64,000 nucleotides of DNA. Origin: Bacteroidota bacterium (GTDB lineage: Bacteria; Bacteroidota; Bacteroidia; 2-12-FULL-35-15). Location of the stretch: positions 1 to 64,000 of the forward strand of contig CANNHN010000007.1 in NCBI GenBank assembly GCA_947504725.1, read 5' to 3'. Made by a program: the position numbers and the translations under genes. The notes beneath the pieces are model-generated. The model had not been told where the DNA came from. It saw only the letters and a program-made list of their open reading frames with translations, and did no database searches. This document shows, piece by piece, positions 1 through 64,000 of this stretch. Numbering within the stretch: the stretch's first letter is position 1; each line of letters opens with the position of its first letter.

Positions 1-64
1 GGAAAGAGAACGAATAAAACAAAATTGTATTAGGAGCAGAAAAATGGAATACGAAAAATTAAAA

Positions 65-94
65 TTGAAAAACAAAAAAAATAACTTAGCTTTG
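65..94 (+). promoter_or_regulatory. Bacteroidota-type promoter of the orphan sorting-domain gene
   Basis: A TAGCTTTG box at 87-94 fits the -7 consensus TAnnTTTG, with a TTG at 65-67 spaced 19 nt upstream. Transcription would start near 101, shortly before the ATG at 117. This suggests that the small gene downstream is expressed on its own and is not just the end of an upstream gene. The call rests on motif matching only. Confidence 0.45.
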
Positions 95-116
95 AATTAA
101 CAATAAACACTCCTTA

Positions 117-392
117 ATGAAAAGTTCAAATTACTTTGAAGACATACACGTGTACCCAAATCCTGCAATTGACATGATTACAATTGATTATCCTGCTGGA
201 TTTAAAAAGTATCAACTGCAATTATTTGATGCCTTAGGTCAAATGGTTTTGAATGAGCAATTAGATAATGATGCTTCAAACAATGGAGTTTTAACGCATA
301 CTATTAATGTTAGTGAATTAACGAAAGGCGTTTACATTGTGAACCTTCAAACGGAGAGTAATAGTTCATTCAAACGCGTGGTGATTCAATAA
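117..392 (+). CDS. Free-standing T9SS type A sorting domain (91 aa)
   Basis: The whole protein is a T9SS C-terminal sorting domain: a VYPNPA start near residue 12, a beta-rich core with LFDALGQMV, a KGVYIVNL strand and a final FKRVVIQ. Normally this domain ends a large secreted protein and is removed after passage through the outer membrane. Here there is no signal peptide and no cargo. An in-frame TGA at 93-95 closes the frame upstream, so it is not simply the tail of a longer gene within the window. It may be a relic of a truncated cargo gene or a small gene expressed from the promoter at 65-94. The family call is firm; function as a separate protein is unproven. Confidence 0.7.
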   Translation: MKSSNYFEDIHVYPNPAIDMITIDYPAGFKKYQLQLFDALGQMVLNEQLDNDASNNGVLTHTINVSELTKGVYIVNLQTESNSSFKRVVIQ

Positions 393-415
393 TAAATTGC
401 CTGAATTTTCTTAAA

Positions 416-450
416 TAGAGGCGAACTAAAAGGTTCGCCTCTATAATTTT
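416..450 (+). terminator. Rho-independent terminator
   Basis: Perfect 11-bp stem (416-426 with 433-443) with a 6-nt loop, followed by TAATTTT. It closes the orphan sorting-domain gene and isolates it from the protease gene at 500. Confidence 0.85.
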
Positions 451-499
451 AAAAACAATCTATACTAAAATTTGTAATCAATTTAATTTTTAGAATTAT

Positions 500-3451
500 A
501 TGCAAACAAAATCATTTTTAAGTTTAATAGTAGCAACATTTTTTGCTACTACAATGGTAGCACAAACAAAATTAATTGAAAAGGTAACTCGTAAGGGTTC
601 TGAATTAGTTATCTCTTACGAAAAATATAAACTTGCAAACGGACTAACCATTTTGGTTCATGAAGATCATTCTGATCCTATCGTTTATGTAGATGTAACG
701 TATCATGTTGGTTCTGCTCGTGAACAAGATGGTCGTTCGGGTTTCGCACATTTTTTTGAACACATGATGTTTCAAGGTTCAGAACATGTTGGTGATGAAC
801 AACATTTTAAAATTGTTAGTGAAGCAGGCGGAACATTAAATGGAACTACCAATTTAGATAGAACAAATTACTTTGAAGTAATGCCTTCCAATCAATTAGA
901 AGTTGCAATGTGGCTGGAGTCGGATAGAATGGGTTTTTTGTTAGACTCTGTAACGCAGAAAAAATTTGAAGTGCAACGTGCAACAGTAAAAAATGAACGA
1001 GGACAAAATTATGACAATCGTCCGTATGGTTTAGCTGGTGAAAAATCATCTGCAGCACTTTATCCAACAACACATCCTTATTCTTGGTTAACGATTGGAT
1101 ACATTGAAGATTTAAATCGTGTAGATGTAAACGATTTAAAAAAATTCTTTATGCGTTGGTATGGACCGAACAATGCTACATTAACTGTTTCTGGAGATGT
1201 TACTCCTGATCAAGTAGTGAAGTTGGCAGAAAAATATTTCGGACCAATTGTTCCGGGTCCAGAAGTTAAACCACAAACATTTCCTGCAGTTGTTTTAGAT
1301 AAAGATAGATATGTTTCTTACGAAGATAATATTCGTTCTCCGATGTTAGATCTTTCTTTTCCAACTGTTCCTGCTCGCTCACCAGACGAAGCTCCTTTGG
1401 ATGTGTTGGCAGATATTTTAGCGGGTGGAAAGTCTTCCATTTTTTATCAGAATTTTGTAAAATCACAATTGGCATTGTCGGCAAGTGCTGGTCATCCTAC
1501 TGCTGAATTAGCAGGTAGTTTTGATATTACAATTCGCACGTTTCCTGATAAATCATTAGCAAAAATGGATTCGTTAGTTCGTTATTCGTTGTTAGAATTT
1601 GAAAAACGAGGTGTTACAGATGAAGACATAAAAAAATACATTGCAGGATTTGAAACACAAATGATTAATTCACTATCAAGTGTTCAAGGTAAAGGTGGAA
1701 TGCTTGCTTCTTATGAAACGTTCACAGGAAATGCAAATTACATTACAAAAGAAATTGAGCGTTACAACAAAGTAACCAAAGAAGATGTAATGCGTGTGTA
1801 TAATAAATACATCAAAAATAAATATGCAGTTGTTTTAAGTGTTTGTCCGAAAGGGAAATCGAACCTTGCTGCGAAGCCCGATAACTATGTTCCAGAAAAG
1901 CGTAACGTAAATGCTCCAGAAGCTGCTGAATACAAAAATTTAGTTTATAATAAAGCGAAAGATACATTTGACAGAAGTAAAAAGCCCGCTGCAGGTCCAA
2001 ATCCAGTGGTGAAAGCCCCTACATATTGGAAGCAGAGTTTTGATAATGGAATAAAAATTATCGGAGCAAAAAGCGATGAAGTGCCAAGTACTACTTTTCA
2101 ACTTAGTATTGAAGCTGGACATCGTTATGAGAAAAAAGAGCAAGCGGGAATTTCTCAATTGCTTACAAGTGTCATGAATGAGTCTACTACAAAACACAGT
2201 GCTGAAGAGATTGGTGAGATGTTGGAAAAGTTAGGTAGTAGTGTTAGTATTGGTAGTAACGGGCAAGATATTGTTTTGTATGTTTCTACTTTAACAAAAA
2301 ATATTGATGCAACTTTGGCAATCGCTGAAGAAATGTTGTTTCAACCTAAGTTTGATGCCGTGGAATTTGAATTAATTAAAAAGCAACGTATTGAAGCAAT
2401 TGCAAATCAAGTTACTCAAGCCACAACGGTAGCAAACAATGTGTATGCAAAATTAATTTATGGGAAAGATCACATTATGGGAATTCCATCAATGGGAACA
2501 AAAGAAACAGTGAGTGCGATAACGTTAGAAGATGTAAAAAAATATTATGCGGATAATATTACACCTAGTATTTCTTCCCTTGTTATTGTTGGTGATGTTA
2601 CTCAAGAAGCAATTTTGCCGAAAATAAATTTCTTGAAAAATTGGAAAGGTCCTAAAGTGAAACATGCTCCAGAAGTAGCAGTTCCAACTAGTGATAAAAC
2701 AAAAATATATTTTGTGAATAAAGATAAAGCGCCACAGTCAGAAATTCGAATTGGATTTATGTCTATGCCTTACGATGCAACAGGTGAGTTTTATAAATCT
2801 GGAATTATGAACTTTGCGTTGGGCGGAGCATTCAACAGTAGAATTAATTTAAATTTACGTGAAGCGCATGGATTTACGTATGGAGCACGTTCTGGTTTCT
2901 CCGGAAATCAGTTTGCGGGACCATATACTGCAAGTGCAGGTGTGCGCGGTGATGCAACAGATAGTTCGGTAGTTGAATTTATGAAAGAAATAAAGTTATT
3001 TGCCGATAAAGGTATTACAAATGAAGAGTTGCTGTTTACCAAAAATTCTATGGGGCAAAATGAAGCTTTGAAATATGAGACAGCTGGACAGAAAGCAGGA
3101 TTTGTGAAACGTATTTTAGATTACAATCTAGAAAAAACATACACAGATAAACAAAATGAAATATTAAAGGCTATTACCAAAGAAGAAGTTAATTTGTTGG
3201 CAAAAAAACAATTGCAATATGATAAGATGGCAATTTTAGTAGTTGGCGATAAATCCAAAGTTCTTTTGCCATTAACGAAGCTCGGCTATGAAGTGATTGA
3301 ATTAGATGCTGATGGTAATGAAATAAAAGGGCCTGATTTGAAGAAGGATGTTTATAGACCAACTGATAGACCTGTTAATACTACTGGTGCTGAAAGCAAC
3401 CCAAATGGAACGGTAAAGCCGCCTCCAAGAAATGCAGAAAACCCAAGATAA
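500..3451 (+). CDS. M16 family zinc metalloprotease, two-domain, secreted
   Basis: A 983-residue insulinase-type (M16) peptidase with a cleavable signal peptide ending near VAQ at residue 22, so it probably works in the periplasm. The N-terminal M16 domain has the inverted zinc motif HFFEH (H84, E87, H88) and the distal glutamate E166 in NERGQ. A second M16 module from about residue 525 lacks HxxEH and should be the inactive half that completes the clamp, as in other two-domain M16 proteins. A low-complexity proline/asparagine tail ends the protein. Members degrade small unfolded peptides and are common in Bacteroidota; the substrate is not predictable. It is monocistronic: a terminator precedes it and a repeat-filled convergent gap follows. 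Confidence 0.9.
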   Translation: MQTKSFLSLIVATFFATTMVAQTKLIEKVTRKGSELVISYEKYKLANGLTILVHEDHSDPIVYVDVTYHVGSAREQDGRSGFAHFFEHMMFQGSEHVGDEQHFKIVSEAGGTLNGTTNLDRTNYFEVMPSNQLEVAMWLESDRMGFLLDSVTQKKFEVQRATVKNERGQNYDNRPYGLAGEKSSAALYPTTHPYSWLTIGYIEDLNRVDVNDLKKFFMRWYGPNNATLTVSGDVTPDQVVKLAEKYFGPIVPGPEVKPQTFPAVVLDKDRYVSYEDNIRSPMLDLSFPTVPARSPDEAPLDVLADILAGGKSSIFYQNFVKSQLALSASAGHPTAELAGSFDITIRTFPDKSLAKMDSLVRYSLLEFEKRGVTDEDIKKYIAGFETQMINSLSSVQGKGGMLASYETFTGNANYITKEIERYNKVTKEDVMRVYNKYIKNKYAVVLSVCPKGKSNLAAKPDNYVPEKRNVNAPEAAEYKNLVYNKAKDTFDRSKKPAAGPNPVVKAPTYWKQSFDNGIKIIGAKSDEVPSTTFQLSIEAGHRYEKKEQAGISQLLTSVMNESTTKHSAEEIGEMLEKLGSSVSIGSNGQDIVLYVSTLTKNIDATLAIAEEMLFQPKFDAVEFELIKKQRIEAIANQVTQATTVANNVYAKLIYGKDHIMGIPSMGTKETVSAITLEDVKKYYADNITPSISSLVIVGDVTQEAILPKINFLKNWKGPKVKHAPEVAVPTSDKTKIYFVNKDKAPQSEIRIGFMSMPYDATGEFYKSGIMNFALGGAFNSRINLNLREAHGFTYGARSGFSGNQFAGPYTASAGVRGDATDSSVVEFMKEIKLFADKGITNEELLFTKNSMGQNEALKYETAGQKAGFVKRILDYNLEKTYTDKQNEILKAITKEEVNLLAKKQLQYDKMAILVVGDKSKVLLPLTKLGYEVIELDADGNEIKGPDLKKDVYRPTDRPVNTTGAESNPNGTVKPPPRNAENPR

Positions 3452-3456
3452 TTTTT

Positions 3457-3473
3457 GACTTCGCTCGAAATGA
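3457..3473 (-). repeat. GTCATTTCGAG-type repeat fragment
   Basis: On the minus strand this reads TCATTTCGAGCGAAGTC, the core of a motif seen again at 62292 and 57261. It begins six bases after the protease stop codon. Confidence 0.6.
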
Positions 3474-3520
3474 TCATCAGAACTATCATTTCGGATTTCA
3501 AAAAAAGTCAATCTTGTGTC

Positions 3521-3605
3521 CGTCATTGCGAGGAACGAAGCAATCTCTATTAATTGGTAGCTATGTTTCTCATTTTGAAAGATTGCTTCGTTCCTCGCAA
3601 TGACG
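3521..3605. repeat. 26-bp perfect inverted repeat in a convergent gap
   Basis: The arm at 3521-3546 begins CGTCATTGCGAGG and is matched perfectly by its reverse complement at 3580-3605, around a 33-nt spacer. It lies between the 3' ends of the protease and tadA genes, so its RNA could act as a terminator in either direction. The GTCATTGCGAG opening is close to the GTCATTTCGAG motif of other repeats in the window. Confidence 0.85.
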
Positions 3606-3627
3606 TTCTAAAGTGAATGAGTGCTAA

Positions 3628-4077
3628 TTACTCTCTTTTTTTCTGAAAAAAAGATTTCAATAATTCAGCGCTTTCATCTGCCAATATTCCTGAAACTATT
3701 TCTGTTTTAGGATGTAATAGTGAATGTGTAATCAGATTAAATCCTCGTTTAGTATCAGCAGCCCCATAAACAATTTTCCCGAATTGTGCCCAAGATATAG
3801 CTCCTGCACACATTACACATGGTTCGAGTGTAACATACAACGTGCATTCGTTTAAATATTTCCCATTTAAATAATTGGCTGCAGAAGTAATTGCTTGCAT
3901 TTCTGCGTGAGCAGTAACATCGTTCAACCGTTCGGTTAAATTATGTGCTCTGGCAATAATTTTATTCTGACAAACTACAATCGCTCCAACAGGCACTTCA
4001 TCGGCATCATATGCTTTTTGTGCCTCTTTTAATGCCTCTCGCATAAACGATTCGTTACTAAATACAGTTAATTCCAT
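3628..4077 (-). CDS. tadA: tRNA-specific adenosine deaminase TadA
   Basis: A zinc-dependent cytidine-deaminase-fold enzyme that converts wobble A34 to inosine in tRNA-Arg. Visible motifs are HAE (H57, proton-shuttle E59) and PCVMC (C87, C90), the standard zinc and catalytic set; the spacing and the 149-residue length are typical. The frame stays open 20 codons upstream, but the ATG at 4077 (MELTVFSNE) matches the usual start just before the first helix, so I chose it. The gene faces the protease gene across a repeat-filled gap. A close alternative is a guanine deaminase of the same superfamily, but the short length and AHAEM context favour TadA. Confidence 0.9.
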   Translation of the reverse strand: MELTVFSNESFMREALKEAQKAYDADEVPVGAIVVCQNKIIARAHNLTERLNDVTAHAEMQAITSAANYLNGKYLNECTLYVTLEPCVMCAGAISWAQFGKIVYGAADTKRGFNLITHSLLHPKTEIVSGILADESAELLKSFFQKKRE

Positions 4078-4178
4078 TGTGGTTGATTGTTTTGTAAAAG
4101 TAACACAAATTTCAAAAAAGCCTTTGATTTTGTTCAATAAACAGAGGTTAATTTAAGGGCGATTGTCAATTAATATTT

Positions 4179-4186
4179 TAAATTTG
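4179..4186 (+). promoter_or_regulatory. -7 promoter box of the propeller sensor gene
   Basis: TAAATTTG matches TAnnTTTG. A start near 4193 would place the ATG at 4222, rather than the in-frame ATG at 4268, as the first start codon on the transcript. No clear -33 box is visible. Confidence 0.4.
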
Positions 4187-4221
4187 TATATCCTGAAATT
4201 TACTTAGGAATTAAGCCTTTA

Positions 4222-4267
4222 ATGAAACGTACACTATTTAAATATTTACTTTCTTTTTGCCATTTTA
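4222..4267 (+). other. Out-of-frame signal-peptide start of the propeller sensor
   Basis: The ATG at 4222 reads MKRTLFKYLLSF, a typical signal-peptide N-terminus, but one base out of frame with the gene. Removing one T from the run at 4254-4258 joins it to AILMCFLQSTLNAQQ and gives a complete signal peptide. This is therefore most likely the true 5' end, displaced by a one-base change. Confidence 0.75.
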
Positions 4268-7200
4268 ATGTGCTTTTTGCAAAGCACTCTAAATGCTCAG
4301 CAGTATAATTTTAAAAATTTCACTCCTAAAAATGGATTGGCGAGTTCCATCGTCAACAGTATTTTTCAAGATAGTAATGGTTATGTTTGGTTTGGTACGC
4401 AAGGTGGAGGTGTTAGCCGTTTCAATGGTAAAGTATTTAAAAATTTCAACAAAGAATCAGGACTTGTTGATAATGATGTAACATACATTACAGAAGACAA
4501 ACGTGGAAATATTTGGATTGCTACTTCTGGAGGTGTATCAAAATTTGATGGTGTTACATTTACGAATTATACTCAAAAGGATGGTTTAGCAAGTGGTGTG
4601 GTTTACTGTATTTATGTGGATGAAAAAAATACCATTTGGTTTGCAGTTCAAGATGGAGGAGTAAATATTTATGATGGCAAAAATTTTAAACAATTATTAT
4701 TGAAGGATGGTTTGCCTTCTAATAATGTTTTTACAATTATTCAAGATAAAAATAAAAATTATTGGTTTGGATTATCAAATGGAATTGCTAAATACGATGG
4801 AGATAGAATTACGAGTTATGATAAACATCCCGCTGTCAACAACAAAACGTATTTTTCATCCTATTTAGATTCTAAAGGAAATGTTTGGTTTGGTGGAATT
4901 CAGGAGAATGGGGTTATTAAATACAATGGGACAGATTTTGAAAGGTTCGTGTTACCTAAAGCTGTTGAAAATGATTTTATAGGAAGTATCACAGAAGACA
5001 ATAAAAATAATATGTGGTTTGCTACCGACCATGGAGCCTTAAAGTATGATGGCAAACAATTTTTACTATTCACAGAGAAAGAAGGATTAGCATCCAATTA
5101 CGTGCTTTCACTTTGTCACGATTACGAAAATAACATCTGGATTGGAACACAGGATGGGGGAGTGAATCTTTTTAATAATGAATCATTTGTAAATTATACT
5201 GAAAAGGATGGACTTCTAAATAAAAATATTGTTTCTATTATTCAAGAATCAGATGATACTTATATTTTAGGAACATCAGGATTAGGTTTAAATGTTTTAA
5301 ATGCTCAAGCCAATACCTTTTCGCCTTTATCAAATTCAAAAGAGGTTCAAAGTTGTAATGTAAGAAGTACAATGCTGGATAAAAACAAACAGCTTTGGGT
5401 AGGAACGCAAGAAGGTGTTTTTGTTCTTAAAAAAGAAGGAGCACTGTATACGTTAAAACAGAATTTTGAAAAAATAAACAATACAATTTTTTATAATGTG
5501 ATTGCTATTGTAGAAGATCAAAACAACTCTGTTTGGCTAGGTTCTTATGGCTCTGGAATTGCTAAAATTAACGGAGCAACAAGTGAATTGTTTACTAAAG
5601 AAAATGGTTTTATTTCAAATAATATTCTTACCATTTTCAAAGATAGTAAATCCATTATTTGGATTGGAACAAAAGATGAAGGGTTGGTAAAATATGACGG
5701 ACAAAAATTTACTCAGTATACTTTAAAGGATGGTTTGACAGACAAAGGAATTTGGAGTATAACTGAAGATAAGAATGGAATACTTTATCTAGGTACAAAT
5801 GAAAGTGGGGTGTTTATTTATGATAGGAAAGAATTTAAATCGGTAAATATTTCTGATGGATTGTGTTCAAATTATGTCCCAGGTATTGTGTATGATCAAC
5901 TTGATAATTGTATTTGGATAGGAACTGAAAAAGGAATTAATAGAATTAAATTCAAGAAAAATTTTGAAATTGAATCCATCCGTTATTATGGTGAACAAGA
6001 GGGTTATCAAGGAATTGCAACCAATACAAATTCAGTAATTCTGGATACAAAAGGCATTATGTGGTTTGGTGGCACAAATGGATTGAGCCGATACAATCGA
6101 ATATATGATTTCCCTAATTCAACACCTCCTAAACTTCATATAAACGGTTTGAAATTAGCTTATCAAGTTGTTGATTGGAAAAATTATGCAGATTCTGTTG
6201 ATGTTTTTTCTGGCCTACCAATTAATTTATCATTGTCACATAAAAATAATAATCTATCATTCGACTTTCAAGCGTTTACTACTGATAATGTAAAATACAC
6301 ATTTATTTTGGAAGGACAGGATGAGCAGTGGTCGCCATTGTCTACTAAATCAGAAGCAGTTTTTACAAACATTAATCCCGGCAAGACTTATACATTTAAA
6401 GTGAAGGCCATAAATAGCAATGGAATATGGAGCGATAAAGTGTTATCATTTTCATTTACCATTAATCCTCCTTGGTGGCAAACATGGTGGTTTTATACAC
6501 TTTCTGCTTTACTAATTGTTGGAGGTGTTTTGGGGTTTATAAATTACAGAACAGCTCAACTTGCAAAGGAGAAAAAAATCTTAGAAGAAAAAGTTACGGA
6601 ACGAACTGTAGAGTTGAAGGATGCGAATGATAAACTTTCTGTTGCTTTTCAAGATATAAAAGATAGTATCAATTATGCGAAAAAAATTCAAGATGCAATC
6701 TTGCCCTTAGAAGAGGAAATAAATAAAGCGTTGCCACAATCTTTTGTTTTGTTTAAACCACGAGATGTTGTAAGTGGAGATTTTTATTGGTTTAATAGAA
6801 AGGATAATTTCATATATCTTGCAGCAGTAGATTGTACTGGACATGTTGTTCCTGGCGCTTTTATGAGCATGATTGGAAGCTCTTTGTTAAATGAAATTGT
6901 AAGCAAAAAAGGAAATCACGATGCTGCAAGCGTATTAAAAAAACTACACAATGGGGTGCGGAAATCTTTAAAACAAGATAGAGATAGTTATGAATCAAAA
7001 GACGGAATGGATTTGGCTTTGACTGTAATTGATTTGACTGCTAATACGCTTCAATATGCAGGTGCTAAGCGCTCGTTGTTCTGTTTTACTGAAAATGAAT
7101 TTAAAGAAGTAAAGGCAGACAAACAATCCATTGGTGGATTAGAAATGCAAGACGATTATATTTTTACTAACCATAATTTTGAATTAAAAAAAGGAGATAC

Positions 7201-7408
7201 ATTCTATTTATTTACCGATGGATATGTAGACCAATTTGGTGGAGAAAAGGGTAAAAAATACTCAACAAAGCGCCTAAAAGAGCGATTAGAAGCAATTCAA
7301 TCTTTGTCGCTAAAAGAACAAGGAAACAAGCTGGAAGCAGACATTAGCCAATGGCAATCCGACCTAGAACAAGTGGATGACATCCTTGTAATTGGACTTC
7401 GATTTTAG
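4268..7408 (+). CDS. Two-component-propeller / Y_Y_Y sensor with SpoIIE-type PP2C phosphatase
   Basis: Order of domains: about 13 propeller blades with W-F/I-G-T...G-(V/I)-x-x-(F/Y)-(D/N)-G repeats (residues 20-615), a Y_Y_Y immunoglobulin-like domain (about 655-735), a transmembrane helix after PPWWQTWWFY (about 740-760), a coiled-coil linker, and a C-terminal SpoIIE/PP2C phosphatase (about 820-1046). Metal-binding motifs of the phosphatase are intact: SGDFYW, DCTGH (D855), TDGY (D984) and VDDILVIG. It should sense an extracytoplasmic ligand and dephosphorylate a cytoplasmic phosphoprotein, perhaps an anti-sigma-factor antagonist, although no such partner is nearby. Most propeller/Y_Y_Y proteins signal through a histidine kinase, so this output is different. 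From the ATG at 4268 the signal peptide lacks its basic N-terminus; see the displaced segment at 4222-4267. Confidence 0.88.
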   Translation: MCFLQSTLNAQQYNFKNFTPKNGLASSIVNSIFQDSNGYVWFGTQGGGVSRFNGKVFKNFNKESGLVDNDVTYITEDKRGNIWIATSGGVSKFDGVTFTNYTQKDGLASGVVYCIYVDEKNTIWFAVQDGGVNIYDGKNFKQLLLKDGLPSNNVFTIIQDKNKNYWFGLSNGIAKYDGDRITSYDKHPAVNNKTYFSSYLDSKGNVWFGGIQENGVIKYNGTDFERFVLPKAVENDFIGSITEDNKNNMWFATDHGALKYDGKQFLLFTEKEGLASNYVLSLCHDYENNIWIGTQDGGVNLFNNESFVNYTEKDGLLNKNIVSIIQESDDTYILGTSGLGLNVLNAQANTFSPLSNSKEVQSCNVRSTMLDKNKQLWVGTQEGVFVLKKEGALYTLKQNFEKINNTIFYNVIAIVEDQNNSVWLGSYGSGIAKINGATSELFTKENGFISNNILTIFKDSKSIIWIGTKDEGLVKYDGQKFTQYTLKDGLTDKGIWSITEDKNGILYLGTNESGVFIYDRKEFKSVNISDGLCSNYVPGIVYDQLDNCIWIGTEKGINRIKFKKNFEIESIRYYGEQEGYQGIATNTNSVILDTKGIMWFGGTNGLSRYNRIYDFPNSTPPKLHINGLKLAYQVVDWKNYADSVDVFSGLPINLSLSHKNNNLSFDFQAFTTDNVKYTFILEGQDEQWSPLSTKSEAVFTNINPGKTYTFKVKAINSNGIWSDKVLSFSFTINPPWWQTWWFYTLSALLIVGGVLGFINYRTAQLAKEKKILEEKVTERTVELKDANDKLSVAFQDIKDSINYAKKIQDAILPLEEEINKALPQSFVLFKPRDVVSGDFYWFNRKDNFIYLAAVDCTGHVVPGAFMSMIGSSLLNEIVSKKGNHDAASVLKKLHNGVRKSLKQDRDSYESKDGMDLALTVIDLTANTLQYAGAKRSLFCFTENEFKEVKADKQSIGGLEMQDDYIFTNHNFELKKGDTFYLFTDGYVDQFGGEKGKKYSTKRLKERLEAIQSLSLKEQGNKLEADISQWQSDLEQVDDILVIGLRF

Positions 7409-7480
7409 CCTTCCAACATAGCCTAATTTTTAGTAATTTCGCATTCATTATAATTTAAGGTATAAATGTAGATTTTAAAT

Positions 7481-7512
7481 AATCTAACATCTCATATCTA
7501 ACATCTAATATC
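7481..7512. repeat. Short-word intergenic tract upstream of aspS
   Basis: Reiterates the words CTAACATCT and ATATC with small variations up to 6 nt before the aspS ATG. It is one of several such tracts in this window that occupy gaps next to genes. Confidence 0.5.
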
Positions 7513-7518
7513 AAAAAA

Positions 7519-9294
7519 ATGTTACGATCACACACTTGCGGAGAATTGCGTATTTCAAATGCTGGACAAACAGTTACATTAAGCGGATGGGTTCAAGGAG
7601 TTAGAGATAAAGGTTCTTTGCTTTGGATAGATTTGCGTGATAGATATGGAATTACTCAAATTACCATAGAAACCGATAAAGCTTCAAAAGAATTGGTGGA
7701 TGTTGCACGTACCTTGGGCCGTGAATTTGTAATTTCAGTTACAGGTACTGTTGCGGAGCGGTACTCCAAATCCGATAAATTAGAGACAGGTGATGTTGAA
7801 ATTAATCCTGAAAAAATTGTTGTTATAAACGCTGCCATTACTCCTCCTTTCACTATTGAAGATGAAACAGATGGCGGTGATGATATTCGTATGAAATATC
7901 GTTACCTAGATTTGAGAAGAAATTCGGTGCGCAAAAATTTAGAGTTGCGTCATCGTATTGCTATTGAAGTTCGTAATTATTTAGATAAATTAAATTTCTT
8001 AGAAGTAGAAACGCCTGTTTTAATTAAATCAACTCCTGAAGGCGCAAGAGATTTTGTGGTGCCTTCTCGAATGAATCCAGGTGAGTTTTATGCCTTACCC
8101 CAATCACCACAAACGTTCAAACAATTGTTGATGGTGGGTGGCTTTGATCGTTATTATCAAATTGTAAAATGTTTCAGAGATGAAGATTTGCGAGCTGATC
8201 GTCAACCTGAATTTACTCAGATCGATTGTGAAATGGCATTTGTGGAGCAAGAAGATATTTTAAACACTTTTGAAGGATTGATTCGTCATTTATTTAAGAG
8301 CGTTAAAGGACTCGACATTCCAACACTTTCGAGAATGACGTATGCCGATGCTATGAAATTTTATGGAAACGATAAACCGGATATTCGCTTCGAAATGAAA
8401 TTTGTGGAGATGAATGATATTGTGAAAGGGAAAGATTTTAAAGTGTTTGACGATGCGGAGTTAGTAGTTGGTATTTGTGCGAATGGTGCAGCAGAATATA
8501 CACGTAAACAAATGGATGAATTAACAGAATTCATAAAGCGTCCACAAATTGGTGCAACCGGTTTAATATATGCTCGCTATAATTTAGATGGAACAATTAA
8601 GTCATCAGTAGATAAATTTTATAATGAGGAGGAATTAAAAAAATGGGTTGCAGCATTTGATGCGAAGCCAGGTGATTTAATGATGTTGATTGCAGGCGAA
8701 GAAAACAAAGCTCGTAAAGCATTATCTGAGTTGCGTTTAGAAATGGGCAATCGTTTAGGTTTGAGAGATAAAAATAAATTTGCTTGTCACTGGATTATTG
8801 ATTTTCCATTGTTGGAATTCAGCGAAGAAGTGGATTCAACTTCCGTTGGCGAAAAGGGTGGCCGTTGGCATGCGAAACATCATCCGTTCACATCTCCTAA
8901 ATTGGAAGATGTTGCTTTGCTGGAAACTGATCCAGGTGCTGTTCGTGCAAATGCTTATGATTTGGTAATTAATGGTGTTGAAATTGGTGGTGGTTCTATT
9001 CGTATACACGATAAAAATTTGCAAGCGAAAATGTTCGGCTTGTTAGGTTTCAGTAAAGAGGCTGCACAAGCACAGTTTGGATTCTTGATGAATGCATTTG
9101 AATTTGGTGCGCCTCCACACGGAGGATTAGCATTCGGATTTGATAGATTGTGTTCTTTGTTTGGTGGTGCAGACGTAATTCGTGATTTTATTGCTTTCCC
9201 TAAAAATAATTCAGGACGAGATGTGATGATTGATTCACCATCACCAATAGCGCAAGCCCAGTTGGATGAGTTGATGATTGAGTTGAAGAAGTAA
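7519..9294 (+). CDS. aspS: Aspartate--tRNA ligase
   Basis: Class II aminoacyl-tRNA synthetase charging tRNA-Asp, cytoplasmic. The 591-residue length is that of the bacterial type with a GAD insertion. An N-terminal OB-fold anticodon-binding domain ([13 protein letters not shown]...IDLRDRYG) is followed by motif 2 ([16 protein letters not shown], about residue 218) and motif 3 ([10 protein letters not shown], near residue 535). The [11 protein letters not shown] start is typical of the family. I cannot tell from sequence whether it is discriminating or also charges tRNA-Asn; the presence of gatC in the window would permit the indirect route. It ends in a convergent gap that contains a GTCATTTCGAGTG repeat. 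Confidence 0.97.
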
Positions 9295-9310
9295 GAAAAT
9301 TAAGTGTGCT

Positions 9311-9352
9311 GTCATTTCGAGTGTTTCGCTTTTCGCGAAACGTATCGAGAAA
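9311..9352 (+). repeat. GTCATTTCGAGTG...CGTATCGAGAA stem-loop repeat, copy 1
   Basis: Conserved left flank GTCATTTCGAGTG, a hairpin GTTTC-GCTTTTCGC-GAAAC, and conserved right flank CGTATCGAGAA. The same flanks enclose different hairpin tips at 32889-32938 and, inverted, at 32970-33012. It lies between the convergent ends of aspS and the lipoprotein gene. Confidence 0.75.
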
Positions 9353-9403
9353 GTGTGATAGCTTTAGAATATTTCACAACCTTTGCTGTTTAGCAGGATT
9401 TTT

Positions 9404-10012
9404 TTATTTTGCTGCACCCCAGTTTTGGTTGATAGTTACACTATCGCTTATCTTTGGATCAGGCAGTTCTTCGGCTGAATGTGGAAGCTCTTGAAAGGAT
9501 TCTACCATCTTTAAAATATCCGGTTCTAGTTCTTCTTTATTTTGTCCGCGTGTCCAAACTAAAATTTGATAGAACTCATAAGGTGTTTCTATTAATCCTA
9601 ATTTATAATACACTTCTTTGTTTTCAATTTTTCCTGTTACTTCAGCAATTAATGCTTTGTGTCCGTTTATTTCCTGGCGACCAGGAATGCTTACTTTACC
9701 ATCTTTAATGTTATCTGCAAATCCTTGTGAAGCTATGTTGTTGAAATACGTATCTATGTCGTAATCCAAACTATAATTTTGCATGGTTTTCTTTTTCTCG
9801 TCAATCACCATTGCGTAAACATCTTTTTCTACATTTTGGTATTGCATTGATGCATCTTTATGCAAATCGGTGCAAGGTTGAAGATAATCGGGAATGCTCA
9901 TCGAATATCTATTATTTACTTTCACTTCAGTAAATACAGTTTCGTGCTTGCAAGATGCAAATGCAAGAGGAATAATAAATAGTAATATAATTCGATTAGC
10001 CATTTTGATCAT
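9404..10012 (-). CDS. Lipoprotein of unknown function
   Basis: About 200 residues. A lipoprotein signal peptide (MANRIILLFIIPLAFASC) puts the lipidated cysteine at residue 21 counting from the first Met. The mature part is a mixed alpha/beta sequence with the phrases YSMSIPDYL and NGHKALIAEVTG, which recall PsbP/DUF1795-like lipoproteins in which a short domain is followed by a conserved G-x-x-A strand; this resemblance is weak. The fourth residue is also Met (start at 10003) and gives a better spaced signal peptide. No operon partner is evident: the kinase gene ends 57 bp upstream on the same strand. Confidence 0.75.
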   Translation of the reverse strand: MIKMANRIILLFIIPLAFASCKHETVFTEVKVNNRYSMSIPDYLQPCTDLHKDASMQYQNVEKDVYAMVIDEKKKTMQNYSLDYDIDTYFNNIASQGFADNIKDGKVSIPGRQEINGHKALIAEVTGKIENKEVYYKLGLIETPYEFYQILVWTRGQNKEELEPDILKMVESFQELPHSAEELPDPKISDSVTINQNWGAAK

Positions 10013-10069
10013 TGTAAAAGCAAAGTACAGAAAAATAATTGTTAAATAAAAGCATTCTGAAAGATTGTT

Positions 10070-12937
10070 TTACGAAATCTTAAGAAGTTCTTTTTTAATG
10101 TCTTCAATGGTTTTAAGGGTAAGTAGGTTCACTTTTTCAAACAATTCAACCAATGCGGCTCTGCTACTTTCTATATTGGCCTCTTTTTCTATCTTTTCAA
10201 GCAATTGTCTTAACTCAAAAGCGCCTACCAGAGCAATCGGACTTTTCATTTTATGAGCTTGATTCCCTATTTCTGGCCAATTTCTACTATCAATATATTG
10301 ATTCAATTCGTCTAAATACTTTGGCATTTCTGTAATATAAGTTTCAAAAATTTCTTTTAAATATTCTTTATCTCCTTCCGCCCGATTATTTAATAATGTA
10401 AGGTCAATGGATTTCTCACTGATTTTTATTAATTCCTTTGGAACCAATTGAATGATTTTATTGAAAAGATCATTCGGATTAAATGGTTTTGAAATGTAAT
10501 CATTCATTCCGGCACTGATGCATTTTTCTTCTTCACCAATCAAAGCAGAGGCCGTCATCGCAACAATTGGAGTATTGCAAATTGGAGAAGGCAATTGTTC
10601 TCGTATAAATTTAGTTGCTTCCAATCCATCCATCTCCGGCATAGCGATATCCATCAAAATAAGATGAAATGTATTTGCTTTTATTTGTTCTATGGCCGAC
10701 TTTGCATCATCGGCAACGCTTACATTTATATTCCATTTTTTTAAAGTGAGTGCTGCTACCCGCTGATTCACACGATTGTCGTCAACAACCAATATATTTA
10801 TTTTTGAAAGATTAATATTCTGACGGAATGGATCCGAAAATTTCAACTCTTTTGTTTCTTTTACTTTCTTCTTTGTTTTTAAAAAGTCGAGTACAAAAAC
10901 AAATGTTGATCCTTCATTCACTTTACTGCTTACAGAAATAGTTCCACCTTGTTGCTCAATAATTTGTTTTGCAATGGTTAATCCTAAACCTGTTCCACCA
11001 TATTTTCTAGTGGTGGTAGCATTAACTTGAGTGAAACTTTCGAAAATTTTATCCAGTTTATTGTTTGGAATTCCAATTCCAGTATCCTGTACAGAAAATA
11101 ATAAACGCACCTTTTTACCATCGTCTTTCAAAAGTTTTGCGGTGATTTTTACTTCACCTACTTCTGTAAATTTTATTGCATTTCCTGCAAGGTTTAACAA
11201 TACTTGGTTTAAACGAACTGGATCTCCTAATAATGTTGCTGGAATTTTTTCATCAACACTAGAAATTAGATGTATGTTTTTTTCAGAAGAGCGATATTGT
11301 AAGGTAAAAACTAAATTTTTACATAAGTCGGAAAGACTAAATGGAATCATTTCAAAAGCCATTTTTCCTGCCTTGATTTTCGAAAGATCTAATAAGTCAT
11401 TAATAATAACGAGTAAATTATTAGACGATTCTTTTATTGCCAAAGCATATTCAAGTTGTTCGCTGCTAAGTTTACTGTCGAGTAACTGACTAGTCATGCC
11501 AATGATTCCGTTCATTGGTGTACGGATTTCGTGGCTGGTGTTTGCCAGAAATTGTTCTTGCATTTCTTTTGCTAACTCAGCTGCTTCTTTTGCTTTTAAG
11601 ATTTGTTCCTGAGCTTTGTGTTTTTCGCGGTAACGATAATAGATAATCACTAATAAAATTAAAACACCAATAATTACCAATATTAAAAAATTACGTTGTG
11701 TGGTTTGGGCTTTAATTTTTTCTTCTTGAATTTCTGTATTCTTTTTTAAGAGTTCAATCTCCTGATTTTGTCTCTCAAACTCAAATTCTGTTTGCAGCCG
11801 AGCAATATTGATAGCCGAGTTTTCATTTAAAATACTGTCTTTATATTCTGTATAAAGTTTATGATACTCCAACGATTTTTTCAAATCATTTTTAGAATCA
11901 TAAATTTTAGAGAGGATTTCATAGTTATCTCTTAGGTAAGAAATCAAACGTTGTTCTTTTGCAAGTTCAATGCTTTTGTTGATGTGAAATATTGCTTTTT
12001 CATAATTCTTTAAATCGTGGTAAATATTACCTAATAGACGATGTGTGTTTTGAACCCAGGTTTTATCGCCAGCGCTTTCATATTTGTGAAGTGCTTCTTC
12101 GTAAAAGTGAATGGCCTTAAAAGGGAGATTTAAGCGTTCGTAGGTTTCACCTATATTCAAGAAGTTTAGACCTTCTTGACGAGGGAGATTGCTCTCGCGT
12201 GACAATTTCAATCCTTTCATTGAGTTATCAAGCGAATAGAATAAGTGACTTTTATTTTTTGTTTTAGTTCCTAATAAGTTGTAGGAGTCGGCCATATTTG
12301 CATACGAATTAATGATTTTCTTTTTGTCATTAATTTTAACTGCAATTTGAAAAGCTTTGGAATAAATTTTAATGGCTTTAAAATAATAGTTTGTGTCATT
12401 CAGTTCGTTTCCGATATCCATATGACGATTTGCAATTCTGTTTAAGCTAGTAATACTTTTATCAAAATCTTTATTTTGAAAATATAAGTCGTACGATTTT
12501 TGATAACAGTCGATTGCTTTTTGATTGTTTTTTAAAGTAGTATAAATGTTTCCCATGTTCAGAAAGCATCTAGCCGTTGCACTTTTGTCAGCTGCTTTTT
12601 CAGCCAGTACAAGTGCATCACGCAAAGTAATTAATGCTGCAGAAAAATTGCCTCGATTATTCTCTAGTGTAGCAAGGGAATTCATCCCCTCAATTATTCC
12701 GTGCGGATAATTTATTTTTTTAGAAAAATCAATAGCTTGTTTGGCGTATTCATAAGCTTTCGGGGAATCAAAGTTGGTGTATTCAACCGACAGGTCAACC
12801 ATTGCATCGGCTTTTACTTTTTTATCGTTGGTTGTAGCAATTACTTTTTGAAGTGAATCAATAGAAGGATTCTCCTGCGCAGTTAATTGCGAAAGAGTTA
12901 TAAAAATGAAAAATAAATATGTAATGAAATACTTCAT
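10070..12937 (-). CDS. TPR-containing hybrid sensor histidine kinase with REC and Hpt domains
   Basis: Counting from the Met at 12937: signal peptide ending LTAQ; about seven tetratricopeptide repeats in the periplasm (roughly residues 30-370); a coiled coil; a transmembrane helix (about 416-437); HisKA with phospho-acceptor H469 (SHEIRTP); HATPase_c with NLAGNAIKF, DTGIGI and GTGLGL; a receiver domain with ILVVDDN and phospho-acceptor D763 (LILMDIAMPEMDG); and a C-terminal Hpt with H895 (AHKMKSP). This is a complete internal phosphorelay; no separate response regulator is adjacent, so the output partner is unknown. The frame is open to 12961, but the promoter at 12959-12992 lies there, so 12937 is the better start. 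All catalytic residues appear intact. Confidence 0.93.
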   Translation of the reverse strand: MKYFITYLFFIFITLSQLTAQENPSIDSLQKVIATTNDKKVKADAMVDLSVEYTNFDSPKAYEYAKQAIDFSKKINYPHGIIEGMNSLATLENNRGNFSAALITLRDALVLAEKAADKSATARCFLNMGNIYTTLKNNQKAIDCYQKSYDLYFQNKDFDKSITSLNRIANRHMDIGNELNDTNYYFKAIKIYSKAFQIAVKINDKKKIINSYANMADSYNLLGTKTKNKSHLFYSLDNSMKGLKLSRESNLPRQEGLNFLNIGETYERLNLPFKAIHFYEEALHKYESAGDKTWVQNTHRLLGNIYHDLKNYEKAIFHINKSIELAKEQRLISYLRDNYEILSKIYDSKNDLKKSLEYHKLYTEYKDSILNENSAINIARLQTEFEFERQNQEIELLKKNTEIQEEKIKAQTTQRNFLILVIIGVLILLVIIYYRYREKHKAQEQILKAKEAAELAKEMQEQFLANTSHEIRTPMNGIIGMTSQLLDSKLSSEQLEYALAIKESSNNLLVIINDLLDLSKIKAGKMAFEMIPFSLSDLCKNLVFTLQYRSSEKNIHLISSVDEKIPATLLGDPVRLNQVLLNLAGNAIKFTEVGEVKITAKLLKDDGKKVRLLFSVQDTGIGIPNNKLDKIFESFTQVNATTTRKYGGTGLGLTIAKQIIEQQGGTISVSSKVNEGSTFVFVLDFLKTKKKVKETKELKFSDPFRQNINLSKINILVVDDNRVNQRVAALTLKKWNINVSVADDAKSAIEQIKANTFHLILMDIAMPEMDGLEATKFIREQLPSPICNTPIVAMTASALIGEEEKCISAGMNDYISKPFNPNDLFNKIIQLVPKELIKISEKSIDLTLLNNRAEGDKEYLKEIFETYITEMPKYLDELNQYIDSRNWPEIGNQAHKMKSPIALVGAFELRQLLEKIEKEANIESSRAALVELFEKVNLLTLKTIEDIKKELLKIS

Positions 12938-12958
12938 TCTAAAATTGAAAATGGCGCA

Positions 12959-12992
12959 CAAAAGTAGTGATTTTAAGGGGAAAATGGCAAAA
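12959..12992 (-). promoter_or_regulatory. Promoter of the hybrid kinase gene
   Basis: On the minus strand TTTTG (12992-12988) and TACTTTTG (12966-12959) are 21 nt apart, a good fit to the Bacteroidota -33/-7 pair. Transcription would start near 12951, fixing 12937 as the start codon. The -33 box lies inside the T-tract of the hppD terminator. Confidence 0.6.
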
Positions 12993-13022
12993 AAAAGCCC
13001 AATCCGTATTAACGAACTGGGA
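12988..13022 (-). terminator. Terminator of the hmgA-hppD operon
   Basis: Imperfect stem (13013-13022 with 12997-13006, two mismatches), followed on the minus strand by a run of eight T. It lies 56 bp beyond the hppD stop codon. Confidence 0.65.
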
Positions 13023-13077
13023 CTTATTTGTTTGTATCTTTAAGCGTCTAGCACTTAAATTGTCTATTGCCTACTGC

Positions 13078-14238
13078 TTACAACGTTCCTCTCTTTGCTT
13101 GTTCTCTCTCAATTGATTCGAACAATGCTTTGAAGTTTCCTGCACCAAATCCTTTGGCACCCATACGTTGAATGATTTCGTAGAATAATGTCGGTCGATC
13201 TTCTACTGGTTTTGTGAAGATTTGCAATAAGTATCCATCTTCATCTGCATCTACAAGGATTGACAACTCCTGTAATTTAGAAATGTCTTCTTTCATGATG
13301 TCCATGTGAACACCAAGTCTATTTGGGATATCATCATAATAAGCTTGCGGAGGCGGAGGTAAAAATTCAACACCACGTGCTCTTAATTGTTCTACCGTTT
13401 TGATAATATCATCTGTTGCCAACGCTAAATGTTGAACTCCTGCACCTTCATAGAAATCAATGTATTCCTCAATCTGTGATTTTTTCTTTCCTTTTGCAGG
13501 TTCGTTGATTGGAAATTTAATTCTTCCGTTTCCGTTACTCATTACCTTACTCATCAATGCAGAATATTCTGTTGTGATCTGTTTGTCGTCAAACGATAGA
13601 AAGTTTACAAAGCCCATTACTTCTTCATACCATTTTACAGTAGCGTTCATTTCATTCCAGCCAACATTCCCAACCATGTGGTCAATAAATTTTAATCCTA
13701 CAGCTGCAGGATTGTAATTGCTTTCCCATTTTTTAAATCCAGGTAAAAATTCTCCTTTGTAATTTTTACGTTCCACAAACATGTGAACGGTTTCTCCGTA
13801 AGTATAAATTCCAGCACGAACTACTTCTCCATGTTCGTCTTTTTCAACAGTTGGTTCCATAAAAGATTTAGCACCACGCTTAGTAGTTTCTTCCCACGAT
13901 TTGCGAGCATCTTCTACCCAAAGTGCAATTACTTTTACTCCATCACCATGTTTTTTAACATGTTCACCAATTGCTGAATCGCTTGTTAATGCTGTTGTTA
14001 AAACCAAACGGATTTTATCTTGTTTCAATACATAAGAAGTACGATCTTTTAATCCTGTTTCTAATCCTGCATAAGCATAAGATTGAAAACCAAAAGCGGT
14101 TTTATAAAAGTGTGCAGATTGTTTTGCATTGCCCACATAAAATTCTACATAATCGGTTCCCAATAAAGGAAGGTAATCTTGTGCTCCTTCAAATATTTTT
14201 TCTAAACCGTACTCTACATTTTTTATTTCTTTACTCAT
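13078..14238 (-). CDS. hppD: 4-Hydroxyphenylpyruvate dioxygenase
   Basis: Non-heme Fe(II) enzyme that turns 4-hydroxyphenylpyruvate into homogentisate, the second step of tyrosine catabolism. It has the two vicinal-oxygen-chelate halves; iron ligands are H187 (IDHMVGNV), H270 (GVQHLAL) and E354 (PTLFYEIIQR). The C-terminal helix with GFGAGNFKALFESIE is the family hallmark. The 386-residue length is typical. It lies 74 bp behind hmgA on the same strand, so the two probably form one transcript ending at the terminator at 12988-13022. The product is the substrate of the neighbouring gene, which supports the call. The related hydroxymandelate synthase would lack this gene context. Confidence 0.96.
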   Translation of the reverse strand: MSKEIKNVEYGLEKIFEGAQDYLPLLGTDYVEFYVGNAKQSAHFYKTAFGFQSYAYAGLETGLKDRTSYVLKQDKIRLVLTTALTSDSAIGEHVKKHGDGVKVIALWVEDARKSWEETTKRGAKSFMEPTVEKDEHGEVVRAGIYTYGETVHMFVERKNYKGEFLPGFKKWESNYNPAAVGLKFIDHMVGNVGWNEMNATVKWYEEVMGFVNFLSFDDKQITTEYSALMSKVMSNGNGRIKFPINEPAKGKKKSQIEEYIDFYEGAGVQHLALATDDIIKTVEQLRARGVEFLPPPPQAYYDDIPNRLGVHMDIMKEDISKLQELSILVDADEDGYLLQIFTKPVEDRPTLFYEIIQRMGAKGFGAGNFKALFESIEREQAKRGTL

Positions 14239-14273
14239 TTTTTTATTTCTTTAAAAATTAATTTTTATTTTTT

Positions 14274-14314
14274 TAATCTGCACATCTGCATATCAATACA
14301 TCTGCACATTAGTT
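14274..14314. repeat. Short-word tract between hmgA and hppD
   Basis: Reiterates CTGCACAT, CTGCATAT and CAATACATCTGCACATTAG. It shares the 14-mer TAATCTGCACATCT with the tandem repeat at 33061-33105 and CTGCACATTAG with the tract at 44797. Confidence 0.65.
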
Positions 14315-15470
14315 ATTCTGTCCAACTCTTATAATACTTCCCATCATCAATTCCCATTGCTGCTTCCGTCACCATCAATGGTTTAAAAGTATCTACCATC
14401 ACAGCCAACTCTTGAGTCTCTTTATGACCGATACTTCTTTCATAAGCTCCAGGTGCTGGTCCGTGTGGAATGCCTTTTGGATGCAAAGTAATATGTCCTT
14501 GCTCAATATTATTTCTGCTCATAAAATCCCCATCCACATAATACAAAACTTCATCACTATCAATGTTGCTGTGATTGTATGGCGCAGGAATTGATTTTGG
14601 ATGGTAATCATATAAGCGCGGACAAAATGAACAAACTACAAAAGTAGATGTTTCAAAAGTTTGGTGAACAGGAGGCGGTTGGTGCACGCGACCAGTAATT
14701 GGCTCAAAGTTATGGATGCTAAACCCGTAAGGGAAATTGTATCCGTCCCAACCAATTACATCAAATGGATGTGTAGCGTAAACAACTTCGTGCATCATTC
14801 CTTCTTTTTTTATCTTGATTAAGAAGTCACCTTTTTCGTCAAATGTTTCCAACTCGTTAGGCAATTTAAAATCGCGTTCACAAAATGGAGAATGTTCTAA
14901 CAATTGTCCAGATTCATTTTTATAACGTTTTGGAGTATAAAAAGGAGAATGAGATTCTACATAAAAAATACGATTTTCGGTTGTGTCAAAATCAATTTGA
15001 TAAATCATACCACGCGGAATTATAAGATAATCGCCATATTCAAAGGAAATGTTACCCATCATTGTGCGCAATTTCCCTTTTCCTTTATGAATAAAAAGCA
15101 ATTCATCCGAATCGGCATTTTTATAAAAATAGGTGCGTAATGATTTTTGCGGAGCTGCTAAACCAATGATGCAATCGGAGTTAACAAGCATGTCTTTTCT
15201 GCTCTCTAAAAAATCTTCAGTTGGTTTTACTTCAAATCCTTTTAGCAAAAGTGCTTTGATATTTTTGTTGATAGCGATTTTTGGAGAAACATCGTACGAC
15301 TTCAAAATTTCTTTTACTTGAGTTGGACGATGAACTTCATAGAGCAATGATGAATGTCCGTGAAATCCTTCTGTTCCAAATAATTGTTCATAGTACAATC
15401 CGCCTTTCGGTTTCTCAAATTGTGTATGACGTTTTTGAGGGAATGATCCCAATTTATGATAGATAGGCAT
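14313..15470 (-). CDS. hmgA: Homogentisate 1,2-dioxygenase
   Basis: Cupin-fold Fe(II) ring-cleavage enzyme converting homogentisate to maleylacetoacetate. The 385-residue protein is the shorter bacterial form. The N-terminus MPIYHKLGSFPQKRH, the phrase GWDGYNFPYGFSIHNFEP and the metal-site region PYNHSNIDSDE...GIPHGP are characteristic. The iron site in known homologues uses His-Glu-His; here the acidic pair at DSDE leaves the exact carboxylate ligand to be settled by alignment. It is the first gene of an hmgA-hppD pair. Maleylacetoacetate isomerase and fumarylacetoacetase are not in the window. Confidence 0.95.
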   Translation of the reverse strand: MPIYHKLGSFPQKRHTQFEKPKGGLYYEQLFGTEGFHGHSSLLYEVHRPTQVKEILKSYDVSPKIAINKNIKALLLKGFEVKPTEDFLESRKDMLVNSDCIIGLAAPQKSLRTYFYKNADSDELLFIHKGKGKLRTMMGNISFEYGDYLIIPRGMIYQIDFDTTENRIFYVESHSPFYTPKRYKNESGQLLEHSPFCERDFKLPNELETFDEKGDFLIKIKKEGMMHEVVYATHPFDVIGWDGYNFPYGFSIHNFEPITGRVHQPPPVHQTFETSTFVVCSFCPRLYDYHPKSIPAPYNHSNIDSDEVLYYVDGDFMSRNNIEQGHITLHPKGIPHGPAPGAYERSIGHKETQELAVMVDTFKPLMVTEAAMGIDDGKYYKSWTE

Positions 15471-15481
15471 TTTAGAAATTA

Positions 15482-15512
15482 TAAATGGTGAATGATAAAT
15501 TATAAATGATGT
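15482..15512. repeat. Short-word tract upstream of hmgA
   Basis: Reiterates TAAATGGTG, TAAATTATAAATGATG and AATGATAAATT within 31 bp just upstream of the hmgA start. The remaining bases up to 15681 show no gene that I can recognise. Confidence 0.4.
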
Positions 15513-15681
15513 GTAGAATTACACAAGATTTTCTTCGAAAAGAATGGATTACTCAGGATTACGTTTTGTAATCTGTTTAATATCGATAATAAGTGCTTTG
15601 CCGATAGTATTCATAAAACAAATCTAATGAAAAAATAGGATATTTGGAAGGAAAAAAAAGTTATTTTTGTCAGGAATGAAT

Positions 15682-16128
15682 TTACTCTTCTGTATGCGGT
15701 AAATAGTGGTATTCCACCAGAGAATCGTCAGAAACTCGTTCTTGTAGCCATAACGATTTGTTTTTTAATCGTAATATTTTACAAGTTTTGGGTTTGATTG
15801 CTGTGTTATATGGAGTCATCAAAAGTTCCTCTTTGTCGTTTGCAAATTCCCATTTTCCTGTGTATTGAGGTGTTGCCCATATCCAGCTGGAGACTTCGGA
15901 GTATTCGAATTCGCCCGATTGAAAAATGACAAGTTTTTCTCTGGTAACAAGCGAACGGTATTCTTCTGTTTTGTCTTCCCCATTCAAAATATACGTATCT
16001 ACTTTCCAGATATTGGCAAGGCGAGCTTTTTTGCTCATCAGGCTAATAGCGGGACCATTCTCATATTTTTTGCAGGAAGCAATAGATATGCAAATGATAA
16101 GAAGCGATATTTTATAGAATAGTTTCAC
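15682..16128 (-). CDS. Lipocalin-like lipoprotein, function unknown
   Basis: A 148-residue protein with a lipoprotein signal peptide (MKLFYKISLLIICISIASC, lipidated cysteine at residue 19). The mature part reads like a small beta-barrel: IWKVDTYILNGEDKTE, LVIFQSGEFEYSE, YTGKWEFANDKEELLM, TCKILRLKNKSLWL. The pattern of W-K-V near the start, G-x-W-E-F in the middle and L-x-L-K-N-x-x-L-W-L near the end matches the lipocalin-like lipoproteins of Bacteroidota. No ligand can be inferred. It is divergent from the TatD gene, with 61 bp between the two starts. Confidence 0.8.
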   Translation of the reverse strand: MKLFYKISLLIICISIASCKKYENGPAISLMSKKARLANIWKVDTYILNGEDKTEEYRSLVTREKLVIFQSGEFEYSEVSSWIWATPQYTGKWEFANDKEELLMTPYNTAIKPKTCKILRLKNKSLWLQERVSDDSLVEYHYLPHTEE

Positions 16129-16189
16129 TCTTACAAAGATAAAGAAATATGTTGTCTTTAAACAGATTGAAAATGCTTAATTTTGGTCA

Positions 16190-16960
16190 ATGATTCTTAC
16201 AGATACACATACGCATTTATACTCAAAAGAGTTTGATTCGAATCGAAACGATTTAATTCAGCAAGCGATTGATTCGGGAATTACTCGTTTGTTTATGCCC
16301 AATGTGGATAGTGAATCTATTCCAGGAATGTTTCAGGTAGAAAAACAATTTCCCAATAATTGTTTTGCAATGATGGGTTTACATCCTTGCTCGGTAGGTG
16401 CTAAGTATCAGCAGGAATTGCAGGTGGTAGAGTATTGGCTGAACAAACGGAAATTTGTTGCCATTGGTGAAATCGGAATTGACTTGTATTGGGATAAAAC
16501 ATTTTTTGAACAACAGCAAGATGCTTTTAGAATGCAAATTCAATTAGCTAAAAAATACAATTTACCTTATGTGATTCATTCCAGAAATTCGTTTGACGAA
16601 GTTTTTGAAATTGTAAGTGAATTTAAAAACGACAATATAAAAGCGATATTTCATTGCTTTAGCGGAAACATTGAACAAGCCGAAAAGGTAATCGATTTGG
16701 GTAATTTTAAATTAGGAATAGGCGGAGTGGTAACATTCAAAAATTCGGGATTAGATAAAGTAGTAGAAGCAATTGATCTAAAACATTTGGTTTTAGAAAC
16801 AGATGCGCCTTATTTGGCACCAATACCGCATAGAGGAAAAACAAACAATCCTGAATATTTAATTCTGATAGCAAAAAAAATTGCTGAGATAAAAAATATT
16901 AGTTTAGAAGAAGTTGTGGAGGTAACAACACAAAATTCAAAAGACATTTTTGGTTGTTAG
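16190..16960 (+). CDS. TatD family metal-dependent hydrolase (DNase-like)
   Basis: A 256-residue TIM-barrel amidohydrolase-superfamily protein. Metal-binding features are DTHTHLY (H6, H8), GEIGIDLYWD (E at about residue 97), IHSRN, HCFSG and the terminal ETDAPYL aspartate. TatD proteins are 3'-5' exonucleases and some act as D-aminoacyl-tRNA deacylases; the exact substrate is not given by sequence. It may be co-transcribed with the asparaginase gene 98 bp downstream, although a GC-rich repeat lies between them. The start MILTDTHTH is fixed by the metal motif lying at the extreme N-terminus, as usual in the family. Confidence 0.93.
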   Translation: MILTDTHTHLYSKEFDSNRNDLIQQAIDSGITRLFMPNVDSESIPGMFQVEKQFPNNCFAMMGLHPCSVGAKYQQELQVVEYWLNKRKFVAIGEIGIDLYWDKTFFEQQQDAFRMQIQLAKKYNLPYVIHSRNSFDEVFEIVSEFKNDNIKAIFHCFSGNIEQAEKVIDLGNFKLGIGGVVTFKNSGLDKVVEAIDLKHLVLETDAPYLAPIPHRGKTNNPEYLILIAKKIAEIKNISLEEVVEVTTQNSKDIFGC

Positions 16961-16988
16961 GTATAATGTTAATTGTTAAGCAGAATCT

Positions 16989-17022
16989 ATTCCCCCCTTT
17001 GAAAATGGGGCAAGGGGGATTG
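16989..17022. repeat. C-tract/G-tract palindromic repeat, copy 1
   Basis: ATTCCCCCCTTTG and CAAGGGGGATT form the arms of a short hairpin between tatD and the asparaginase gene. A related element is at 27046-27102. Confidence 0.6.
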
Positions 17023-17058
17023 ATTTCGATGATTGTTTTATAGTCAATAATTTTATTC

Positions 17059-18105
17059 ATGAGCAAAAGTAAAGTATTATTAATCTACACAGGCGGAACC
17101 ATCGGCATGATGCAAGATGCTAAAACGGGTCAATTAAAACCATTCGATTTTAAACAATTAACCGATCAGATTCCGGAGTTAAATAAATTCGATGTGACTT
17201 TGTCGGCTATTTCATTTGCGAATCCTATTGATTCAAGTGATATGCAACCATCCGTTTGGATAGAGATTGCAAAAATGATTGAAAAAAATTATGAGAAGGT
17301 TGATGGATTTGTGGTGTTGCATGGAAGTGACACGATGTCGTTTACAGCATCAGCATTAAGTTTTATGTTGGAAAATTTGAATAAGCCTGTGATACTTACT
17401 GGTTCACAATTGCCAATTGGAATGATACGTACAGATGGGAAAGAAAATTTAATTACAGCGATTGAAATTGCTGCAGCAAAAGAAAAAGGAAAACCTGTTG
17501 TATCCGAAGTGTGTATTTATTTTGAATATCAATTGTATCGTGGTAATCGCACTCATAAATTTAATGCTGAACATTTTCAGGCATTTCAATCTGCAAATTA
17601 TCCAGTATTAGCAGAAGCTGGTGTGCATTTGAAATACAATTATAGTGCTTTAAAAAAAGGCAACCTGCCTGCCGGACAGGCAGGTGGAAAAAAATTAAAA
17701 GTTCATGCTTCGCTAGATTCGAATATTGCTATTCTGAAAATGTTTCCTGGCATTACACAAAATGTAGTGGAAGCTATTTTGAATGCAAAAAATGTAAAGG
17801 CAGTTATTTTAGAAACTTTCGGCTCCGGAAATGCCAGTACACAAAAATGGTTTATTGATGCGCTGAAAAAAGCAATCGATAAAGGAATCGTTATTTTAAA
17901 TGTGACTCAATGCAATGCTGGAAAAGTAGAGCAAGGGAAATATGCAACGAGTGCAGCATTCAAAAAGATTGGCGTGATTGGAAGTTCTGATATTACTTCG
18001 GAAGCTGCTGTTGCAAAATTAATGTTTGTGTTAGGAGCATCATCTAACAAAAAAGAAATCGAAAAATTATTAAAGAGTGATTTAAGGGGAGAAATGACAA
18101 TTTAA
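17059..18105 (+). CDS. ansA: Type I (cytoplasmic) L-asparaginase
   Basis: Converts asparagine to aspartate and ammonia. The two threonine motifs are present: YTGGTIGMM (nucleophile T14) and HGSDTMSFT (about residue 93). There is no signal peptide and the N-terminus MSKSKVLLIYTGGT matches the AnsA group. Length is 348 residues. Residues 202-209 (NLPAGQAG), together with flanking lysines, come from a 23-bp palindrome inserted in frame between LKK and KKLKVH; this lies in the linker between the two domains, a place likely to tolerate extra residues. Apart from this insertion nothing is abnormal. Confidence 0.93.
   Translation: MSKSKVLLIYTGGTIGMMQDAKTGQLKPFDFKQLTDQIPELNKFDVTLSAISFANPIDSSDMQPSVWIEIAKMIEKNYEKVDGFVVLHGSDTMSFTASALSFMLENLNKPVILTGSQLPIGMIRTDGKENLITAIEIAAAKEKGKPVVSEVCIYFEYQLYRGNRTHKFNAEHFQAFQSANYPVLAEAGVHLKYNYSALKKGNLPAGQAGGKKLKVHASLDSNIAILKMFPGITQNVVEAILNAKNVKAVILETFGSGNASTQKWFIDALKKAIDKGIVILNVTQCNAGKVEQGKYATSAAFKKIGVIGSSDITSEAAVAKLMFVLGASSNKKEIEKLLKSDLRGEMTI
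17663..17685. repeat. Palindrome inserted in frame within ansA
   Basis: ACCTGCCTG (17663-17671), a CCGGA spacer, and CAGGCAGGT (17677-17685). It is G/C-rich against an A/T-rich gene and is translated as part of NLPAGQAG. Known only as a repeat by its structure here; no second copy is in the window. Confidence 0.75.
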
Positions 18106-18111
18106 TTTTTA

Positions 18112-18315
18112 TCAAATGATTAATTGAGTTTTTGGTTTCATTAATATTTTTGAAATAGTCAGCAGCGAAATTAAAGGGATTAGCCAAATTACTTTACAGC
18201 CTAAGCGCTCAATAGCATTCGCAAATGTTCCGCAATCCCATGCATTTATTAATATTCCAACACAGAAGATAAATAAAACAATTTTGATCGGACTGGTAAA
18301 AAGATCTCGTCTGAT
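18112..18315 (-). pseudogene. Displaced C-terminal segment of the membrane protein gene
   Basis: Reading the minus strand one frame over gives a continuous hydrophobic stretch containing RRDLFTSPIKIVLF, CVGILINAWD, CGTFANAIERLG and VIWLIPLISLL, ending at a TGA (18112-18114). It is joined to the upstream frame by adding one base to the homopolymer at 18316-18322. The total would be about 445 residues. Confidence 0.8.
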
Positions 18316-19448
18316 AAAAAAACTATCATTATAAACAAAATACTTAGCACGACAACAAAGTAAGAAATAAGATTAAATTTTTCCAAACCCGACAATTTTG
18401 ATTCACTTTGTTTGGAGCATGCGTAATGTTTAAGATCGCTGGAAAAATATTTTGAGATTCGCTCATGCAAAAGTGTCCCTTCTAAAAAACTTCCATTTCC
18501 TTCTCCGATTCCAAATTTTGTCAGTTGATCAAATGTAGCCTTTGCAGATTCCACGACATGCATTTTTATGTATTTTGGCTCTGTAAGCGTATTATATATG
18601 ATTTCATTAAATTCTTTTTTGGATTCTTTCCAACTACCAATTTTATACACGGGGCTTTTTTCATCCCAAACAAATTCATATGCTCTAGAAGGTAAAGAGT
18701 CTTTATAAGTACATAATTTATAATTTTTATTTTCACATTGGTCATCTAAATACTTTTTTGCAATTCCATGTTCTACCATTGCACCCATAAAAAATATGTG
18801 TTTGGATTTAGACAATGCAGATCCCATTGTAACTATCGAGATTGCTGATAAAATGAATAATAATGCAAAATGCTTTTTTGTGTTAAAAAAATCTTTTGTT
18901 GGAAAAATGTATCTTTTTAAAGTAAATAATATAAGTAGTAGTAATAAGAAAATTAGAAAATGAGAAATGTGCATAGCAATTGAAAGAAAGAAAATAAAAT
19001 ACAAAAGCACTTGAGTTTTTTTAGTGTGTTTTTCCAATAAGAGCAATGTCATACAAAGAAAAGCAATAGCAGTGAAGATGTCAGGCATTACTTGGCATAC
19101 TGTCCATGAGATACTTGTGAATAATGACAATGTTGCAATAATAGTTAAGCTGTATTTTAAAAAATGCTTATCACCTAGAACTGCTTTTGCCAATAAAAAA
19201 ATTAAATAGGAGAGTATGAGTGCTTGGAAAAATATAACCAACCACATTGATAAGCCGTTTAAGCTCGCTATTCTTAAAAATAAACCATAGGTGATTGGTC
19301 TGTCAAATGGAGTTTCTAATTCAAAACCGGAAGCTAAGTAAGTGGATGTATCTGAATAAACAATTGGAAATCCATTATAAAATGAATCAAGCATTAAAAA
19401 AATAGCGCCTGTTAAAATGTAAGTAAGTTGCTTCATGTTTATTTTCAA
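18249..19448 (-). CDS. Multi-pass membrane protein with frameshifted 3' end, function unknown
   Basis: As it stands it encodes 399 residues, with about eight hydrophobic segments in the first half and a periplasmic loop (residues 230-345) containing CENKNYKLC and a further Cys. It begins LMLDSFYNGFPIVYSDTSTYL, reminiscent of membrane glycosyltransferase-like (GT39/PMT-type) proteins whose first loop follows helix 1 with an aspartate; I would not assign the reaction. The last 20 or so residues (FLSDEIFLPVRSKLFYLSSVLEY region) are probably out of frame, because the alternative frame continues with well-formed membrane helices to 18112. Either the gene is damaged or one base of the homopolymer run is missing from the sequence. 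It precedes the GH16 gene's end by 25 bp but runs the same way. Confidence 0.75.
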   Translation of the reverse strand: MKINMKQLTYILTGAIFLMLDSFYNGFPIVYSDTSTYLASGFELETPFDRPITYGLFLRIASLNGLSMWLVIFFQALILSYLIFLLAKAVLGDKHFLKYSLTIIATLSLFTSISWTVCQVMPDIFTAIAFLCMTLLLLEKHTKKTQVLLYFIFFLSIAMHISHFLIFLLLLLILFTLKRYIFPTKDFFNTKKHFALLFILSAISIVTMGSALSKSKHIFFMGAMVEHGIAKKYLDDQCENKNYKLCTYKDSLPSRAYEFVWDEKSPVYKIGSWKESKKEFNEIIYNTLTEPKYIKMHVVESAKATFDQLTKFGIGEGNGSFLEGTLLHERISKYFSSDLKHYACSKQSESKLSGLEKFNLISYFVVVLSILFIMIVFLSDEIFLPVRSKLFYLSSVLEY

Positions 19449-19473
19449 TTTGGAATATTAAAAAGAGGTAAAA

Positions 19474-20397
19474 TTAGGGAACAGATTTATAATATCTGAT
19501 GTAATCAATGTCAAATGAGTTGCTAAAAGTATTTACTTCTGGTGCATTATCACCACTTTGTATTCCTAAGTTAGCAATGATGACCGCTTTTTCATTTGGG
19601 AAGATTGGATTTGTATAATATGTTTTTCCTGCTTTTACATCTTTGCATTCTACATTTTTTCCACTTTTAGTTTGATAGTAGGTGCTAAGACGTATTGATT
19701 CCCCATCTACGAACCACTCTATTTTAGTGCTATCCCATACAACAGTAAAAATGTGGAAGTCTTGTGAATAATCAACTCCTTCGTATTTTTTTCCACTAAA
19801 CTTGTGATTGTAATGAACGGTCATGCGCACTACTTTAGATGATTTTTTGGGATTGTATTTTCCAAAAATAGTTTCAGAATTCCAAAATTCAAAAACATCA
19901 ATTTCATTATTCACTTTATCTTTTTCACCATACATCCAGAATGCAGGCCACATTCCTTTTTCTTTGGGGATTTTACAACGTATTTCAAACTTGCCATACA
20001 AATATTGATTTTTTGTTTCTATAAAAGCAGAAGTAAAATCGTATGTTCTTAAATTGGGAAGTCCGTCACCTAAAATAAGACTGTCGGGTTGCCAGCTTAC
20101 AGCCTTGCGAGTCACTTTTTCTTTTTTTGGAATCATTTTACAAATTCCATTTTCTATTTTTATGTTGTCGAGTGTTAAATACATTCCAACTCCTTCGTTG
20201 ATTAATGTTCCTTGTGACGATACTCGGTTGACCCATGTATTGGTATTTAAAGAAGTTCCATCAAAATTATCTTCAAAATCAAGAACCCATTTTTCTTCTG
20301 CACATTTTCCATCTGCAGCAGCTACCACTTTTTGCTTTTGAGAAAATGTATTTTGAATAAAGAATAAAGAAAGAAAGATTAAAAAATATTTTTTCAT
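19474..20397 (-). CDS. Secreted glycoside hydrolase family 16 (beta-glucanase type)
   Basis: A 307-residue protein with a signal peptide ending at FSQ (residue 19) and a GH16 jelly-roll domain. The catalytic signature is EIDVFE within NNEIDVFEFW (nucleophile and acid/base glutamates). Also visible are GKFEIRCKIPK and FHIFTVVWDSTKIEWFVDG, both typical of the fold. Probable substrates are beta-1,3- or mixed-linked glucans such as laminarin; the exact specificity cannot be read. There is no T9SS sorting domain, so the enzyme may stay in the periplasm. Not in an obvious polysaccharide-utilisation locus: no SusC/SusD genes are nearby. Confidence 0.9.
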   Translation of the reverse strand: MKKYFLIFLSLFFIQNTFSQKQKVVAAADGKCAEEKWVLDFEDNFDGTSLNTNTWVNRVSSQGTLINEGVGMYLTLDNIKIENGICKMIPKKEKVTRKAVSWQPDSLILGDGLPNLRTYDFTSAFIETKNQYLYGKFEIRCKIPKEKGMWPAFWMYGEKDKVNNEIDVFEFWNSETIFGKYNPKKSSKVVRMTVHYNHKFSGKKYEGVDYSQDFHIFTVVWDSTKIEWFVDGESIRLSTYYQTKSGKNVECKDVKAGKTYYTNPIFPNEKAVIIANLGIQSGDNAPEVNTFSNSFDIDYIRYYKSVP

Positions 20398-20407
20398 GTT
20401 TTTAAAA

Positions 20408-21181
20408 TTAAATGATTCCAGCTCCTAATAATATCGAGAAAATAAAAAGGAAAATAGCTACAAAAATTTGAACGGTGCTGATTGTTGCTTTTTTTAATAA
20501 TTTATTACCAATGAAAGCACCTGCAAAAGCGGCTAGTGTAGCAGCAATGATTAATGGGTAATTAAAAGGATGCTCATTGGAAAATATTTGTTTGGAATAC
20601 ATCGACAAGCGTGAAATGTCAATCATGCAAGCAATCACAACTCCGGAAGCAATAAAGGCTTCTTTTGACAAATTGGAACGAATTAGAAATGCGGAGCGCA
20701 AAGCACCTTGATTTCCTGATAGTCCTCCAAAAAATCCACTCAACAATCCACCCAATGGTAAATATTTTTTATCAAATTGCATGTTTGCTAAAGCTGGAAT
20801 AATTTCGAAACAAGAGAAAAATAATAAAACTATGGCAATAATTAATTTGATTGGTAATACTACAAAATGGTGACCTGATAAATCATATTCAAACAAGGGT
20901 TGCATGTTGCTCAAAAGCTGCAAAACATAAGCACCGATAAAAGCAGCAAGTATGGATGGAATTCCAAAACGGAGTATGGTTTGTTTGTCGGCATGTTTTC
21001 CAACCAATGCTAATTTGAAAAGATTGTTTAGGAAATGGACAATGGCAGTTAAAGCAATGGATAACTCAATTGGAAAAAAAATTCCGAATACAGGTAAGAG
21101 TAAAGTTCCTAAACCAAAGCCAGAGAAGAGCGTTAATCCCGACCCAAGAAATGCAACCAAACAAATGATAATGTACTCCAT
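20408..21181 (-). CDS. TauE/SafE family (sulfite exporter-like) permease
   Basis: A 257-residue membrane protein with about eight transmembrane segments and the two-repeat layout of the TauE/SafE family. Diagnostic phrases are LGSGLTLFSGFGLGTLLLP at the N-terminus and GGLLSGFFGGLSGNQGALRSAFL in the second half. Members export sulfite, sulfonates or related anions; no substrate can be assigned. The frame is open 20 codons upstream but the segment is not membrane-like, and MEYIIICLVAFL at 21181 is the natural start. A terminator-like hairpin lies only 23 nt before this start. It precedes the GH16 gene by 10 bp on the same strand, so the two may share a transcript. Confidence 0.88.
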   Translation of the reverse strand: MEYIIICLVAFLGSGLTLFSGFGLGTLLLPVFGIFFPIELSIALTAIVHFLNNLFKLALVGKHADKQTILRFGIPSILAAFIGAYVLQLLSNMQPLFEYDLSGHHFVVLPIKLIIAIVLLFFSCFEIIPALANMQFDKKYLPLGGLLSGFFGGLSGNQGALRSAFLIRSNLSKEAFIASGVVIACMIDISRLSMYSKQIFSNEHPFNYPLIIAATLAAFAGAFIGNKLLKKATISTVQIFVAIFLFIFSILLGAGII

Positions 21182-21202
21182 GGTTGTAAATTTAAGGAAA
21201 AT

Positions 21203-21227
21203 AAAAAGTCCCACACAATTGCGGGAC
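21203..21227 (-). terminator. Hairpin plus T-tract just upstream of the TauE-type gene
   Basis: On the minus strand GTCCCGC-AATTGT-GTGGGAC is followed by TTTTTATTTT. It follows the duplicated tRNA 3' end, as the true terminator at 21371-21392 follows the real tRNA gene. Confidence 0.6.
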
Positions 21228-21228
21228 C

Positions 21229-21260
21229 TTATTTGATTCATCTGCGGAGAAGGTGGGATT
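21229..21260 (-). repeat. Duplicated tRNA-Ser 3' end (copy of 21395-21426)
   Basis: 32 nt identical to 21395-21426, comprising the last 16 nt of tRNA-Ser and 16 nt of its downstream flank. It could be an attachment-site scar or the remains of a second, tandem tRNA gene. No integrase gene lies between or beside the copies. Confidence 0.8.
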
Positions 21261-21370
21261 ATTTCATGATCCCTAGTCTCCCATTGTCAAAATCAAATAA
21301 AGCACTTCGTTATTTTCAATTTTCCTGCAAATCCACGAAAGCAAAGCTTTCAGGATTTCCCCTAAAATTA

Positions 21371-21392
21371 AAAACTCCGCTAAAAGGCGGAG
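21371..21392 (-). terminator. Terminator of tRNA-Ser
   Basis: Minus strand: CTCCGC-CTTTTA-GCGGAG followed by TTTTTAATTTT, beginning 19 nt after the tRNA 3' end. Confidence 0.8.
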
Positions 21393-21410
21393 CTTTATTT
21401 GATTCATCTG

Positions 21411-21497
21411 CGGAGAAGGTGGGATTCGAACCCACGATACCCTTGCGAGTATACAAACTTTCCAGGCTTGCTCTTTCGGCCACTCAGACACCTCTCC
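21411..21497 (-). tRNA. tRNA-Ser (anticodon GGA)
   Basis: 87 nt, the long class II form. Acceptor stem GGAGAGG pairs with CTTCTCC (one G-U pair); anticodon stem CAAGC/GTTTG encloses the loop CTGGAAA with anticodon GGA; the variable arm is long; and the T-arm has GGGTTCGAATCCC. The discriminator is G and the CCA end is not encoded. A short-stem terminator follows at 21371-21392. It reads UCC and UCU codons. Confidence 0.97.
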
Positions 21498-21525
21498 GAA
21501 TCGGGTTGCAAATGTAATAAAGTTT

Positions 21526-22416
21526 TTAGGTTGTAAGACTATTTTTCCTTTTCTTCTCCATTCGATAAACCAACACCAAACTTGCAGCAACCAATACAGC
21601 ACTTATAATTACATACATCATTTCATTTTCGAAAGTTCCTATTTTATCTACATCAGCAGAAATAACTCCTCTATTTGATAGCCATATTAAAAATACAGCC
21701 ATTCCATTGTTGAAGAAATGTGCCAATATTCCTGGCCATAAAGATCCGCTCCATAAAAATAAATAACCCAAATAAGCACCCATTAACATGCGAGGAAAAA
21801 ATCCGAAAAATTGCATGTGGAATCCGCTGAATAAAATGGCGCCAGTCCAAATTGCAATGTGTTTGTTTTTAAAACATTCAATCAATACTTTTTGAATCAT
21901 TCCTCTGAAAAAAAGCTCTTCACTGATGGCCGCCATAAAAGCAACCACAAACAAATTCAAAATCAATCCACTAACAGAAGTCCCTTCAGTAAATAGTTTT
22001 GTCATCTCCAAAGCTTTTGCCTCACTGTGTTTCATCCATTCTTCTACACCACTTAATGCAGCAGGTAAATGCATTTGTTCATTTAGTTGAGCAATCCAAT
22101 TGATGGTTGGTAAGGCAAATAAAATTCCAATGCTTCCTAAAATTAAAGTTGTAAAAGAGGCCTTTGTTGTAACTCCCAAATAAGGAATTCGTTGTTTGGT
22201 CCATAAGCCAGCAAACAAAATAGCAGGAACAATAAAAAGAAAAAGCACACCAATTAACTGACCTAAATAGAGCAAATTAACAGTGGTTGAATTGTCTAAA
22301 TTTAGCTCCGTTTCAGCACCACTTCCTGCAATTGTAGCTGTTGCATACAATGCCAGCCATAAAAAAATGACAGCTAATTTTATCCAGGAATGGCGTTCTT
22401 GCTCGATGTTTTGCAT
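21526..22416 (-). CDS. CPBP family intramembrane metalloprotease (CAAX-protease-like)
   Basis: A 296-residue integral membrane protein with about seven helices. The three conserved ABI/CPBP motifs are present: EELFFR (E166, E167, R171), FSGFH with H200, and HFFNN with H233 and N237, which together form the metal and catalytic centre of the Rce1-like glutamate protease fold. Targets in bacteria are mostly unknown. It lies 28 bp upstream of tRNA-Ser on the same strand and is divergent from dusB, with 85 bp between the starts. The start MQNIEQERHSW places one soluble segment before the first helix. Confidence 0.88.
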   Translation of the reverse strand: MQNIEQERHSWIKLAVIFLWLALYATATIAGSGAETELNLDNSTTVNLLYLGQLIGVLFLFIVPAILFAGLWTKQRIPYLGVTTKASFTTLILGSIGILFALPTINWIAQLNEQMHLPAALSGVEEWMKHSEAKALEMTKLFTEGTSVSGLILNLFVVAFMAAISEELFFRGMIQKVLIECFKNKHIAIWTGAILFSGFHMQFFGFFPRMLMGAYLGYLFLWSGSLWPGILAHFFNNGMAVFLIWLSNRGVISADVDKIGTFENEMMYVIISAVLVAASLVLVYRMEKKRKNSLTT

Positions 22417-22442
22417 TGATAGGCTTATTTTTGGTAACTTTG
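22409..22442 (+). promoter_or_regulatory. Promoter of dusB
   Basis: TTTTG (22409-22413) and TAACTTTG (22435-22442), 21 nt apart. The predicted start near 22450 gives a leader of about 50 nt. The -33 box overlaps the first codons of the divergent CPBP gene. Confidence 0.6.
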
Positions 22443-22501
22443 CACTTGTTCAGATGACTAATGGCTGCGAATTTACGAATCTTTGTGGCAAAAAATGAGT
22501 A

Positions 22502-23494
22502 ATGACTAAAATAGGTAACATAGAATTAGGCGATTTTCCTTTATTACTTGCTCCCATGGAGGATGTGAGTGATCCGCCTTTTCGTGCAGTTTGCAAAAAA
22601 AATGGTGCCGATTTAATGTACACCGAATTTATTTCATCGGAAGGACTTATCCGTGATGCGGCTAAAAGTGTTCAAAAGCTCGATATATTTGAATATGAAC
22701 GACCAATAGGAATTCAACTTTTTGGTTCCGATATAGATTCCATGCGTGAAGCGGGAATTATTGCCGATAATGCCAAACCTGATTTGATTGATATTAATTA
22801 TGGTTGTCCGGTACGACAAGTTGCATGTCGTGGTGCTGGTGCGGCTCTTTTGCAGGATATTCCAAAAATGGTGGAAATGACTTCTGCTATCATCAAAATT
22901 GCTACTCGTCCAGTTACCGTTAAAACACGTTTGGGTTGGGATGACAATACAAAGAATGTAGTAGAAGTCGCAGAACGTTTACAAGATATTGGAATTGGAG
23001 CCTTAACGATTCACGGAAGAACTCGTGCACAATTATACAAAGGTGAAGCAGATTGGAGCTTGATTGGTGACATCAAAAATAATTCGCGTATTAAAATTCC
23101 CATTTTCGGAAACGGTGATGTGGATTCTCCAGAAAAAGCAAGGTTGATGAGAGATAGATATGGTGTGGATGGAATTATGATTGGTAGAGCAAGCATTGGT
23201 TATCCTTGGATTTTTAATGAGATAAAACATTATTTCAAAACAGGAGAACATTTGGCACCTCCAACAATTTCAGATAGAGTAAGAGTTTGTAAAGAGCATT
23301 TGGATTTTTCAATGCGCTGGAAAAGTAATCATGCAGGAATTGTAGAAATGCGTAGACATTATACTAATTACTTTAAAGGGTTGCCAAACTTTAAAGAGTT
23401 TCGTTTGAAATTGGTTACCACATATTCATACGAAGAAATAATTATGCTTTTAGATAAAGTGGAAAAGCAATACGGTGCATTGGAAGTAGCATAA
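22502..23494 (+). CDS. dusB: tRNA-dihydrouridine synthase
   Basis: FMN-dependent TIM-barrel enzyme that reduces uridine to dihydrouridine in tRNA. The FMN and catalytic signatures are LAPMEDVSDPPFR, the catalytic C102 in NYGCPVRQV, TVKTRLGWD, HGRTRAQLYKG and GNGDVDS...GRASIGYPWIF. These, especially the last, match the DusB subfamily. Length is 330 residues. An earlier ATG at 22497 is closed after four codons, so the start at 22502 is clear. The stop codon abuts, with no gap, the stop of the convergent permease gene. Confidence 0.95.
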   Translation: MTKIGNIELGDFPLLLAPMEDVSDPPFRAVCKKNGADLMYTEFISSEGLIRDAAKSVQKLDIFEYERPIGIQLFGSDIDSMREAGIIADNAKPDLIDINYGCPVRQVACRGAGAALLQDIPKMVEMTSAIIKIATRPVTVKTRLGWDDNTKNVVEVAERLQDIGIGALTIHGRTRAQLYKGEADWSLIGDIKNNSRIKIPIFGNGDVDSPEKARLMRDRYGVDGIMIGRASIGYPWIFNEIKHYFKTGEHLAPPTISDRVRVCKEHLDFSMRWKSNHAGIVEMRRHYTNYFKGLPNFKEFRLKLVTTYSYEEIIMLLDKVEKQYGALEVA

Positions 23495-24697
23495 TTAAAC
23501 CGCCAAATGTTTCTTTGTAAAAATCCTTACAGGATACCATGATGCAAGAAATCCAATTGTCAGTACAGCAAAAATGATCATTAGGATATCTGATGTTTTT
23601 ACTTGAACAGGATATGCATTTACCACATAGCCTTCTGACATGGTAATTACTCCAAATTGAATTTGCACCCAACAGATTAGTAGCCCCAATGTTAGGCCTA
23701 ATATTGCTCCAATACAAGTAATTAAAATCCCTTCCACTAAAAATATTTTACGAATTAATTTTATATCTGCACCCATGTTGTTCAAAATGGTGATGTCTTT
23801 TTTCTTTTCGATAATCAACATCGTTAAAGAACCGATGACATTAAATGTTGCAATAATTAAAATGAACATTAAAATAATGAATGTCCATAATTTTTCCGAC
23901 TGCATCGTTTTATATAACAAAGAGTTCTGTTGCTCTCTGCTTTTTACTTCATAGTTGCCGCCCAACAAATTGATGATTTCGTTTCGAAATTTTTCTCCAT
24001 CCGTTCCTTTTTTAACTCCTATTTCTAAAGACGTTACTTCTGTTGTGTAATCCAACAAGGTTCTTGCTCTTGCAATGTCCAAAATGATATAATTATCTAA
24101 TTCATCATTGATAGAGAATACTCCAGCTGGATATGCTTTCATTTCATTTAATCCGTCTTCAGGATTCATGGAAGTGATTTTCCCGCGCTTAGGAGCATAA
24201 ATAGAAATAAGAGATGAAAGGTCGTTCGGACGAGTTTGTAAAATGTAGCTGACGCCTCTTCCTATTACAATATTGTTTTTACTGATATTAAAATCGCCCT
24301 CACGAACAAGTGTGTCGAATCGACTCATTTCCTGAAATCCTGCGCTTACTCCTTTTATTGTAGCTATAGATTGTTTGTCGTCATACTTTAACAATGCATT
24401 TCCTTCCATTACTTCGGTGTAGTGTGCAATGTTTTCTGATTTTAAAATTTTCTGAAAAATACTGGCGTTTGGATCAAATGTTTTTCCTTGTTTGATAGTA
24501 ATTTCTATATCAGCATCAAATGAATTGTTAAGTGATTGAACTAAATCTGTTAATCCATTAAATGCAGAAAGCACAATCACAAGAGCCATCGTGCCAATAC
24601 AAATTCCTGCTACTGAAATACCCGAAATAATATTTATGGCATTGTGCGACTTCTTAGAAATCAGATAACGTTTTGCTATGAAGAGAGGTAGATTCAA
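23495..24697 (-). CDS. FtsX-like ABC transporter permease (LolE/LolC type)
   Basis: A 400-residue permease with one N-terminal transmembrane helix after MNLPLFIAKRYLISKK, a large periplasmic MacB_PCD-type domain (about 50-265) and three C-terminal helices (about 275-390) with NVIGSLTMLIIEKKKDI and MGADIKLIRKIFLVEGILI. The last phrases are typical of lipoprotein-release permeases (LolC/LolE) and related FtsX proteins. The ATPase partner is not in the window, but in Bacteroidota these permeases are often encoded alone after rbfA, as here. It is 83 bp behind rbfA on the same strand, and a palindromic word tract lies in that gap. Confidence 0.88.
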   Translation of the reverse strand: MNLPLFIAKRYLISKKSHNAINIISGISVAGICIGTMALVIVLSAFNGLTDLVQSLNNSFDADIEITIKQGKTFDPNASIFQKILKSENIAHYTEVMEGNALLKYDDKQSIATIKGVSAGFQEMSRFDTLVREGDFNISKNNIVIGRGVSYILQTRPNDLSSLISIYAPKRGKITSMNPEDGLNEMKAYPAGVFSINDELDNYIILDIARARTLLDYTTEVTSLEIGVKKGTDGEKFRNEIINLLGGNYEVKSREQQNSLLYKTMQSEKLWTFIILMFILIIATFNVIGSLTMLIIEKKKDITILNNMGADIKLIRKIFLVEGILITCIGAILGLTLGLLICWVQIQFGVITMSEGYVVNAYPVQVKTSDILMIIFAVLTIGFLASWYPVRIFTKKHLAV

Positions 24698-24700
24698 AAT

Positions 24701-24780
24701 CAGCAGGCAATTAGATCAATTGAACAGTAGGCAATAAAAAAATTGCGCAATTGCCTACTGCATATTGCCAATTTGCTTAA
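24701..24780. repeat. Palindromic word tract between the permease gene and rbfA
   Basis: Contains arms CAGTAGGCAAT (24725-24735) and ATTGCCTACTG (24750-24760) and further variants of GGCAATT. The 12-mer ATTGCCTACTGC also occurs at 13066-13077, where it runs up to the hppD stop codon. Confidence 0.6.
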
Positions 24781-25119
24781 TTATTTCTTTAACAGTTCAT
24801 CAATTCGCATCGCATAATCCAACGAATCGTCATGAAAGAAAACTAAATTTGGAATGATTCGTACTTGCTTTTTAATGCGTTCCGAAAGTTTCATTCTTAT
24901 TTCTTTTGTATTTTCTTGAATTAATTTTAGCAATGCTTTATTGTCAGGAACGTTAAACAAGCTCACATACACTTTCGCAATTCCTAAATCCGGACTCACT
25001 CGAACTTGTGTTACTGTAATAAGGGCATTTCCAAAAAGCAAACGAGTTTCTCTTTGAAAAATTTCACCAAGCTCCTTTTGTATTAAGCGAGATACTTTTA
25101 ACTGACGCGTTGAATCCAT
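24781..25119 (-). CDS. rbfA: 30S ribosome-binding factor A
   Basis: A 112-residue KH-fold protein needed for late maturation of 16S rRNA in the 30S subunit and for growth in the cold. The family pattern is clear: STRQLKVSRLIQKELGEIF at the start, ITVTQVRVSPDLGIAKVYVS in the middle and PNLVFFHDDSLDYAMRIDELL at the end. The length fits. It is divergent from the ABC exporter gene across 61 bp and is followed by the FtsX-like permease gene. Confidence 0.95.
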   Translation of the reverse strand: MDSTRQLKVSRLIQKELGEIFQRETRLLFGNALITVTQVRVSPDLGIAKVYVSLFNVPDNKALLKLIQENTKEIRMKLSERIKKQVRIIPNLVFFHDDSLDYAMRIDELLKK

Positions 25120-25168
25120 TTAACGATTATTATGACTGTAAAATTAGCAAAATTAAGCCTACAAACAC

Positions 25169-25176
25169 TATCTTTG
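25169..25176 (+). promoter_or_regulatory. -7 box immediately upstream of the ABC exporter start
   Basis: TATCTTTG ends four nt before the ATG at 25181. If used, the transcript would begin at or just after the start codon. Confidence 0.45.
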
Positions 25177-25180
25177 CCTT

Positions 25181-27022
25181 ATGAAAAAGTTTTTCGGTGT
25201 TCTCCGTTACGTAAAAGGATATTGGCGCTATGCTATCTTGAACATCATCTTCAATATTTTATCCGTTATTTTTTCTCTTTTTTCAATATTAATGTTGTTG
25301 CCGTTTTTGAAAATTCTTTTTTCAAACGATTCTAACGCACTTCAAGCAATTGCCGCCAAAGACCCCGTGTGGAGTTTTAGTACTAGTGGACTTCTTGATT
25401 TACTTAATCATACTTTAGCTAAGGGAGCTGTAGATAATGGAAAAGTAAGTGTGTTGGTTTGGATTTGTTTATTTACCGTGATAATGGTTTTTCTAAAGAA
25501 TTTATTTCGTTATCTGGCAATGTATTTCTTGGCGCCATTAAGAAACGGAGTTGTTAGGGATATAAGGAATAAAATATTTAATAAATCGCTCGATCTTCCA
25601 CTTTCATATTACTCTGAAGAACGCAAAGGGGATATTATGAGTAGAATGACTGTTGATGTTCAAGAAATTGAATGGAGCATCATGCAATCACTTGAAATGA
25701 TTTTTAGAGAACCATTAAACATTATTTTCTTTCTGATAATGATGGTGTTTATGAATCCCGTTTTAACTTTAATTGCGCTTATTCTTTTACCAATTTCGGG
25801 CGTAACAATTGGTCTTATCGGAAAAAGTTTAAGACGGTCTTCTGCTAAAGGAAAAGCAAAAATGGGAATTCTTCTTTCAATTATGGAAGAAACCCTAGGC
25901 GGTTTAAGAATCATAAAGGGGTTTAATGCAGAAAAAAATATAAGCGAAAAATTTAGAAATGAAAACCAGCAATACACCGACATAAGTATTCGGATGTATA
26001 GAAAAGGAGATATGGCTTCTCCTTTAAGTGAATTTATGGGCGTATCCGTTTTGGTTATCATTCTGTATGTTGGTGGTAAAATGGTAATCAGCGATTTTTC
26101 GATGGATGGAGAAGTTTTTATTACTTATTTGGCATTGTTTGCTCAATTGTTAGGTCCAGCAAAAGCTTTTACTTCAGCTTATACCAGTGTTCAAAAAGGA
26201 TTGGCTTCCGCTGAACGAATTGATAAAGTGTTGGATGCTGAAGTATCAATTAAAAACGTTTCTAATCCGATATCGATTAATAAATTTGAAAAGGAAATTG
26301 AATACAAAAATGTTTCGTTTGCTTATCGCGAAGGTGAAACGGGTTGGGTATTAAGTGATATCAATCTAAAAATACAAAAAGGTAAAACGATTGCTTTGGT
26401 CGGACAATCTGGCTCCGGAAAAACCACTTTAGCGGATATGTTGCCTCGTTTTTATGATACAACCAAAGGAGAAATATTGATTGATGGAGTAGCCATAAAA
26501 GATTCAGATATTAAAGATGTACGTGCGCTTATGGGCATTGTTACTCAGGAGTCTATTTTGTTTAACGATACCGTTTTTAATAACATTGCATTTGGAATTG
26601 AAGGTGTAACAGAAGCGCAAGTGATTGAAGCCGCTAAAATTGCCAATGCGCACGAATTTATTAGTAAAATGCAAGACGGTTATCAAACGAATATAGGAGA
26701 TAGAGGAAGTAAAATGTCGGGCGGACAAAGACAACGGATGAGTATTGCTCGTGCCGTTCTTAAAAACCCTCCTATTTTGATTTTAGATGAGGCAACTTCA
26801 GCTTTGGATACAGAAAGTGAACGTTTGGTGCAGGATGCTTTGTCCAATTTGATGAAAAATCGCACTTCCGTGGTAATTGCTCACCGTTTATCCACTATAC
26901 AGCATGCCGATGAGATTATTGTGATGCAAAAAGGTGTTATCAAAGAGCGTGGAACTCATATCCAATTACTAGCTCTTAATGGAGCCTATTCCAAATTGCA
27001 TGAAATGCAGTCCTTTGTTTAA
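25181..27022 (+). CDS. MsbA-type ABC exporter (fused permease and ATPase)
   Basis: A 613-residue half-transporter: six transmembrane helices (residues about 15-330) and a C-terminal ATPase with Walker A GQSGSGKTT (about residue 408), signature MSGGQRQRMS (about 511), Walker B ILILDEATSALD and H-loop VIAHRLST. The intracellular phrase SYYSEERKGDIMSRMTVDVQE is typical of lipid-flippase-type exporters. It probably moves lipid A precursors or another amphiphile and works as a homodimer; the substrate is not certain. The gene is monocistronic, and a GC-rich repeat follows its end. Confidence 0.92.
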   Translation: MKKFFGVLRYVKGYWRYAILNIIFNILSVIFSLFSILMLLPFLKILFSNDSNALQAIAAKDPVWSFSTSGLLDLLNHTLAKGAVDNGKVSVLVWICLFTVIMVFLKNLFRYLAMYFLAPLRNGVVRDIRNKIFNKSLDLPLSYYSEERKGDIMSRMTVDVQEIEWSIMQSLEMIFREPLNIIFFLIMMVFMNPVLTLIALILLPISGVTIGLIGKSLRRSSAKGKAKMGILLSIMEETLGGLRIIKGFNAEKNISEKFRNENQQYTDISIRMYRKGDMASPLSEFMGVSVLVIILYVGGKMVISDFSMDGEVFITYLALFAQLLGPAKAFTSAYTSVQKGLASAERIDKVLDAEVSIKNVSNPISINKFEKEIEYKNVSFAYREGETGWVLSDINLKIQKGKTIALVGQSGSGKTTLADMLPRFYDTTKGEILIDGVAIKDSDIKDVRALMGIVTQESILFNDTVFNNIAFGIEGVTEAQVIEAAKIANAHEFISKMQDGYQTNIGDRGSKMSGGQRQRMSIARAVLKNPPILILDEATSALDTESERLVQDALSNLMKNRTSVVIAHRLSTIQHADEIIVMQKGVIKERGTHIQLLALNGAYSKLHEMQSFV

Positions 27023-27045
27023 CTCCTAAAGCATTTTAGTTCGCA

Positions 27046-27102
27046 TTCCCCCTTTGGAAAAGAGCCTGTCCCGAGACTTCGGGAGGGCCAGGGGGATTTT
27101 AA
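27046..27102. repeat. C-tract/G-tract palindromic repeat, copy 2
   Basis: Outer arms ATTCCCCCTTTGG and CCAGGGGGATT enclose an inner hairpin TCCCGAGACTTCGGGA. The outer arms match copy 1 at 16989-17022; the inside differs. It follows the ABC exporter gene. Confidence 0.7.
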
Positions 27103-27205
27103 AGATGCTTCTTGTAGAAATTCTGCTAATTTTTAAACTTTCCCGCCTTTCCATCATCTAATTTTCATTCAACTACCAAATACTAAATTTTATGTGTAAA
27201 ATTCG

Positions 27206-27213
27206 TATATTTG
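27206..27213 (+). promoter_or_regulatory. -7 promoter box (TATATTTG)
   Basis: A perfect TAnnTTTG match 40 nt upstream of the first T9SS-secreted protein gene. The identical octamer precedes the next gene at 28419 and trpS at 43404. No -33 box is clear. Confidence 0.55.
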
Positions 27214-27253
27214 TCTACAATAAAAATGGATATTAACCCTTAAAAAAATAAAC

Positions 27254-28333
27254 ATGAAAAAAAACTTACTACTTACTACTGCATTGCTTTTAGGTGCTTT
27301 GGCAACGAATGCTCAAATCTCAATTAACATGGCAGATGTTGCATCGCCAATAACTGTAATTCAACAAGCGCAAGATACAATGCCAACTGTAACTGTTGGA
27401 GGTTCTGGAATTAGCCAAACATGGAACATGTCGGCATTAAATACACATACAACGGATACGCTTAACTTTATTTCTCCAACTTGGGCTCCTGCTGCAGCAC
27501 AGTTTCCAACAGCAAATTTGGCTATTCAATTTGTTGGTGGACAAAGCGCTTACGCATATGCGAATAAAACAGCTTCTTCCTTTACTCTTATGGGGAATTC
27601 AGGTATTCAAGATTTTGGTGCTGGACCAACAGCTGTAGTGCAAAAAACAACACCTGCTGAAATTTTAACAAATTTCCCTTCTACGTATTTGAGCACTTTT
27701 ACTCAAACTTATTTAAATGAAGGAAAATTCTATTTTGGAATAGATCCAGGAATTGGTTTTGTTATCGATTCTATTGGTTTGAAAAGTACTATTACAAAAT
27801 ATTCTAATGTTGATGCTTGGGGTACAATAACTACTCCATTATTATCAGCCACTCCTTGTTTGCGTTATTATTCAACAAAACACAATACAGATAGTTTGTT
27901 TATTTATTCAACGTTCACGGGCTGGGTTTTCTTTCAAGAAACAATTGATTCTTCAAAATCATTTTCTTGGTGGGCAAACGGAATTGGTTTTCCATTAGTT
28001 GAATTAAATACAAATTGGGCTGCTGATACAGTTAGAGATGGTTCTTGGTTAAAAGCAACTCCAACAGCTAGTATAAATGATTATTCTTCAGTTTCAAAGG
28101 TGAATGTGTACCCAAATCCTGCACAAAACGAAATTACTTTTGATGTTGACGCATCTGTTGTGTCAGCAATTCAAGTATATGATTTGACAGGAAGAATGAT
28201 TGGTTCATACCCTGTGTCAAATGCAATTACTAAAATTGATGTTGCTTTATTTGCTGATGGGATGTATTCTTATTCATTGATTAGTAAAATTGGTCAGCTA
28301 GTCAATAGAGGTAAATTTACCGTATCAAAATAA
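27254..28333 (+). CDS. T9SS-secreted protein of unknown function
   Basis: A 359-residue protein with a signal peptide (MKKNLLLTTALLLGALATNAQ, longer than typical in its hydrophobic core) and a type A T9SS sorting domain from VYPNPAQNEITF (about residue 285) to VNRGKFTVSK. The middle part (ISINMADVASPITVIQQAQD...SWWANGIGFPLVELNT) is a beta-rich domain with no motif I can name. It should be exported to the cell surface or medium. Its sorting domain closely resembles that of the next gene (GMYSYSL versus GMYIYNV, NRGKF in both), suggesting a shared origin of the tails. Own promoter and own terminator. Confidence 0.85.
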   Translation: MKKNLLLTTALLLGALATNAQISINMADVASPITVIQQAQDTMPTVTVGGSGISQTWNMSALNTHTTDTLNFISPTWAPAAAQFPTANLAIQFVGGQSAYAYANKTASSFTLMGNSGIQDFGAGPTAVVQKTTPAEILTNFPSTYLSTFTQTYLNEGKFYFGIDPGIGFVIDSIGLKSTITKYSNVDAWGTITTPLLSATPCLRYYSTKHNTDSLFIYSTFTGWVFFQETIDSSKSFSWWANGIGFPLVELNTNWAADTVRDGSWLKATPTASINDYSSVSKVNVYPNPAQNEITFDVDASVVSAIQVYDLTGRMIGSYPVSNAITKIDVALFADGMYSYSLISKIGQLVNRGKFTVSK

Positions 28334-28353
28334 GATAATCTTAAATTTCTATA

Positions 28354-28386
28354 AAAGCGTCCTGCCTTTGGTAGGACGCTTTTTGT
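28354..28386 (+). terminator. Rho-independent terminator
   Basis: AGCGTCCTGCC-TTT-GGTAGGACGCT stem followed by TTTTTG. Confidence 0.88.
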
Positions 28387-28418
28387 TTATCAGTATTGAT
28401 TAAAGAAAATAAATATGC

Positions 28419-28426
28419 TATATTTG
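28419..28426 (+). promoter_or_regulatory. -7 promoter box (TATATTTG)
   Basis: Perfect match, with a TTGA 19 nt upstream (28396-28399). Transcription would start near 28433, which makes the ATG at 28451, not the one at 28415, the start codon. Confidence 0.55.
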
Positions 28427-28450
28427 TTAGATACATTTAAACCTCATAAA

Positions 28451-29377
28451 ATGAAAAAAATAATACTTTCTGCAACTGCGATAATTGCTTTTGCTTTTAA
28501 CGGATTAGCGCAAGCTCCAGACTTAATGTTTGAAAATTGGGCAAATTTACCTTTTAGTACAAACCAAGACCCCGTTGGTTGGGCAAGTTTAAATGCTCTC
28601 AATTTGGTTGGAACTTCATTGTCGGTTTATAAAGAAACAGTTGCTCCTAATCAAGGCTTAATAAGCGCAGAAATTAGAACCGTTGATGTAGTCGGTGCTG
28701 CTATTCCTAATCCATATACTACAGGAGATATTGATACAGCTGGAATTTTAGTTATGGGAACAATCAATATTTCGCCTCCAGGATTAGCATACGGTAAACC
28801 AATGTCTGGTCGTCCTTCTACCTTATCCTTTTCTTCTAAATATACCCCAATGGCTGGTGATTCTGCTTTTGTGTTGGCATATTTAACTCATTATAATGGT
28901 TCTTCTAGAGACACTATTGCTTCGGGTAAATATGCAACTGGTGCTACAACTACAGCTTATGCAGCCAATAGTTTAACAATGAGCTATGGCGCTTCATTCG
29001 GTTCTGTTTGGGCTGATACGATGTTAGTTTTTGCTAGCTCTAGTGTATATAGTCACCCAGGTGCAAAAATTGGTAGCACATTTTATATTGATGCGATGTC
29101 TTGGTCAGGTTTCACTGGAATTAATGATATAGTTGCTCCTAGCAACATTTCTATTTTCCCTAATCCTGCCACAAACAACATTAGCTTCACTAGCTCAGTA
29201 AATGCTGATTTTGTTGAAGTTTCTGATGTAACTGGTCGCAAAGTTGGAACATATTCTATGATTGGTAATTCATTAACAATTGAAACATCCTCTTTTTCTT
29301 CAGGAATGTATATTTATAATGTATTGAACGATAAGAAAGAAGTAATTAACAGAGGTAAGTTTGAAGTAACAAAATAA
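28451..29377 (+). CDS. T9SS-secreted protein, possible PCMD-type domain
   Basis: A 308-residue protein counted from the ATG at 28451; an upstream ATG at 28415 precedes the promoter box and adds a non-signal segment. Signal peptide MKKIILSATAIIAFAFNGLAQ. The body begins with DLMFENWANLPF...DPVGWAS and contains KPMSGRPSTLSFSSKYTPM and DSAFVLAYLTHYN, a sequence style like the putative carbohydrate-metabolism (PCMD) domain, a jelly-roll; this is inference from phrasing. A type A sorting domain (IFPNPATNNISF to NRGKFEVTK) ends the protein. Secreted or cell-surface. Confidence 0.85.
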   Translation: MKKIILSATAIIAFAFNGLAQAPDLMFENWANLPFSTNQDPVGWASLNALNLVGTSLSVYKETVAPNQGLISAEIRTVDVVGAAIPNPYTTGDIDTAGILVMGTINISPPGLAYGKPMSGRPSTLSFSSKYTPMAGDSAFVLAYLTHYNGSSRDTIASGKYATGATTTAYAANSLTMSYGASFGSVWADTMLVFASSSVYSHPGAKIGSTFYIDAMSWSGFTGINDIVAPSNISIFPNPATNNISFTSSVNADFVEVSDVTGRKVGTYSMIGNSLTIETSSFSSGMYIYNVLNDKKEVINRGKFEVTK

Positions 29378-29392
29378 ATTTTTACCAATTAT

Positions 29393-29431
29393 TAAAACGC
29401 CAGTAATGTTAATTCATTGCTGGCGTTTTTG
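29393..29431 (+). terminator. Rho-independent terminator
   Basis: ACGCCAGTAATG-TTAATT-CATTGCTGGCGT stem (one G-U pair), then TTTTGTTTTT. Confidence 0.88.
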
Positions 29432-29461
29432 TTTTTGTATCTTTACATAAAAGCAAATCAA

Positions 29462-30484
29462 TTGAGTCCACGAATTACAGACGGCTTACATTTTTTATCA
29501 AAACTTACTTTCGGAAGAGCATGGAATGCCACCAAAGTAGTGATGAGCTTTTATATTTCTAAATGGACAAATAAACCTATTCAATGGGGAGTTCCAATCA
29601 GCGTTACGTTTGAACCAACTACCTCCTGCAATTTACGTTGTCCTGAATGTCCAAGTGGAAAAAGAGAATTTACTCGTCCCACTGGAATGCTTCAAAACGA
29701 TTTTTTTAAATCAACGATTGACGAGTTGCATAAAGAAATTTCGTATTTGATTTTTTATTTTCAAGGTGAACCATATCTCAATCCTAAATTTTTAGAAATG
29801 GTACAGTATGCTTCGTCTAAAAATATTTACACTGCTACATCTACCAACGCACATTATTTAAACGATGAGGTGGCAAAAAAAACGGTAGAAAGTGGGTTGA
29901 GCAGATTGATTGTTTCCATTGACGGAACTACTCAGGAAACCTACGAACAGTATAGGATAGGTGGCGACATAAATAAAGTAATTGAAGGTGCTGAAAATGT
30001 GGTGAAGTGGAAAAAACAATTGAAATCAAAAACGCCACACATTATTTTTCAGTTCTTGGTAGTGAAACCAAATGAGCATCAAATAAATGATGTGCAAGAA
30101 TTGGCAAAAAAAGTAGGAGTGGACGAGGTGAGATTTAAAACCGCACAGATGTACGATTATGTGAATGGCAATAAACTTATTCCAACTATTGAAAAATATT
30201 CGCGTTATAAAAAGCAAGATGATGGAACGTATGCCATCAAAAACGAAATGCTAAATCATTGCTGGAGGCTTTGGCATTCAACCGTTATCACATGGGATGG
30301 ATTGGTTGTTCCGTGTTGTTTTGATAAAGATGCACAACATCAATTGGGGAATCTAAAAACAGAATCGTTCAAGGATATGTGGCAAGGGGAGAAGTATAAA
30401 AATTTTAGAAGTGCTGTTTTACGTTCGCGCTCCGAAATCGACATCTGCAAAAATTGTACTGAAGGAACAAAAGTGTGGGCATAA
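29462..30484 (+). CDS. Radical SAM/SPASM domain protein
   Basis: A 340-residue radical SAM enzyme. The [4Fe-4S] motif is CNLRCPEC (C56, C60, C63 from the chosen start) and a C-terminal SPASM-like set follows: C in NHCWRL, PCC in VVPCCFD, and CKNC near the end. The frame is open further upstream, but the earliest start (29417) lies within the terminator stem. No ATG is available before residue 28; I chose the TTG at 29462 (LSPRITDGLHF), because SPR..DGLHFL reads as a conserved N-terminus, while ATG 29543 would cut into the fold. Substrate unknown; related enzymes modify peptides or small molecules. The next gene follows after 30 bp. Confidence 0.85.
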   Translation: MSPRITDGLHFLSKLTFGRAWNATKVVMSFYISKWTNKPIQWGVPISVTFEPTTSCNLRCPECPSGKREFTRPTGMLQNDFFKSTIDELHKEISYLIFYFQGEPYLNPKFLEMVQYASSKNIYTATSTNAHYLNDEVAKKTVESGLSRLIVSIDGTTQETYEQYRIGGDINKVIEGAENVVKWKKQLKSKTPHIIFQFLVVKPNEHQINDVQELAKKVGVDEVRFKTAQMYDYVNGNKLIPTIEKYSRYKKQDDGTYAIKNEMLNHCWRLWHSTVITWDGLVVPCCFDKDAQHQLGNLKTESFKDMWQGEKYKNFRSAVLRSRSEIDICKNCTEGTKVWA

Positions 30485-30514
30485 TCTTTTTTTAATTTTA
30501 AGAAAAAAACGGAT

Positions 30515-32125
30515 ATGAAAACGAATTTTAATGCTACTTTAAAAAAGTTAAAAGCCGTAATCAATAAATTTGATTCGGAATCATTGGCTGTTCAACAACA
30601 TGCTTTAAAGGAGTTAAGTGGGTCTAAATTGCTTGTCAATAAAGCCTTATTGGAATACCACGAGTGTTTATTGTTTATGTGCGCTCATCCCAACAATAAA
30701 CAAGTTTTAGATCTTGTAGAAAAGGAATTAAAACGAATTGCCTTATTCTTAAAAAAATCATCTAAAACAGCTTCCACCTTTTTTGAAAATGAAGGATTGC
30801 CTTATTCAAATACAGTTACCCGATTTACTCCGGATTTTCTAAAATGGTTAAGCACGAATACAGATCTTTCGCTTCGATTTAGTTCGTTCTCCGATCCAAC
30901 GTTGACGCTCAACGAAGTATTAAATTTAACCTTGCCGACTGCCTTAAAGGCAACTACGACTGCTGGTTTAGAGGATAAAGAGCTGTTGGAAGAATTGGGT
31001 GTGGCTCCTAAAGATTATCTTTTATTTTTAGTGAATCAGATCGAGCGTTTAAATGATTATCCATTGATTAAAGATTTTTTATTTGAACGACTAGAAGTAT
31101 ATGTGAAGCTTGTTCCGAAAAATGATTTGTTTTCAAGAACGTACAATCGTATCAAAATGAAGCAACCGTTTTTTCACGATTCCTTGCTTAAAAAATTTGA
31201 TCATCAGGTGTTGTTAAATTCTAAACTTCCTGCTGAACGCAGTATGGATGCAAAAGAAACGGCAACCTTGATTGATGTATTGAAGAATGCAATGGCTTTG
31301 ACAGCGCGTGAAACGGATCCAACTACTTTTATTGAACCTTCTTCGTTGAAGGTGTTTGATTTGGAACGGGGGATGAGTGTTTGTATTTATGGGATGGTTC
31401 CTGATCGCCAATTACCTTACGAATCCTATGTTGGATTTACACTCTTGAAAAATGGGTTTCCTTGTTCTTATGGTGGAGGTTGGGTTTTTGGCAAAGGTGC
31501 CAATTTTGGAATGAATATTTTAGAATCATTCAGAGGTGGTGAATCGGGATATGTGATGTGTCAATTGTTAAGAGTTTATAAACAAGCCTTCCATCTCACT
31601 TATATTGAAATTGAAGCGTATCAGTTTGGCTTGGATAATCCGGATGGTATTACCAGTGGTGCGTTTTGGTTCTATTACCGTTATGGATTCCGACCACTCG
31701 ACAACGACTTGTTGAAGTTATCGAATTCGGAGTTTGCGAAAATTCAAACGAAAAAGAATTATCGGAGTAGTGAAAAAACATTGCTGAAATTCACCGAATC
31801 AAATGTAGCATTGAACATGGAAAAGAAAATTCCGGTTCGAGTAGCAGATATTACCGAAAAGATTAAAATCCTTATATCTAAAAAGTATAAGAATGATGCT
31901 ACGTTGGCTGAAAGGAAGAGTGTTGAATTGTTTTTGGAAAAAACGAGACAACCACTACCGCAATCAAAAGATGAAAAGGCGATTTTAAATGAAGTGGCAT
32001 TGTGGGTAAATGCGTTTGAAATTTCGGATCCTGAAAAGATTAAAATATTCTCGCAGTTGGTTTTTGCGAAAACAAATGATCTGTATGCGTATCAAAAGTT
32101 ATTAAATCAAATTTTTGAACATTAA
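30515..32125 (+). CDS. Conserved protein of unknown function with GNAT-like motif
   Basis: A 536-residue soluble protein, no signal peptide. An N-terminal helical part (1-260) is followed by a region (about 275-420) with VCIYGMVPDRQLPYESYVGF, YGGGWVFGKGANFGMN, ESGYVMCQLLRVYKQ and GAFWFYYRYGFRP. The last phrase and the order of strands look like the second half of a GNAT acetyltransferase (x-Y-Y-x-x-x-G-F), so acyl transfer is possible but unproven. A helical tail ends it. It follows the radical SAM gene by 30 bp and shares the TTAA that carries the stop codons of both itself and the convergent gene. I do not recognise a named family. Confidence 0.8.
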   Translation: MKTNFNATLKKLKAVINKFDSESLAVQQHALKELSGSKLLVNKALLEYHECLLFMCAHPNNKQVLDLVEKELKRIALFLKKSSKTASTFFENEGLPYSNTVTRFTPDFLKWLSTNTDLSLRFSSFSDPTLTLNEVLNLTLPTALKATTTAGLEDKELLEELGVAPKDYLLFLVNQIERLNDYPLIKDFLFERLEVYVKLVPKNDLFSRTYNRIKMKQPFFHDSLLKKFDHQVLLNSKLPAERSMDAKETATLIDVLKNAMALTARETDPTTFIEPSSLKVFDLERGMSVCIYGMVPDRQLPYESYVGFTLLKNGFPCSYGGGWVFGKGANFGMNILESFRGGESGYVMCQLLRVYKQAFHLTYIEIEAYQFGLDNPDGITSGAFWFYYRYGFRPLDNDLLKLSNSEFAKIQTKKNYRSSEKTLLKFTESNVALNMEKKIPVRVADITEKIKILISKKYKNDATLAERKSVELFLEKTRQPLPQSKDEKAILNEVALWVNAFEISDPEKIKIFSQLVFAKTNDLYAYQKLLNQIFEH

Positions 32126-32772
32126 CTTTTGTTCATTTTAAAGGTGCTCCAATCTACACCAACCCGAAACGTTTGGTAGATTCTTCCGTTGGAAAGACTA
32201 TCGCCAAAGTGATTGGTTGCAGAATGAAAAACACCGGAAGGGTATGCTACCATGCGATTTACAAGGTATCCTACACGGTCAATCTCAATCCATTTCGATC
32301 TGTCTTTGCTCTCTTTTTCTAATTGAGCTCTTAGTTTTGGAAAATTTAACTTCAATCTTTTTGCATCTGCGGGTGATACTGGATTCGTTAACCCTGTTTG
32401 TTTGTGCATCCATAATGATGTCCCACAGTCAATCGGTATATTGGGAGTGAGGTAAACGACAATCGTAACATCGTTATAAGGTTCATCTGAATGAACACCT
32501 GGTTTTTCTTTTTTCTTCCCCTCAGAAAATCCAAAATAAAATACGCCATTCTCTTCCAATGGATCAGTGTCCCATCGGGTGATTTTTAAACCTAGAATTT
32601 TTTCAAGTTTCGCTTTAACACCTTTGGGGTGATATACTTTATCACTGCGGTAGCCTGTTGCGTGCTCAGGTTGATAAAAATTCGATTTCAAAGCCGTTTG
32701 CAGTACTTCATTTGGCTTGTCGTAAAAATTATCTTTAACGATCAAAAATCTGGGGTAGATTATTTTTTCCAT
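32122..32772 (-). CDS. DUF6445-like / 2-oxoglutarate-oxygenase-fold protein
   Basis: 216 residues. The order VKDNFYDKPNEVLQTAL, VHSDEPYNDVTIVVYLTP, IDCGTSLWMHKQTG, and FHSATNHFG...RIYQTFRVG is a double-stranded beta-helix arrangement: H-x-D (H in VHSDE and the following D) plus a distal His and Arg, the metal and co-substrate set of Fe(II)/2-oxoglutarate enzymes. This matches the DUF6445 proteins of this superfamily as I know them, whose reaction is not established. It overlaps the convergent gene by four nt. Confidence 0.75.
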   Translation of the reverse strand: MEKIIYPRFLIVKDNFYDKPNEVLQTALKSNFYQPEHATGYRSDKVYHPKGVKAKLEKILGLKITRWDTDPLEENGVFYFGFSEGKKKEKPGVHSDEPYNDVTIVVYLTPNIPIDCGTSLWMHKQTGLTNPVSPADAKRLKLNFPKLRAQLEKESKDRSKWIEIDRVGYLVNRMVAYPSGVFHSATNHFGDSLSNGRIYQTFRVGVDWSTFKMNKS

Positions 32773-32888
32773 GAATGAGTGATTTAAGCAAATTTAATAA
32801 ATTGGAGATAGGTTTGAAAACTAATTGGATTTATCTATTATGATTTTTGTCACGATTGCGTGGTGTCGTTATACGAACTACGTTCAAT

Positions 32889-32938
32889 GTCAGTTCGAGT
32901 GTTTCTGATGCTGGAAGCAGTAGAAACGTATCGAGAAT
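32889..32938 (+). repeat. GTCA-TTCGAGTG stem-loop repeat, copy 2
   Basis: Flanks GTCAGTTCGAGTG and CGTATCGAGAA as in copy 1 at 9311, here with a different stem-loop tip between GTTTC and GAAAC. Confidence 0.75.
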
Positions 32939-32969
32939 GAACAGATAATTATCTTTTTTGCGTTACAAT

Positions 32970-33012
32970 ACTTCTCGATACAATTTTGTTACACAAAATC
33001 ACTCGAAGTGAC
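32970..33012 (-). repeat. GTCA-TTCGAGTG stem-loop repeat, copy 3 (inverted)
   Basis: On the minus strand it reads GTCACTTCGAGTG, a hairpin ATTTTGT-GTA-ACAAAAT, and TGTATCGAGAAGT. It faces copy 2, giving an inverted pair of about 124 bp. Confidence 0.75.
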
Positions 33013-33030
33013 GGGGAATTGTAATAAAAA

Positions 33031-33054
33031 AACGCTTTGATACATCAAAGCGTT
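33031..33054 (-). terminator. Terminator of frr
   Basis: 10-bp perfect stem AACGCTTTGA/TCAAAGCGTT with an A-run on one side and a T-run on the other, so it could act on both strands. It follows the frr stop by about 50 bp. Confidence 0.88.
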
Positions 33055-33060
33055 TTTTTT

Positions 33061-33105
33061 TAATCTGCACATCTACTAATCTGCACATCTACTAATCTGC
33101 ACATC
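33061..33105. repeat. 16-bp tandem repeat abutting the frr stop codon
   Basis: TAATCTGCACATCTAC at 33061-33076 and 33077-33092, followed by TAATCTGCACATC. The last copy runs into the frr stop codon. Confidence 0.8.
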
Positions 33106-33667
33106 AGACAGTCATAATCTCTTTTTCTTTTACTTCTAAATGTTTATCGCATTTTACAACGTACCCGTCAGTCAGTGTCTGAACAAGGACTTCAGCGCTT
33201 TTTACTTCATCTTCTGGCGTTCCGTTCTTTTGCAATTTTTTTAATTCTTCGTTAGCATCTTTTCTAGCTGTACGTAAAACAACTTTTGCATTTTCAGCTT
33301 CCGATTTTGCTTTCTTCACTAAATCTCTTCTTCGCTCTTCTGTTAATGCAGGAACTAAAATGCGAATCAATACACCATCATTTTGTGGATTCAATCCTAA
33401 GTTCGCAGCCATAATAGCTTTTTCAATTGGAGTCAACATTGATTTTTCCCAAGGTTGAACAACCAAAGTTCTAGCATCCGCTGTATTTACATTTGCTACT
33501 TGGTTTAATGGTGTTCGCGTTCCATAATAATCTACAGAAATACTTTCTAGCATTGTCGGACTCGCTTTTCCAGCACGTACTTTTACTAATTCTGCTTCCA
33601 AATGATCAAGAGCTTTTTCCATTTGCTCTTTTGCGCTGTCTAATATAAATTGAATTTCGTCTGTCAT
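33104..33667 (-). CDS. frr: Ribosome-recycling factor
   Basis: Releases the 50S subunit from mRNA after termination, together with EF-G. 187 residues, the expected length. Family features: MEKALDHLEAELVKVRAGKASPTMLE at the start of the long helix, DYYGTRTPLNQVANV in the domain II region, and LTEERRRDLVKKAKSEAENAKV in the C-terminal helix. It follows pyrH after 92 bp in the rplM-rpsI-rpsB-tsf-pyrH-frr order common in Bacteroidota. The gap to pyrH holds two word tracts. Confidence 0.97.
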   Translation of the reverse strand: MTDEIQFILDSAKEQMEKALDHLEAELVKVRAGKASPTMLESISVDYYGTRTPLNQVANVNTADARTLVVQPWEKSMLTPIEKAIMAANLGLNPQNDGVLIRILVPALTEERRRDLVKKAKSEAENAKVVLRTARKDANEELKKLQKNGTPEDEVKSAEVLVQTLTDGYVVKCDKHLEVKEKEIMTV

Positions 33668-33671
33668 AATT

Positions 33672-33762
33672 TTAAGTATTAAGTATCAGGTATCAAGACA
33701 AAAGTACAAAAATGTACAAGAACCCAATTTTCAAATTTTCAAATTTTTTAATTTTCAAATTA
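33672..33762. repeat. Two word tracts in the frr-pyrH gap
   Basis: TTAAGTATTAAGTATCAGGTATCAAG style words at 33672-33697, and repeated TTTTCAAATT words at 33725-33762 extending across the pyrH stop codon. They fill much of the gap. Confidence 0.6.
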
Positions 33763-34467
33763 AAACTCCACTAATGTTCCTACCTTTTCACCTTCTACCA
33801 AGCGTTTTAAGTTCCCTTTTTTATTCATGTCAAAAACAATTATTGGAAGCTTGTTTTCCTTGCAAAGTGTAAAAGCTGTCATATCCATTACTTCTAGTCC
33901 TTTAGAGTAGACTTCTTCAAAAGAAATTGTATCGTATTTTGTTGCAGTTTTATCTTTTTCAGGATCAGCTGTATAAATCCCATCTACACGAGTTCCTTTC
34001 AATACTACATCTGCTTCAATTTCAATCGCTCTTAAAGTTGCAGCTGTGTCGGTAGTGAAATAAGGATTTCCTGTTCCTGCTCCGAAAATTACAACTCGAT
34101 TTTTTTCTAGGTGACGAACTGCTTTTCTGCGGATGAAAGGTTCGCAGATTTGTTCCATTTTAATGGCTGATTGCAAACGAGTTTCTACTCCGGCTTTTTC
34201 TAATGACGACTGCAAGGCCATTGAGTTGATAACTGTAGCAAGCATTCCCATATAATCACCTTGCACTCTATCCATTCCACCTTCAGCAGCTTGTATTCCT
34301 CTGAAAATATTTCCGCCACCAATTACAATAGCTACTTCAACTCCCATTGCAGCTACTTCTTTAATAGCGGCAGCATATTCAGTTAAACGATCGTGATCGA
34401 TTCCAAATTGTTTGTTGCCCATAAGTGATTCACCACTTAGTTTTAGAAGGATGCGTTTGTATTTCAT
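33760..34467 (-). CDS. pyrH: UMP kinase
   Basis: Amino-acid-kinase-fold enzyme converting UMP to UDP, the key step of pyrimidine nucleotide supply. 235 residues. Motifs: [13 protein letters not shown] (phosphate-binding), [45 protein letters not shown] and [13 protein letters not shown]. The start MKYKRILLK is standard. It follows tsf after about 150 bp containing the tsf terminator and a GC-rich repeat, so it may have its own promoter. Confidence 0.97.
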
Positions 34468-34537
34468 AGAATCTGTTTGTAGTTGTTAATTTCTAATGCC
34501 GATGTTTGATTTTAAATTCCATCTTCTTTGTACACGA

Positions 34538-34569
34538 CTCCTTCCCTTTCGGGGAAGGTTGGGATGGGG
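34538..34569. repeat. GC-rich hairpin element between tsf and pyrH
   Basis: CCTTCCC-TTTC-GGGGAAGG hairpin followed by TTGGGATGGGG. Reminiscent of the C-tract/G-tract repeats at 16989 and 27046, and of the element at 39088. Confidence 0.5.
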
Positions 34570-34570
34570 C

Positions 34571-34600
34571 TAAAAAAAAGTCCCGAATAAATCGGGACTA
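34571..34600 (-). terminator. Terminator of tsf
   Basis: AGTCCCGA-ATAAA-TCGGGACT stem, followed on the minus strand by TTTTTTTTA. It lies 16 nt after the tsf stop. Confidence 0.85.
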
Positions 34601-34615
34601 AAAATATATAACTAA

Positions 34616-35452
34616 TTAACTTAAAGCGATTCGTTTGAATCCTGTTACTGTTAATCCTTTTTCAGATTCGTTCAAATATTGAGCGATCGTTTTTTTATTG
34701 TCTTTGATAAACTCTTGGTTCAATAAAGTAGATTCTTTGTAGAACTTATTTAATTTACCCATTGCAATTTTTTCAAGCATTTCTTCTGGTTTCCCTTCTT
34801 CACGAGCTTGTTCTTTACCTACTTCAATTTCACGCTTAATTGTGTCAGCATCTACATCGCCTTTGTCAACAGCTACTGGAGCCATTGCAGCAACTTGCAT
34901 TGCTACATCTTTTGCAACATCAGCATTTACAGTTGTAGAAGAAAATCCTACAATGTTCGCTAATCTGTTTCCTGGATGGTTGTATGAAAAAACGAATGGT
35001 GCTTCTATAGTCTCGAATTTAGTTAATTCAATTTTTTCTCCGATAACACCGGTTTGCTCAATTAATTTTTCAGCAATAGAAATTTTAGCATCATATGGCA
35101 ATGCTTTTAATTCATCAGCAGTTTTTGCATTTTTCTCAACAGCTATATCTAAAATTGCGTTTGTCATTTTAATGAATTCTGCATTGATAGCAACGAAATC
35201 TGTTTCACAGTTAATTGCTAAAACTACTGCACGTTTGTTATCAGCAGTAACCTTAGAAAGAACAACGCCTTCCTTAGACTCTCTATCGCCACGGTTAGCA
35301 GCTACTTTTTGTCCTTTTTTACGTAATTCATCAATTGCCTTTTCGAAATCACCTTCTGCTTCAGTTAAAGCTTTTTTGCAATCCATCATACCGGCACCGG
35401 TCATTTGTCTTAGCTTATTAATATCTGCTGCTGTAATCGTCATTGTTGTCAT
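34616..35452 (-). CDS. tsf: Elongation factor Ts
   Basis: Nucleotide exchange factor for EF-Tu. 278 residues. N-terminal UBA-type module (INKLRQMTGAGMMDCKKALTEAEGDFEKAIDELRKKG) and the core contact TDFVAINAEFIKMTN with EF-Tu are present. The core is intact and of typical length. It is separated from rpsB by 115 bp that contain an inverted repeat, which is unusual spacing for this pair. An alternative start four residues in (MTITAAD) is possible. Confidence 0.97.
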   Translation of the reverse strand: MTTMTITAADINKLRQMTGAGMMDCKKALTEAEGDFEKAIDELRKKGQKVAANRGDRESKEGVVLSKVTADNKRAVVLAINCETDFVAINAEFIKMTNAILDIAVEKNAKTADELKALPYDAKISIAEKLIEQTGVIGEKIELTKFETIEAPFVFSYNHPGNRLANIVGFSSTTVNADVAKDVAMQVAAMAPVAVDKGDVDADTIKREIEVGKEQAREEGKPEEMLEKIAMGKLNKFYKESTLLNQEFIKDNKKTIAQYLNESEKGLTVTGFKRIALS

Positions 35453-35487
35453 TTTTTATAGTATTGAAGATATGAGATTTTATATAT

Positions 35488-35552
35488 TAGATGAGCTAGG
35501 GTAAAAAATTTGAGACGTAATTTTTAATCTCACGTCTCAAATCTCTCATCTA
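35488..35552. repeat. Nested inverted repeat between rpsB and tsf
   Basis: Inner arms ATTTGAGACGT (35508-35518) and ACGTCTCAAAT (35532-35542) with a 13-nt spacer, flanked by outer arms TAGATGAG (35488-35495) and CTCATCTA (35545-35552). In RNA it would form a long hairpin in the gap. Confidence 0.75.
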
Positions 35553-35567
35553 AATTTTATCTATTTG

Positions 35568-36407
35568 TTAACTATTAATTTTTCTTCTTGGTTTTTTTCC
35601 TGGTCCTTTTGCTTCACCATCATTTGATGATTTTACTTTAGCACCATCACCTAATTGCTCAGCTTCATCACGAGAAGATTTTGTTCCTTCTTTTTCTTCA
35701 GCTAAAGTTTCTTTATCCACTTTGCGTTCAGCTAAACCTTCTTCAATTGCTTTAGTAATGATACCAGTAATTAAAGCGATAGAAGTAGAAGCATCATCAT
35801 TTGCTGGAATTGCAAAATCAACTGCATTTGGATCTGAGTTTGTATCAACAATTGCAAATGTTGGGATGTTTAATCTTTTTGCTTCTGCAACTGCGATGTG
35901 TTCTTTTGAAATATCAACGATGAACAAAGCTGCTGGTAAACGACTAAGGTCAACAATTGAACCTAAGTTGATTTCTAATTTAGCACGCTCACGAGAAATT
36001 TGTAATTTTTCTTTTTTAGAAATATTATCAAATGTTCCATCAGTACTCATCTTATCAATAGTAGCCATTTTCTTAACTGCTTTACGGATAGTTGCAAAGT
36101 TAGTTAACATACCACCTGGCCAACGCTCAGTAACATAAGGCATACCAATTGCTTTTACTTTATCAGCAACGATATCTTTTGCTTGTTTTTTTGTAGCAAC
36201 AAATAAAATCTTTTTTCCAGATTTTGCAATTTGTTTCAAAGCATCTGCTGCTTCGTCCACTTTCACAACTGTTTTATTTAAGTCGATAATATGAATACCA
36301 TTTTTTTCTGTGAAGATATAAGGAGCCATTGCTGGATTCCATTTTCTTTTTAAGTGACCGAAGTGAGATCCAGCCTCTAATAAATCGTTGAAATTTGTTC
36401 TTGACAT
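35568..36407 (-). CDS. rpsB: 30S ribosomal protein S2
   Basis: 279 residues. The S2 signature LLEAGSHFGHLKRKWNP and the following IYTEKNGIHIIDL-type strand are clear (here YIFTEKNGIHIIDLNKT). The core ends about residue 230; a basic, low-complexity tail follows (SSNDGEAKGPGKKPRRK), often seen in Bacteroidota S2. Head of the rpsB-tsf pair; rpsI lies 46 bp upstream on the same strand. Confidence 0.97.
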   Translation of the reverse strand: MSRTNFNDLLEAGSHFGHLKRKWNPAMAPYIFTEKNGIHIIDLNKTVVKVDEAADALKQIAKSGKKILFVATKKQAKDIVADKVKAIGMPYVTERWPGGMLTNFATIRKAVKKMATIDKMSTDGTFDNISKKEKLQISRERAKLEINLGSIVDLSRLPAALFIVDISKEHIAVAEAKRLNIPTFAIVDTNSDPNAVDFAIPANDDASTSIALITGIITKAIEEGLAERKVDKETLAEEKEGTKSSRDEAEQLGDGAKVKSSNDGEAKGPGKKPRRKINS

Positions 36408-36453
36408 TTCGTCTTTAATTTAATGTTAATTAATACTGTGTTGAAGATTGATC

Positions 36454-36840
36454 TTAACGTTTACTGAATTGGAAACGCTTACGAGCTTTTTTCTGACCCG
36501 GTTTTTTACGCTCAACCATTTTAGGATTACGTGTCATTAAGCTTTCTGCTTTTAACAAAGGCTTAAGATTTGCATCCGTTTCTACTAAAGCACGAGCAAT
36601 TGCCAATCTAACAGCTTCTGCTTGTCCTGTTACCCCGCCCCCTTTTACATTTACTTTTACATCAAACTGATCCATTGTTTTTGTAACAGCGAACGCTTGT
36701 GTAACTTTGTATTGTAAAACGGATGTTGTGAAGTACGCTTTGTAATCTTTATTGTTGATTACAATTTCGCCACTTCCTTTTTGCACATATGCACGTGCTA
36801 CAGCGGTTTTTCTTCTACCAAGAGTATTTACTACTTCCAT
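36454..36840 (-). CDS. rpsI: 30S ribosomal protein S9
   Basis: 128 residues. GRRKTAVARAYVQKGSGEIVINNK at the start, GGGVTGQAEAVRLAIARAL in the middle and the conserved KKPGQKKARKRFQFSKR end, whose tail reaches the P-site tRNA in the ribosome. Follows rplM with a gap of 5 bp, the usual L13-S9 operon. Confidence 0.98.
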   Translation of the reverse strand: MEVVNTLGRRKTAVARAYVQKGSGEIVINNKDYKAYFTTSVLQYKVTQAFAVTKTMDQFDVKVNVKGGGVTGQAEAVRLAIARALVETDANLKPLLKAESLMTRNPKMVERKKPGQKKARKRFQFSKR

Positions 36841-36845
36841 TTTTA

Positions 36846-37301
36846 TTATTTAATTGTATTTATTTTGATTTGTTTCGGTTGTTGAGCTGCATGAGGATGT
36901 TCTGCACCTGCGTAGATAAATACATTTCTTCTTAATGCATCACCCAATTTGTTTTTTGGTAACATACCACTAACGGCCATTCTAACAATCTCAGTTGGAC
37001 GTTTTGTTAAAAGTAATTTAGGCGTTGCAAAACGTTGTCCCCCTGGATAACCAGTGTGACGAACATATTCTTTTTCAGCTACCTTGTTGCCAGTCAATTT
37101 GATTTTTTCTGCATTGATGATAATCACGTTATCACCTGTGTCTACGTGAGGAGTAAAGTTTACTTTGTCTTTTCCTCTTAAAATGTAAGCTACGTTTGAC
37201 GCTAAACGACCTAATACTTCGTTTTCTGCATCTACGATAACCCATCCTTTTGTAACAGTTTCTTTACTTGCTGAAACCGTTTTGTAACTAATTGCTTCCA
37301 C
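36846..37301 (-). CDS. rplM: 50S ribosomal protein L13
   Basis: 151 residues. WVIVDAENEVLGRLAS, the L13 core YILRGKDKVNFTPHVDTGDNVIIINA, and RMAVSGMLPKNKLGDALRRNV...YAGAEHPHAAQQP are all typical. It is the first gene of the block, and the promoter lies at 37359-37390. Confidence 0.98.
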   Translation of the reverse strand: MEAISYKTVSASKETVTKGWVIVDAENEVLGRLASNVAYILRGKDKVNFTPHVDTGDNVIIINAEKIKLTGNKVAEKEYVRHTGYPGGQRFATPKLLLTKRPTEIVRMAVSGMLPKNKLGDALRRNVFIYAGAEHPHAAQQPKQIKINTIK

Positions 37302-37358
37302 TGTATTTAGATATTAATTTATGTACTAAAAATGCCGTATTTTTCTTAAAACGGGACG

Positions 37359-37390
37359 CGAAGATAAGCACATTTTTATTTCTAGCAAAA
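37359..37390 (-). promoter_or_regulatory. Promoter of the rplM operon
   Basis: Minus strand: TTTTG (37390-37386), 19 nt, then TATCTTCG (37366-37359), one mismatch to the -7 consensus. The predicted leader is about 50 nt. Confidence 0.55.
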
Positions 37391-37462
37391 TAATTCACAA
37401 ATAAATGTTCATTATTAATGCTCGTAATGGGCTTTTATACATTTTACAAACCCTATATTGTC

Positions 37463-37514
37463 CGTTTTTGATCAATTTCCTTGTTTGATTAAAATCGTCA
37501 AAAACGATGATTTT
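37463..37514 (+). promoter_or_regulatory. Possible alternative hairpins in the hemA leader
   Basis: CGTTTTTGA (37463-37471) pairs with TCAAAAACG (37498-37506). AAAATCGT (37491-37498) pairs with ACGATGATTTT (37504-37514, with a bulge). The two use overlapping sequence and exclude each other. Confidence 0.3.
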
Positions 37515-37745
37515 AGCTATATTTTTCTTGTAAATGACGCAAAACTGGTAAAAATGATGATTTTTTGCTCAAAAAACATCTTTTTTGTCAAGCTCTTCTT
37601 TCCTTCTTTTTGACCTGTTTTTTTATTTCCTAATTCTTTGCCTCTGATTTTCAGTTATTCAATTTTCTTAAATCTCTTTTTATGAAAGAATCAATCTTAT
37701 GGCCTGAATAGTCGTTATTTAAAATCTTTCTATTTAAGTGTTCTG

Positions 37746-37755
37746 ACACTAGTGT
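37746..37755. promoter_or_regulatory. Perfect 10-bp palindrome upstream of hemA
   Basis: ACACTAGTGT, 51 bp before the hemA start, within TGACACTAGTGTGACA. It could be a regulator's operator; there is no proof. Confidence 0.3.
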
Positions 37756-37806
37756 GACAATTCTATAAAGAATCATTCTCAATTTTGTAGACCAAATAGA
37801 AAACGC

Positions 37807-39042
37807 TTGAACAAGTTTAAAATAATAGCATTTACACATAAAACAACTGATGTTAACGATATCGGGAAATTGCATGTGGAAGATCATCAAGCTAGTGAAA
37901 AACTAGCCTTGGTAAAAGCGGTTATGGATATTGAGGAGTTGCTTTACTTGAGTACTTGTAATCGTGTGGAGTTTATGATTTCTGTTGATCAGGAAATCGA
38001 TGACAATTTTCTAGAAGGATTTTTTAAGGCGTTTAATGAAAATTGGAACGCGGAATATATTGATTGGGTGTTAAACAATGTTCAGGTTTTTGAAGGAGAA
38101 GATGCACTTCGTCATTTATTCAATGTTGCTTCTTCTATTGATTCATTAGTTGTAGGAGAAAGAGAAATAATTACTCAAGTTCGCAACGCGTATGAAAAAT
38201 GTGATGGATATGGATTGACTGGTGATCTCATTCGCCTTGTTGTGAAAAAAACCATTGAAACAGCAAAAGAGATTTATACAGAGACTAACATTGCTAGAAA
38301 TCCAGTTTCTGTTGTTTCACTTGCATATAGAAAACTACGTTCACTCAATATAAAAAAGGATGCTCGTTTTATTGTTATCGGTTCAGGTGTTACCAATACT
38401 ACCATGGCGCAATATCTTAAAAAGCACAAGTTCGCCAACTTTACAATCTTTAACCGTACGGTTGCTAATGCTCAAAAGCTGGCAGCTGAACTAAATGGAA
38501 AAGCATTTCCGCTTTCTGAACTCACTAATTATAAAGAAGGGTTTGATATTATATTGACTTGCACAGGTTCTTCTCAAAGCGTTATCACTCTTGAGTTGTA
38601 CAAAAGCCTTGTTGGAAGTGATACTTCTCAAAAAGTAGTAATCGATCTTGCTATTCCAAACGATTTAGATGCAGAAATTCTGAATAACTACGATGTGAAT
38701 TTAATTGCGGTCAATAACCTTCAAGAAATTGCAAAAGAAAATTTAAAAGCTAGGGAACAAGAATTGGATACTTGTAAAGTTATTATCGAAGCAAACATTT
38801 ATGAATTCCGCCAGATATTAAAAACTCGAAAAGTGGAATTGGCAATGAGTGAAGTTCCGAAAAAAGTGAAAGAGATTCGTGAAACAGCAAATGAAGTTTT
38901 TGCAAAAGAATTAAATGCATTAAATCCTGAATCAAAAGAAGTGTTGGATAAAATAATTTCTTACATGGAAAAAAAATACATCAGCGTTCCTATGAAAATG
39001 GCAAAAGATATTTTAATAGAAGATTCAAAAACAAAATGGTAG
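37807..39042 (+). CDS. hemA: Glutamyl-tRNA reductase
   Basis: First committed enzyme of the C5 heme pathway: NADPH reduction of glutamyl-tRNA to glutamate-1-semialdehyde. Catalytic C51 (YLSTCNRVEF), LVVGEREIITQVRNAYE, the NADP-binding IVIGSGVTNTTMAQYL, and a C-terminal dimerisation region are visible. 411 residues. The start is TTG (MNKFKIIAFTHKTT is the usual N-terminus); no ATG lies at that point. First gene of hemA, hemC-hemD, hemB, all on the plus strand; the next enzyme HemL is not in the window. Confidence 0.95.
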   Translation: MNKFKIIAFTHKTTDVNDIGKLHVEDHQASEKLALVKAVMDIEELLYLSTCNRVEFMISVDQEIDDNFLEGFFKAFNENWNAEYIDWVLNNVQVFEGEDALRHLFNVASSIDSLVVGEREIITQVRNAYEKCDGYGLTGDLIRLVVKKTIETAKEIYTETNIARNPVSVVSLAYRKLRSLNIKKDARFIVIGSGVTNTTMAQYLKKHKFANFTIFNRTVANAQKLAAELNGKAFPLSELTNYKEGFDIILTCTGSSQSVITLELYKSLVGSDTSQKVVIDLAIPNDLDAEILNNYDVNLIAVNNLQEIAKENLKAREQELDTCKVIIEANIYEFRQILKTRKVELAMSEVPKKVKEIRETANEVFAKELNALNPESKEVLDKIISYMEKKYISVPMKMAKDILIEDSKTKW

Positions 39043-39087
39043 AGTCAGTAAAGATTTTATTTAAAGAAAATTAATATTACGAAGCGT

Positions 39088-39119
39088 GTCCCCCTCACCG
39101 AGGGGGCAGGGGGAGGAAA
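39088..39119. repeat. GC-rich hairpin element between hemA and hemC-hemD
   Basis: CCCCCTC-ACC-GAGGGGG hairpin, followed by CAGGGGGAGG. Same style as 34538 and 16989. Confidence 0.55.
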
Positions 39120-39128
39120 AAAACATCA

Positions 39129-40691
39129 ATGGAAAGAAAAATTATCATAGGTAGCAGAGGAAGTGATTTAGCAATGTGGCAAGCTAATTATGTATTGCGC
39201 AAAGTTCAGAAACTTGGATTAACAGCTGAAATAAAAATTATCACAACACAAGGTGATGCCGTTCAGGATTTGAGTTTTGACAAACTGGAAGGGAAAGGTT
39301 TTTTTACAAAAGAAATTGAAGAAGCACTTTTAAATAAAGAAATCGACTTAGCTGTTCATTCGCATAAAGATTTGCCAACTACTTCGCCTGAAGGATTAAA
39401 AATTGCTGCTGTCTCCGAACGGGAAGATGCTGCCGAACTAATTTTGATTCGAAAAGAGTGTGTCGACAATGCACAGAAATATTCTTTTTCAAAAAATGCA
39501 ATTGTTGGAACTTCTTCGGCTAGAAGAAAATCACAATTGCTTGCATTTAGAAAAGATATTACCATTGAAGACCTAAGAGGAAATGTACCAACACGCATTC
39601 AAAAATTACGCGATAAAAATTACGATGCGATTATGTTAGCTGCAGCTGGTGTAGAACGTTTACGCATCGATTTAAGTGAATTTAAAGTTTTGCGATTAGA
39701 CCCAAAAGAATTTATTCCTGCTCCAGCTCAAGGTGTTTTGGGATTGCAAATCCGTGAAGATGATCATGAATTATTTGAATATATTCATAAATTAAACTCG
39801 GAAAAAGTAGAAGATACAATTGGTATTGAACGAAAAGTGTTGAATTTGTTTGATGGTGGTTGCTCTTTGCCATTAGGAGTGTTTTGCATCAAAGAAGAAA
39901 ACAAATTTAAAGTATGGACATCCAAAGCCGATACATGGAACGCAATGCCGAAGCGTTTATATTTTGAATCGTTTACAACGGATGGGTTTGCACAAAAAAT
40001 TGTGAATCGATTAAATGCAATCAAAGGATGTTCTGTTTTGATTACTCGCGATTTAAAAGAGGATTCTTTTTTCAAAAATGTATTAGAAGGAAACGGATAT
40101 AAAGTTGAAGGGATTTCTTTTATCGAAACAAAAAAGGTAAGTATACTTTCTGTTCCGCAAGCAGATTGGGTATTCTTTGCGAGTTCTAACGCTGTGGATT
40201 ATTTCTTTAATCAGAATCCGGAATTAAAATCAAAAACAAAATTCGGAGTAATTGGAAAATCTACCGAACAGGAATTAAAAAAGCATAACAGAAACGCTGC
40301 ATTTGTTGGTTCTGTTCCAGATACAAAAGTGGTAGGCAAGAAATTCGCAAAAACAGTTGGCGATGAAACAGTTTTGTTTCCACAAGCAAAAGGCGGATTA
40401 AGAACCATTCAACAACAGTTTGAAGATGCATCTAAACTTACCGACTTAGTAGTTTACGAAACAGTAAAAAAAGAAAATGCAAAATTACCAGATGCAGAAA
40501 TTCTAGTTTTCACAAGTCCGTCAAACGTAGAATCCTTTTTCGAGAAGACAAAAATTTCTTCGACACAAAAAGTAATTGCAATAGGAAAATCAACAGAAAA
40601 AAAATTAACAGAACACGGAGTGCAAAATTGTTTGCTACCAGCATCATTTGATGAAGTTGGTTTGGCAGAAGCTGTTTTTGGGATTCAATAG
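39129..40691 (+). CDS. hemCD: Hydroxymethylbilane synthase fused to uroporphyrinogen-III synthase
   Basis: 520 residues carrying two successive heme-pathway enzymes. HemC (1-300): IIGSRGSDLAMWQ, LAVHSHKDLPT, GTSSARRKSQLL, and the dipyrromethane cofactor cysteine C245 in FDGGCSLPLG. HemD (about 305-520): the two-lobe open fold with VLITRDLKEDSFF, VFFASSNAVDYFF, VVYETVKKE and ILVFTSPSNVESFF. The fusion would hand the unstable linear tetrapyrrole directly to the cyclising enzyme. Its stop codon's last base is the first base of the small repeat element at 40691-40826, which separates it from hemB. Confidence 0.94.
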   Translation: MERKIIIGSRGSDLAMWQANYVLRKVQKLGLTAEIKIITTQGDAVQDLSFDKLEGKGFFTKEIEEALLNKEIDLAVHSHKDLPTTSPEGLKIAAVSEREDAAELILIRKECVDNAQKYSFSKNAIVGTSSARRKSQLLAFRKDITIEDLRGNVPTRIQKLRDKNYDAIMLAAAGVERLRIDLSEFKVLRLDPKEFIPAPAQGVLGLQIREDDHELFEYIHKLNSEKVEDTIGIERKVLNLFDGGCSLPLGVFCIKEENKFKVWTSKADTWNAMPKRLYFESFTTDGFAQKIVNRLNAIKGCSVLITRDLKEDSFFKNVLEGNGYKVEGISFIETKKVSILSVPQADWVFFASSNAVDYFFNQNPELKSKTKFGVIGKSTEQELKKHNRNAAFVGSVPDTKVVGKKFAKTVGDETVLFPQAKGGLRTIQQQFEDASKLTDLVVYETVKKENAKLPDAEILVFTSPSNVESFFEKTKISSTQKVIAIGKSTEKKLTEHGVQNCLLPASFDEVGLAEAVFGIQ

Positions 40692-40826
40692 GAACGCAGA
40701 TCAATTAAGATTTTTATGATTAAAATGGATAAAATATTTAGTGCGTTAAGTAAATCATAAGTTATCATAAACCAACAAAGAAAAAAATCTTATTTTATCA
40801 TAACCATCATAAAAAATCAGCGTTCC
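40691..40826. mobile_element. MITE-like element with the GxxExxY-element ends
   Basis: 136 bp. The left end (40691-40720) matches the 30-bp end of the element at 46132-46664 at 28 of 30 positions. The right end (40806-40826) is its inverted form with nine bases missing and one change. AATA lies directly on both sides (40687-40690 and 40827-40830), a possible target duplication. It holds no gene and lies between hemC-hemD and hemB. Confidence 0.75.
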
Positions 40827-40841
40827 AATAATACTTAGCAT

Positions 40842-41813
40842 ATGCAAGCACAACGTCCAAGAAGATTAAGAAAAAATGCAATCGTTCGTGAAATGGTTGC
40901 TGAAACACGTCTTTCAAAAGATATGTTTATCTACCCTTATTTTGTGGTGGATGGAAAAAATGTAGTTCATGGTATAGATGCCATGCCAGGAATTAATCAT
41001 TATTCGGTAGACGAATTGGTGAAGGATGTAGAGAAAGGTTTGAAAATTGGCATCAACAAAATTTTATTGTTTGGAGTTGGTGAACAAAAAACAGAAGATG
41101 CTAGTTCATCGTTCAGTAACAACTCCATTGTTGTGAAAGCAGTAAAAGCATTGAAAGAAAAATTTGGAGAAAGTTTATATGTGATTACAGATGTTTGTGT
41201 ATGCGCATATACAACTCACGGACATTGTGGAATTTTACACGATGAATATGTGCATAACGATTCGTCCGTTGAAGTCTTGGCAAAAATGGCACTCGCGCAC
41301 GCACAAGCAGGAGCGGATATGGTTGCGCCAAGTGATATGATGGATGGTAGAATAGGAGCGATGCGCGAATTGTTAGATAACAACGGTTTTGAGAATACAG
41401 CTATCATGTCGTATTCTATAAAATATTCTTCAGCGTATTATGGTCCGTTCCGCGAAGCAGCAGATTCTGCTCCACAAAAAGGCGACAGAAAATCCTATCA
41501 GATGGATTTCCGAAATGGAAACGAATCGATGACAGAAGGATTATTGGATGAAGCAGAAGGAGCAGATGTTTTAATGGTGAAACCTGCCTTGGCTTATATG
41601 GATGTGATTTTTAATTTACGTCAGCATACACTTTTACCTATTGCCTGTTACAATGTTTCTGGTGAATACTCTATGGTAAAAGCTGCAGCGCAAAAGGGCT
41701 GGATTGATGAACAGAAAATTGTAATGGAAAACATGCACGCGTTTGCAAGAGCCGGAGCGAATATTATTATCACGTATCATACGAAGGATATTTTTGAAAA
41801 AAACTGGATTTAA
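40842..41813 (+). CDS. hemB: Porphobilinogen synthase (delta-aminolevulinic acid dehydratase)
   Basis: Joins two 5-aminolevulinate molecules to porphobilinogen. 323 residues. N-terminus RPRRLRKNAIVREMVAET, zinc-type cysteines in DVCVCAYTTHGHCG, and the Schiff-base lysine pair in SYSIKYSSAYYGPFREA and VLMVKPALAYMD are all present. The cysteine-rich loop indicates the zinc-dependent class. It lies 15 bp after the small element that follows hemC-hemD. Confidence 0.97.
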   Translation: MQAQRPRRLRKNAIVREMVAETRLSKDMFIYPYFVVDGKNVVHGIDAMPGINHYSVDELVKDVEKGLKIGINKILLFGVGEQKTEDASSSFSNNSIVVKAVKALKEKFGESLYVITDVCVCAYTTHGHCGILHDEYVHNDSSVEVLAKMALAHAQAGADMVAPSDMMDGRIGAMRELLDNNGFENTAIMSYSIKYSSAYYGPFREAADSAPQKGDRKSYQMDFRNGNESMTEGLLDEAEGADVLMVKPALAYMDVIFNLRQHTLLPIACYNVSGEYSMVKAAAQKGWIDEQKIVMENMHAFARAGANIIITYHTKDIFEKNWI

Positions 41814-41814
41814 T

Positions 41815-41850
41815 TAATGTGCTAATTATTAATTTGCTAATGTGCCAATT
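41815..41850. repeat. Short-word tract after hemB
   Basis: Reiterates TAATGTGC, GCTAATTATTAATTTGCTAATGTGC and CCAATTA, in the gap before the next gene. Confidence 0.55.
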
Positions 41851-41864
41851 AAAATAATCATACG

Positions 41865-42284
41865 ATGAAAAATGTATTACTGATTTTAGTTTTTGCTACA
41901 CTTTTTGCTGGAAAGGTATCTGGACAAGCAACTCCGCAAGAGTTGAGCAAAGCGTTTACAAATAGCTTGATGAATTATAGTGAAGAGAAGCTGAAGGCGC
42001 TTCTTCCTGCAGATTCGAAAGATCAAAAAAAATTGCTCGAACAATTGAAGCAAATATCTTCTACGGATCTAAAGCCGTTGAAAGGATCAAAAACGTTAAG
42101 TTCTTCTACCAGAGCAGTGTTGAAAGATGGCGACAAAACATATAAGGAAAGAGCGGATATTTTTATCATCATTACCGACAACAAAGAATTAAAATACGAA
42201 TTAAAACTTTGGGGCTGTGGAAAGATAAACGACAAATGGTTTCTGGGAAATAAAATCGAGTCGGAAAAGGTAGCAGTGTTCTAA
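41865..42284 (+). CDS. Small secreted protein, function unknown
   Basis: 139 residues with a signal peptide ending at VSGQ (about residue 21). The mature protein has a helical first half rich in lysine (SEEKLKALLPADSKDQKKLLEQLKQ) and a beta-type second half (RADIFIIITDNKELKYELKLWGCGKINDKWFLGNKI), a pattern like NTF2/SnoaL-type or DUF4783-like folds, though I cannot name one. Its TAA stop and the TAG of the convergent gatC overlap within CTAA. Confidence 0.75.
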   Translation: MKNVLLILVFATLFAGKVSGQATPQELSKAFTNSLMNYSEEKLKALLPADSKDQKKLLEQLKQISSTDLKPLKGSKTLSSSTRAVLKDGDKTYKERADIFIIITDNKELKYELKLWGCGKINDKWFLGNKIESEKVAVF

Positions 42285-42574
42285 GCTTTCTCAATTACCT
42301 TCGGAACTTTAAAATAATCGGAATCATGTTTTGGTCCGTTTTTCAAAGCTTCTTCTTGATTGATTACTTGTATAACATCATCTTCACGTAATACATTCAC
42401 TTCATCACTCATGTATATTAACGGCTCAACGCTCGAAGTATCCAATTCGTTTAGCTTTTCAATAAAGCCTAACATATTGTTCATGTCTTTTTTGATTTCC
42501 TCTTTCGCTTCGTTTGCAAATTCCAAACGTGCTAAATGAGCAATCTTATCTACTGTGTCGTTATCTATCTTCAT
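42281..42574 (-). CDS. gatC: Aspartyl/glutamyl-tRNA(Asn/Gln) amidotransferase subunit C
   Basis: 97 residues. KIDNDTVDKIAHLARLEF...MNNMLGFIEKLNELDTSSVEPLIYMSD and VPKVIEKA are typical of GatC, which stabilises the GatA/GatB heart of the enzyme that transamidates Glu-tRNA-Gln. gatA and gatB are not in the window. The ATG overlaps the end of the acyltransferase gene by four nt, so the two are translationally coupled. Confidence 0.95.
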   Translation of the reverse strand: MKIDNDTVDKIAHLARLEFANEAKEEIKKDMNNMLGFIEKLNELDTSSVEPLIYMSDEVNVLREDDVIQVINQEEALKNGPKHDSDYFKVPKVIEKA

Positions 42575-43350
42575 TTTTTTCCTTTTTTGTCATTTCGAGC
42601 TTGCGAGAAATCATAGTTTTCTAATTCCCTCGAAATTATATTATGCACTTTCGTTTTCAAAGATAGTAAATCATTTTCAGTCATTCCAGTAGTGACAATA
42701 GGAGTATGGACAATAATTTTCGAAATACCGGGTCCGCCATATGATTTAAAGAATCCTCCGTTTTGTAATATTTTCCAATTATTTAAATACGTAATTGGAA
42801 TAATAGGCACTTGTTTTTCTATGGCTAATTTGAATGCTCCGTTTTTAAATCCTCTTAATTTTCCATTGCTTGAAATTCCAGCTTCGGGATAAAGAAAAGT
42901 GCTGTGGCCTTTGTCAATCTCTTGTCCGGCACGCACAAAGGCTCTGTGAGATGAAGAATTGCTTCCTCTGTCAACCAATATATTCATTCTTTTAAAGAAA
43001 ATTTTGAAGAGAGGAATTTTCCCTAATTCTTGTTTTCCCATAAAAACATAATACTTTGGAATTAATAAGTAACTGATAACAATATCTAAATAAGAGGCAT
43101 GATTGGCACAAAACACTGCTGGTTGAGGAAGTGACTCTGCAGGTGTTTCTCGCTTCACTTCGACAAATATACCAGGTACAATTAGTATCCATCTTGCCCA
43201 GAATTTTTTCAATTTAAAAGCAATGGGAAACCACTCTCTTTTTGAAAGGAAAACGAAGAACAAAGGATATAAAATTATCATTCCCAACACAAAATTGAGG
43301 ATAAATAACAGCTTCCAAAGCGCTCGCGGTATGATTAGCAAAAAGTTCAC
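42571..43350 (-). CDS. 1-Acyl-sn-glycerol-3-phosphate acyltransferase family protein
   Basis: 259 residues, phospholipid synthesis at the inner membrane. N-terminal hydrophobic segment (IPRALWKLLFILNFVLGMIILYPLFFVFL in pieces), the acyltransferase motif NHASYLD, and LYPEAGISSNGKLRGFKNGAF, the FPEGTR-equivalent. Likely PlsC, although other lysophospholipid acyltransferases have the same motifs. The C-terminal residues YDFSQARND are encoded by a GTCATTTCGAG repeat; the protein may have gained its tail from it. The stop codon overlaps the gatC start. Confidence 0.88.
   Translation of the reverse strand: MNFLLIIPRALWKLLFILNFVLGMIILYPLFFVFLSKREWFPIAFKLKKFWARWILIVPGIFVEVKRETPAESLPQPAVFCANHASYLDIVISYLLIPKYYVFMGKQELGKIPLFKIFFKRMNILVDRGSNSSSHRAFVRAGQEIDKGHSTFLYPEAGISSNGKLRGFKNGAFKLAIEKQVPIIPITYLNNWKILQNGGFFKSYGGPGISKIIVHTPIVTTGMTENDLLSLKTKVHNIISRELENYDFSQARNDKKGKK
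42589..42614 (-). repeat. GTCATTTCGAG-type repeat inside the acyltransferase 3' end
   Basis: GTCATTTCGAG-CTT-GCGAGAAATCATAG reads through the coding end of the acyltransferase gene, just before gatC. The skeleton matches the copy at 62292. Confidence 0.6.
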
Positions 43351-43403
43351 GGGAAGACAAAGATAGGAAAATTTAAGGCTGTTTTAGTGGTTTTAAATTT
43401 CTG

Positions 43404-43411
43404 TATATTTG
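43404..43411 (+). promoter_or_regulatory. -7 promoter box of trpS
   Basis: TATATTTG, predicted start near 43419, leader of about 38 nt. Same octamer as before the two T9SS protein genes. Confidence 0.5.
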
Positions 43412-43456
43412 GCGTAGATTCTATATCATCCAATAACCAACAACTAACAACCAAAT

Positions 43457-44431
43457 ATGTCTAGAATACTTACAGGAGTTCAAAGTACAAACATTCCACA
43501 CTTAGGGAATATCTTGGGTGCAATCCTGCCTGCAATAGAAATGTCGAAGCAAGCAGGAAATGAATCACTTTTTTTCATAGCTGATTTACATTCTTTAACA
43601 ACAATTAAAGATGCTGCATTCATAAAAGAAAGTACAGATGCTGTTGCTGCAACTTGGTTGGCTTTTGGATTTGATACGGATAAAAATATTTTCTATCGTC
43701 AGAGTGATGTGACGGAAGTTTGTGAGCTTGCTTGGTATTTGAATTGTTTTACTCCATTTCCTATGTTAGCAAATGCGCATTCATTTAAAGATAAATCGGA
43801 ACGTTTGGCAGATGTGAATGCAGGTTTATTTACTTATCCTGTTTTGATGGCTGCTGATATCATTTTGTATGATGCAAATTATGTTCCTGTTGGAAAAGAT
43901 CAGATGCAGCATTTGGAAATGACACGCGACATTGCTGAGAAATTCAATAATTTATATGGGGAAGTATTTGTGGTTCCACAAGGAAAAGTAAACGAAGCGA
44001 CAATGCTTATTCCTGGGATTGATGGAAAGAAAATGAGTAAGTCCTTAAATAATTTCATCAATATATTTTTAGAAGAAAAAGAATTAAAAAAAATTGTGAT
44101 GAGCATTGTTACAGATGCCACTCCTTTGGAAGATCCTAAAAATCCAGATACATGCAATGTCTTCGCTCTTTATAAGTTATTGGCAAGTGACACACAAATT
44201 GCTGAAATGCAAACGAATTATTTAAAAGGCGGTTATGGTTACGGTCATGCAAAAACTGCTTTGTATGAATTGATTTTAGAAAAGTTCAAAAAGGAACGCG
44301 AAACGTATACGTATTACATGAACAACCGTTCGGAGTTGGATGCAAAGTTGCAAATAGGAGCAGATAAAGCAAGAAAAATTGCAAAAGCTACCTTGAAACG
44401 AGTTCGGGAAAAATTAGGATTGAAAATTTAA
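43457..44431 (+). CDS. trpS: Tryptophan--tRNA ligase
   Basis: Class I synthetase, 324 residues. Signature HLGN in place of HIGH (residues 16-19, IPHLGNILGA) and the KMSKS loop (KKMSKSLNN) are present, as is GKDQMQHLEMTRDIA. The start MSRILTGVQST is the family's. Its TAA stop shares TTAA with the convergent lipoprotein gene. Confidence 0.97.
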   Translation: MSRILTGVQSTNIPHLGNILGAILPAIEMSKQAGNESLFFIADLHSLTTIKDAAFIKESTDAVAATWLAFGFDTDKNIFYRQSDVTEVCELAWYLNCFTPFPMLANAHSFKDKSERLADVNAGLFTYPVLMAADIILYDANYVPVGKDQMQHLEMTRDIAEKFNNLYGEVFVVPQGKVNEATMLIPGIDGKKMSKSLNNFINIFLEEKELKKIVMSIVTDATPLEDPKNPDTCNVFALYKLLASDTQIAEMQTNYLKGGYGYGHAKTALYELILEKFKKERETYTYYMNNRSELDAKLQIGADKARKIAKATLKRVREKLGLKI

Positions 44432-44787
44432 TTTTGAATTTGGATCGTTAATGTTTGTTTTCCAAAGCCATCACCAGCAATTCTTTTGGAATCTAGTTGT
44501 CCATTAATATAAATATACATTTCGTAAGCGCCACCACCATTTCCTTCCACAGAAAGAGAAACATATTTCCCTCTTTCAACATCTGTGATTTTATCCGAAA
44601 CCCATTTTGAACTCGTTAGTCCTCCAATGGATTTGGTTGTACCATCAGCGAGCGAATAACCAACAGTATAAGTAGGAGAGTTAGCACTCGTTTCAATTAT
44701 CTTATAAGAAACATAAACCGTTTTAGGTTCTTTTTTACAAGAAGCAATAAGGAGAGATACTAATAATATGTATAATAATTTTTTCAT
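44428..44787 (-). CDS. Small lipoprotein, possibly MmpS-like
   Basis: 119 residues from the Met at 44787; the frame opens five codons earlier. Lipobox IASC (Cys at residue 17). The mature part is a beta-rich domain: VYVSYKIIETSANSPTYTVGYS, KSIGGLTSSKWVSDKIT, GKYVSLSVEGNGGGAYEMYIYINGQLDSKRI. The layout of alternating strands with Y-I-N-G-Q near the end resembles MmpS-type or fibronectin-like accessory lipoproteins; this is weak. Convergent with trpS and overlapping it by four nt. Confidence 0.75.
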   Translation of the reverse strand: MKKLLYILLVSLLIASCKKEPKTVYVSYKIIETSANSPTYTVGYSLADGTTKSIGGLTSSKWVSDKITDVERGKYVSLSVEGNGGGAYEMYIYINGQLDSKRIAGDGFGKQTLTIQIQN

Positions 44788-44796
44788 TTTTTTAAA

Positions 44797-44828
44797 CTGC
44801 ACATTAGCACATCAACACATTAGCACAC
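44797..44828. repeat. 16-bp tandem word tract downstream of the amidohydrolase
   Basis: CACATTAGCACATCAA (44800-44815) followed by CACATTAGCACAC. The unit length equals that of the 33061 tract, and CTGCACATTAG is shared with 14302-14312. Confidence 0.7.
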
Positions 44829-46114
44829 TATTTTATCCCGTACTTCGTTTTGTATTTTTCGTAAAGTGCTTTTTGATCGTCATTTAAGTCAATACTATTT
44901 CCTTTTACGAAAGCTCGCTCCACATTGTTACTTCGCATATCTAAGGCATCGCCAGTAGAGATGAAAATGGTTGCATCCTTACCTTGTTCAACGCTTCCTG
45001 TTGTTTTGTCAATGCCCAATATTTTTGCAGTATTCAGTGTAATTGATTTTAAAGCCTGTTCTTTTGTTAGTCCGTATGCAGCCGCTGTCCCTGCCATGAA
45101 TGGTAAATTTCTTGCGCCCATAGCTTCCATATCTCCTTCATTATTCAAGCAAAATAGGATTCCTGCTTTGTGTAGTATATATGGAAGTTTATAAGGTAAG
45201 TCAATGTCATCTTCTGGATATGTTGGTAGGTCATGCACTCTCGCAATAACAACTGATATATTGTTTTGTTTTAATAGATCTGTTATCATCCAACTTTCTT
45301 TCCCACCAACAATCGCAACCTTTGATATTTTATTTAGAATGGTGAAATTAATTGCTTCCACCATTTCTTTTACAGTATTGCTGTGAATGAATAAGGTTTG
45401 TGTTCCATTAAATAAACCTTTCATTGCTTCGAAACGAAGATTCGCTTCTTCTTTTTGTGTTGTTTCGTTATATGCTTTTGCATCAGCAAACAATTTTTTT
45501 AATAATTCAGTTTGTTTAATATAATCTTTGTTCTTTTCAAATGGTCCAGGAAAAATATTGTCTTCATCCATAAATTTTCTACTTTGAATGGTTGGCCAAT
45601 TGATATGAATGCCATCATCGGTTTTGTATGCCGCATCTTCCCAATTCCAACCATCTAAAACAACAACGCTTGATGTTCCAGAAACTAACCCTCCACGAGG
45701 AGTAATTTGAGCTAATAAAACTCCATTACTTCTTACTGTAGGAATTATTTTTGAATCTGTGTTGTAAGCAATAAGTGAACGAACGTTTGGCAATGTTGTT
45801 CCCGTTTCTCTAAAATCGTTTGTTGCACGAACTGATTCAATTTCTGTCAATCCCAATGTTGAATTCGGAGCGATGATTCCTGGATAAACATGTTTTCCTG
45901 TGGCATCAATCACTTCATCGTATCCTGCTTTGTCCATTTTAGCCGTGGTAGCATCTGCAACTAAAACAATTTTCCCTCCTTTTAATCCGATGATAGAATT
46001 TTGTATCACACTATCGTTTCCGATATGAGCTGTGGCGTTCATGATTAATACACTTTTCTGTGCGAACGTGATAGTGGTGATGAGTAGTAATGCGAATAGG
46101 ATTGGTTTTCTCAT
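44828..46114 (-). CDS. Amidohydrolase-family protein lacking the HxH metal motif, secreted
   Basis: 428 residues, signal peptide MRKPILFALLLITTITFAQ. The N- and C-terminal parts match the urease-type composite barrel (GGKIVLVADATTAKMD; HVYPGIIAPNSTLGL; AMGARNLPFMAGTAAAYG; ITLNTAKILGIDKTTGSVEQGKDATIFI). In active members the strand after YPG reads DxHxH; here it reads APNSTLG, so a binuclear metal site is unlikely. It may be a pseudoenzyme that associates with the intact neighbour encoded upstream. Together with that gene it probably forms an operon, now split by the GxxExxY element. Confidence 0.85.
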   Translation of the reverse strand: MRKPILFALLLITTITFAQKSVLIMNATAHIGNDSVIQNSIIGLKGGKIVLVADATTAKMDKAGYDEVIDATGKHVYPGIIAPNSTLGLTEIESVRATNDFRETGTTLPNVRSLIAYNTDSKIIPTVRSNGVLLAQITPRGGLVSGTSSVVVLDGWNWEDAAYKTDDGIHINWPTIQSRKFMDEDNIFPGPFEKNKDYIKQTELLKKLFADAKAYNETTQKEEANLRFEAMKGLFNGTQTLFIHSNTVKEMVEAINFTILNKISKVAIVGGKESWMITDLLKQNNISVVIARVHDLPTYPEDDIDLPYKLPYILHKAGILFCLNNEGDMEAMGARNLPFMAGTAAAYGLTKEQALKSITLNTAKILGIDKTTGSVEQGKDATIFISTGDALDMRSNNVERAFVKGNSIDLNDDQKALYEKYKTKYGIK

Positions 46115-46131
46115 GGTTGCTGATGTTGATA

Positions 46132-46664
46132 GGAACGCAGATCTTTTAAGATTTTTATGATAAAAAAAGATAGCTGTGTGTCTTATGATATTTTTATGTT
46201 TTCTAGTGTTATGTTTCTTTTAAAATCGTTTGATAATACTTTTCTTTTGTATTCTACTTCCTTTCCAAAGTTTAATAATAACCCAACTTCGATTTCGGTT
46301 GCTTTTAGATAATTTACTAATTGGATTTCATGTTCTTCCATTAAGTATTCGCATGCTTTCAATTCAATAATAACTTTGTTTTCTACAATTAGGTCTGCAA
46401 AGTAATTACCAATACATATTTTATCATAATACACAGTAATTGGTTTTTGCTTTTCACACTCTAATCCTTGTTTACCCAACTCAATGATCATTGCATTTTC
46501 ATATACTTTTTCTAAGAATCCGTAGCCTAAATTATTGTAAACATTGTAGTACGCTTTTATTATTTTCTTGGTTCTATCCGAATGTTTGAAATTGTCTCCA
46601 ATCATAAATAAATTTTAATTTTTTATCTTAACAAATCATAAAAATCTTAAAAGATCTGCGTTCC
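46132..46664. mobile_element. GxxExxY element with 30-bp terminal inverted repeats
   Basis: Ends 46132-46161 and 46635-46664 are perfect 30-bp inverted repeats that begin GGAACGCAGAT. They flank only the GxxExxY-protein gene. No transposase is present. It lies in the gap between two amidohydrolase genes; without it the gap would be 36 bp. No clear target duplication. Confidence 0.75.
46183..46605 (-). CDS. GxxExxY family protein (PD-(D/E)XK nuclease-like)
   Basis: 140 residues. The defining motif GFLEKVY (G29, E32, Y35) is in the first third. A nuclease-like site follows: D71 in YFADLIVENK, then E81-L-K83 in IIELK, with a hydrophobic strand on each side, and Q95. The family is known as PDDEXK_3 but its reaction is not established. 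The gene lies between perfect 30-bp inverted repeats (46132-46161 and 46635-46664), which indicates that it travels, or once travelled, as part of a small element. The start MIGDNFKHSDRTKK matches the family's N-terminus. Confidence 0.88.
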   Translation of the reverse strand: MIGDNFKHSDRTKKIIKAYYNVYNNLGYGFLEKVYENAMIIELGKQGLECEKQKPITVYYDKICIGNYFADLIVENKVIIELKACEYLMEEHEIQLVNYLKATEIEVGLLLNFGKEVEYKRKVLSNDFKRNITLENIKIS

Positions 46665-46683
46665 CATTTTTTGTCAGTCGAAA

Positions 46684-49600
46684 TTACTCAGCTATTTCTA
46701 GATAATCCTCTTGCATTGTATCACACTCAAACAGCTGCCTTCTCTTCATTACTGGTCGTTGAGTTGGCGCTCCACCTTTTTTCTCATCTAACATTTTCTG
46801 AATAATGCGTGCGCGTTCTTTCTGGATGTCTACTCTCAATTTTGCATCTTCTTCATTATCGAAATACACTTGTCCATCAATAATTGTCTTTTCAACTTTT
46901 GCATAAATGGATAATGGATTGTCCGACCATAAAACTACATCAGCATCTTTTCCAACTTTAATACTACCAACTCTATTGTCGATGTGTAATAATTTTGCTG
47001 GATTTAGGGTTACCAATTTTAATGCTTCTTCTTCTGTAAGTCCGCCATATTTGATGGATTTAGCAGCTTCTTGATTTAATCTTCTTCCCATTTCAGCATC
47101 ATCTGAATTTATTGCAGTAGTAACGCCCATTTTTGTTAAAACTGCTGCATTATATGGAATAGCATCTTTTACTTCCATTTTATATGCCCACCAGTCACTA
47201 AAAGAGGATGCGCCAGCTCCGTGAGCTTTCATTTTGTCTGCTACTTTATATCCTTCCAAAATGTGCGTAAATGTATTTACTTTAAAGCCCATAGAGTCGC
47301 CCACATGCATTAACATGTTTATTTCGGATTGTACATAAGAGTGACAAGTGATGAATCGTTTTTTGTTTAAAATTTCTGCAACTGCTTCTAATTCTAAATC
47401 TCTTCTTATCGGAGCTATATTTGCTTTTGCTTTTTCTGACAATCCACCAAAAGCTTTTTGTTTCGCATCGTATTCTTTAGCACGTGTAAATGCATCGTAA
47501 TATACTTGTTCTACACCCATACGAGATTGTGGGAAACGAACAGTGTTTATATCTCCCCAATTACTTTGTTTTACATTTTCACCTAAAGCAAATTTGATGA
47601 AGCCATCCGCTTTTTCAAATTTCATTTCTTCTGGTGATTTGCCCCAACGTAATTTAATGATTGCAGATTGACCTCCTATTGGATTTGCTGAACCATGAAG
47701 TAACTGAGATGTTGTTACTCCTCCGGAAAGCTGACGATAAATATTTATGTCTTCAGAGTTTATCACATCACCCATTCTTACTTCAGCACTAGAAGCTTGT
47801 GTGCCTTCGTTTACACTACTTAATGCAATGTGTGAGTGTTCATCAATAATACCAGCTGTTAAATGTTTGCCAGTTCCATCAATTACTTTTGCGAATGCTA
47901 ATTTAGGAGCGCTAATATCATCTGCTATGCGAACAATTCGTCCTTCAGTAATATATACATCTTGATTTTTCAAAATACCTTCTGCTTCATTCGTCCAAAC
48001 AGTAACATGCTTAATCAAAACTGCATCGTAACGTGTTTTTATATCTGCAACAATTTTTTCAAATTCAGTTCGGTCGTCACCTTTGCCAAAAGCAGTAAAT
48101 GGATATATAACTTGCCCGTATTTTGCAGTTGTTTTTTTAATTGTGTCTTTTTTCGCAGTTGAAACAAATGCATCTTTATATGATGCGTTCCAGTCTATCC
48201 AAGTTCCATCAGATGTTTGTCCTTTGCCATTAAATTTCATTGGTTGGGAATTAATATTCCCGCTAAGCCTAATGGATCCAGTTGTGTCTTTCGTTGAAAA
48301 GCTTATAGAGATAGAGTATCCAGACACAATAATGTTCACTGGTGTTTTTACAGTGTCAGTAATCATGGTTGCTTTTAGTTTCTCCAAATCACCTTCTATT
48401 TTTAATTGGTGGTTTATGCTTGTCCCGTATGAAAAATCGTAATTCCCTCTTACATCAATGGTGTTGTAGTCCGTTATTTTAAAATTATTTCCTTGTATCC
48501 AATTTTCGTAGATGATTGTTTTTTCATCAAATAAATTTCCTGAAGTGATAATAAAGTTTGCAATCATTCCACTTTTTAATTTTCCTAATTTATCTCCAAT
48601 ATTCAACATTTCAGCTGGAGTGGATGTAAGTGATCTTAATGCTTGTTTTTCAGATAATCCATAAGAAATAGCTTTACGCAAATTTTTCCAAAAATCTTTT
48701 TTGTCTTTTAAATCAGAGGTGGTTATTGCAAATGAAATAAAATATTTTTCAAATGCAGAAAGATTTGCTGGAGCAATTTCCCAATGTTTTAATTCAGCCA
48801 ACGATACATAATTTGCATCGTAAGCATCTTCAACATCATATGCTAATGGGAAATTAATTGGGAGAATGAACTTGCAATTACTTGCTTTTATTTCATCTAA
48901 ACGTTGATATTCATTTCCACTACCTTTGATTATGTAATTGGTTTTAAACTCGTCCCCAATTTTATCTGCACGTAAAACATTTAGTTTATCGTTTGTTTCA
49001 AAAATTTGAGGAAGTGCTTGTAGAGCATTGAATGCTTCTAAAGAAATATTGATTTCTTTTTTAGTCTTGTCAGATTTGTACCAACTTGCATCCAAATACG
49101 TTTGACGCAACAAGGCCATACAACCCATTAAAGATGAAGGATAATCTTGAGAAGATGTTCCTTTGTCGAAAGAATATAAAGCAGCAGCTTTATCAGTTAC
49201 AATTAATTCATTTTCGCGAAGTTCTCCTAATGTTACAATCGTTCCAGAGCCTCTTACAATACCATCTTTTTGAAAAGTTAGTACAGCTCCAAATCCTAAT
49301 TTTCTCAATTCTTCTGCTGATTTGCTATCTTTTGTAAATATTTTTAAAGCATCTGTTTCTGGTTTAATTGCTTGATTCCATCCATAAGCTCCTTTTGTAT
49401 TGCTTTCAGTTTGTGGATATCCTCCACCTTGAGATTTTTTTGTTTCTGGCATTCCGTAAGAAGAGTATGCATCAATCAATCCAGGATATATAGTTTTTCC
49501 TTTTAAGTCAACAATAACGGAGCCTTGTGGAATATTGATTTTTGTTCCTACTAAAGAAATAACACCGTCTTTAATGACCATCGTTCCATTCTCAATTACT

Positions 49601-49746
49601 TCATCAGCATCTACTACTATTTTAGCATTTATAAATGCATAAATGGTGTGATTTTTATTTGCTGTCCCGTTTACAGGAAAGGTCTCTTGGGCTTTTGCAA
49701 CGATAGATGCTGAAATTGCAAAAAGTACTAAAATGAGTTTCTTCAT
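46684..49746 (-). CDS. Large secreted amidohydrolase with two tandem domains
   Basis: 1020 residues. Signal peptide MKKLILVLFAISASIVAKAQ. The first amidohydrolase half (about 25-440) has YPGLIDAYSSYG in place of DxHxH and looks inactive. A beta-rich linker follows. The second half (about 590-1000) has the intact GIIDEHSHIAL (H about 637 and 639) and later metal and catalytic parts (TSQLLHGSANPIGGQS; FITCHSYVQSEINMLMH; TAINSDDAEMGRRLNQEA; VGSIKVGKDADVVLW). Active members are imidazolonepropionase-like enzymes or peptidases of the urease superfamily; the substrate is unknown. Co-directional with the shorter, HxH-less gene downstream. Confidence 0.9.
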   Translation of the reverse strand: MKKLILVLFAISASIVAKAQETFPVNGTANKNHTIYAFINAKIVVDADEVIENGTMVIKDGVISLVGTKINIPQGSVIVDLKGKTIYPGLIDAYSSYGMPETKKSQGGGYPQTESNTKGAYGWNQAIKPETDALKIFTKDSKSAEELRKLGFGAVLTFQKDGIVRGSGTIVTLGELRENELIVTDKAAALYSFDKGTSSQDYPSSLMGCMALLRQTYLDASWYKSDKTKKEINISLEAFNALQALPQIFETNDKLNVLRADKIGDEFKTNYIIKGSGNEYQRLDEIKASNCKFILPINFPLAYDVEDAYDANYVSLAELKHWEIAPANLSAFEKYFISFAITTSDLKDKKDFWKNLRKAISYGLSEKQALRSLTSTPAEMLNIGDKLGKLKSGMIANFIITSGNLFDEKTIIYENWIQGNNFKITDYNTIDVRGNYDFSYGTSINHQLKIEGDLEKLKATMITDTVKTPVNIIVSGYSISISFSTKDTTGSIRLSGNINSQPMKFNGKGQTSDGTWIDWNASYKDAFVSTAKKDTIKKTTAKYGQVIYPFTAFGKGDDRTEFEKIVADIKTRYDAVLIKHVTVWTNEAEGILKNQDVYITEGRIVRIADDISAPKLAFAKVIDGTGKHLTAGIIDEHSHIALSSVNEGTQASSAEVRMGDVINSEDINIYRQLSGGVTTSQLLHGSANPIGGQSAIIKLRWGKSPEEMKFEKADGFIKFALGENVKQSNWGDINTVRFPQSRMGVEQVYYDAFTRAKEYDAKQKAFGGLSEKAKANIAPIRRDLELEAVAEILNKKRFITCHSYVQSEINMLMHVGDSMGFKVNTFTHILEGYKVADKMKAHGAGASSFSDWWAYKMEVKDAIPYNAAVLTKMGVTTAINSDDAEMGRRLNQEAAKSIKYGGLTEEEALKLVTLNPAKLLHIDNRVGSIKVGKDADVVLWSDNPLSIYAKVEKTIIDGQVYFDNEEDAKLRVDIQKERARIIQKMLDEKKGGAPTQRPVMKRRQLFECDTMQEDYLEIAE

Positions 49747-49830
49747 AGCTTTATTGTTATTAACAAAATTAGCATTTTATACTGATTTTTCTTTAAAAAT
49801 GTATGAGCGGTAAAATCACTAGATTTTTAC

Positions 49831-49838
49831 TACTTTTG
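49831..49838 (+). promoter_or_regulatory. -7 promoter box of the SirB-cytochrome gene
   Basis: TACTTTTG, 22 nt before the ATG at 49860; predicted start near 49845. Confidence 0.45.
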
Positions 49839-49859
49839 GGCTGATAAATATATAACCAA

Positions 49860-50471
49860 ATGGAAACAGGAATTCGCCACACACACTTATTAACCGTTAT
49901 TTTATTTTTGACGATTTATTTAATCAAGACATTTTTGTTGTTGATGAATAAAGAAGAAGCATTAGCTAAATTTTCTAAAGGATTTAAAGTTCCAGAAATG
50001 ATTATTAGTGTTTTGTTTTTAGGAACAGGAATTTATATGATGATTCAGCTGCCTGAGATTAAATCGTTATTAATTATAAAAATTGTTGCTGTGTTTGCAT
50101 CAATTCCTTTAGCTGTAATCGCATTTAAAAAGAAAAACAAGATGCTAGCTGTAGCATCTTTGATATTGATAATTGCAGCTTACGGTTTAGCTGAGATGAG
50201 TAAAAAGCAAAAATCTAAAAGCATGGAAGGGATATCTGAAAGCAACGTAAGTGGGCAGGAACTATACAATGCAAGTTGTTTGTCTTGTCACGGTGCCGAT
50301 GGAAAATTGAATTTGATGGGTGCAAAAGATTTGTCAATTTCTACAATGGATTTGAATGCTCGCATCGAAATCATTACGAATGGCAAAAATGCAATGACTC
50401 CATTTTTGGGCATGTTGAACGAAGAGCAAATTAAAGCGGTAGCAGAATATACGGAGACACTAAAGAATTAA
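49860..50471 (+). CDS. SirB-type membrane protein fused to cytochrome c
   Basis: 203 residues. The first 115 residues form four transmembrane segments of the SirB2/SirB family (THLLTVILFLTIYLIKT; KVPEMIISVLFLGTGIYMM; IPLAVIAFKKKNK; AAYGLAEMSKKQ). The last 85 form a small cytochrome c domain with the heme motif C140-L-S-C143-H144 and a methionine in NAMTPF (M179) as probable sixth ligand. The heme domain would face the periplasm. The gene precedes hflX by 30 bp. Joining the two families in one protein suggests an electron-transfer role for SirB, though no partner is visible. Confidence 0.85.
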   Translation: METGIRHTHLLTVILFLTIYLIKTFLLLMNKEEALAKFSKGFKVPEMIISVLFLGTGIYMMIQLPEIKSLLIIKIVAVFASIPLAVIAFKKKNKMLAVASLILIIAAYGLAEMSKKQKSKSMEGISESNVSGQELYNASCLSCHGADGKLNLMGAKDLSISTMDLNARIEIITNGKNAMTPFLGMLNEEQIKAVAEYTETLKN

Positions 50472-50500
50472 TTTTCTCAAGGCTTCATAATTAATAAAGA

Positions 50501-51703
50501 ATGTACGATACCGGGAAGAAGTTGGAAACTGCCGTTTTGGTTGGCTTGATTAATAGAAGTCAGGATGAAGATACTGCGAAAGAATATTTGGATGAACTCG
50601 AATTTCTAGCTGAAACTGCTGGTGCAAAAGTTTTAAAGCGATACACACAGCGTTTAGAGCATCCTGATTCAAGAACATTTATTGGTGCAGGGAAGTTAAA
50701 TGATGTAAAAACATTTGTTTCTGACAATAATGTAGACATCGTTATTTTTGATGATGAACTATCTCCCGCGCAACAAAGAAATTTGGAGAAGGAGATAAAC
50801 GTAGAAAAAGAAATCAAAGTAAAAGTGGTTGATCGTACCCGATTAATCCTAGATATTTTTGCAGCTCGAGCTAGAACAGCGCATGCGAAAACGCAAGTAG
50901 AATTAGCACAATCCATTTATTTATTACCACGATTAACTAAAATGTGGGACCACTTAGACCGTATCAAAGGAGGTATTGGTATGAAAGGGGCAGGGGAAAC
51001 GGAGATAGAGACCGATAGACGAATTGTGCGCGATAGAATTGCTTTGTTGAAAGAGCGATTGAAAGTCATTGACCGACAAATGGAAACACAACGCAAAAAT
51101 CGGGGTGATATGATTCGCGTAGCTTTAGTAGGATATACCAACGTTGGTAAATCTACAATTATGAATATGTTGAGTAAAAGCGAAGTGTTTGCAGAAAATA
51201 AATTGTTTGCAACATTAGATACAACTGTAAGGAAAGTGGTGATTGAAAATCTTCCCTTTTTATTATCCGATACTGTAGGATTTATTCGAAAATTGCCAAC
51301 TACTTTGGTTGAGTCTTTTAAGTCAACCTTGGATGAAGTTCGAGAAGCAGATATCTTGATTCATGTTGTAGATATTTCTCATTCTGGTTTTGAAGATCAA
51401 TTGAATGTAGTAAATCAAACTCTTACAGATATTGGTGCTGGCGACAAACCTGTATTACTAGTGTTTAATAAAATTGATGCTTTTGTTTTCGAACAAAAAG
51501 ATGAAGATGATCTAACTCCTTCTACAAAGAAAAATTTAAGTTTAGATGATTTGAAAAAAACATGGATGAGTAAGCTTCATTCAGAATGTTTATTTGTTTC
51601 AGCTGTTGAAAAACAAAACATTGATGAATTCAAGAAAGTGCTTTATGATAAAGTAAAGGATATGCATCAGAAAAGATATCCTTACAATAAGTTTTTGTAC
51701 TAA
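50501..51703 (+). CDS. hflX: GTPase HflX
   Basis: 400-residue TRAFAC-class GTPase that binds the 50S subunit and rescues stalled or heat-damaged ribosomes. N-terminal domain with FIGAGKLNDVK and DDELSPAQQRNLEK, coiled region with RIKGGIGMKGAGETEIETDRR, and the G domain: GYTNVGKST (G1), TLDTTVRK (G2), LSDTVGFIRKLP (G3), VFNKID (G4). A complete member. Its stop codon overlaps that of the convergent transpeptidase gene. Confidence 0.96.
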   Translation: MYDTGKKLETAVLVGLINRSQDEDTAKEYLDELEFLAETAGAKVLKRYTQRLEHPDSRTFIGAGKLNDVKTFVSDNNVDIVIFDDELSPAQQRNLEKEINVEKEIKVKVVDRTRLILDIFAARARTAHAKTQVELAQSIYLLPRLTKMWDHLDRIKGGIGMKGAGETEIETDRRIVRDRIALLKERLKVIDRQMETQRKNRGDMIRVALVGYTNVGKSTIMNMLSKSEVFAENKLFATLDTTVRKVVIENLPFLLSDTVGFIRKLPTTLVESFKSTLDEVREADILIHVVDISHSGFEDQLNVVNQTLTDIGAGDKPVLLVFNKIDAFVFEQKDEDDLTPSTKKNLSLDDLKKTWMSKLHSECLFVSAVEKQNIDEFKKVLYDKVKDMHQKRYPYNKFLY

Positions 51704-53505
51704 TTAGGAGGAGCTTTTTGCTTTTCGTCAGAAGACACTTTTGTTGCGATTCCTTTTCTTCCTCTTCTCAATGCTAGCATCATTTTCTCGTCTCTTTTAT
51801 AAACATCAATAAAGTATTTTAATTCGCAATAGTCATCAACCTCAGCTGTAAAATATGTTATGTACAATGCAATTGGTTTTTTGATATAAACATATTTTTG
51901 AATCGACTTTGCAGTATCAGCGTAAAGAGAATCTACAGGATATTTTACACTGTCATCTCTAATAAGAAATTTTGCAAAGTCCATAAATTTTTCTAAACGG
52001 CAGCAACCGTGGCTCATTGCACGCATTTCTCTATTGAATAGTCTTCGGCTATCTGTATCGTGCATGTATACACCATATTTGTTTTCGAAGTTAAATTTTA
52101 GAATTCCTAGTGAATTGTCTTCGCCAATATTTTGTCGCAAACGCCAAGGGAAATAGGTCTTCGTATATTTTTTCCATTTAATTTTTGTGTGATCTACCAC
52201 TTGATTGTTTCCATCAAGCACCTGAAAGTTCTTTCTTCTTAAATAAGATGTGTCGCGTTTTAATATTGGTAAAATTTCCTTCGTTGCGATACTAAATGGA
52301 ACAGTCCAATATGGGTAAATTAGAAAGTAGCGAATGGTGCTTTTTAATAAAGGTGTTTGGTGGTCTGGAGCTCCTATAATAACTCTCGATTTCATAACTA
52401 AAGTATCTTTCTCAACAACCATCATTTCATATTTCGGAATGTTTACCCAAACATATTGTTTTTCAGTAGGTGTTTTTGACCAGCGCCAACGCTCCATGTT
52501 TAAAGCAATTTGATTTATATAATCTTGCTTCGTACGTTGTAATGCTTTGAAAGTTAGTTTGCCAATTTTACCATCTTCTGTTAAATTGTTTTTACACTGA
52601 AATTCTTTGATTGATTTTACTAATTTGATGGAATCCTTTAATGTTTCAGTTAGAACAAAACTTTGTTTGTTTTTTGCAGCTTTATATAATTTGATAGAAT
52701 CGGAACTTGAAAAGTCATCAATGTAATCATGACTTTTAATAAGCCTATTTTTTAGTCTGGTCATAAATGTAGTGGAGTCAGAATTTCTATCTTTTATGCT
52801 GTCCCAATCCACATCTTTATATTCATATTGCAAATTTTTTAATGCAAGTTTGAGTCCTTGGTAATATTCATTTTGTGGTTCCAAAGAATCAATAGCAGCA
52901 CGAATGGCATTTTTGGGAAGCATTATGGTTAGTATCTCAACAATGTTGGTGTCGAGTTGTTTGCCTTTCCATTCAAAAGTTAAACTGTCAGCATTTAACC
53001 GGCCTTTGTTAATGTGCACTGCCATTGTAAAGAATGCATCAGTTAATAGTAGGTCAACGTTCAATAATTTAACAGCATCATATTTTTGTGTTGCACTGTC
53101 TTTTGCTGTTTTTAAAAGTGCACTTATTTTTGTTGAATGATAATCTTCGGGAATTAATCCGTACACTTCTGCATTTTTAATAATATTCAAAAGAGTGTCA
53201 CCTTGTTTTGTTATAATGCCTTTATCTGTGAAAATAACAGTGAATTTTCTTTGCTTGTAAAAATCGGAAACAAATTGTGTTGCGAATAAACTATCCTTCT
53301 CAATCACAAGAATTGTAGAAGTATCTATTTTTGATAAACTTTTGGTAATCAGTTTTGCAACTTCTTCGTTAACCATTTCTGGTTTTTCGACAAGCACAAT
53401 TTCTTGTGGTTTTTCTTGAGAACATTTATTACAACCAAGGATGATTGTAACTGAAAAAAGAAGGAATAAGACGCGATACGAATACAAGAGGTGGATTTTT
53501 GTCAA
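51700..53505 (-). CDS. L,D-transpeptidase family lipoprotein (YcbB-like)
   Basis: 601 residues. Lipoprotein-type signal peptide with LGC, several residues after the start. A peptidoglycan-binding domain (KEFQCKNNLTEDGKIGKLTFKALQ, in pieces, about residue 295-330) is followed by the L,D-transpeptidase (YkuD) domain; catalytic motif SHGCCR (H499, C501). It cross-links peptidoglycan by 3-3 bonds or attaches proteins to it. No ATG is available; TTG at 53505 is the first start, but a -7-like box overlaps it and TTG 53487 also makes a good lipoprotein signal (LYSYRVLFLLFSVTIILGC). Convergent with hflX. Confidence 0.88.
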   Translation of the reverse strand: MTKIHLLYSYRVLFLLFSVTIILGCNKCSQEKPQEIVLVEKPEMVNEEVAKLITKSLSKIDTSTILVIEKDSLFATQFVSDFYKQRKFTVIFTDKGIITKQGDTLLNIIKNAEVYGLIPEDYHSTKISALLKTAKDSATQKYDAVKLLNVDLLLTDAFFTMAVHINKGRLNADSLTFEWKGKQLDTNIVEILTIMLPKNAIRAAIDSLEPQNEYYQGLKLALKNLQYEYKDVDWDSIKDRNSDSTTFMTRLKNRLIKSHDYIDDFSSSDSIKLYKAAKNKQSFVLTETLKDSIKLVKSIKEFQCKNNLTEDGKIGKLTFKALQRTKQDYINQIALNMERWRWSKTPTEKQYVWVNIPKYEMMVVEKDTLVMKSRVIIGAPDHQTPLLKSTIRYFLIYPYWTVPFSIATKEILPILKRDTSYLRRKNFQVLDGNNQVVDHTKIKWKKYTKTYFPWRLRQNIGEDNSLGILKFNFENKYGVYMHDTDSRRLFNREMRAMSHGCCRLEKFMDFAKFLIRDDSVKYPVDSLYADTAKSIQKYVYIKKPIALYITYFTAEVDDYCELKYFIDVYKRDEKMMLALRRGRKGIATKVSSDEKQKAPPN

Positions 53506-53717
53506 ATTTACAAAATTGCTTTCACATCATCCTAAAACATTAATTTCCTTGATATTGGAGCCCAATAAAGCAAGAAATCCTTATTCAGGGCTATGTTTGA
53601 ACTCCAATAAGTTGTTAACAATCATTAAAAGTTTTTAACGGTAAGGTATTGGTATGTCAAATTTCTTCTTATTTTGTCCTTGCTAAAAAACAGGATAATT
53701 AATCATTCAATTTATTT

Positions 53718-54284
53718 ATGAAATTAAACAGGGTTTTCTCTATATCTATAGTTGTGGTGGCTATAGTTGTAGCTTTTAATGAAAGTGCATATGCTCAAGC
53801 GAAATATTTTCCTGGCTATGTAATTACACTTACTGGGGACACTTTAAAAGGTGAAATAAAAAAGAACCCAAAACGAGATTTCGATAATTTTGCTAAAGCA
53901 GCTTATCGTAAAAAGGATGGTTCTGAAATCAAGACCTTTAATCCAACAAAAATTAAGGAGTATTCTGTTGATGGGATTGTGTTCGTTTCTAGAAACATAG
54001 ATGGTGAACAGGTGTTTGTTAAGCGTTTGTCTAAGGGTTCTGTAAACCTTTATGAGGCACAAATTGAAGTTTACCAAATGAACGATATTAAAGTAAAATC
54101 GGATTATTATATGGAGAAAGCAGCTGGTGAATTCGTAAAAATAAAATCAGGAAAATTTAAAAAGCAAGTTGAAGAAGTGATGTCAGATAATGAAGAAATT
54201 GTAAAAGCACTTGAAAATAAAAAGTATGATTACGATAATATTGTTGAGCTGTTTAATGCTTATAATAAGACGGCTTCTAACTAA
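53718..54284 (+). CDS. Secreted protein of unknown function
   Basis: 188 residues. Signal peptide ending ESAYAQ (about residue 27). The mature sequence GYVITLTGDTLKGEIKKNPKRDFD, a strand-turn-strand pattern with G-D-T-L-x-G, is a common form in Bacteroidota secreted proteins of unknown role. The tail is helical and charged (MSDNEEIVKALENKKYDYDNIVELFNAYN). The gene is isolated and ends at a strong terminator. Confidence 0.8.
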   Translation: MKLNRVFSISIVVVAIVVAFNESAYAQAKYFPGYVITLTGDTLKGEIKKNPKRDFDNFAKAAYRKKDGSEIKTFNPTKIKEYSVDGIVFVSRNIDGEQVFVKRLSKGSVNLYEAQIEVYQMNDIKVKSDYYMEKAAGEFVKIKSGKFKKQVEEVMSDNEEIVKALENKKYDYDNIVELFNAYNKTASN

Positions 54285-54306
54285 ATAAACGCTATTTTTT
54301 TATAGA

Positions 54307-54340
54307 AAACCCTGAACAATATGTTCAGGGTTTTTTTATT
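54307..54340 (+). terminator. Rho-independent terminator
   Basis: 12-bp perfect stem AAACCCTGAACA-ATA-TGTTCAGGGTTT, followed by T-tract. Confidence 0.92.
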
Positions 54341-54418
54341 CCGAAATACTTATAAACACTGCATTAAAACTAAGTTATTTGGGCTATTTTTATACTTGAT
54401 TCTAATTTCATAATTACT

Positions 54419-57262
54419 ATGTCTGATAACAATAAAAAACTCTTTTTACTGGATGCATTTGCACTCATTTATCGTGCTTATTTTGCTTTTGCTAATAATC
54501 ATCGTATAAATTCAAAAGGGTTAAACACATCCGCTGTTTTAGGATTTACGAATACATTATTGGAAGTCCTAAAAAAAGAGAAACCAACTCACATCGCTGT
54601 TGTATTTGATACGCCTGAACCAACGGTTCGTCATATCGAATTTACTGAATACAAAGCCAATCGTGAGGAGATGCCAGATGATTTGAGATTGGCAATTCCA
54701 TACATTATAAAAGTAATTGAGGGCTTTAATATTCCAGTTATTGGCATGCCGGGTTATGAGGCTGACGATGTGATTGGCACACTTGCAAAAATGGCTGAGA
54801 AGAAAGGATTTACAACGTATATGATGACTCCCGATAAAGATTATGGTCAGTTAGTTTCTGAAAATATTTTTATTTATAAGCCTGCTCGTTTAGGGAATGG
54901 CGCAGAAATTATGGGAATTGCAGAAGTGTGTAAAAAGTGGGATATTATTAATGTGGATCAATTGATTGATATTTTAGGATTGATGGGTGATAAGGTGGAT
55001 AACATTCCGGGAATTCCTGGAGTAGGAGAGAAGACGGCTATTCAGCTGGTGAAAGATTTTGGAACGATTGAGAACTTGTTAGTTAATACGGATAAATTAA
55101 AAGGAAAACTAAAAGAAAAAGTAGAACTGAATAAAGAAAAAGCGATCCAATCGAAATGGTTAGCTACTATTATTTGTGATGTGCCTGTTGAGTTAGATGA
55201 AAAAGCTTTAGAGATTGAAGAGCCTAACAGAGAAGCATTAAGAGAATTGTTTACCGAATTAGAATTTAGAAGATTGGCTGAACAAATATTTGGAGAAAGT
55301 ACTTCTACTCCTGTTGAAACAAAAACAGTTGTTCCTAAAGTTAAAAAATCGAATCCTGATCAAATGGATATGTTTGGTGGCGGGGAAGTTGCAAGTGTTG
55401 AAACTGATGTGTTGGAAGAAGAAGAAACAGTAGCTCCGAAAGTGTATAAAAATATTTCTGAAGTTGCTCACACATATCATTTAGTAGATACAAAAGAAAA
55501 ACGAACACAATTGATTTCTGAACTTAGCAAACAATCTGAAATTTGTTTTGATACGGAGACGACAGGATTAGATGCACATATAGCTGAATTGGTTGGGATG
55601 TCATTTTCTTTTAAGCCCTCTGAAGCATATTATATTCCTACTCCTGTTAATCAAACAGAAACTCAAGCAATTGTAAACGAATTTAAAGCTGTTTTCGAAA
55701 ATGAAAAAATCACTTTAATCGGACAAAATATTAAATATGATCTTTTGGTGATGAAAAAATACAACATTCATCTCAAAGGAAAATTATTTGACACCATGGT
55801 AGCGCATTTTTTGATTCAACCGGAAATGAGACATAATATGAATGTGCTTGCTGAAACGTATTTGAATTATTCTCCTGTTTCTATCGAAACACTCATTGGT
55901 AAAAAAGGGAAAGGGCAAATTAGTATGCGTGAAGTCCCAGTTGAAATCATTACAGAGTATGCCGCAGAAGATGCCGACATCACACTTCAATTAAAAAATA
56001 AGTTTGATGGAATGCTAAATACTTCTGCGACAAAAAAACTATTTGAAGAAATTGAGATTCCACTTATTCCTGTTTTGGCTGCAATGGAAGCAGAAGGAAT
56101 TGCTTTGGACACAAATACACTTATTGAGATTTCTGGAGAACTTGAAAAGGATATTTTAAAAGTTGAAAAAGAAATTCAAACTCTAGGAGGAACAACATTT
56201 AATGTCTCTTCTCCTAAACAAGTTGGAGAAATTTTATTCGAAGTTCTTCAGATTACTGAAAAACCAAAGAAAACAAAAACTGGTCAGTATGCTACTGGCG
56301 AAGAGGTATTGGCGAAGCTTGTTGGGAAACACGAAATCGTAGGTAAGATTTTAGATTATCGCGAATTGGTGAAATTAAAAAATACGTATGTAGATACATT
56401 GCCCGAGTTAGTGAATCCAAATACAAAACGCATTCACACATCATACAATCAAGTGGTAGCAGTCACAGGTCGTTTGAGTTCCGATAATCCGAATCTTCAA
56501 AATATTCCAATTCGCACCGAACGAGGAAGAGAAATTAGAAAAGCATTTGTAGCGCGCGATGAAAACCATGTTTTATTATCAGCCGATTATTCTCAAATAG
56601 AATTAAGAGTGATTGCAGAATTAAGCAGAGATCAAGGAATGATTGATGCGTTTCAATCGGGACAAGATATTCACAAAGCTACTGCTGCAAAAGTTTACAA
56701 TGTTTCTTTGGAAGAAGTAACTTCTGATATGCGTAGGAATGCGAAGATGGTGAATTTTGGAATCATCTATGGTATTTCTGCTTTTGGGTTATCCGAGCGA
56801 TTAAATATTCCGCGCAAAGAAGCAGCAGCAATTATCGAAAATTATTTTGAAAAGTATCCTCGCATAAAAGCGTATATGGATGAAAGTATTGAGCAAGCAC
56901 GTGAAAAAGGATATGTGGAAACAATAATGGGAAGAAGAAGATATTTACGTGATATCAATTCTACAAATCATACCGTTAGAGGTTATGCTGAGCGAAATGC
57001 GATCAATTCTCCGATTCAAGGAAGTGCCGCTGATATGTTGAAGATTGCGATGATTAACATTCACAAAGATTTTATTGATAAAGGAATAAAATCAAAAATG
57101 CTTTTGCAAGTGCATGACGAATTGGTGTTTGATGTTTTGAAAGAAGAATTGGAAATAGTAAAACCAATTATAGAAAACAGAATGAAAAATGCAATTCCTT
57201 CTTTAACAGTTCCTATGGAAGTTGGAATGGGTGTTGGGAAAAATTGGTTAGAAGCACATTGA
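54419..57262 (+). CDS. polA: DNA polymerase I
   Basis: 947 residues. Three domains: 5'-3' exonuclease/flap nuclease (1-290; FALIYRAYFAF, DKDYGQLVS, MGDKVDNIPGIPGVGEKTA), 3'-5' proofreading exonuclease with all motifs intact (DTETTGLD with D378, NIKYD, YAAEDAD), and family A polymerase (DYSQIELR with D723, RRNAKMVNFGIIYG, VHDE with D900). The full proofreading set is notable, since many bacterial homologues have lost it. It fills gaps in repair and removes RNA primers. The gene ends in a repeat-filled convergent gap. Confidence 0.97.
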   Translation: MSDNNKKLFLLDAFALIYRAYFAFANNHRINSKGLNTSAVLGFTNTLLEVLKKEKPTHIAVVFDTPEPTVRHIEFTEYKANREEMPDDLRLAIPYIIKVIEGFNIPVIGMPGYEADDVIGTLAKMAEKKGFTTYMMTPDKDYGQLVSENIFIYKPARLGNGAEIMGIAEVCKKWDIINVDQLIDILGLMGDKVDNIPGIPGVGEKTAIQLVKDFGTIENLLVNTDKLKGKLKEKVELNKEKAIQSKWLATIICDVPVELDEKALEIEEPNREALRELFTELEFRRLAEQIFGESTSTPVETKTVVPKVKKSNPDQMDMFGGGEVASVETDVLEEEETVAPKVYKNISEVAHTYHLVDTKEKRTQLISELSKQSEICFDTETTGLDAHIAELVGMSFSFKPSEAYYIPTPVNQTETQAIVNEFKAVFENEKITLIGQNIKYDLLVMKKYNIHLKGKLFDTMVAHFLIQPEMRHNMNVLAETYLNYSPVSIETLIGKKGKGQISMREVPVEIITEYAAEDADITLQLKNKFDGMLNTSATKKLFEEIEIPLIPVLAAMEAEGIALDTNTLIEISGELEKDILKVEKEIQTLGGTTFNVSSPKQVGEILFEVLQITEKPKKTKTGQYATGEEVLAKLVGKHEIVGKILDYRELVKLKNTYVDTLPELVNPNTKRIHTSYNQVVAVTGRLSSDNPNLQNIPIRTERGREIRKAFVARDENHVLLSADYSQIELRVIAELSRDQGMIDAFQSGQDIHKATAAKVYNVSLEEVTSDMRRNAKMVNFGIIYGISAFGLSERLNIPRKEAAAIIENYFEKYPRIKAYMDESIEQAREKGYVETIMGRRRYLRDINSTNHTVRGYAERNAINSPIQGSAADMLKIAMINIHKDFIDKGIKSKMLLQVHDELVFDVLKEELEIVKPIIENRMKNAIPSLTVPMEVGMGVGKNWLEAH

Positions 57263-57285
57263 TTTCTAGGCTTCGCTCGAAATGA
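57261..57285 (-). repeat. GTCATTTCGAG-type repeat after polA
   Basis: GATTTCT-AGGCTTCGCTCGAAATGA, the reverse complement of a TCATTTCGAGCGAAG motif; it begins within the polA stop codon. Confidence 0.6.
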
Positions 57286-57295
57286 TAATAAAATT

Positions 57296-57347
57296 GTCAG
57301 CCTGAGTGCGACCGCAGGGAGGTCATCCCGAGCGGAGTCGAGGGGCG
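57296..57347. repeat. GTCAGCCTGAG / GTCATCCCGAGCGGAG repeat
   Basis: GTCAGCCTGAG and then GTCATCCCGAGCGGAGTCGAGG in tandem, G/C-richer than the surroundings. A related element is at 60054-60084. It extends nearly to the stop codon of the DUF1571 gene. Confidence 0.65.
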
Positions 57348-57352
57348 AATGG

Positions 57353-58216
57353 CTAGAAATTATAATCCTTATAATCTTTTGTAAACTCTTCGGGAAGAAT
57401 AGTTGTGTTTATTTGTAAGTTGTGGTATTCGTAAGTTTCAAATAAACCTTGATCATCAAATACTTTGTTGCTTACTGGTAATAATAATTCTTTATCTACT
57501 AATAAAATAGTCAGTTTCCCATAAGCATTTGGAACTTGAATAATTTGTCCTTCTTTCAAATCGTTATACCAGCTGATTTTTGGGTTGTTCATCAAAACCA
57601 TGTATTCGCTTACTTTTAATTTTCTTGCGAGAGCAGTTAGATTTTCCCCCTTTTTAACGGTGTATGGTCCCCATGCAAAATCGGGAAATGAAATAGCAAG
57701 TTTGTAACAATTTCTTCCGTTTAATTTTTCTTCTCCAACTACCACAAAATATTTATCCAGTTTATCGCCTGCTCGTTTCATTCCATCTTTTAAAATATCG
57801 GCTAAATATTGAAACCCCATTTCGTGAATAGTGTGATGCTGGTCTTTACGCATCAATGAGCCGTAAGGATCCAGATTTAAATTCATATATGGAAATGCTC
57901 CTGGATTAACTAACGCATCGCCACTGTTTTGACCTTGTATCCATAAAACTTCCGGACCTCTTAGTGATAAATAAAGTTTGCGCGGGGAAATCTGTAATTT
58001 AACGACTGATTCATAATGTGTCATTCTTCCTTTAATACGTTCGTTGCATTGCAAATTAAAACGCATTGTTTTAATGTTGTCGACTGCATCAAATATGCTT
58101 TGAATCAACTCTCTGTTGTTTCCAGCATTTTCAGTTTTTTTAAAACGAAACGACAACAGCGAAATGCTTATCGCAAGAAGAATAACAAAAGTAATATGGT
58201 GTGCTTTTAATCTCAT
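57353..58216 (-). CDS. DUF1571-type protein with nested LysM domain, paralogue 1
   Basis: 287 residues. N-terminal signal/anchor (HHITFVILLAISISLLSF), then a DUF1571-like region: FDAVDNIKTMRFNLQCNERIKGR, SPRKLYLSLRGPEVLWIQG, NLNLDPYGSLMRKDQHHTIH. A LysM domain (GPYTVKKGENLTALARKLK...EGQIIQVPNAYGK, about 189-237) sits inside the fold, because the phrases ILLVDKELLLPVSNKVFDDQGLFETYEY that complete DUF1571 follow it. LysM should bind peptidoglycan, so the protein may act in the periplasm at the wall. The paralogue at 58374 has the same build. Confidence 0.85.
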   Translation of the reverse strand: MRLKAHHITFVILLAISISLLSFRFKKTENAGNNRELIQSIFDAVDNIKTMRFNLQCNERIKGRMTHYESVVKLQISPRKLYLSLRGPEVLWIQGQNSGDALVNPGAFPYMNLNLDPYGSLMRKDQHHTIHEMGFQYLADILKDGMKRAGDKLDKYFVVVGEEKLNGRNCYKLAISFPDFAWGPYTVKKGENLTALARKLKVSEYMVLMNNPKISWYNDLKEGQIIQVPNAYGKLTILLVDKELLLPVSNKVFDDQGLFETYEYHNLQINTTILPEEFTKDYKDYNF

Positions 58217-58373
58217 TCGTATTATAAAATAGTTTGCAAAGATAATCTCATTTTTAATTTAACGTTAATTTAATTTAAGTTTGTTATTGTTTTGGTCCAT
58301 CGCCTTAGAGCTTTTACTTCGATTTTTTTTGCGTTTTCACATCCAACCTTAGAAGCGAAAGGCCGACTAGGCA

Positions 58374-59225
58374 CTAAAAACTATAACCTTTATAACTCTT
58401 CAAAAACTCATCTGATTTAAATATCGGATTTATTCTCATATATGTGAATTCATAAGCTTCATAAAGGCCTTCCTCATCATATACGGTAATACTAATTGGA
58501 ATGTATGTTTTTTTATCAATAAGCATAATCGCTTTATTTGAGTATGGAACCGGAATTGTTAATTTTTTACCTGTTTTTATAGATCCAAAATAGCTCGAAA
58601 GGTCGTTTTTGTATCGAATTTTATAATCGCTAGTGTTTAGTTTATGAGCTATACTAGTTACCGTTTCTCCTTTTTTTGTAGTGTAATCAATGTATTTATA
58701 ATCAGGATAGCTAATGATTACTTGATAACATTCTTTATTATTCCAAGTTACCATTCCTGCATATGTAAAATGTTTATCAAACTCCTTAGGGGCCTTCAAA
58801 ATAGTATTTGCAATAGTTGTGCCGATAAAGTAGGTCCCCAGCTCAAAAATTGTATGGTGCTGGTCTTTCCTGATAATACTTCCGTAAGGATCCAAATCAA
58901 AGCTCATTAAAGGAATTGATTTCGAGTGAACAATAGCGCTTCCTTTGTTTGTACCCTCTACCCATAACAATTCTGCACCTTTTTCTGGGCTATGAAAATA
59001 AATTTTGCGCGGACTAATATTGATTTTGATATACGATTCGGCAATTAGAAAACGTTTCCCTATTCGTTCAGTTGCTTTTACACTACATGCTTGGGTTTTG
59101 ATGTTTTTTATGCTATCAAGCATGTGTTCGATTATTTCACGGCACGTTGGAGTGCTCTTTTGAGAAGAGCTGCCGATGAATAAACTGGCGACTAGTAAAA
59201 CGACTATTATTCTTGATGTTTTCAC
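58374..59225 (-). CDS. DUF1571-type protein with nested LysM domain, paralogue 2
   Basis: 283 residues, signal peptide ending at GSSSQ (about residue 22). Same order as its neighbour: SIKNIKTQACSVKATERIGKR, SPRKIYFHSPEKGAELLWVEG, SFDLDPYGSIIRKDQHHTI, the LysM domain (DYTTKKGETVTSIAHKLN...), and AIMLIDKKTYIPISITVYDEEGLYEAYEF. The shared phrase LDPYGS(L/I)(M/I)RKDQHHTI marks a duplicated pair. 157 bp separate the two on the same strand. Function unknown, probably at the cell wall. Confidence 0.85.
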   Translation of the reverse strand: MKTSRIIVVLLVASLFIGSSSQKSTPTCREIIEHMLDSIKNIKTQACSVKATERIGKRFLIAESYIKINISPRKIYFHSPEKGAELLWVEGTNKGSAIVHSKSIPLMSFDLDPYGSIIRKDQHHTIFELGTYFIGTTIANTILKAPKEFDKHFTYAGMVTWNNKECYQVIISYPDYKYIDYTTKKGETVTSIAHKLNTSDYKIRYKNDLSSYFGSIKTGKKLTIPVPYSNKAIMLIDKKTYIPISITVYDEEGLYEAYEFTYMRINPIFKSDEFLKSYKGYSF

Positions 59226-59298
59226 ATAGCGAAATTAATAAAAAAATGGGGCTTAAATTCTTATTAATTGAGTAAATTCGTACTAATAAAACATCTTT

Positions 59299-60036
59299 AT
59301 GAAGATTATCGGAATCATTCCTGCGCGTTATGCATCAACCCGTTTTCCTGCTAAGCCCTTAATTGATATTGGCGGAAAAACGATGATTCAGCGTGTTTGT
59401 GAGCAAGCGAAAAAGGCTAAATCTCTTACAGATGTTGTGGTTGCTACCGATGACAACCGAATTGCTGAACATGTAAAATCTTTTGGCGGAAACGTGGTTA
59501 TGACTAGTGAGTCTCACCAAAGTGGTACTGATAGATGTTTTGAGGCGATAAATTCTTTTTCCAAGAATGCCGATGTGGTAATCAATATTCAAGGTGATGA
59601 ACCTTTCATTCATCCTGAACAGATTGATTTGGTTGCTTCTTGCTTTACTTCCGCAGATGTTCAAATAGCGACTTTGGTGAAAAAAATCACCACAGATGAA
59701 GAGCTTTTTAATGTCAACATTCCAAAAGTGTTATTAAATAAGAATAAAGAAGCCATTTTGTTTAGCCGTCAAACCATTCCGCATATTCGTGGTAAGGAAA
59801 TGCAAGAATGGTTGAAGAGTTATACCTTTTACAAGCACATTGGAATTTACGCCTACCGAACCAAAGTTTTAGCCGAAATAACAACTTTAAAGCAGTCGCC
59901 ACTAGAGCTAGCTGAATCCCTCGAACAGCTCCGCTGGCTTGAGAATGGCTTTAAAATTAAAGTTGAGATAACTGATTTTGAGAGCGTTGCGGTTGATACC
60001 CCCGAAGACCTTAAAAAACTCGCTAAATTTTTGTAA
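59299..60036 (+). CDS. kdsB: 3-deoxy-manno-octulosonate cytidylyltransferase
   Basis: Activates KDO as CMP-KDO for lipopolysaccharide core synthesis. 245 residues. IIPARYASTRFPAKPL (nucleotide loop), VVATDDNRI, INIQGDEPFIHPEQI, IPHIRGKE, KHIGIYAYR and LAESLEQLRWLENG, all in the known order. Start MKIIGIIPARYAS is unambiguous. Supports a Gram-negative outer membrane. Co-directional with the HU-CCDC81/SPOR gene across a repeat. Confidence 0.97.
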   Translation: MKIIGIIPARYASTRFPAKPLIDIGGKTMIQRVCEQAKKAKSLTDVVVATDDNRIAEHVKSFGGNVVMTSESHQSGTDRCFEAINSFSKNADVVINIQGDEPFIHPEQIDLVASCFTSADVQIATLVKKITTDEELFNVNIPKVLLNKNKEAILFSRQTIPHIRGKEMQEWLKSYTFYKHIGIYAYRTKVLAEITTLKQSPLELAESLEQLRWLENGFKIKVEITDFESVAVDTPEDLKKLAKFL

Positions 60037-60053
60037 TTTTACCTTTCGTCAGA

Positions 60054-60095
60054 TTTCTCGCCCTTCGACTCCGCTCAGGGTGACAACTCGAAATG
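60054..60095. repeat. CCTTCGACTCCGCTCAGG repeat with CGAAATGAC end
   Basis: ATTTCTCGCCCTTCGACTCC, then GCTCAGGGTGAC, then CTCGAAATGAC. It is related to the element at 57296-57347 and overlaps an ATG (60093) in frame with the following gene. Confidence 0.65.
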
Positions 60096-60107
60096 ACAAC
60101 TAAAAGT

Positions 60108-61103
60108 ATGAATGTAGAAAAACATATTGGTGAATTATTGTACGATCACAATTGTGTAATCGTTCCCGATTTAGGTGGGTTTGTGGCAAATTATGCGCCT
60201 GCAAAAATTCATCCTACGCAACATACATTTTCTCCTCCTACAAAAAATATTGTTTTTAATATCAATCTAAAAAACAACGATGGTTTGTTAGCCAACCAAA
60301 TTGCTGCTTTTGAGAAAAAATCATATTCTGAAGCGTTGAAGTATATCGACTATTTCGTTAAAGAAATAAATCTTCAATTAAAAAAAGGTGCAAAAGTTAA
60401 GATTGATGAAGTAGGAACACTTTTTTTAGATGTAGAAAAAAACATTCAATTTGAACCAGCACAAACAAACTTTTTGTTGGATGCTTTTGGATTGTCGAGT
60501 TTCCATTCCCCTGCAATTAAACGTGATGCCATTGCAAAACGCATTATTGAAAAGGAATTTAAAGATAGAGGTCCGATTCCAGTAGAGAAAAAGAAAAGAA
60601 AAGTTGGGCGTTATGTTGCAATAGCAGTTGCCCTTCCATTAGTATTTGCAATGGTTTGGATTCCTTTGAAAACCGATCTTTTAAAGAATGTGAATTATGC
60701 TAATCTCAATCCGTTTTCTAAAAACGAGGTTAAATTACCAGAAGTAAATGTTGTTCCTTCAGTTATTAATGATACTGTTGTTTCAAAAGTAATAGTTTAC
60801 GATACAGTTAGAGTGCCTTCTGTTACTGCTTTGGTAGCTGCAGATACAACTGCTGTTGCGAAAAATGATATCAATTTAGATTTTAAGTTTCACTTAGTTG
60901 CTGGGTGTTTTCAAATTGAAGAAAATGCTGTTAAGTTTGTTCAAACATTGCAATCACAAAATTTAAGTGCAGCTATTATTGGCCAAAACAATAAAGGATT
61001 GTATGTAGTGAGTTGTGGAGATTTTGCAACACGTAAAGACGCATTGAATGAATTGACTTCTCTTCGTGGTGTTCTGCCGAACGCTTGGTTGTATAAAAAT
61101 TAA
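60108..61103 (+). CDS. HU-CCDC81 and SPOR domain protein
   Basis: 332 residues. N-terminal HU/IHF-like pair of modules of the CCDC81 type (HIGELLYDHNCVIVPDLGGFVANY, FNINLKNNDGLLANQIA), a transmembrane helix (YVAIAVALPLVFAMVW, about residues 163-180), and a C-terminal SPOR domain (HLVAGCFQIEENAVKFVQTLQ...GLYVVSCGDFATRKDAL) that binds denuded peptidoglycan at division sites. A Bacteroidota-specific combination, perhaps in septation. The frame is open from ATG 60093, but that ATG lies in a repeat; ATG 60108 is chosen. Abuts hemJ convergently. Confidence 0.93.
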   Translation: MNVEKHIGELLYDHNCVIVPDLGGFVANYAPAKIHPTQHTFSPPTKNIVFNINLKNNDGLLANQIAAFEKKSYSEALKYIDYFVKEINLQLKKGAKVKIDEVGTLFLDVEKNIQFEPAQTNFLLDAFGLSSFHSPAIKRDAIAKRIIEKEFKDRGPIPVEKKKRKVGRYVAIAVALPLVFAMVWIPLKTDLLKNVNYANLNPFSKNEVKLPEVNVVPSVINDTVVSKVIVYDTVRVPSVTALVAADTTAVAKNDINLDFKFHLVAGCFQIEENAVKFVQTLQSQNLSAAIIGQNNKGLYVVSCGDFATRKDALNELTSLRGVLPNAWLYKN

Positions 61104-61676
61104 TTATTGTTCGCTATCCTTCTCATTCGTTTCATCATTCTCTCTGCTTTTCTTATAAATTCGTATCGCTAATAGTAGCGTTCCTGAAAAAATAATTAAA
61201 CCTAACATCCCCCATACTAATCCCGTGTTACTTTTTAGAACAATTAAAAAAACGATTGCAAATAGAAGAACAGTTGCTACTTCATTCCACAAACGTAATT
61301 TAAAAGAAGAATGTTTTACAATATCATTTTGTAATTGTTTGAACATTACATGACATTGTATGTGATATAAAACAAGTGCTGCAACAAAACAAAGTTTTAA
61401 AATAAAATAAGCGGAAGTGATGTAATACATGAAATTATAACTCATCACCCATGGACCAAGAATTAGTGTAATAATCATGGACGGCCAAGTAATTCCATAC
61501 CACAATCTTTTTTCCATGATTTTGTATTGTGTTTGTAAGATGGATCTTTCTGGTTCAGCTTTTTGTTCAGCTTCTGTATGATAAATGAACAAACGAACAA
61601 TATAGAACAAGCCCGCAAACCATGTTACAATGAAGATGATATGCAATGCTAGAGCGTATTTAAATAAATTATCCAT
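61104..61676 (-). CDS. hemJ: Protoporphyrinogen IX oxidase HemJ
   Basis: 191 residues from MDNLFKYALALH; the frame is open upstream but only the start at 61676 matches the family. Four or more transmembrane segments. HemJ hallmarks are HIIFIVTWFAGLFYIVRLFIYH near the N-terminus (with H12) and TWPSMIITLILGPW. Oxidises protoporphyrinogen to protoporphyrin, the step before iron insertion. Completes part of the heme pathway found at 37.8-41.8 kb. The C-terminal tail SRENDETNEKDSEQ is charged. Divergent from the thioesterase gene. Confidence 0.92.
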   Translation of the reverse strand: MDNLFKYALALHIIFIVTWFAGLFYIVRLFIYHTEAEQKAEPERSILQTQYKIMEKRLWYGITWPSMIITLILGPWVMSYNFMYYITSAYFILKLCFVAALVLYHIQCHVMFKQLQNDIVKHSSFKLRLWNEVATVLLFAIVFLIVLKSNTGLVWGMLGLIIFSGTLLLAIRIYKKSRENDETNEKDSEQ

Positions 61677-61704
61677 TCTTTGAAATTTAAGGTAAAGATA
61701 CTCA

Positions 61705-61712
61705 TATCTTTG
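61705..61712 (+). promoter_or_regulatory. -7 promoter box of the thioesterase gene
   Basis: TATCTTTG, 17 nt before the ATG at 61729; predicted start near 61719. Confidence 0.45.
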
Positions 61713-61728
61713 TACAAAATTATTACAC

Positions 61729-62238
61729 ATGAAAGCAAAAACATCCAAAGAGTCGTTAACCATACAAACTCAGATAGTACTACCAAATGACACCAATACA
61801 TTAGGGAATTTGTTTGGTGGTCAGCTTTTGCAGTGGATGGACATAGTTGCATCTATTGCAGCTCACCGTCATTGTAAGCGAGTAGTTGTAACTGCTTCTG
61901 TTAACAATGTTTCATTCAATATGCCAATCAATCATGCAAGTTTAGTTACGTTGGAAGCAAAAGTTTCGCGTGCATTTACTTCATCTATGGAGGTGTTTAT
62001 TGATGTTTGGGTAGAAGATCATGTTACTGGCGAAAAGGTGAAAGCGAATGAAGCCATTTATACATTTGTAGCAGTTGATCAAAATGGTTCACCTTTGCCA
62101 GTTCCAGAAGTTATTCCAGAAACAGAAGTAGAGAAAGATCGTTACGATGGAGCTTTGCGCAGAAGACAATTGAGTTTGATATTGGCTGGTAAAATGAAAC
62201 CAAGTGATGCTACGGAGTTGAAAGCGTTATTTGCATAA
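61729..62238 (+). CDS. Acyl-CoA thioesterase, hotdog fold
   Basis: 169 residues. NTLGNLFGGQLLQWMDIVASIAA is the conserved helix-turn of YciA/ACOT7-like hotdog thioesterases; strands with VVTASVNNVSFNMPI and GEKVKANEAIYTFVAVD follow. Hydrolyses acyl-CoA esters; chain length specificity cannot be told. The C-terminal part (RYDGALRRRQLSLILAGKM) is common in the Bacteroidota form. Ends in a convergent gap full of repeats. Confidence 0.9.
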   Translation: MKAKTSKESLTIQTQIVLPNDTNTLGNLFGGQLLQWMDIVASIAAHRHCKRVVVTASVNNVSFNMPINHASLVTLEAKVSRAFTSSMEVFIDVWVEDHVTGEKVKANEAIYTFVAVDQNGSPLPVPEVIPETEVEKDRYDGALRRRQLSLILAGKMKPSDATELKALFA

Positions 62239-62453
62239 ATTTTATTGCAGATCAAGTGAAGGATTGTCAATGAATCAAAATGTTTGTTTGTTGTCATTTC
62301 GAGCGAAGTCGAGAAATCTATCATGAATTGTATTTAATGGCTAGTTAGTTTTCTCCGCTTCGGTCGGAAGGACATAGTAGAGTGAAAGAGAGATAGTTTT
62401 TTAATTTTATCTGCGTTTATCAGCGAAATCTGCGTGCCACTTTTTTATTAGGA
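62239..62453. other. Convergent gap made up of repeats
   Basis: 215 bp with no gene. A GTCATTTCGAG-type repeat (62292-62318), a diverged inverted copy (62350-62373) and a segment with GGCACGCAGAT (62405-62440, minus strand), which resembles the ends of the GxxExxY element. Confidence 0.65.
62292..62318 (+). repeat. GTCATTTCGAG-type repeat
   Basis: GTCATTTCGAG-CGAAGT-CGAGAAATCT in the gap after the thioesterase gene. The best preserved form of this motif in the window. Confidence 0.65.
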
Positions 62454-63410
62454 CTAAAATTCCCCTTCATCAATCTCGGTCATGCATTTAAAATGCCCTT
62501 TCGGACATTTGTCATATCCGATTTTTGAGCAGGGTCTGCAGGATAGATTTTTTACCTCCACCATTTTTGATTTCGAATCGGGTAGGTAAGGAGTAAACCC
62601 AAAACTTGGAACGGTGTTTCCCCAAACAGAAATAATTTCTTTTTTGAAAGCTGCGGCAATGTGCATCAAGCCCGTGTCGTGTGAAATTATTTTCGATGCT
62701 TGTTTTATAATCGATGCAGATTGATTTAAATTATATTTTCCGCATGCATTGTAAATGTTGCTTCCTAAAGTATTTTCAATTTCTTCTGCTCTAGCAACAT
62801 CTTCTTTCCCGCCTAACAAAATAATGGGTTTGTTGATTTTTTTGCAAATGGAAATTATTTTTTCAGTTGGTAATTGCTTGGTGAAATGTTTTGCTCCAAT
62901 TACAAAGCCAATGTATCCGTTTTGGTGAGAAGTTGGAAGTGACGCAATATTAACTTCATCTTTTTCAGGAATAAAGTAATCTAATCCTTTGTTATCATTC
63001 TTAATACCAAGCTGTGTAGTCGTATCCATGTAGCGATCTACTATATGAGCTTTGGGCATGTTGTCGATTTTAAAATTCACCAAAACCCACTTTTTGAAAT
63101 TTAATTTTGAAAAAGTAGAGGAAGGTTTGCTTAAAGCATTTTTTGTTTGAATTGAGCGAATGTTATTGTGCAAATCAATTACAAAATCAAAATTTTCTTT
63201 TTGTAATTCTGGAATTACTTCTTTCACATCCTTTTCAATTGTGTGGATTTTGGTTATATGCGGATTGTTCTCTAAAATACTTTTGAAAGCTGTTTTAGTA
63301 AGGTAATGGATTTCATACTCCGGTTTCTGTTCTTTGATACAGCGTATTACAGGCGTAGTTAAAACGATATCGCCAATAGAACTAAAACGTATGATGAGTA
63401 TTTTTTTCAA
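62454..63410 (-). CDS. Glycosyltransferase family 9 protein (heptosyltransferase-like)
   Basis: 318 residues, GT-B fold. RFSSIGDIVLTTPVIRCIKEQ at the N-terminus, NFDFVIDLHNN, GFVIGAKHFTKQLP, IILLGGKEDVARAEEI, and SHDTGLMHIAAAF are the family's landmark phrases (D in SHDTGLMH sits in the donor site). It probably adds a sugar to lipopolysaccharide core. It ends with a cysteine-rich tail (CRPCSKIGYDKCPKGHFKC) found in many Bacteroidota members. Its start is 12 bp beyond the cysS stop on the same strand. Confidence 0.93.
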   Translation of the reverse strand: MKKILIIRFSSIGDIVLTTPVIRCIKEQKPEYEIHYLTKTAFKSILENNPHITKIHTIEKDVKEVIPELQKENFDFVIDLHNNIRSIQTKNALSKPSSTFSKLNFKKWVLVNFKIDNMPKAHIVDRYMDTTTQLGIKNDNKGLDYFIPEKDEVNIASLPTSHQNGYIGFVIGAKHFTKQLPTEKIISICKKINKPIILLGGKEDVARAEEIENTLGSNIYNACGKYNLNQSASIIKQASKIISHDTGLMHIAAAFKKEIISVWGNTVPSFGFTPYLPDSKSKMVEVKNLSCRPCSKIGYDKCPKGHFKCMTEIDEGEF

Positions 63411-63422
63411 GATTGTGATGGT

Positions 63423-64000
63423 CTACTCTTGTATCGACCAAGTAGCACCATCTTTTGTGTCCTTAATGGTGATGTTGACTTTATTTAAATCATCGCGCAA
63501 TTTATCAGATGCAGCAAAGTCTTTTTTTGCTTTTACATCTTTTCTAATTTCTAAAATAACTTCCATCACACCTTGTAATGCTTTATCGCTTGTTGAATTT
63601 GAATTTTCTGATTTCAATCCCATTACATCAAAAGCAAAGTCGTGCATTAATTTTTTTAGCATTGCTAAATCATCCGCAGTAATTGTTTCCTTGCCATCAT
63701 TAACCGAATTGATGATTCTAGATCCTTCAAATAAATTTGCAATTAAAATAGGCGAATTAAAATCATCGTTCATTGCATTAAAACATTCTTGTTCCAATTC
63801 TTTAATGTTAGAAGTGGAAGTAGCCGATGGTTTTAAATTATCTAAAAGTTTTATAGAAGCAATTAAACGAGCAAACCCTTTTTCGGATGCTTGTAATGCT
63901 TCGTTTGAAAAATCAAGTGTACTTCTATAATGTGTTTGCATCATAAAAAAACGAACAGCCATTGGACTATATCCTTTTTCTAATAGCGGATGATCACCAG
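63423..64000 (-). CDS. cysS: Cysteine--tRNA ligase, C-terminal part (partial at window edge)
   Basis: The reading frame runs off the right edge. Visible is the last 192 residues or so: GDHPLLEKGYSPMAVRFFMMQTHYRSTLDF, in pieces, then the anticodon-binding helical domain with MNDDFNSPILIANLF and a terminal helix DFAASDKLRDDLNKVNITIKDTKDGATW. These are characteristic of CysS. The catalytic HIGH and KMSKS regions lie outside the window. Immediately followed by the GT9 gene. Confidence 0.93.
   Translation of the reverse strand, partial: GDHPLLEKGYSPMAVRFFMMQTHYRSTLDFSNEALQASEKGFARLIASIKLLDNLKPSATSTSNIKELEQECFNAMNDDFNSPILIANLFEGSRIINSVNDGKETITADDLAMLKKLMHDFAFDVMGLKSENSNSTSDKALQGVMEVILEIRKDVKAKKDFAASDKLRDDLNKVNITIKDTKDGATWSIQE

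Follow-up and report, generated by a model that had tools for sequence, protein, structure and literature searches.

CGTC-tagged palindromic repeats with a variable hairpin tip in Bacteroidota, and the GIY-YIG nuclease genes that they flank

What are the small hairpin repeats that recur in this stretch of Bacteroidota DNA, and does an enzyme spread them? The window, meaning the whole stretch analysed, is 64 kb long. An earlier note on it had picked out three copies of one unit, two of them facing each other, and all three are present. They are a variant form, referred to here as V-type, of the repetitive extragenic palindromes (REPs) that carry a CGTC tag. The window also holds a pair of REPs from another class.

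3522..3604 (3522-3544 +, 3582-3604 -): facing pair of canonical CGTC REPs, GTCATTGCGAGGAACGAAGCAAT, another class of the same superfamily; arms identical
9311..9352, + strand: V-type REP copy 1; core 9316-9351; CGTC-tagged
32889..32938, + strand: V-type REP copy 2, first member of the facing pair; core 32894-32937
32939..32970, no strand: spacer of the facing pair, 32 bp; tags outward, tails inward
32971..33012, - strand: V-type REP copy 3, inverted second member of the facing pair; core 32972-33007

Single units of two further CGTC classes lie at 60064-60084 (-; GTCACCCTGAGCGGAGTCGAA) and 62293-62314 (+; GTCATTTCGAGCGAAGTCGAGA), which brings the number of REP classes within 64 kb to at least four.

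Anatomy of the unit

All three window copies have the form (C/T)GTCA-X-TTCGAGTG-hairpin-GTATCGAGAA-X'. Copy 1, which has convergent genes on either side (aspS, ending at 9294, and a - strand ORF at 9404-10012), consists of the GTCA tag (9311-9314), X=T (9315), the left foot TTCGAGTG (9316-9323), the hairpin, the right foot GTATCGAGAA (9342-9351) and X'=A (9352). The facing pair at 32889-33012 lies between a DUF6445 gene (32122-32772) and frr (33104-33667). Its first member has the tag at 32889-32892, X=G, feet at 32894-32901 and 32928-32937, a two-part hairpin as its tip, and X'=T (a G.T pair); its second member reads GTCA at 33012-33009, X=C at 33008, feet at 33007-33000 and 32981-32972, and X'=G at 32971, with a tip unlike that of copy 2. 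The pattern TCGAGNG-N5-35-TATCGAGA matches three times in the window against 0.01 expected, and none of 100 shuffles reached three. The three tips all differ, and each folds (z -2.5, -4.6 and -2.9; z -7.2 for the facing pair jointly). An Rfam search at the repeats returned no family. Adjoining the pair, just downstream of frr, is a 16-bp perfect tandem repeat of 2.8 copies (33061-33105).

How general is this anatomy? A pattern scan of genome_contigs gave at least 192 copies in at least 117 stretches among the matches listed; the named records among these matches are mostly Flavobacteriia, with a few labelled Chlorobiota, Chitinophagaceae or Dojkabacteria. The constant flanks described in the earlier note recur throughout this sample: G, T, C and A at positions -5, -4, -3 and -2 are kept in 179, 186, 184 and 173 of the at least 192 copies, and the unit starts with GTCA, mostly as CGTCA or TGTCA (C or T precedes the tag in 183/192). 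The flank as it had been drawn is thus conserved but slightly short, in that the base X after GTCA pairs with the base beyond GAGAA. This pair is Watson-Crick in 167/191 copies among the matches listed, against a shuffled mean of 70 and a largest shuffled value of 93, so the compensatory changes that the note had proposed looking for do occur. Over the three positions further out, pairing drops to 71, 51 and 41 of 191, which leaves the tag unpaired. No CCA-like consensus tail follows X' in the at least 192 copies.

Inside the foot, the tip varies and still pairs, as had been noted from only three copies. There are 174 distinct interiors among the at least 192 copies, yet tip stem positions 1-5 are Watson-Crick in 167-180 of 190-192 copies, with several pair types per position, and at least five contiguous pairs run from the tip base in 137/192 copies against 2.6 for shuffled interiors. 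The unit consists of the foot plus a variable hairpin, with an interior of 12-38 nt, and for this reason V-type was filed as a variant outside families 1-4.

The foot itself is constant and imperfect. In a relaxed-foot set (n=339), the pair at -2/+2 changes from T-A to A-T in 6 copies, and -3/+3 is Watson-Crick in 302. Among 37 foot variants, some keep pairing (ATCGAG/CGAGAT, GTTGAG/CGAGAC, TTTGAG/CGAAAA), while TTCGGG/CGGGAA and several single changes fit simple foot pairing poorly. These data favour a foot that pairs as X-T-T-C/G-A-A-X', beyond which come tandem G.A mismatches and then a G-C pair. The V-type foot, X-TTCGAG/CGAGAA-X', probably has C-G and G-C pairs enclosing the tandem G.A mismatches, with an internal loop TG/GTAT next. 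Tandem G.A pairs can be sheared.

Why does the tip change without losing its pairing? That the structure is under selection, as suggested earlier, is plausible though unproven, since hairpin-templated repair could also keep the arms complementary. The alternatives would be recognition of the stem only, with selection, or repair templated by one arm after cutting. A foot that is never perfected is evidence against a blind correction of the entire unit towards a palindrome, and its constant mismatches (GA/AG, with the internal loop) argue that recognition maintains the foot at least.

Distribution, and the case against host elements and a Y1 transposase

The window's genome has seven exact copies, against none for a reversed control pattern, and looser matching adds two further facing pairs (C1:507791/507866 and C17:20457/20517). 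The repeat pattern occurs in 13/36 genomes of the genus, with 0-85 copies each, and in 38/296 genomes drawn from the class. Among the at least 192 copies, 53 neighbours lie within 150 bp of each other: 24 are tag-outward pairs, 7 are divergent and 22 are on the same strand. The BIME-like arrangement that had been proposed from the window therefore recurs, 24 of the 31 opposed neighbours having their GTCA tags outward. The 24 outward-tagged pairs, among the matches listed, span 15-62 bp, so the 32-bp spacer of the window is typical. No identical tips were found among the 31 opposed pairs. Same-strand neighbours have a tip likeness of 0.87, as against 0.50 for opposed neighbours and 0.52 for random loci.

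Are these copies simply host elements, such as hairpins at gene ends that act in RNA or DNA (transcript ends, topoisomerase sites), kept by selection and never mobile? Their positions would suit such a role: only 6/192 copies lie inside ORFs of at least 150 aa, compared with 0.775 (78%) of random positions, and among the at least 192 copies the flanking genes are convergent in 26 cases and divergent in 8 (same direction 47, edge or far 105, inside 6). Four observations make this reading very unlikely. First, the distribution is patchy even within the one genus. Second, terminator prediction called none at the window's facing pair. Third, arrays of the units flank a nuclease gene, described below. 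Fourth, the tag is conserved despite being unpaired.

The largest numbers come from Tenacibaculum finnmarkense, with 143 copies in TNO010 and 98 in TNO006. From 40 loci, 33 flank segments were compared between the two genomes; 21 pairs aligned, of which two were poor and 19 clean. None of the 21 gave a clean empty site, and no whole-unit insertion was found in the 19 clean orthologous pairs, which indicates that movement was not recent there. The single difference of note is a 64-bp deletion inside one pair, and a check for in-place compensatory changes found few differences outside arrays. In this species (L277-L316, G320), two tip types mostly partner each other within conserved outer flanks, forming a larger composite unit, and the composite pairs form arrays with a period of ~144 bp. 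Separately, the exact pattern was found in 18 stretches of IMG/VR contigs (L237-L254), which may be host DNA or may reflect carriage by phages.

The earlier note had named a RAYT, a REP-associated tyrosine transposase of the HUH/Y1 type, as the maker. The tag, the hairpin and the facing pairs are indeed the general anatomy of the GTAG REPs of RAYTs, as the survey by Di Nocera, De Gregorio and Rocco describes it (PMC3733652). The gene searches do not support a RAYT. PF01797 is absent from the window's genome, while an E. coli positive control gives matches. Across the 296 class genomes, Y1 genes are present in 27/38 repeat-bearing genomes and 176/258 others (p 0.85, hand count), and in the genus the association is inverse, with PF01797 lacking from 6/13 repeat-bearing genomes and 1/23 others (p 0.005). 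In T. finnmarkense, TNO006 has no Y1 gene and TNO010 has one weak match. Such repeats occur at just 2/30 Y1 loci, ~1.2 kb away from the gene; REP classes stand on both sides of the Y1 gene at 0/23 loci; and no Y1 relative was found among the ORFs of the 117 listed repeat loci. That the units were made by a since-lost RAYT is therefore highly improbable.

A GIY-YIG nuclease gene flanked by the repeats

If not a Y1 transposase, which gene travels with the repeats? When 477 ORFs near copies were clustered, the commonest family, found at five loci, was a ~97-aa SLX1-like GIY-YIG protein; a sulfatase-like family came second with four loci. A profile built from the five proteins located 14 genes (with partly overlapping loci, L054/L132 and L262/L267/L272), and repeats lie within 800 bp of 13/14. 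Because the first loci had been selected for carrying the repeat, a later search used the protein alone (alignment A1, 10 rows, cut-off 1e-8). It matched 175/296 class genomes. The top 14 genomes by A1 score all bear the repeat pattern, compared with 38/296 overall; training rows had come from five of these genomes, and the ranking is partly circular because repeat-flanked members went into the profile. This circularity does not touch the 13 genes from outside the training set, or the further REP classes, described next.

Are the genes flanked by repeats more generally? The locus set comprised 136 loci among the matches listed, with the gene located in 135 (L381 and L436 being the same gene). 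Thirty of these loci came from the class search and 26 from a second search, and 80 were selected from the rows that further searches listed. The 450-bp flanks of each gene were aligned with each other, with no repeat pattern supplied and with the 99% level of mismatched pairs as the threshold. The flanks exceed it at 96/135 GIY-YIG genes (39/135 fall under it), as against 11/378 ordinary genes in repeat loci and 0/47 window genes. Most of the blocks that match are palindromes with a GTC tag, and they belong to several classes. With class patterns picked after these blocks had been viewed, listed REP classes are found on both sides of the gene at 54/135 GIY-YIG loci, 2/378 controls and 0/23 Y1 loci. 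V-type units are bilateral at 20 GIY-YIG loci, and 13 distinct genes among them lie outside the training set. For example, each of the two T. finnmarkense genomes has a single GIY-YIG gene, and that of TNO006 (C18:50980-51267) is bracketed by V-type copies at 50914-50962 and 51337-51385, which have a tip found at no other place among the matches listed. A strict detector, requiring the tag and a 6-bp perfect stem on both sides, found 6/135 GIY-YIG genes and 5/378 controls; it missed most units owing to the foot mismatches.

Copy number in the genus is related to the presence of such a gene. The five genomes with a V-flanked GIY-YIG gene have 35, 9, 85, 31 and 6 copies, one of the five genes being stop-interrupted with V-type units on one side only. 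The other 8 of the 13 repeat-bearing genomes, in which no V-flanked GIY-YIG gene was found among the loci read, have 7, 19, 3, 4, 3, 16, 2 and 8 copies (p 0.02).

What kind of protein is this? Four of four proteins match PF01541 (E 8e-16 to 4e-19), the motif residues Y7, Y17, G19, R27, H31 and E65 are invariant in A1, and NCBIfam named none of the four tested. The closest solved chains by sequence are the UPF0213 proteins 1zg2 and 1ywl. For a predicted model (pLDDT 73, moderate), the match to 1zg2 has an E of 4e-6 and those to Slx1-Slx4 entries 0.02-0.05, so that sequence and predicted fold are nearest to UPF0213 and Slx1, branched-DNA nucleases. We take a COG2827-like label to fit such UPF0213/SLX1-type proteins. 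Most V-flanked proteins carry a C-terminal tail, LPxLxKKxF, which is absent from the protein at L375; it is a candidate foot-recognition element.

The class of the flanking REPs follows the nuclease lineage. In a tree of 134 proteins (105 columns, built by a quick method, with many open forks; 26 class-less rows uncounted), REP class needs 20 changes against a shuffled mean of 52.2, with 0/200 shuffles as low. Classes N, C and H each occupy one side of a branch, and V needs 8 changes against 22.7 when shuffled.

The window's own genome has five GIY-YIG genes. V-type units flank none of them, so the cognate pair was not seen there, and the genome's seven V-type copies are best read as orphans. 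Units of the form GTCACCCTGAGC..GTCGAAGGG stand on both sides of the gene at L375, and GTCATCCCGTGC..CACGGGATC units on both sides of that at L406. At L408 (G000:C13), a direct repeat flanking the GIY-YIG gene reads like tRNA-gene sequence.

The linkage extends beyond Bacteroidota. A tblastn search with one such protein against plasmid records found 32 records, mostly Rhizobiaceae and Sphingomonadaceae, and also Neisseria and Azospirillum. Of 16 loci examined from the 32, the flanks of 12 score above the threshold, and inspection by eye shows a palindrome tagged CGTC or GTC at 14; no CGTC palindrome was found at the other two, from R. tumorigenes and Photobacterium. The canonical pattern CGTCATTGC has no match in the 16 loci, the palindromes there having other letters. 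The REP-GIY pattern repeats itself in Sinorhizobium, Azospirillum and Neisseria, and the Neisseria unit, CGTCATTCCCGCGCAGGCGGGAATCC, has the form of dRS3. A Planktothrix agardhii plasmid (L495) has a GIY-YIG gene with tagged repeats between genes for a type IIL restriction enzyme and a DISARM helicase.

Is the nuclease gene a cause of the repeats or a passenger among them? GIY-YIG enzymes include homing nucleases, and the gene could be a selfish element of that type for which REPs serve as target or landing site, the REPs themselves being spread by another enzyme, extinct or unrecognised. A gene-less REP pair in Sinorhizobium C101, at the place where S. meliloti Ak57 has REP-GIY-REP and a truncated GIY copy, would fit such a homing history; in a Shinella comparison the sequences were highly diverged. 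Comparison also gives one cassette insertion, and it points the other way. In Azospirillum lipoferum, sufB and sufC are separated by REP-GIY-REP; in A. thermophilum and A. brasilense a short gap separates them, and it holds no REP and no GIY-YIG gene. The gap has diverged, so the exact ends of the block are unreadable, but the lack of a REP in these relatives suggests that gene and REPs came together. Moreover, the other gene families near copies recur less often, Y1 shows no association, and the nuclease clade tracks the REP class, though a target-specific homing enzyme would do so too. Taken together, a passenger role seems rather unlikely.

Interpretation and comparison with known systems

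The GIY-YIG nuclease probably spreads or processes the repeats. Our preferred reading, which we consider likely, is that V-type units are distinct CGTC-tagged REPs flanking a class-specific GIY-YIG nuclease that recognises, cuts and mobilises them. In the active form, units that are single or arrayed, in either orientation, would flank the gene for the ~97-aa protein. The nuclease would recognise tag and foot once the hairpin is extruded, in single-stranded or cruciform DNA, and would cut there; repair or re-insertion after the cut would copy the unit to new places. Facing pairs such as 32889-33012 would be miniature forms without the gene. If the tip is required as a stem only, its letters could drift freely while the arms remain complementary.

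How far might this reach? The nuclease is a strong candidate for the enzyme of CGTC REPs. A broader proposition, on which we are evenly divided, is that all CGTC-tagged REPs across phyla, including Neisseria dRS3, form one mobile class with a dedicated single-domain SLX1-like GIY-YIG enzyme that copies a tagged hairpin foot by cutting structured DNA; the common Bacteroidota repeats GTCAnnCTGAGC..GTCGAAG and TTCGAG..TCGAGAA would belong to the same class. If so, palindromic repeats would have a second type of spreading enzyme, with movement unlike that of RAYT, IS200/IS605 or DDE elements and with V-type as a case in which the tip was freed to vary, and a large family now named only “GIY-YIG nuclease family protein” would gain a function. 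CGTC REPs are widespread, and the 2013 survey left open which enzyme, if any, spreads them (PMC3733652). The gene-by-gene, class-by-class link makes that question bench-testable with one protein and one oligonucleotide. No paper joining GIY-YIG proteins with REPs was found among those listed in searches of the open-access literature.

The closest known system is that of the CGTC REPs themselves. The survey places them in Bacteroidetes, Alphaproteobacteria and Neisseria, where CGTC-1 is equated with dRS3, and gives them a stem of 8-9 bp, a loop of 4-5 nt and an unpaired CCA-like tail of three bases, with no dedicated enzyme described (PMC3733652). V-type units share with the REPs as described there the unpaired CGTC/TGTC tag at one end, the small palindrome, the intergenic location and the facing heterodimers, and the GIY-YIG linkage found here extends to CGTC-REP groups of all three taxa. 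They differ in the mismatched constant foot with a second, hypervariable hairpin, the lack of a CCA tail, the frequent clusters and the linked nuclease.

Three other systems bear comparison. First, as in REP/RAYT systems and REPINs, an enzyme gene is bracketed by its own REPs, gene-less pairs are dispersed and matching is class-specific; unlike in REP/RAYT systems, the enzyme has an SLX1-type GIY-YIG fold rather than HUH Y1, and the tag is GTCA rather than GTAG. Second, the protein resembles SLX1 and UPF0213 in its sequence match to 1zg2 and 1ywl, its predicted fold match to Slx1 and its retained GIY-YIG motif residues, but its genes are bracketed by class-matched palindromes and its ~97 aa are the nuclease domain alone. 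Third, in integron attC sites, too, the foot is constant and the tip varies but is paired; V-type units, unlike attC, have no attC core motif in their constant parts and no integrase linkage was seen.

Follow-up and report, generated by a model that had tools for sequence, protein, structure and literature searches.

We asked what kind of unit separates two amidohydrolase genes in the genome of a bacterium of the Bacteroidota, where a single small gene of the GxxExxY family lies between two inverted copies of one sequence. The window, the whole stretch of 64,000 nucleotides that was analysed, belongs to contig 7 of a 43-contig, 3.4-Mb genome. Both arms of the unit read GGAACGCAGATCTTTTAAGATTTTTATGAT (30 of 30 positions identical, one arm taken as the reverse complement), and they remain similar beyond this stretch, with 86% identity over 44 nt (Table 1). 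The GxxExxY gene is the sole open reading frame of at least 80 aa within the 533 bp and its product matches PDDEXK_3 in Pfam; the ORF listing and the profile search revealed no transposase domain in the unit. Both flanking frames lie on the minus strand and match Amidohydro_1, and with the element removed 17 + 19 = 36 bp would remain between them. A sequence-only reading had described this arrangement, namely perfect 30-bp repeats, the GxxExxY gene alone between them, two amidohydrolases on one strand, a 36-bp gap without the element and no transposase gene, and our analysis bears it out in all these points. We argue here, with a probability of roughly 60%, that the unit belongs to a dispersed repeat system, of which it is the form that carries a gene, and that the GxxExxY nuclease recognises its own iteron ends, which it maintains or spreads.

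Table 1. The element, its parts and neighbours, and a gene-less relative (positions in the window)
Feature	Position	Strand	Remarks
Whole element	46132..46664	.	533 bp; recurring outer terminus ATRGGAACGC...GCGTTCCYAT
Arm, 3' side of GxxExxY gene	46132..46161	+	GGAACGCAGATCTTTTAAGATTTTTATGAT; GAT words ~9-10 bp apart
Arm, 5' side of GxxExxY gene	46635..46664	-	perfect inverted copy of 46132-46161
GxxExxY gene	46183..46605	-	140 aa, PD-(D/E)XK fold (predicted); G29xxE32xxY35; D71, E81xK83, Q95xxxY99
Flanking amidohydrolase, downstream in operon	44828..46114	-	428 aa; context only
Flanking amidohydrolase, upstream in operon	46684..49746	-	1020 aa; context only
Gene-less relative of the element	40691..40826	.	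two inverted ends, no gene

The protein itself has the features of a nuclease. It matched TIGR04256 with 138.7 bits (cut-off 35) and PF13366 (PDDEXK_3) with 142.4 bits (cut-off 22). D71, E81, Q95 and Y99 were invariant and K83 was present in at least 90% of the sequences of 40 relatives, so that the nuclease-like D71/E81-x-K83 site, already noticed in the sequence-only reading, is indeed kept, and with this conserved site cleavage by GxxExxY is plausible. The residue pattern D...ExK...QxxxY is that of RecB/Cas4-type nucleases. An AlphaFold2 model (mean pLDDT 83.8) has a PD-(D/E)XK fold, and its top match in a structure comparison was SSO0001 (Z 8.6), which we take to be a Cas4 protein, followed by BamHI, BglII and the Holliday-junction resolvase Hjc (Z 6.8-7.1). 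Because Z scores of 7-8 are common among unrelated matches, the model backs the fold and not membership in one particular family. The Cas4 profiles in PADLOC gave weak matches only (E 6e-4 to 2e-3), and a sequence search found no solved structure of any relative. GxxExxY is best explained as a predicted small Cas4/RecB-like PD-(D/E)XK nuclease. The gene was present in 59 of the 118 sampled Bacteroidota genomes, in 1-12 copies, and also in Chloroflexota, Planctomycetota, Pseudomonadota and others. In two genomes (L232, G061:C9:88000-94500; L233, G089:C1:69000-75500) a carB-like gene is the neighbour of an 883-aa fusion with GxxExxY at the N-terminus of a RecQ-like helicase, and inspection of both loci revealed no flanking inverted repeat, as expected of a domesticated copy. 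In a third genome (G073:C22) an 883-aa frame also lies at a GxxExxY match.

Has the element entered this gap recently? The sequence-only reading, which took the unit for a small cassette inserted into an existing operon, had proposed a comparison with relatives that lack it. We collected 30 loci among 36 genomes of this genus; in two of the loci the upstream sequence is missing, which leaves 28 informative gaps. Seventeen held GxxExxY (called by tblastn, with several copies broken by stops or frameshifts), three held remains of the ends only, and eight had no element or no clear one, including genomes in which the two amidohydrolase genes are adjacent. Since the element or its remains occupied the same gap in 20 of the 28 genomes, the insertion is not recent, and a recent insertion in the strain of the window is ruled out. 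The cassette proposal therefore stands as far as a mobile or formerly mobile unit is concerned and falls as far as a fresh one is. In one relative (L050, G001:C48) ~4 tandem copies of the element's right end, with ~100 bp per unit, lie in the gap before the amidohydrolase start.

The two arms at this locus have, as judged from their pairwise matches, evolved in concert. Among 17 related genomes an arm matched the other arm of its own species better than the arms of other species (mean 28.6 versus 17.6; permutation mean 18.2 +/- 1.2, 0 of 5000). In L029, for instance, TCATGATCTTCATGAT is found in either arm, and in L035, L040, L041 and L050 GGTACGC takes the place of GGAACGC on both sides. The elements of L028 and L029 are only ~66-72% identical between flanks that are mostly 85-94% identical, and their left junction is displaced by ~22 bp, which reads as if different elements had entered the gap or had replaced one another. 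In another pair (L030/L032) a block of 92-98% identity (with one step of 84%) runs from the upstream amidohydrolase through the element, compared to ~80-85% downstream. Homing of the gene into the same site was considered for this pair and rejected: since the highly identical stretch is not confined to the element but includes part of the upstream gene, it represents ordinary recombination between species.

Ends of the same kind are also dispersed through the genome. A relaxed end pattern had 18 matches in the genome of the window and 16 and 11 in two relatives, while the pattern read backwards had none in the genome of the window and 0-1 over the three genomes; the search for further copies suggested in the sequence-only reading was thus positive. 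Most matches form inverted pairs ~110-230 bp apart with no gene inside, and their outer terminus is regularly ATRGGAACGC...GCGTTCCYAT. One such pair within the window lies between a hemC/hemD-like ORF (39129-40691) and a hemB-like ORF (40842-41813; both names by sequence reading), and the TAG stop of the former overlaps the first base of the GGAACGC end at 40691. Six end sites, paired or single, were orthologous in relatives and are therefore old. The window element, too, is old: it belongs to a very large family and has in part been inherited vertically. Far from this genus, in an Anaerolineae genome, the 20 pairs sampled were discrete gene-less palindromes of 59-75 bp that consist of three iterons, an A/T-rich loop and three inverted iterons. 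In all the elements examined, the gene inside was GxxExxY or there was none.

We then considered how general the pairing of gene and inverted ends is. In the window's genome every one of the five GxxExxY genes lies between inverted repeats, and each pair of repeats has a sequence of its own. In samples of 80 loci across phyla and ~70 further Bacteroidota genes (~150 in total), we determined the best inverted repeat across the gene within 250-bp flanks and compared it to the 99% point of shifted windows (1% expected). This threshold was exceeded by 60% of the genes from many phyla (n=75) and 61% of those from Bacteroidota (n=75), compared to 4% with permuted flanks; ~40% of the sampled genes had no significant inverted repeat by this 250-bp-flank test. 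As the Bacteroidota locus set contains a handful of duplicates, later tests used 90 distinct proteins. Apart from a dinucleotide-like signal at lag 2, the autocorrelation of the flanks peaked at lag 10 (z 11), with further signals at 9, 11, 20 and 23. By this periodicity the arms are arrays of short words (iterons) about one helical turn (~10 bp) apart, for example TTTAACCACAAAG-N2-CACAAAG..., TTACACGGAG..., GTCTGAACTGTGATT... and GGAACGCAGAT..., and the classes of ends differ in sequence (CRCRRAG, GTCTGAA..RATT, GGAACGCRGAT and others). At two loci (L234, G127:C4:67500-70800; L235, G065:C1:1592300-1595300) two GxxExxY genes are neighbours, with iteron words around each.

Arms that match this well could also pair in a transcript and form a stem around the gene that serves its processing or stability, and both the perfect 30-bp arms of the window and the concerted evolution of arms, which pairing would produce too, are compatible with this. 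We nevertheless consider such an RNA element highly improbable, because mismatches between arms that a G-U pair would tolerate were not enriched (84 versus 114 non-pairing transitions), and on this wobble test we rejected it. In CRCRRAG-type arms, moreover, the mismatches avoid the iteron words (9.5%, with a word mask that is itself motif-based) and fall in the spacers (23%), and Rfam contained no family that matched at gathering scores.

If GxxExxY acts on the ends, the type of end should follow the type of protein. Across 90 elements, protein distance and the 5-mer similarity of the arms were correlated (rho -0.40, 0 of 2000 permutations). Both quantities are related to kinship, which could by itself produce this correlation; therefore we performed a test within genomes, the only one that removes kinship. 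In triplets of two paralogues from one genome and a third element from elsewhere, we asked whether the same paralogue is closer to the third element in its protein and in its arms. This was so in 71.2% of 2028 triplets, compared to 49.8 +/- 4.3% when arms were shuffled within genomes (0 of 500), a result that host kinship cannot explain and that indicates that the end type follows the protein and not the host.

The presence of ends also depended on the gene. Ends of A type numbered 373 in the 59 Bacteroidota genomes with GxxExxY and 19 in the 59 without, and the backwards control gave 12 in all 118; one family makes up 24 of the 59 gene-negative genomes, and the mixed families f2, f13, f15 and f22 show the same A-type contrast. 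Ends of C type (GTCTGAA...) numbered 103 with the gene and 3 without in the 118 genomes (control 4), and they directly bracket GxxExxY genes in G094, G114, G069, G048 and G134. Eighteen genomes reached through loci outside the Bacteroidota had 2-289 ends each (control 0-3), all of them carriers of GxxExxY, so that this set has no gene-negative counterpart. Seven of the 19 A-type ends lie in G142 (120 contigs), on C70 and C120, several of them close together, and a search of this genome found no GxxExxY; perhaps the assembly lacks the gene, or the genome has lost it.

The sequence-only reading had left open whether the protein acts on the ends itself or is the passenger of another transposase. 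The tracking of ends and proteins within genomes and the occurrence of ends almost only together with the gene favour the first possibility. In the second, a transposase encoded elsewhere would move the ends in trans and GxxExxY would be cargo or a helper, e.g. a nuclease that protects or resolves ends. The lack of a transposase domain in the unit itself fits this, as do a few elements with target duplications. At two unrelated loci in different genomes we found 697-bp units (L108:3754-4450 and L123:3754-4451) with GCTACTCTTT... termini (GCTACTC) and perfect 8-bp target duplications (CCCGGGGA, TGCCCCCG); in each, a GxxExxY gene is accompanied by iterons arrayed head to head, and there is no transposase inside; possibly this unit is a different transposon that took up GxxExxY. 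Furthermore, in L161 (G047:C2:889144) an exact 8-bp direct repeat, AAAATGCA, stands at both outer ends; it is the only ordinary element of 91 with such a repeat and is possibly a young insertion. Against a passenger role, the end type tracks the GxxExxY type inside single genomes, genomes without the gene are almost free of ends, and no gene other than GxxExxY was ever found inside the examined elements. We therefore regard a passenger role as unlikely and prefer a nuclease that acts on its own ends.

Direct traces of movement were rare in the family. A target duplication of at least 4 bp was present in 25% of the elements, compared to 23.6% under the permuted null, so that across the elements tested there was no general target-site duplication; the absence of a clear duplication, remarked on earlier for the window element, holds for the family at large. 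Exact 8-bp duplications occurred in 2 of 91 elements (L123 and L161; 0.03 expected), plus L108. Multi-site searches for empty sites in two genera did not turn up any young insertion that is clean and has its empty site intact; the sites were mostly orthologous, diverged or relic, and the GxxExxY gene is often broken. Among 72,556 plasmid records 8 contained GxxExxY, at least one of which looks chromosomal. No match was found in phages, and viral contigs gave one match in a pre-filtered search of low sensitivity. A prophage, plasmid or defence origin was rejected on the missing phage match, the 8 plasmid records and the weak Cas4 matches in PADLOC.

Such long-lived sites, orthologous between species, together with the rarity of GxxExxY on plasmids and phages and a RecQ fusion that hints at DNA processing, would also suit a protein that does not mobilise anything: a DNA-binding nuclease, possibly with a nucleoid, repair or regulatory role, whose binding sites are iteron palindromes that selection preserves and ordinary duplication multiplies. 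However, the inverted units are paired, have a defined size and end sharply at their outer termini, so that they look like inserting units, and gene-bearing and gene-less forms have the same ends. In addition, one and the same gap is found both empty and occupied, with different elements in sister species, and since the copies seen lie both upstream of genes and at their 3' ends, they do not suggest operators. We consider this alternative quite unlikely.

We propose instead that GxxExxY maintains or spreads its own ends as follows. The protein would recognise iterons that are in phase with the helix, both in the two inverted ends of its own unit and in the gene-less copies elsewhere, and would cut or nick there. 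Such cutting or nicking would keep the ends matched and would occasionally lead to their being copied or inserted into intergenic DNA, a step for which host replication or recombination would probably be required too. Recognition of the ends is strongly suggested by co-evolution; the cleavage and the copying step we infer. The proposal is built on what can be read directly from the genomes, i.e. the architecture, its breadth over phyla, the co-variation of ends and proteins, ends almost only with the gene, concerted arms and gene-less copies. On a wider reading, to which we would give slightly less than even odds, there is a class of repeat elements of its own, selfish or domesticated, that has GxxExxY proteins as its enzymes. 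In this class a Cas4/RecB-like PD-(D/E)XK nuclease would read helically phased double-strand iterons and drive their copying, without a recombinase of the DDE, HuH, tyrosine or serine kind. If true, this would explain the palindromic repeats of the CACAGAG, CGCAAAG and GTCTGAA types in many phyla.

The same pairing of gene and repeat across many phyla suggests that GxxExxY acts on a kind of short repeat that ranks among the commonest in bacterial genomes, and that it probably spreads this repeat as well. In the open literature (subscription journals lay outside the scope) GxxExxY is mentioned, never in connection with repeats, and the search brought up no function for it and no description of the pairing. 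TIGR04256 was not mentioned there, and PF13366 was mentioned once, in a paper on an unrelated subject by its title and abstract. The same literature offered no known cause for the palindromic repeats. Linking the two gives GxxExxY a likely substrate and the palindromic repeats a likely maker, and many natural pairs of enzyme and end are on hand for tests of specificity. If GxxExxY moves DNA, a nuclease fold not known as a stand-alone transposase would be doing so.

Finally, we compared the unit to known systems. With insertion sequences and MITEs it shares terminal inverted repeats and the coexistence of gene-bearing with shorter gene-less forms, but it has no DDE, HuH, tyrosine or serine transposase domain and no general target duplication, is very rare on plasmids and was not found in phages. 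The Cas4/RecB-like nucleases resemble GxxExxY in the predicted fold (SSO0001, Z 8.6), the D...ExK...QxxxY pattern and a weak profile similarity (Cas4, E 6e-4), whereas the GxxExxY gene is framed by repeats of its own, and no cas genes came to notice when the loci were read. Like a homing endonuclease gene, it is a small nuclease gene that re-occupies one intergenic site across species; however, the unit carries inverted ends of its own, such ends and gene-less units occur at many further places, and the excess similarity of L030/L032 reaches the flanking gene, i.e. it is plain recombination. The closest likeness is to the REPtron, in which RAYT/TnpA-REP lies between inverted REPs and REPINs or BIMEs are dispersed. 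TnpA-REP and REPs co-evolve (PMC8266576) and REPINs persist for long (PMC8049555). In both systems one nuclease gene sits between inverted repeats, many short gene-less inverted pairs are dispersed in the same genome, the sites are chromosomal and long-lived, and repeats and enzyme co-vary; the scarcity of GxxExxY on plasmids and phages also resembles REPINs and differs from typical insertion sequences. The enzymes differ, PD-(D/E)XK (TIGR04256) in one case and HuH/Y1 in the other, as do the ends, which are arrays of words spaced by ~10 bp in the GxxExxY unit and single hairpins with a GTAG/CGTC tag in REPs. Since the HuH (Y1) TnpA-REP domain, the defining feature, was searched for and is absent from the GxxExxY protein (PDDEXK_3 being the only match in Pfam), the unit is not a REPtron. 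By analogy, the best explanation is that it works like one, with an unrelated enzyme and double-strand iterons.
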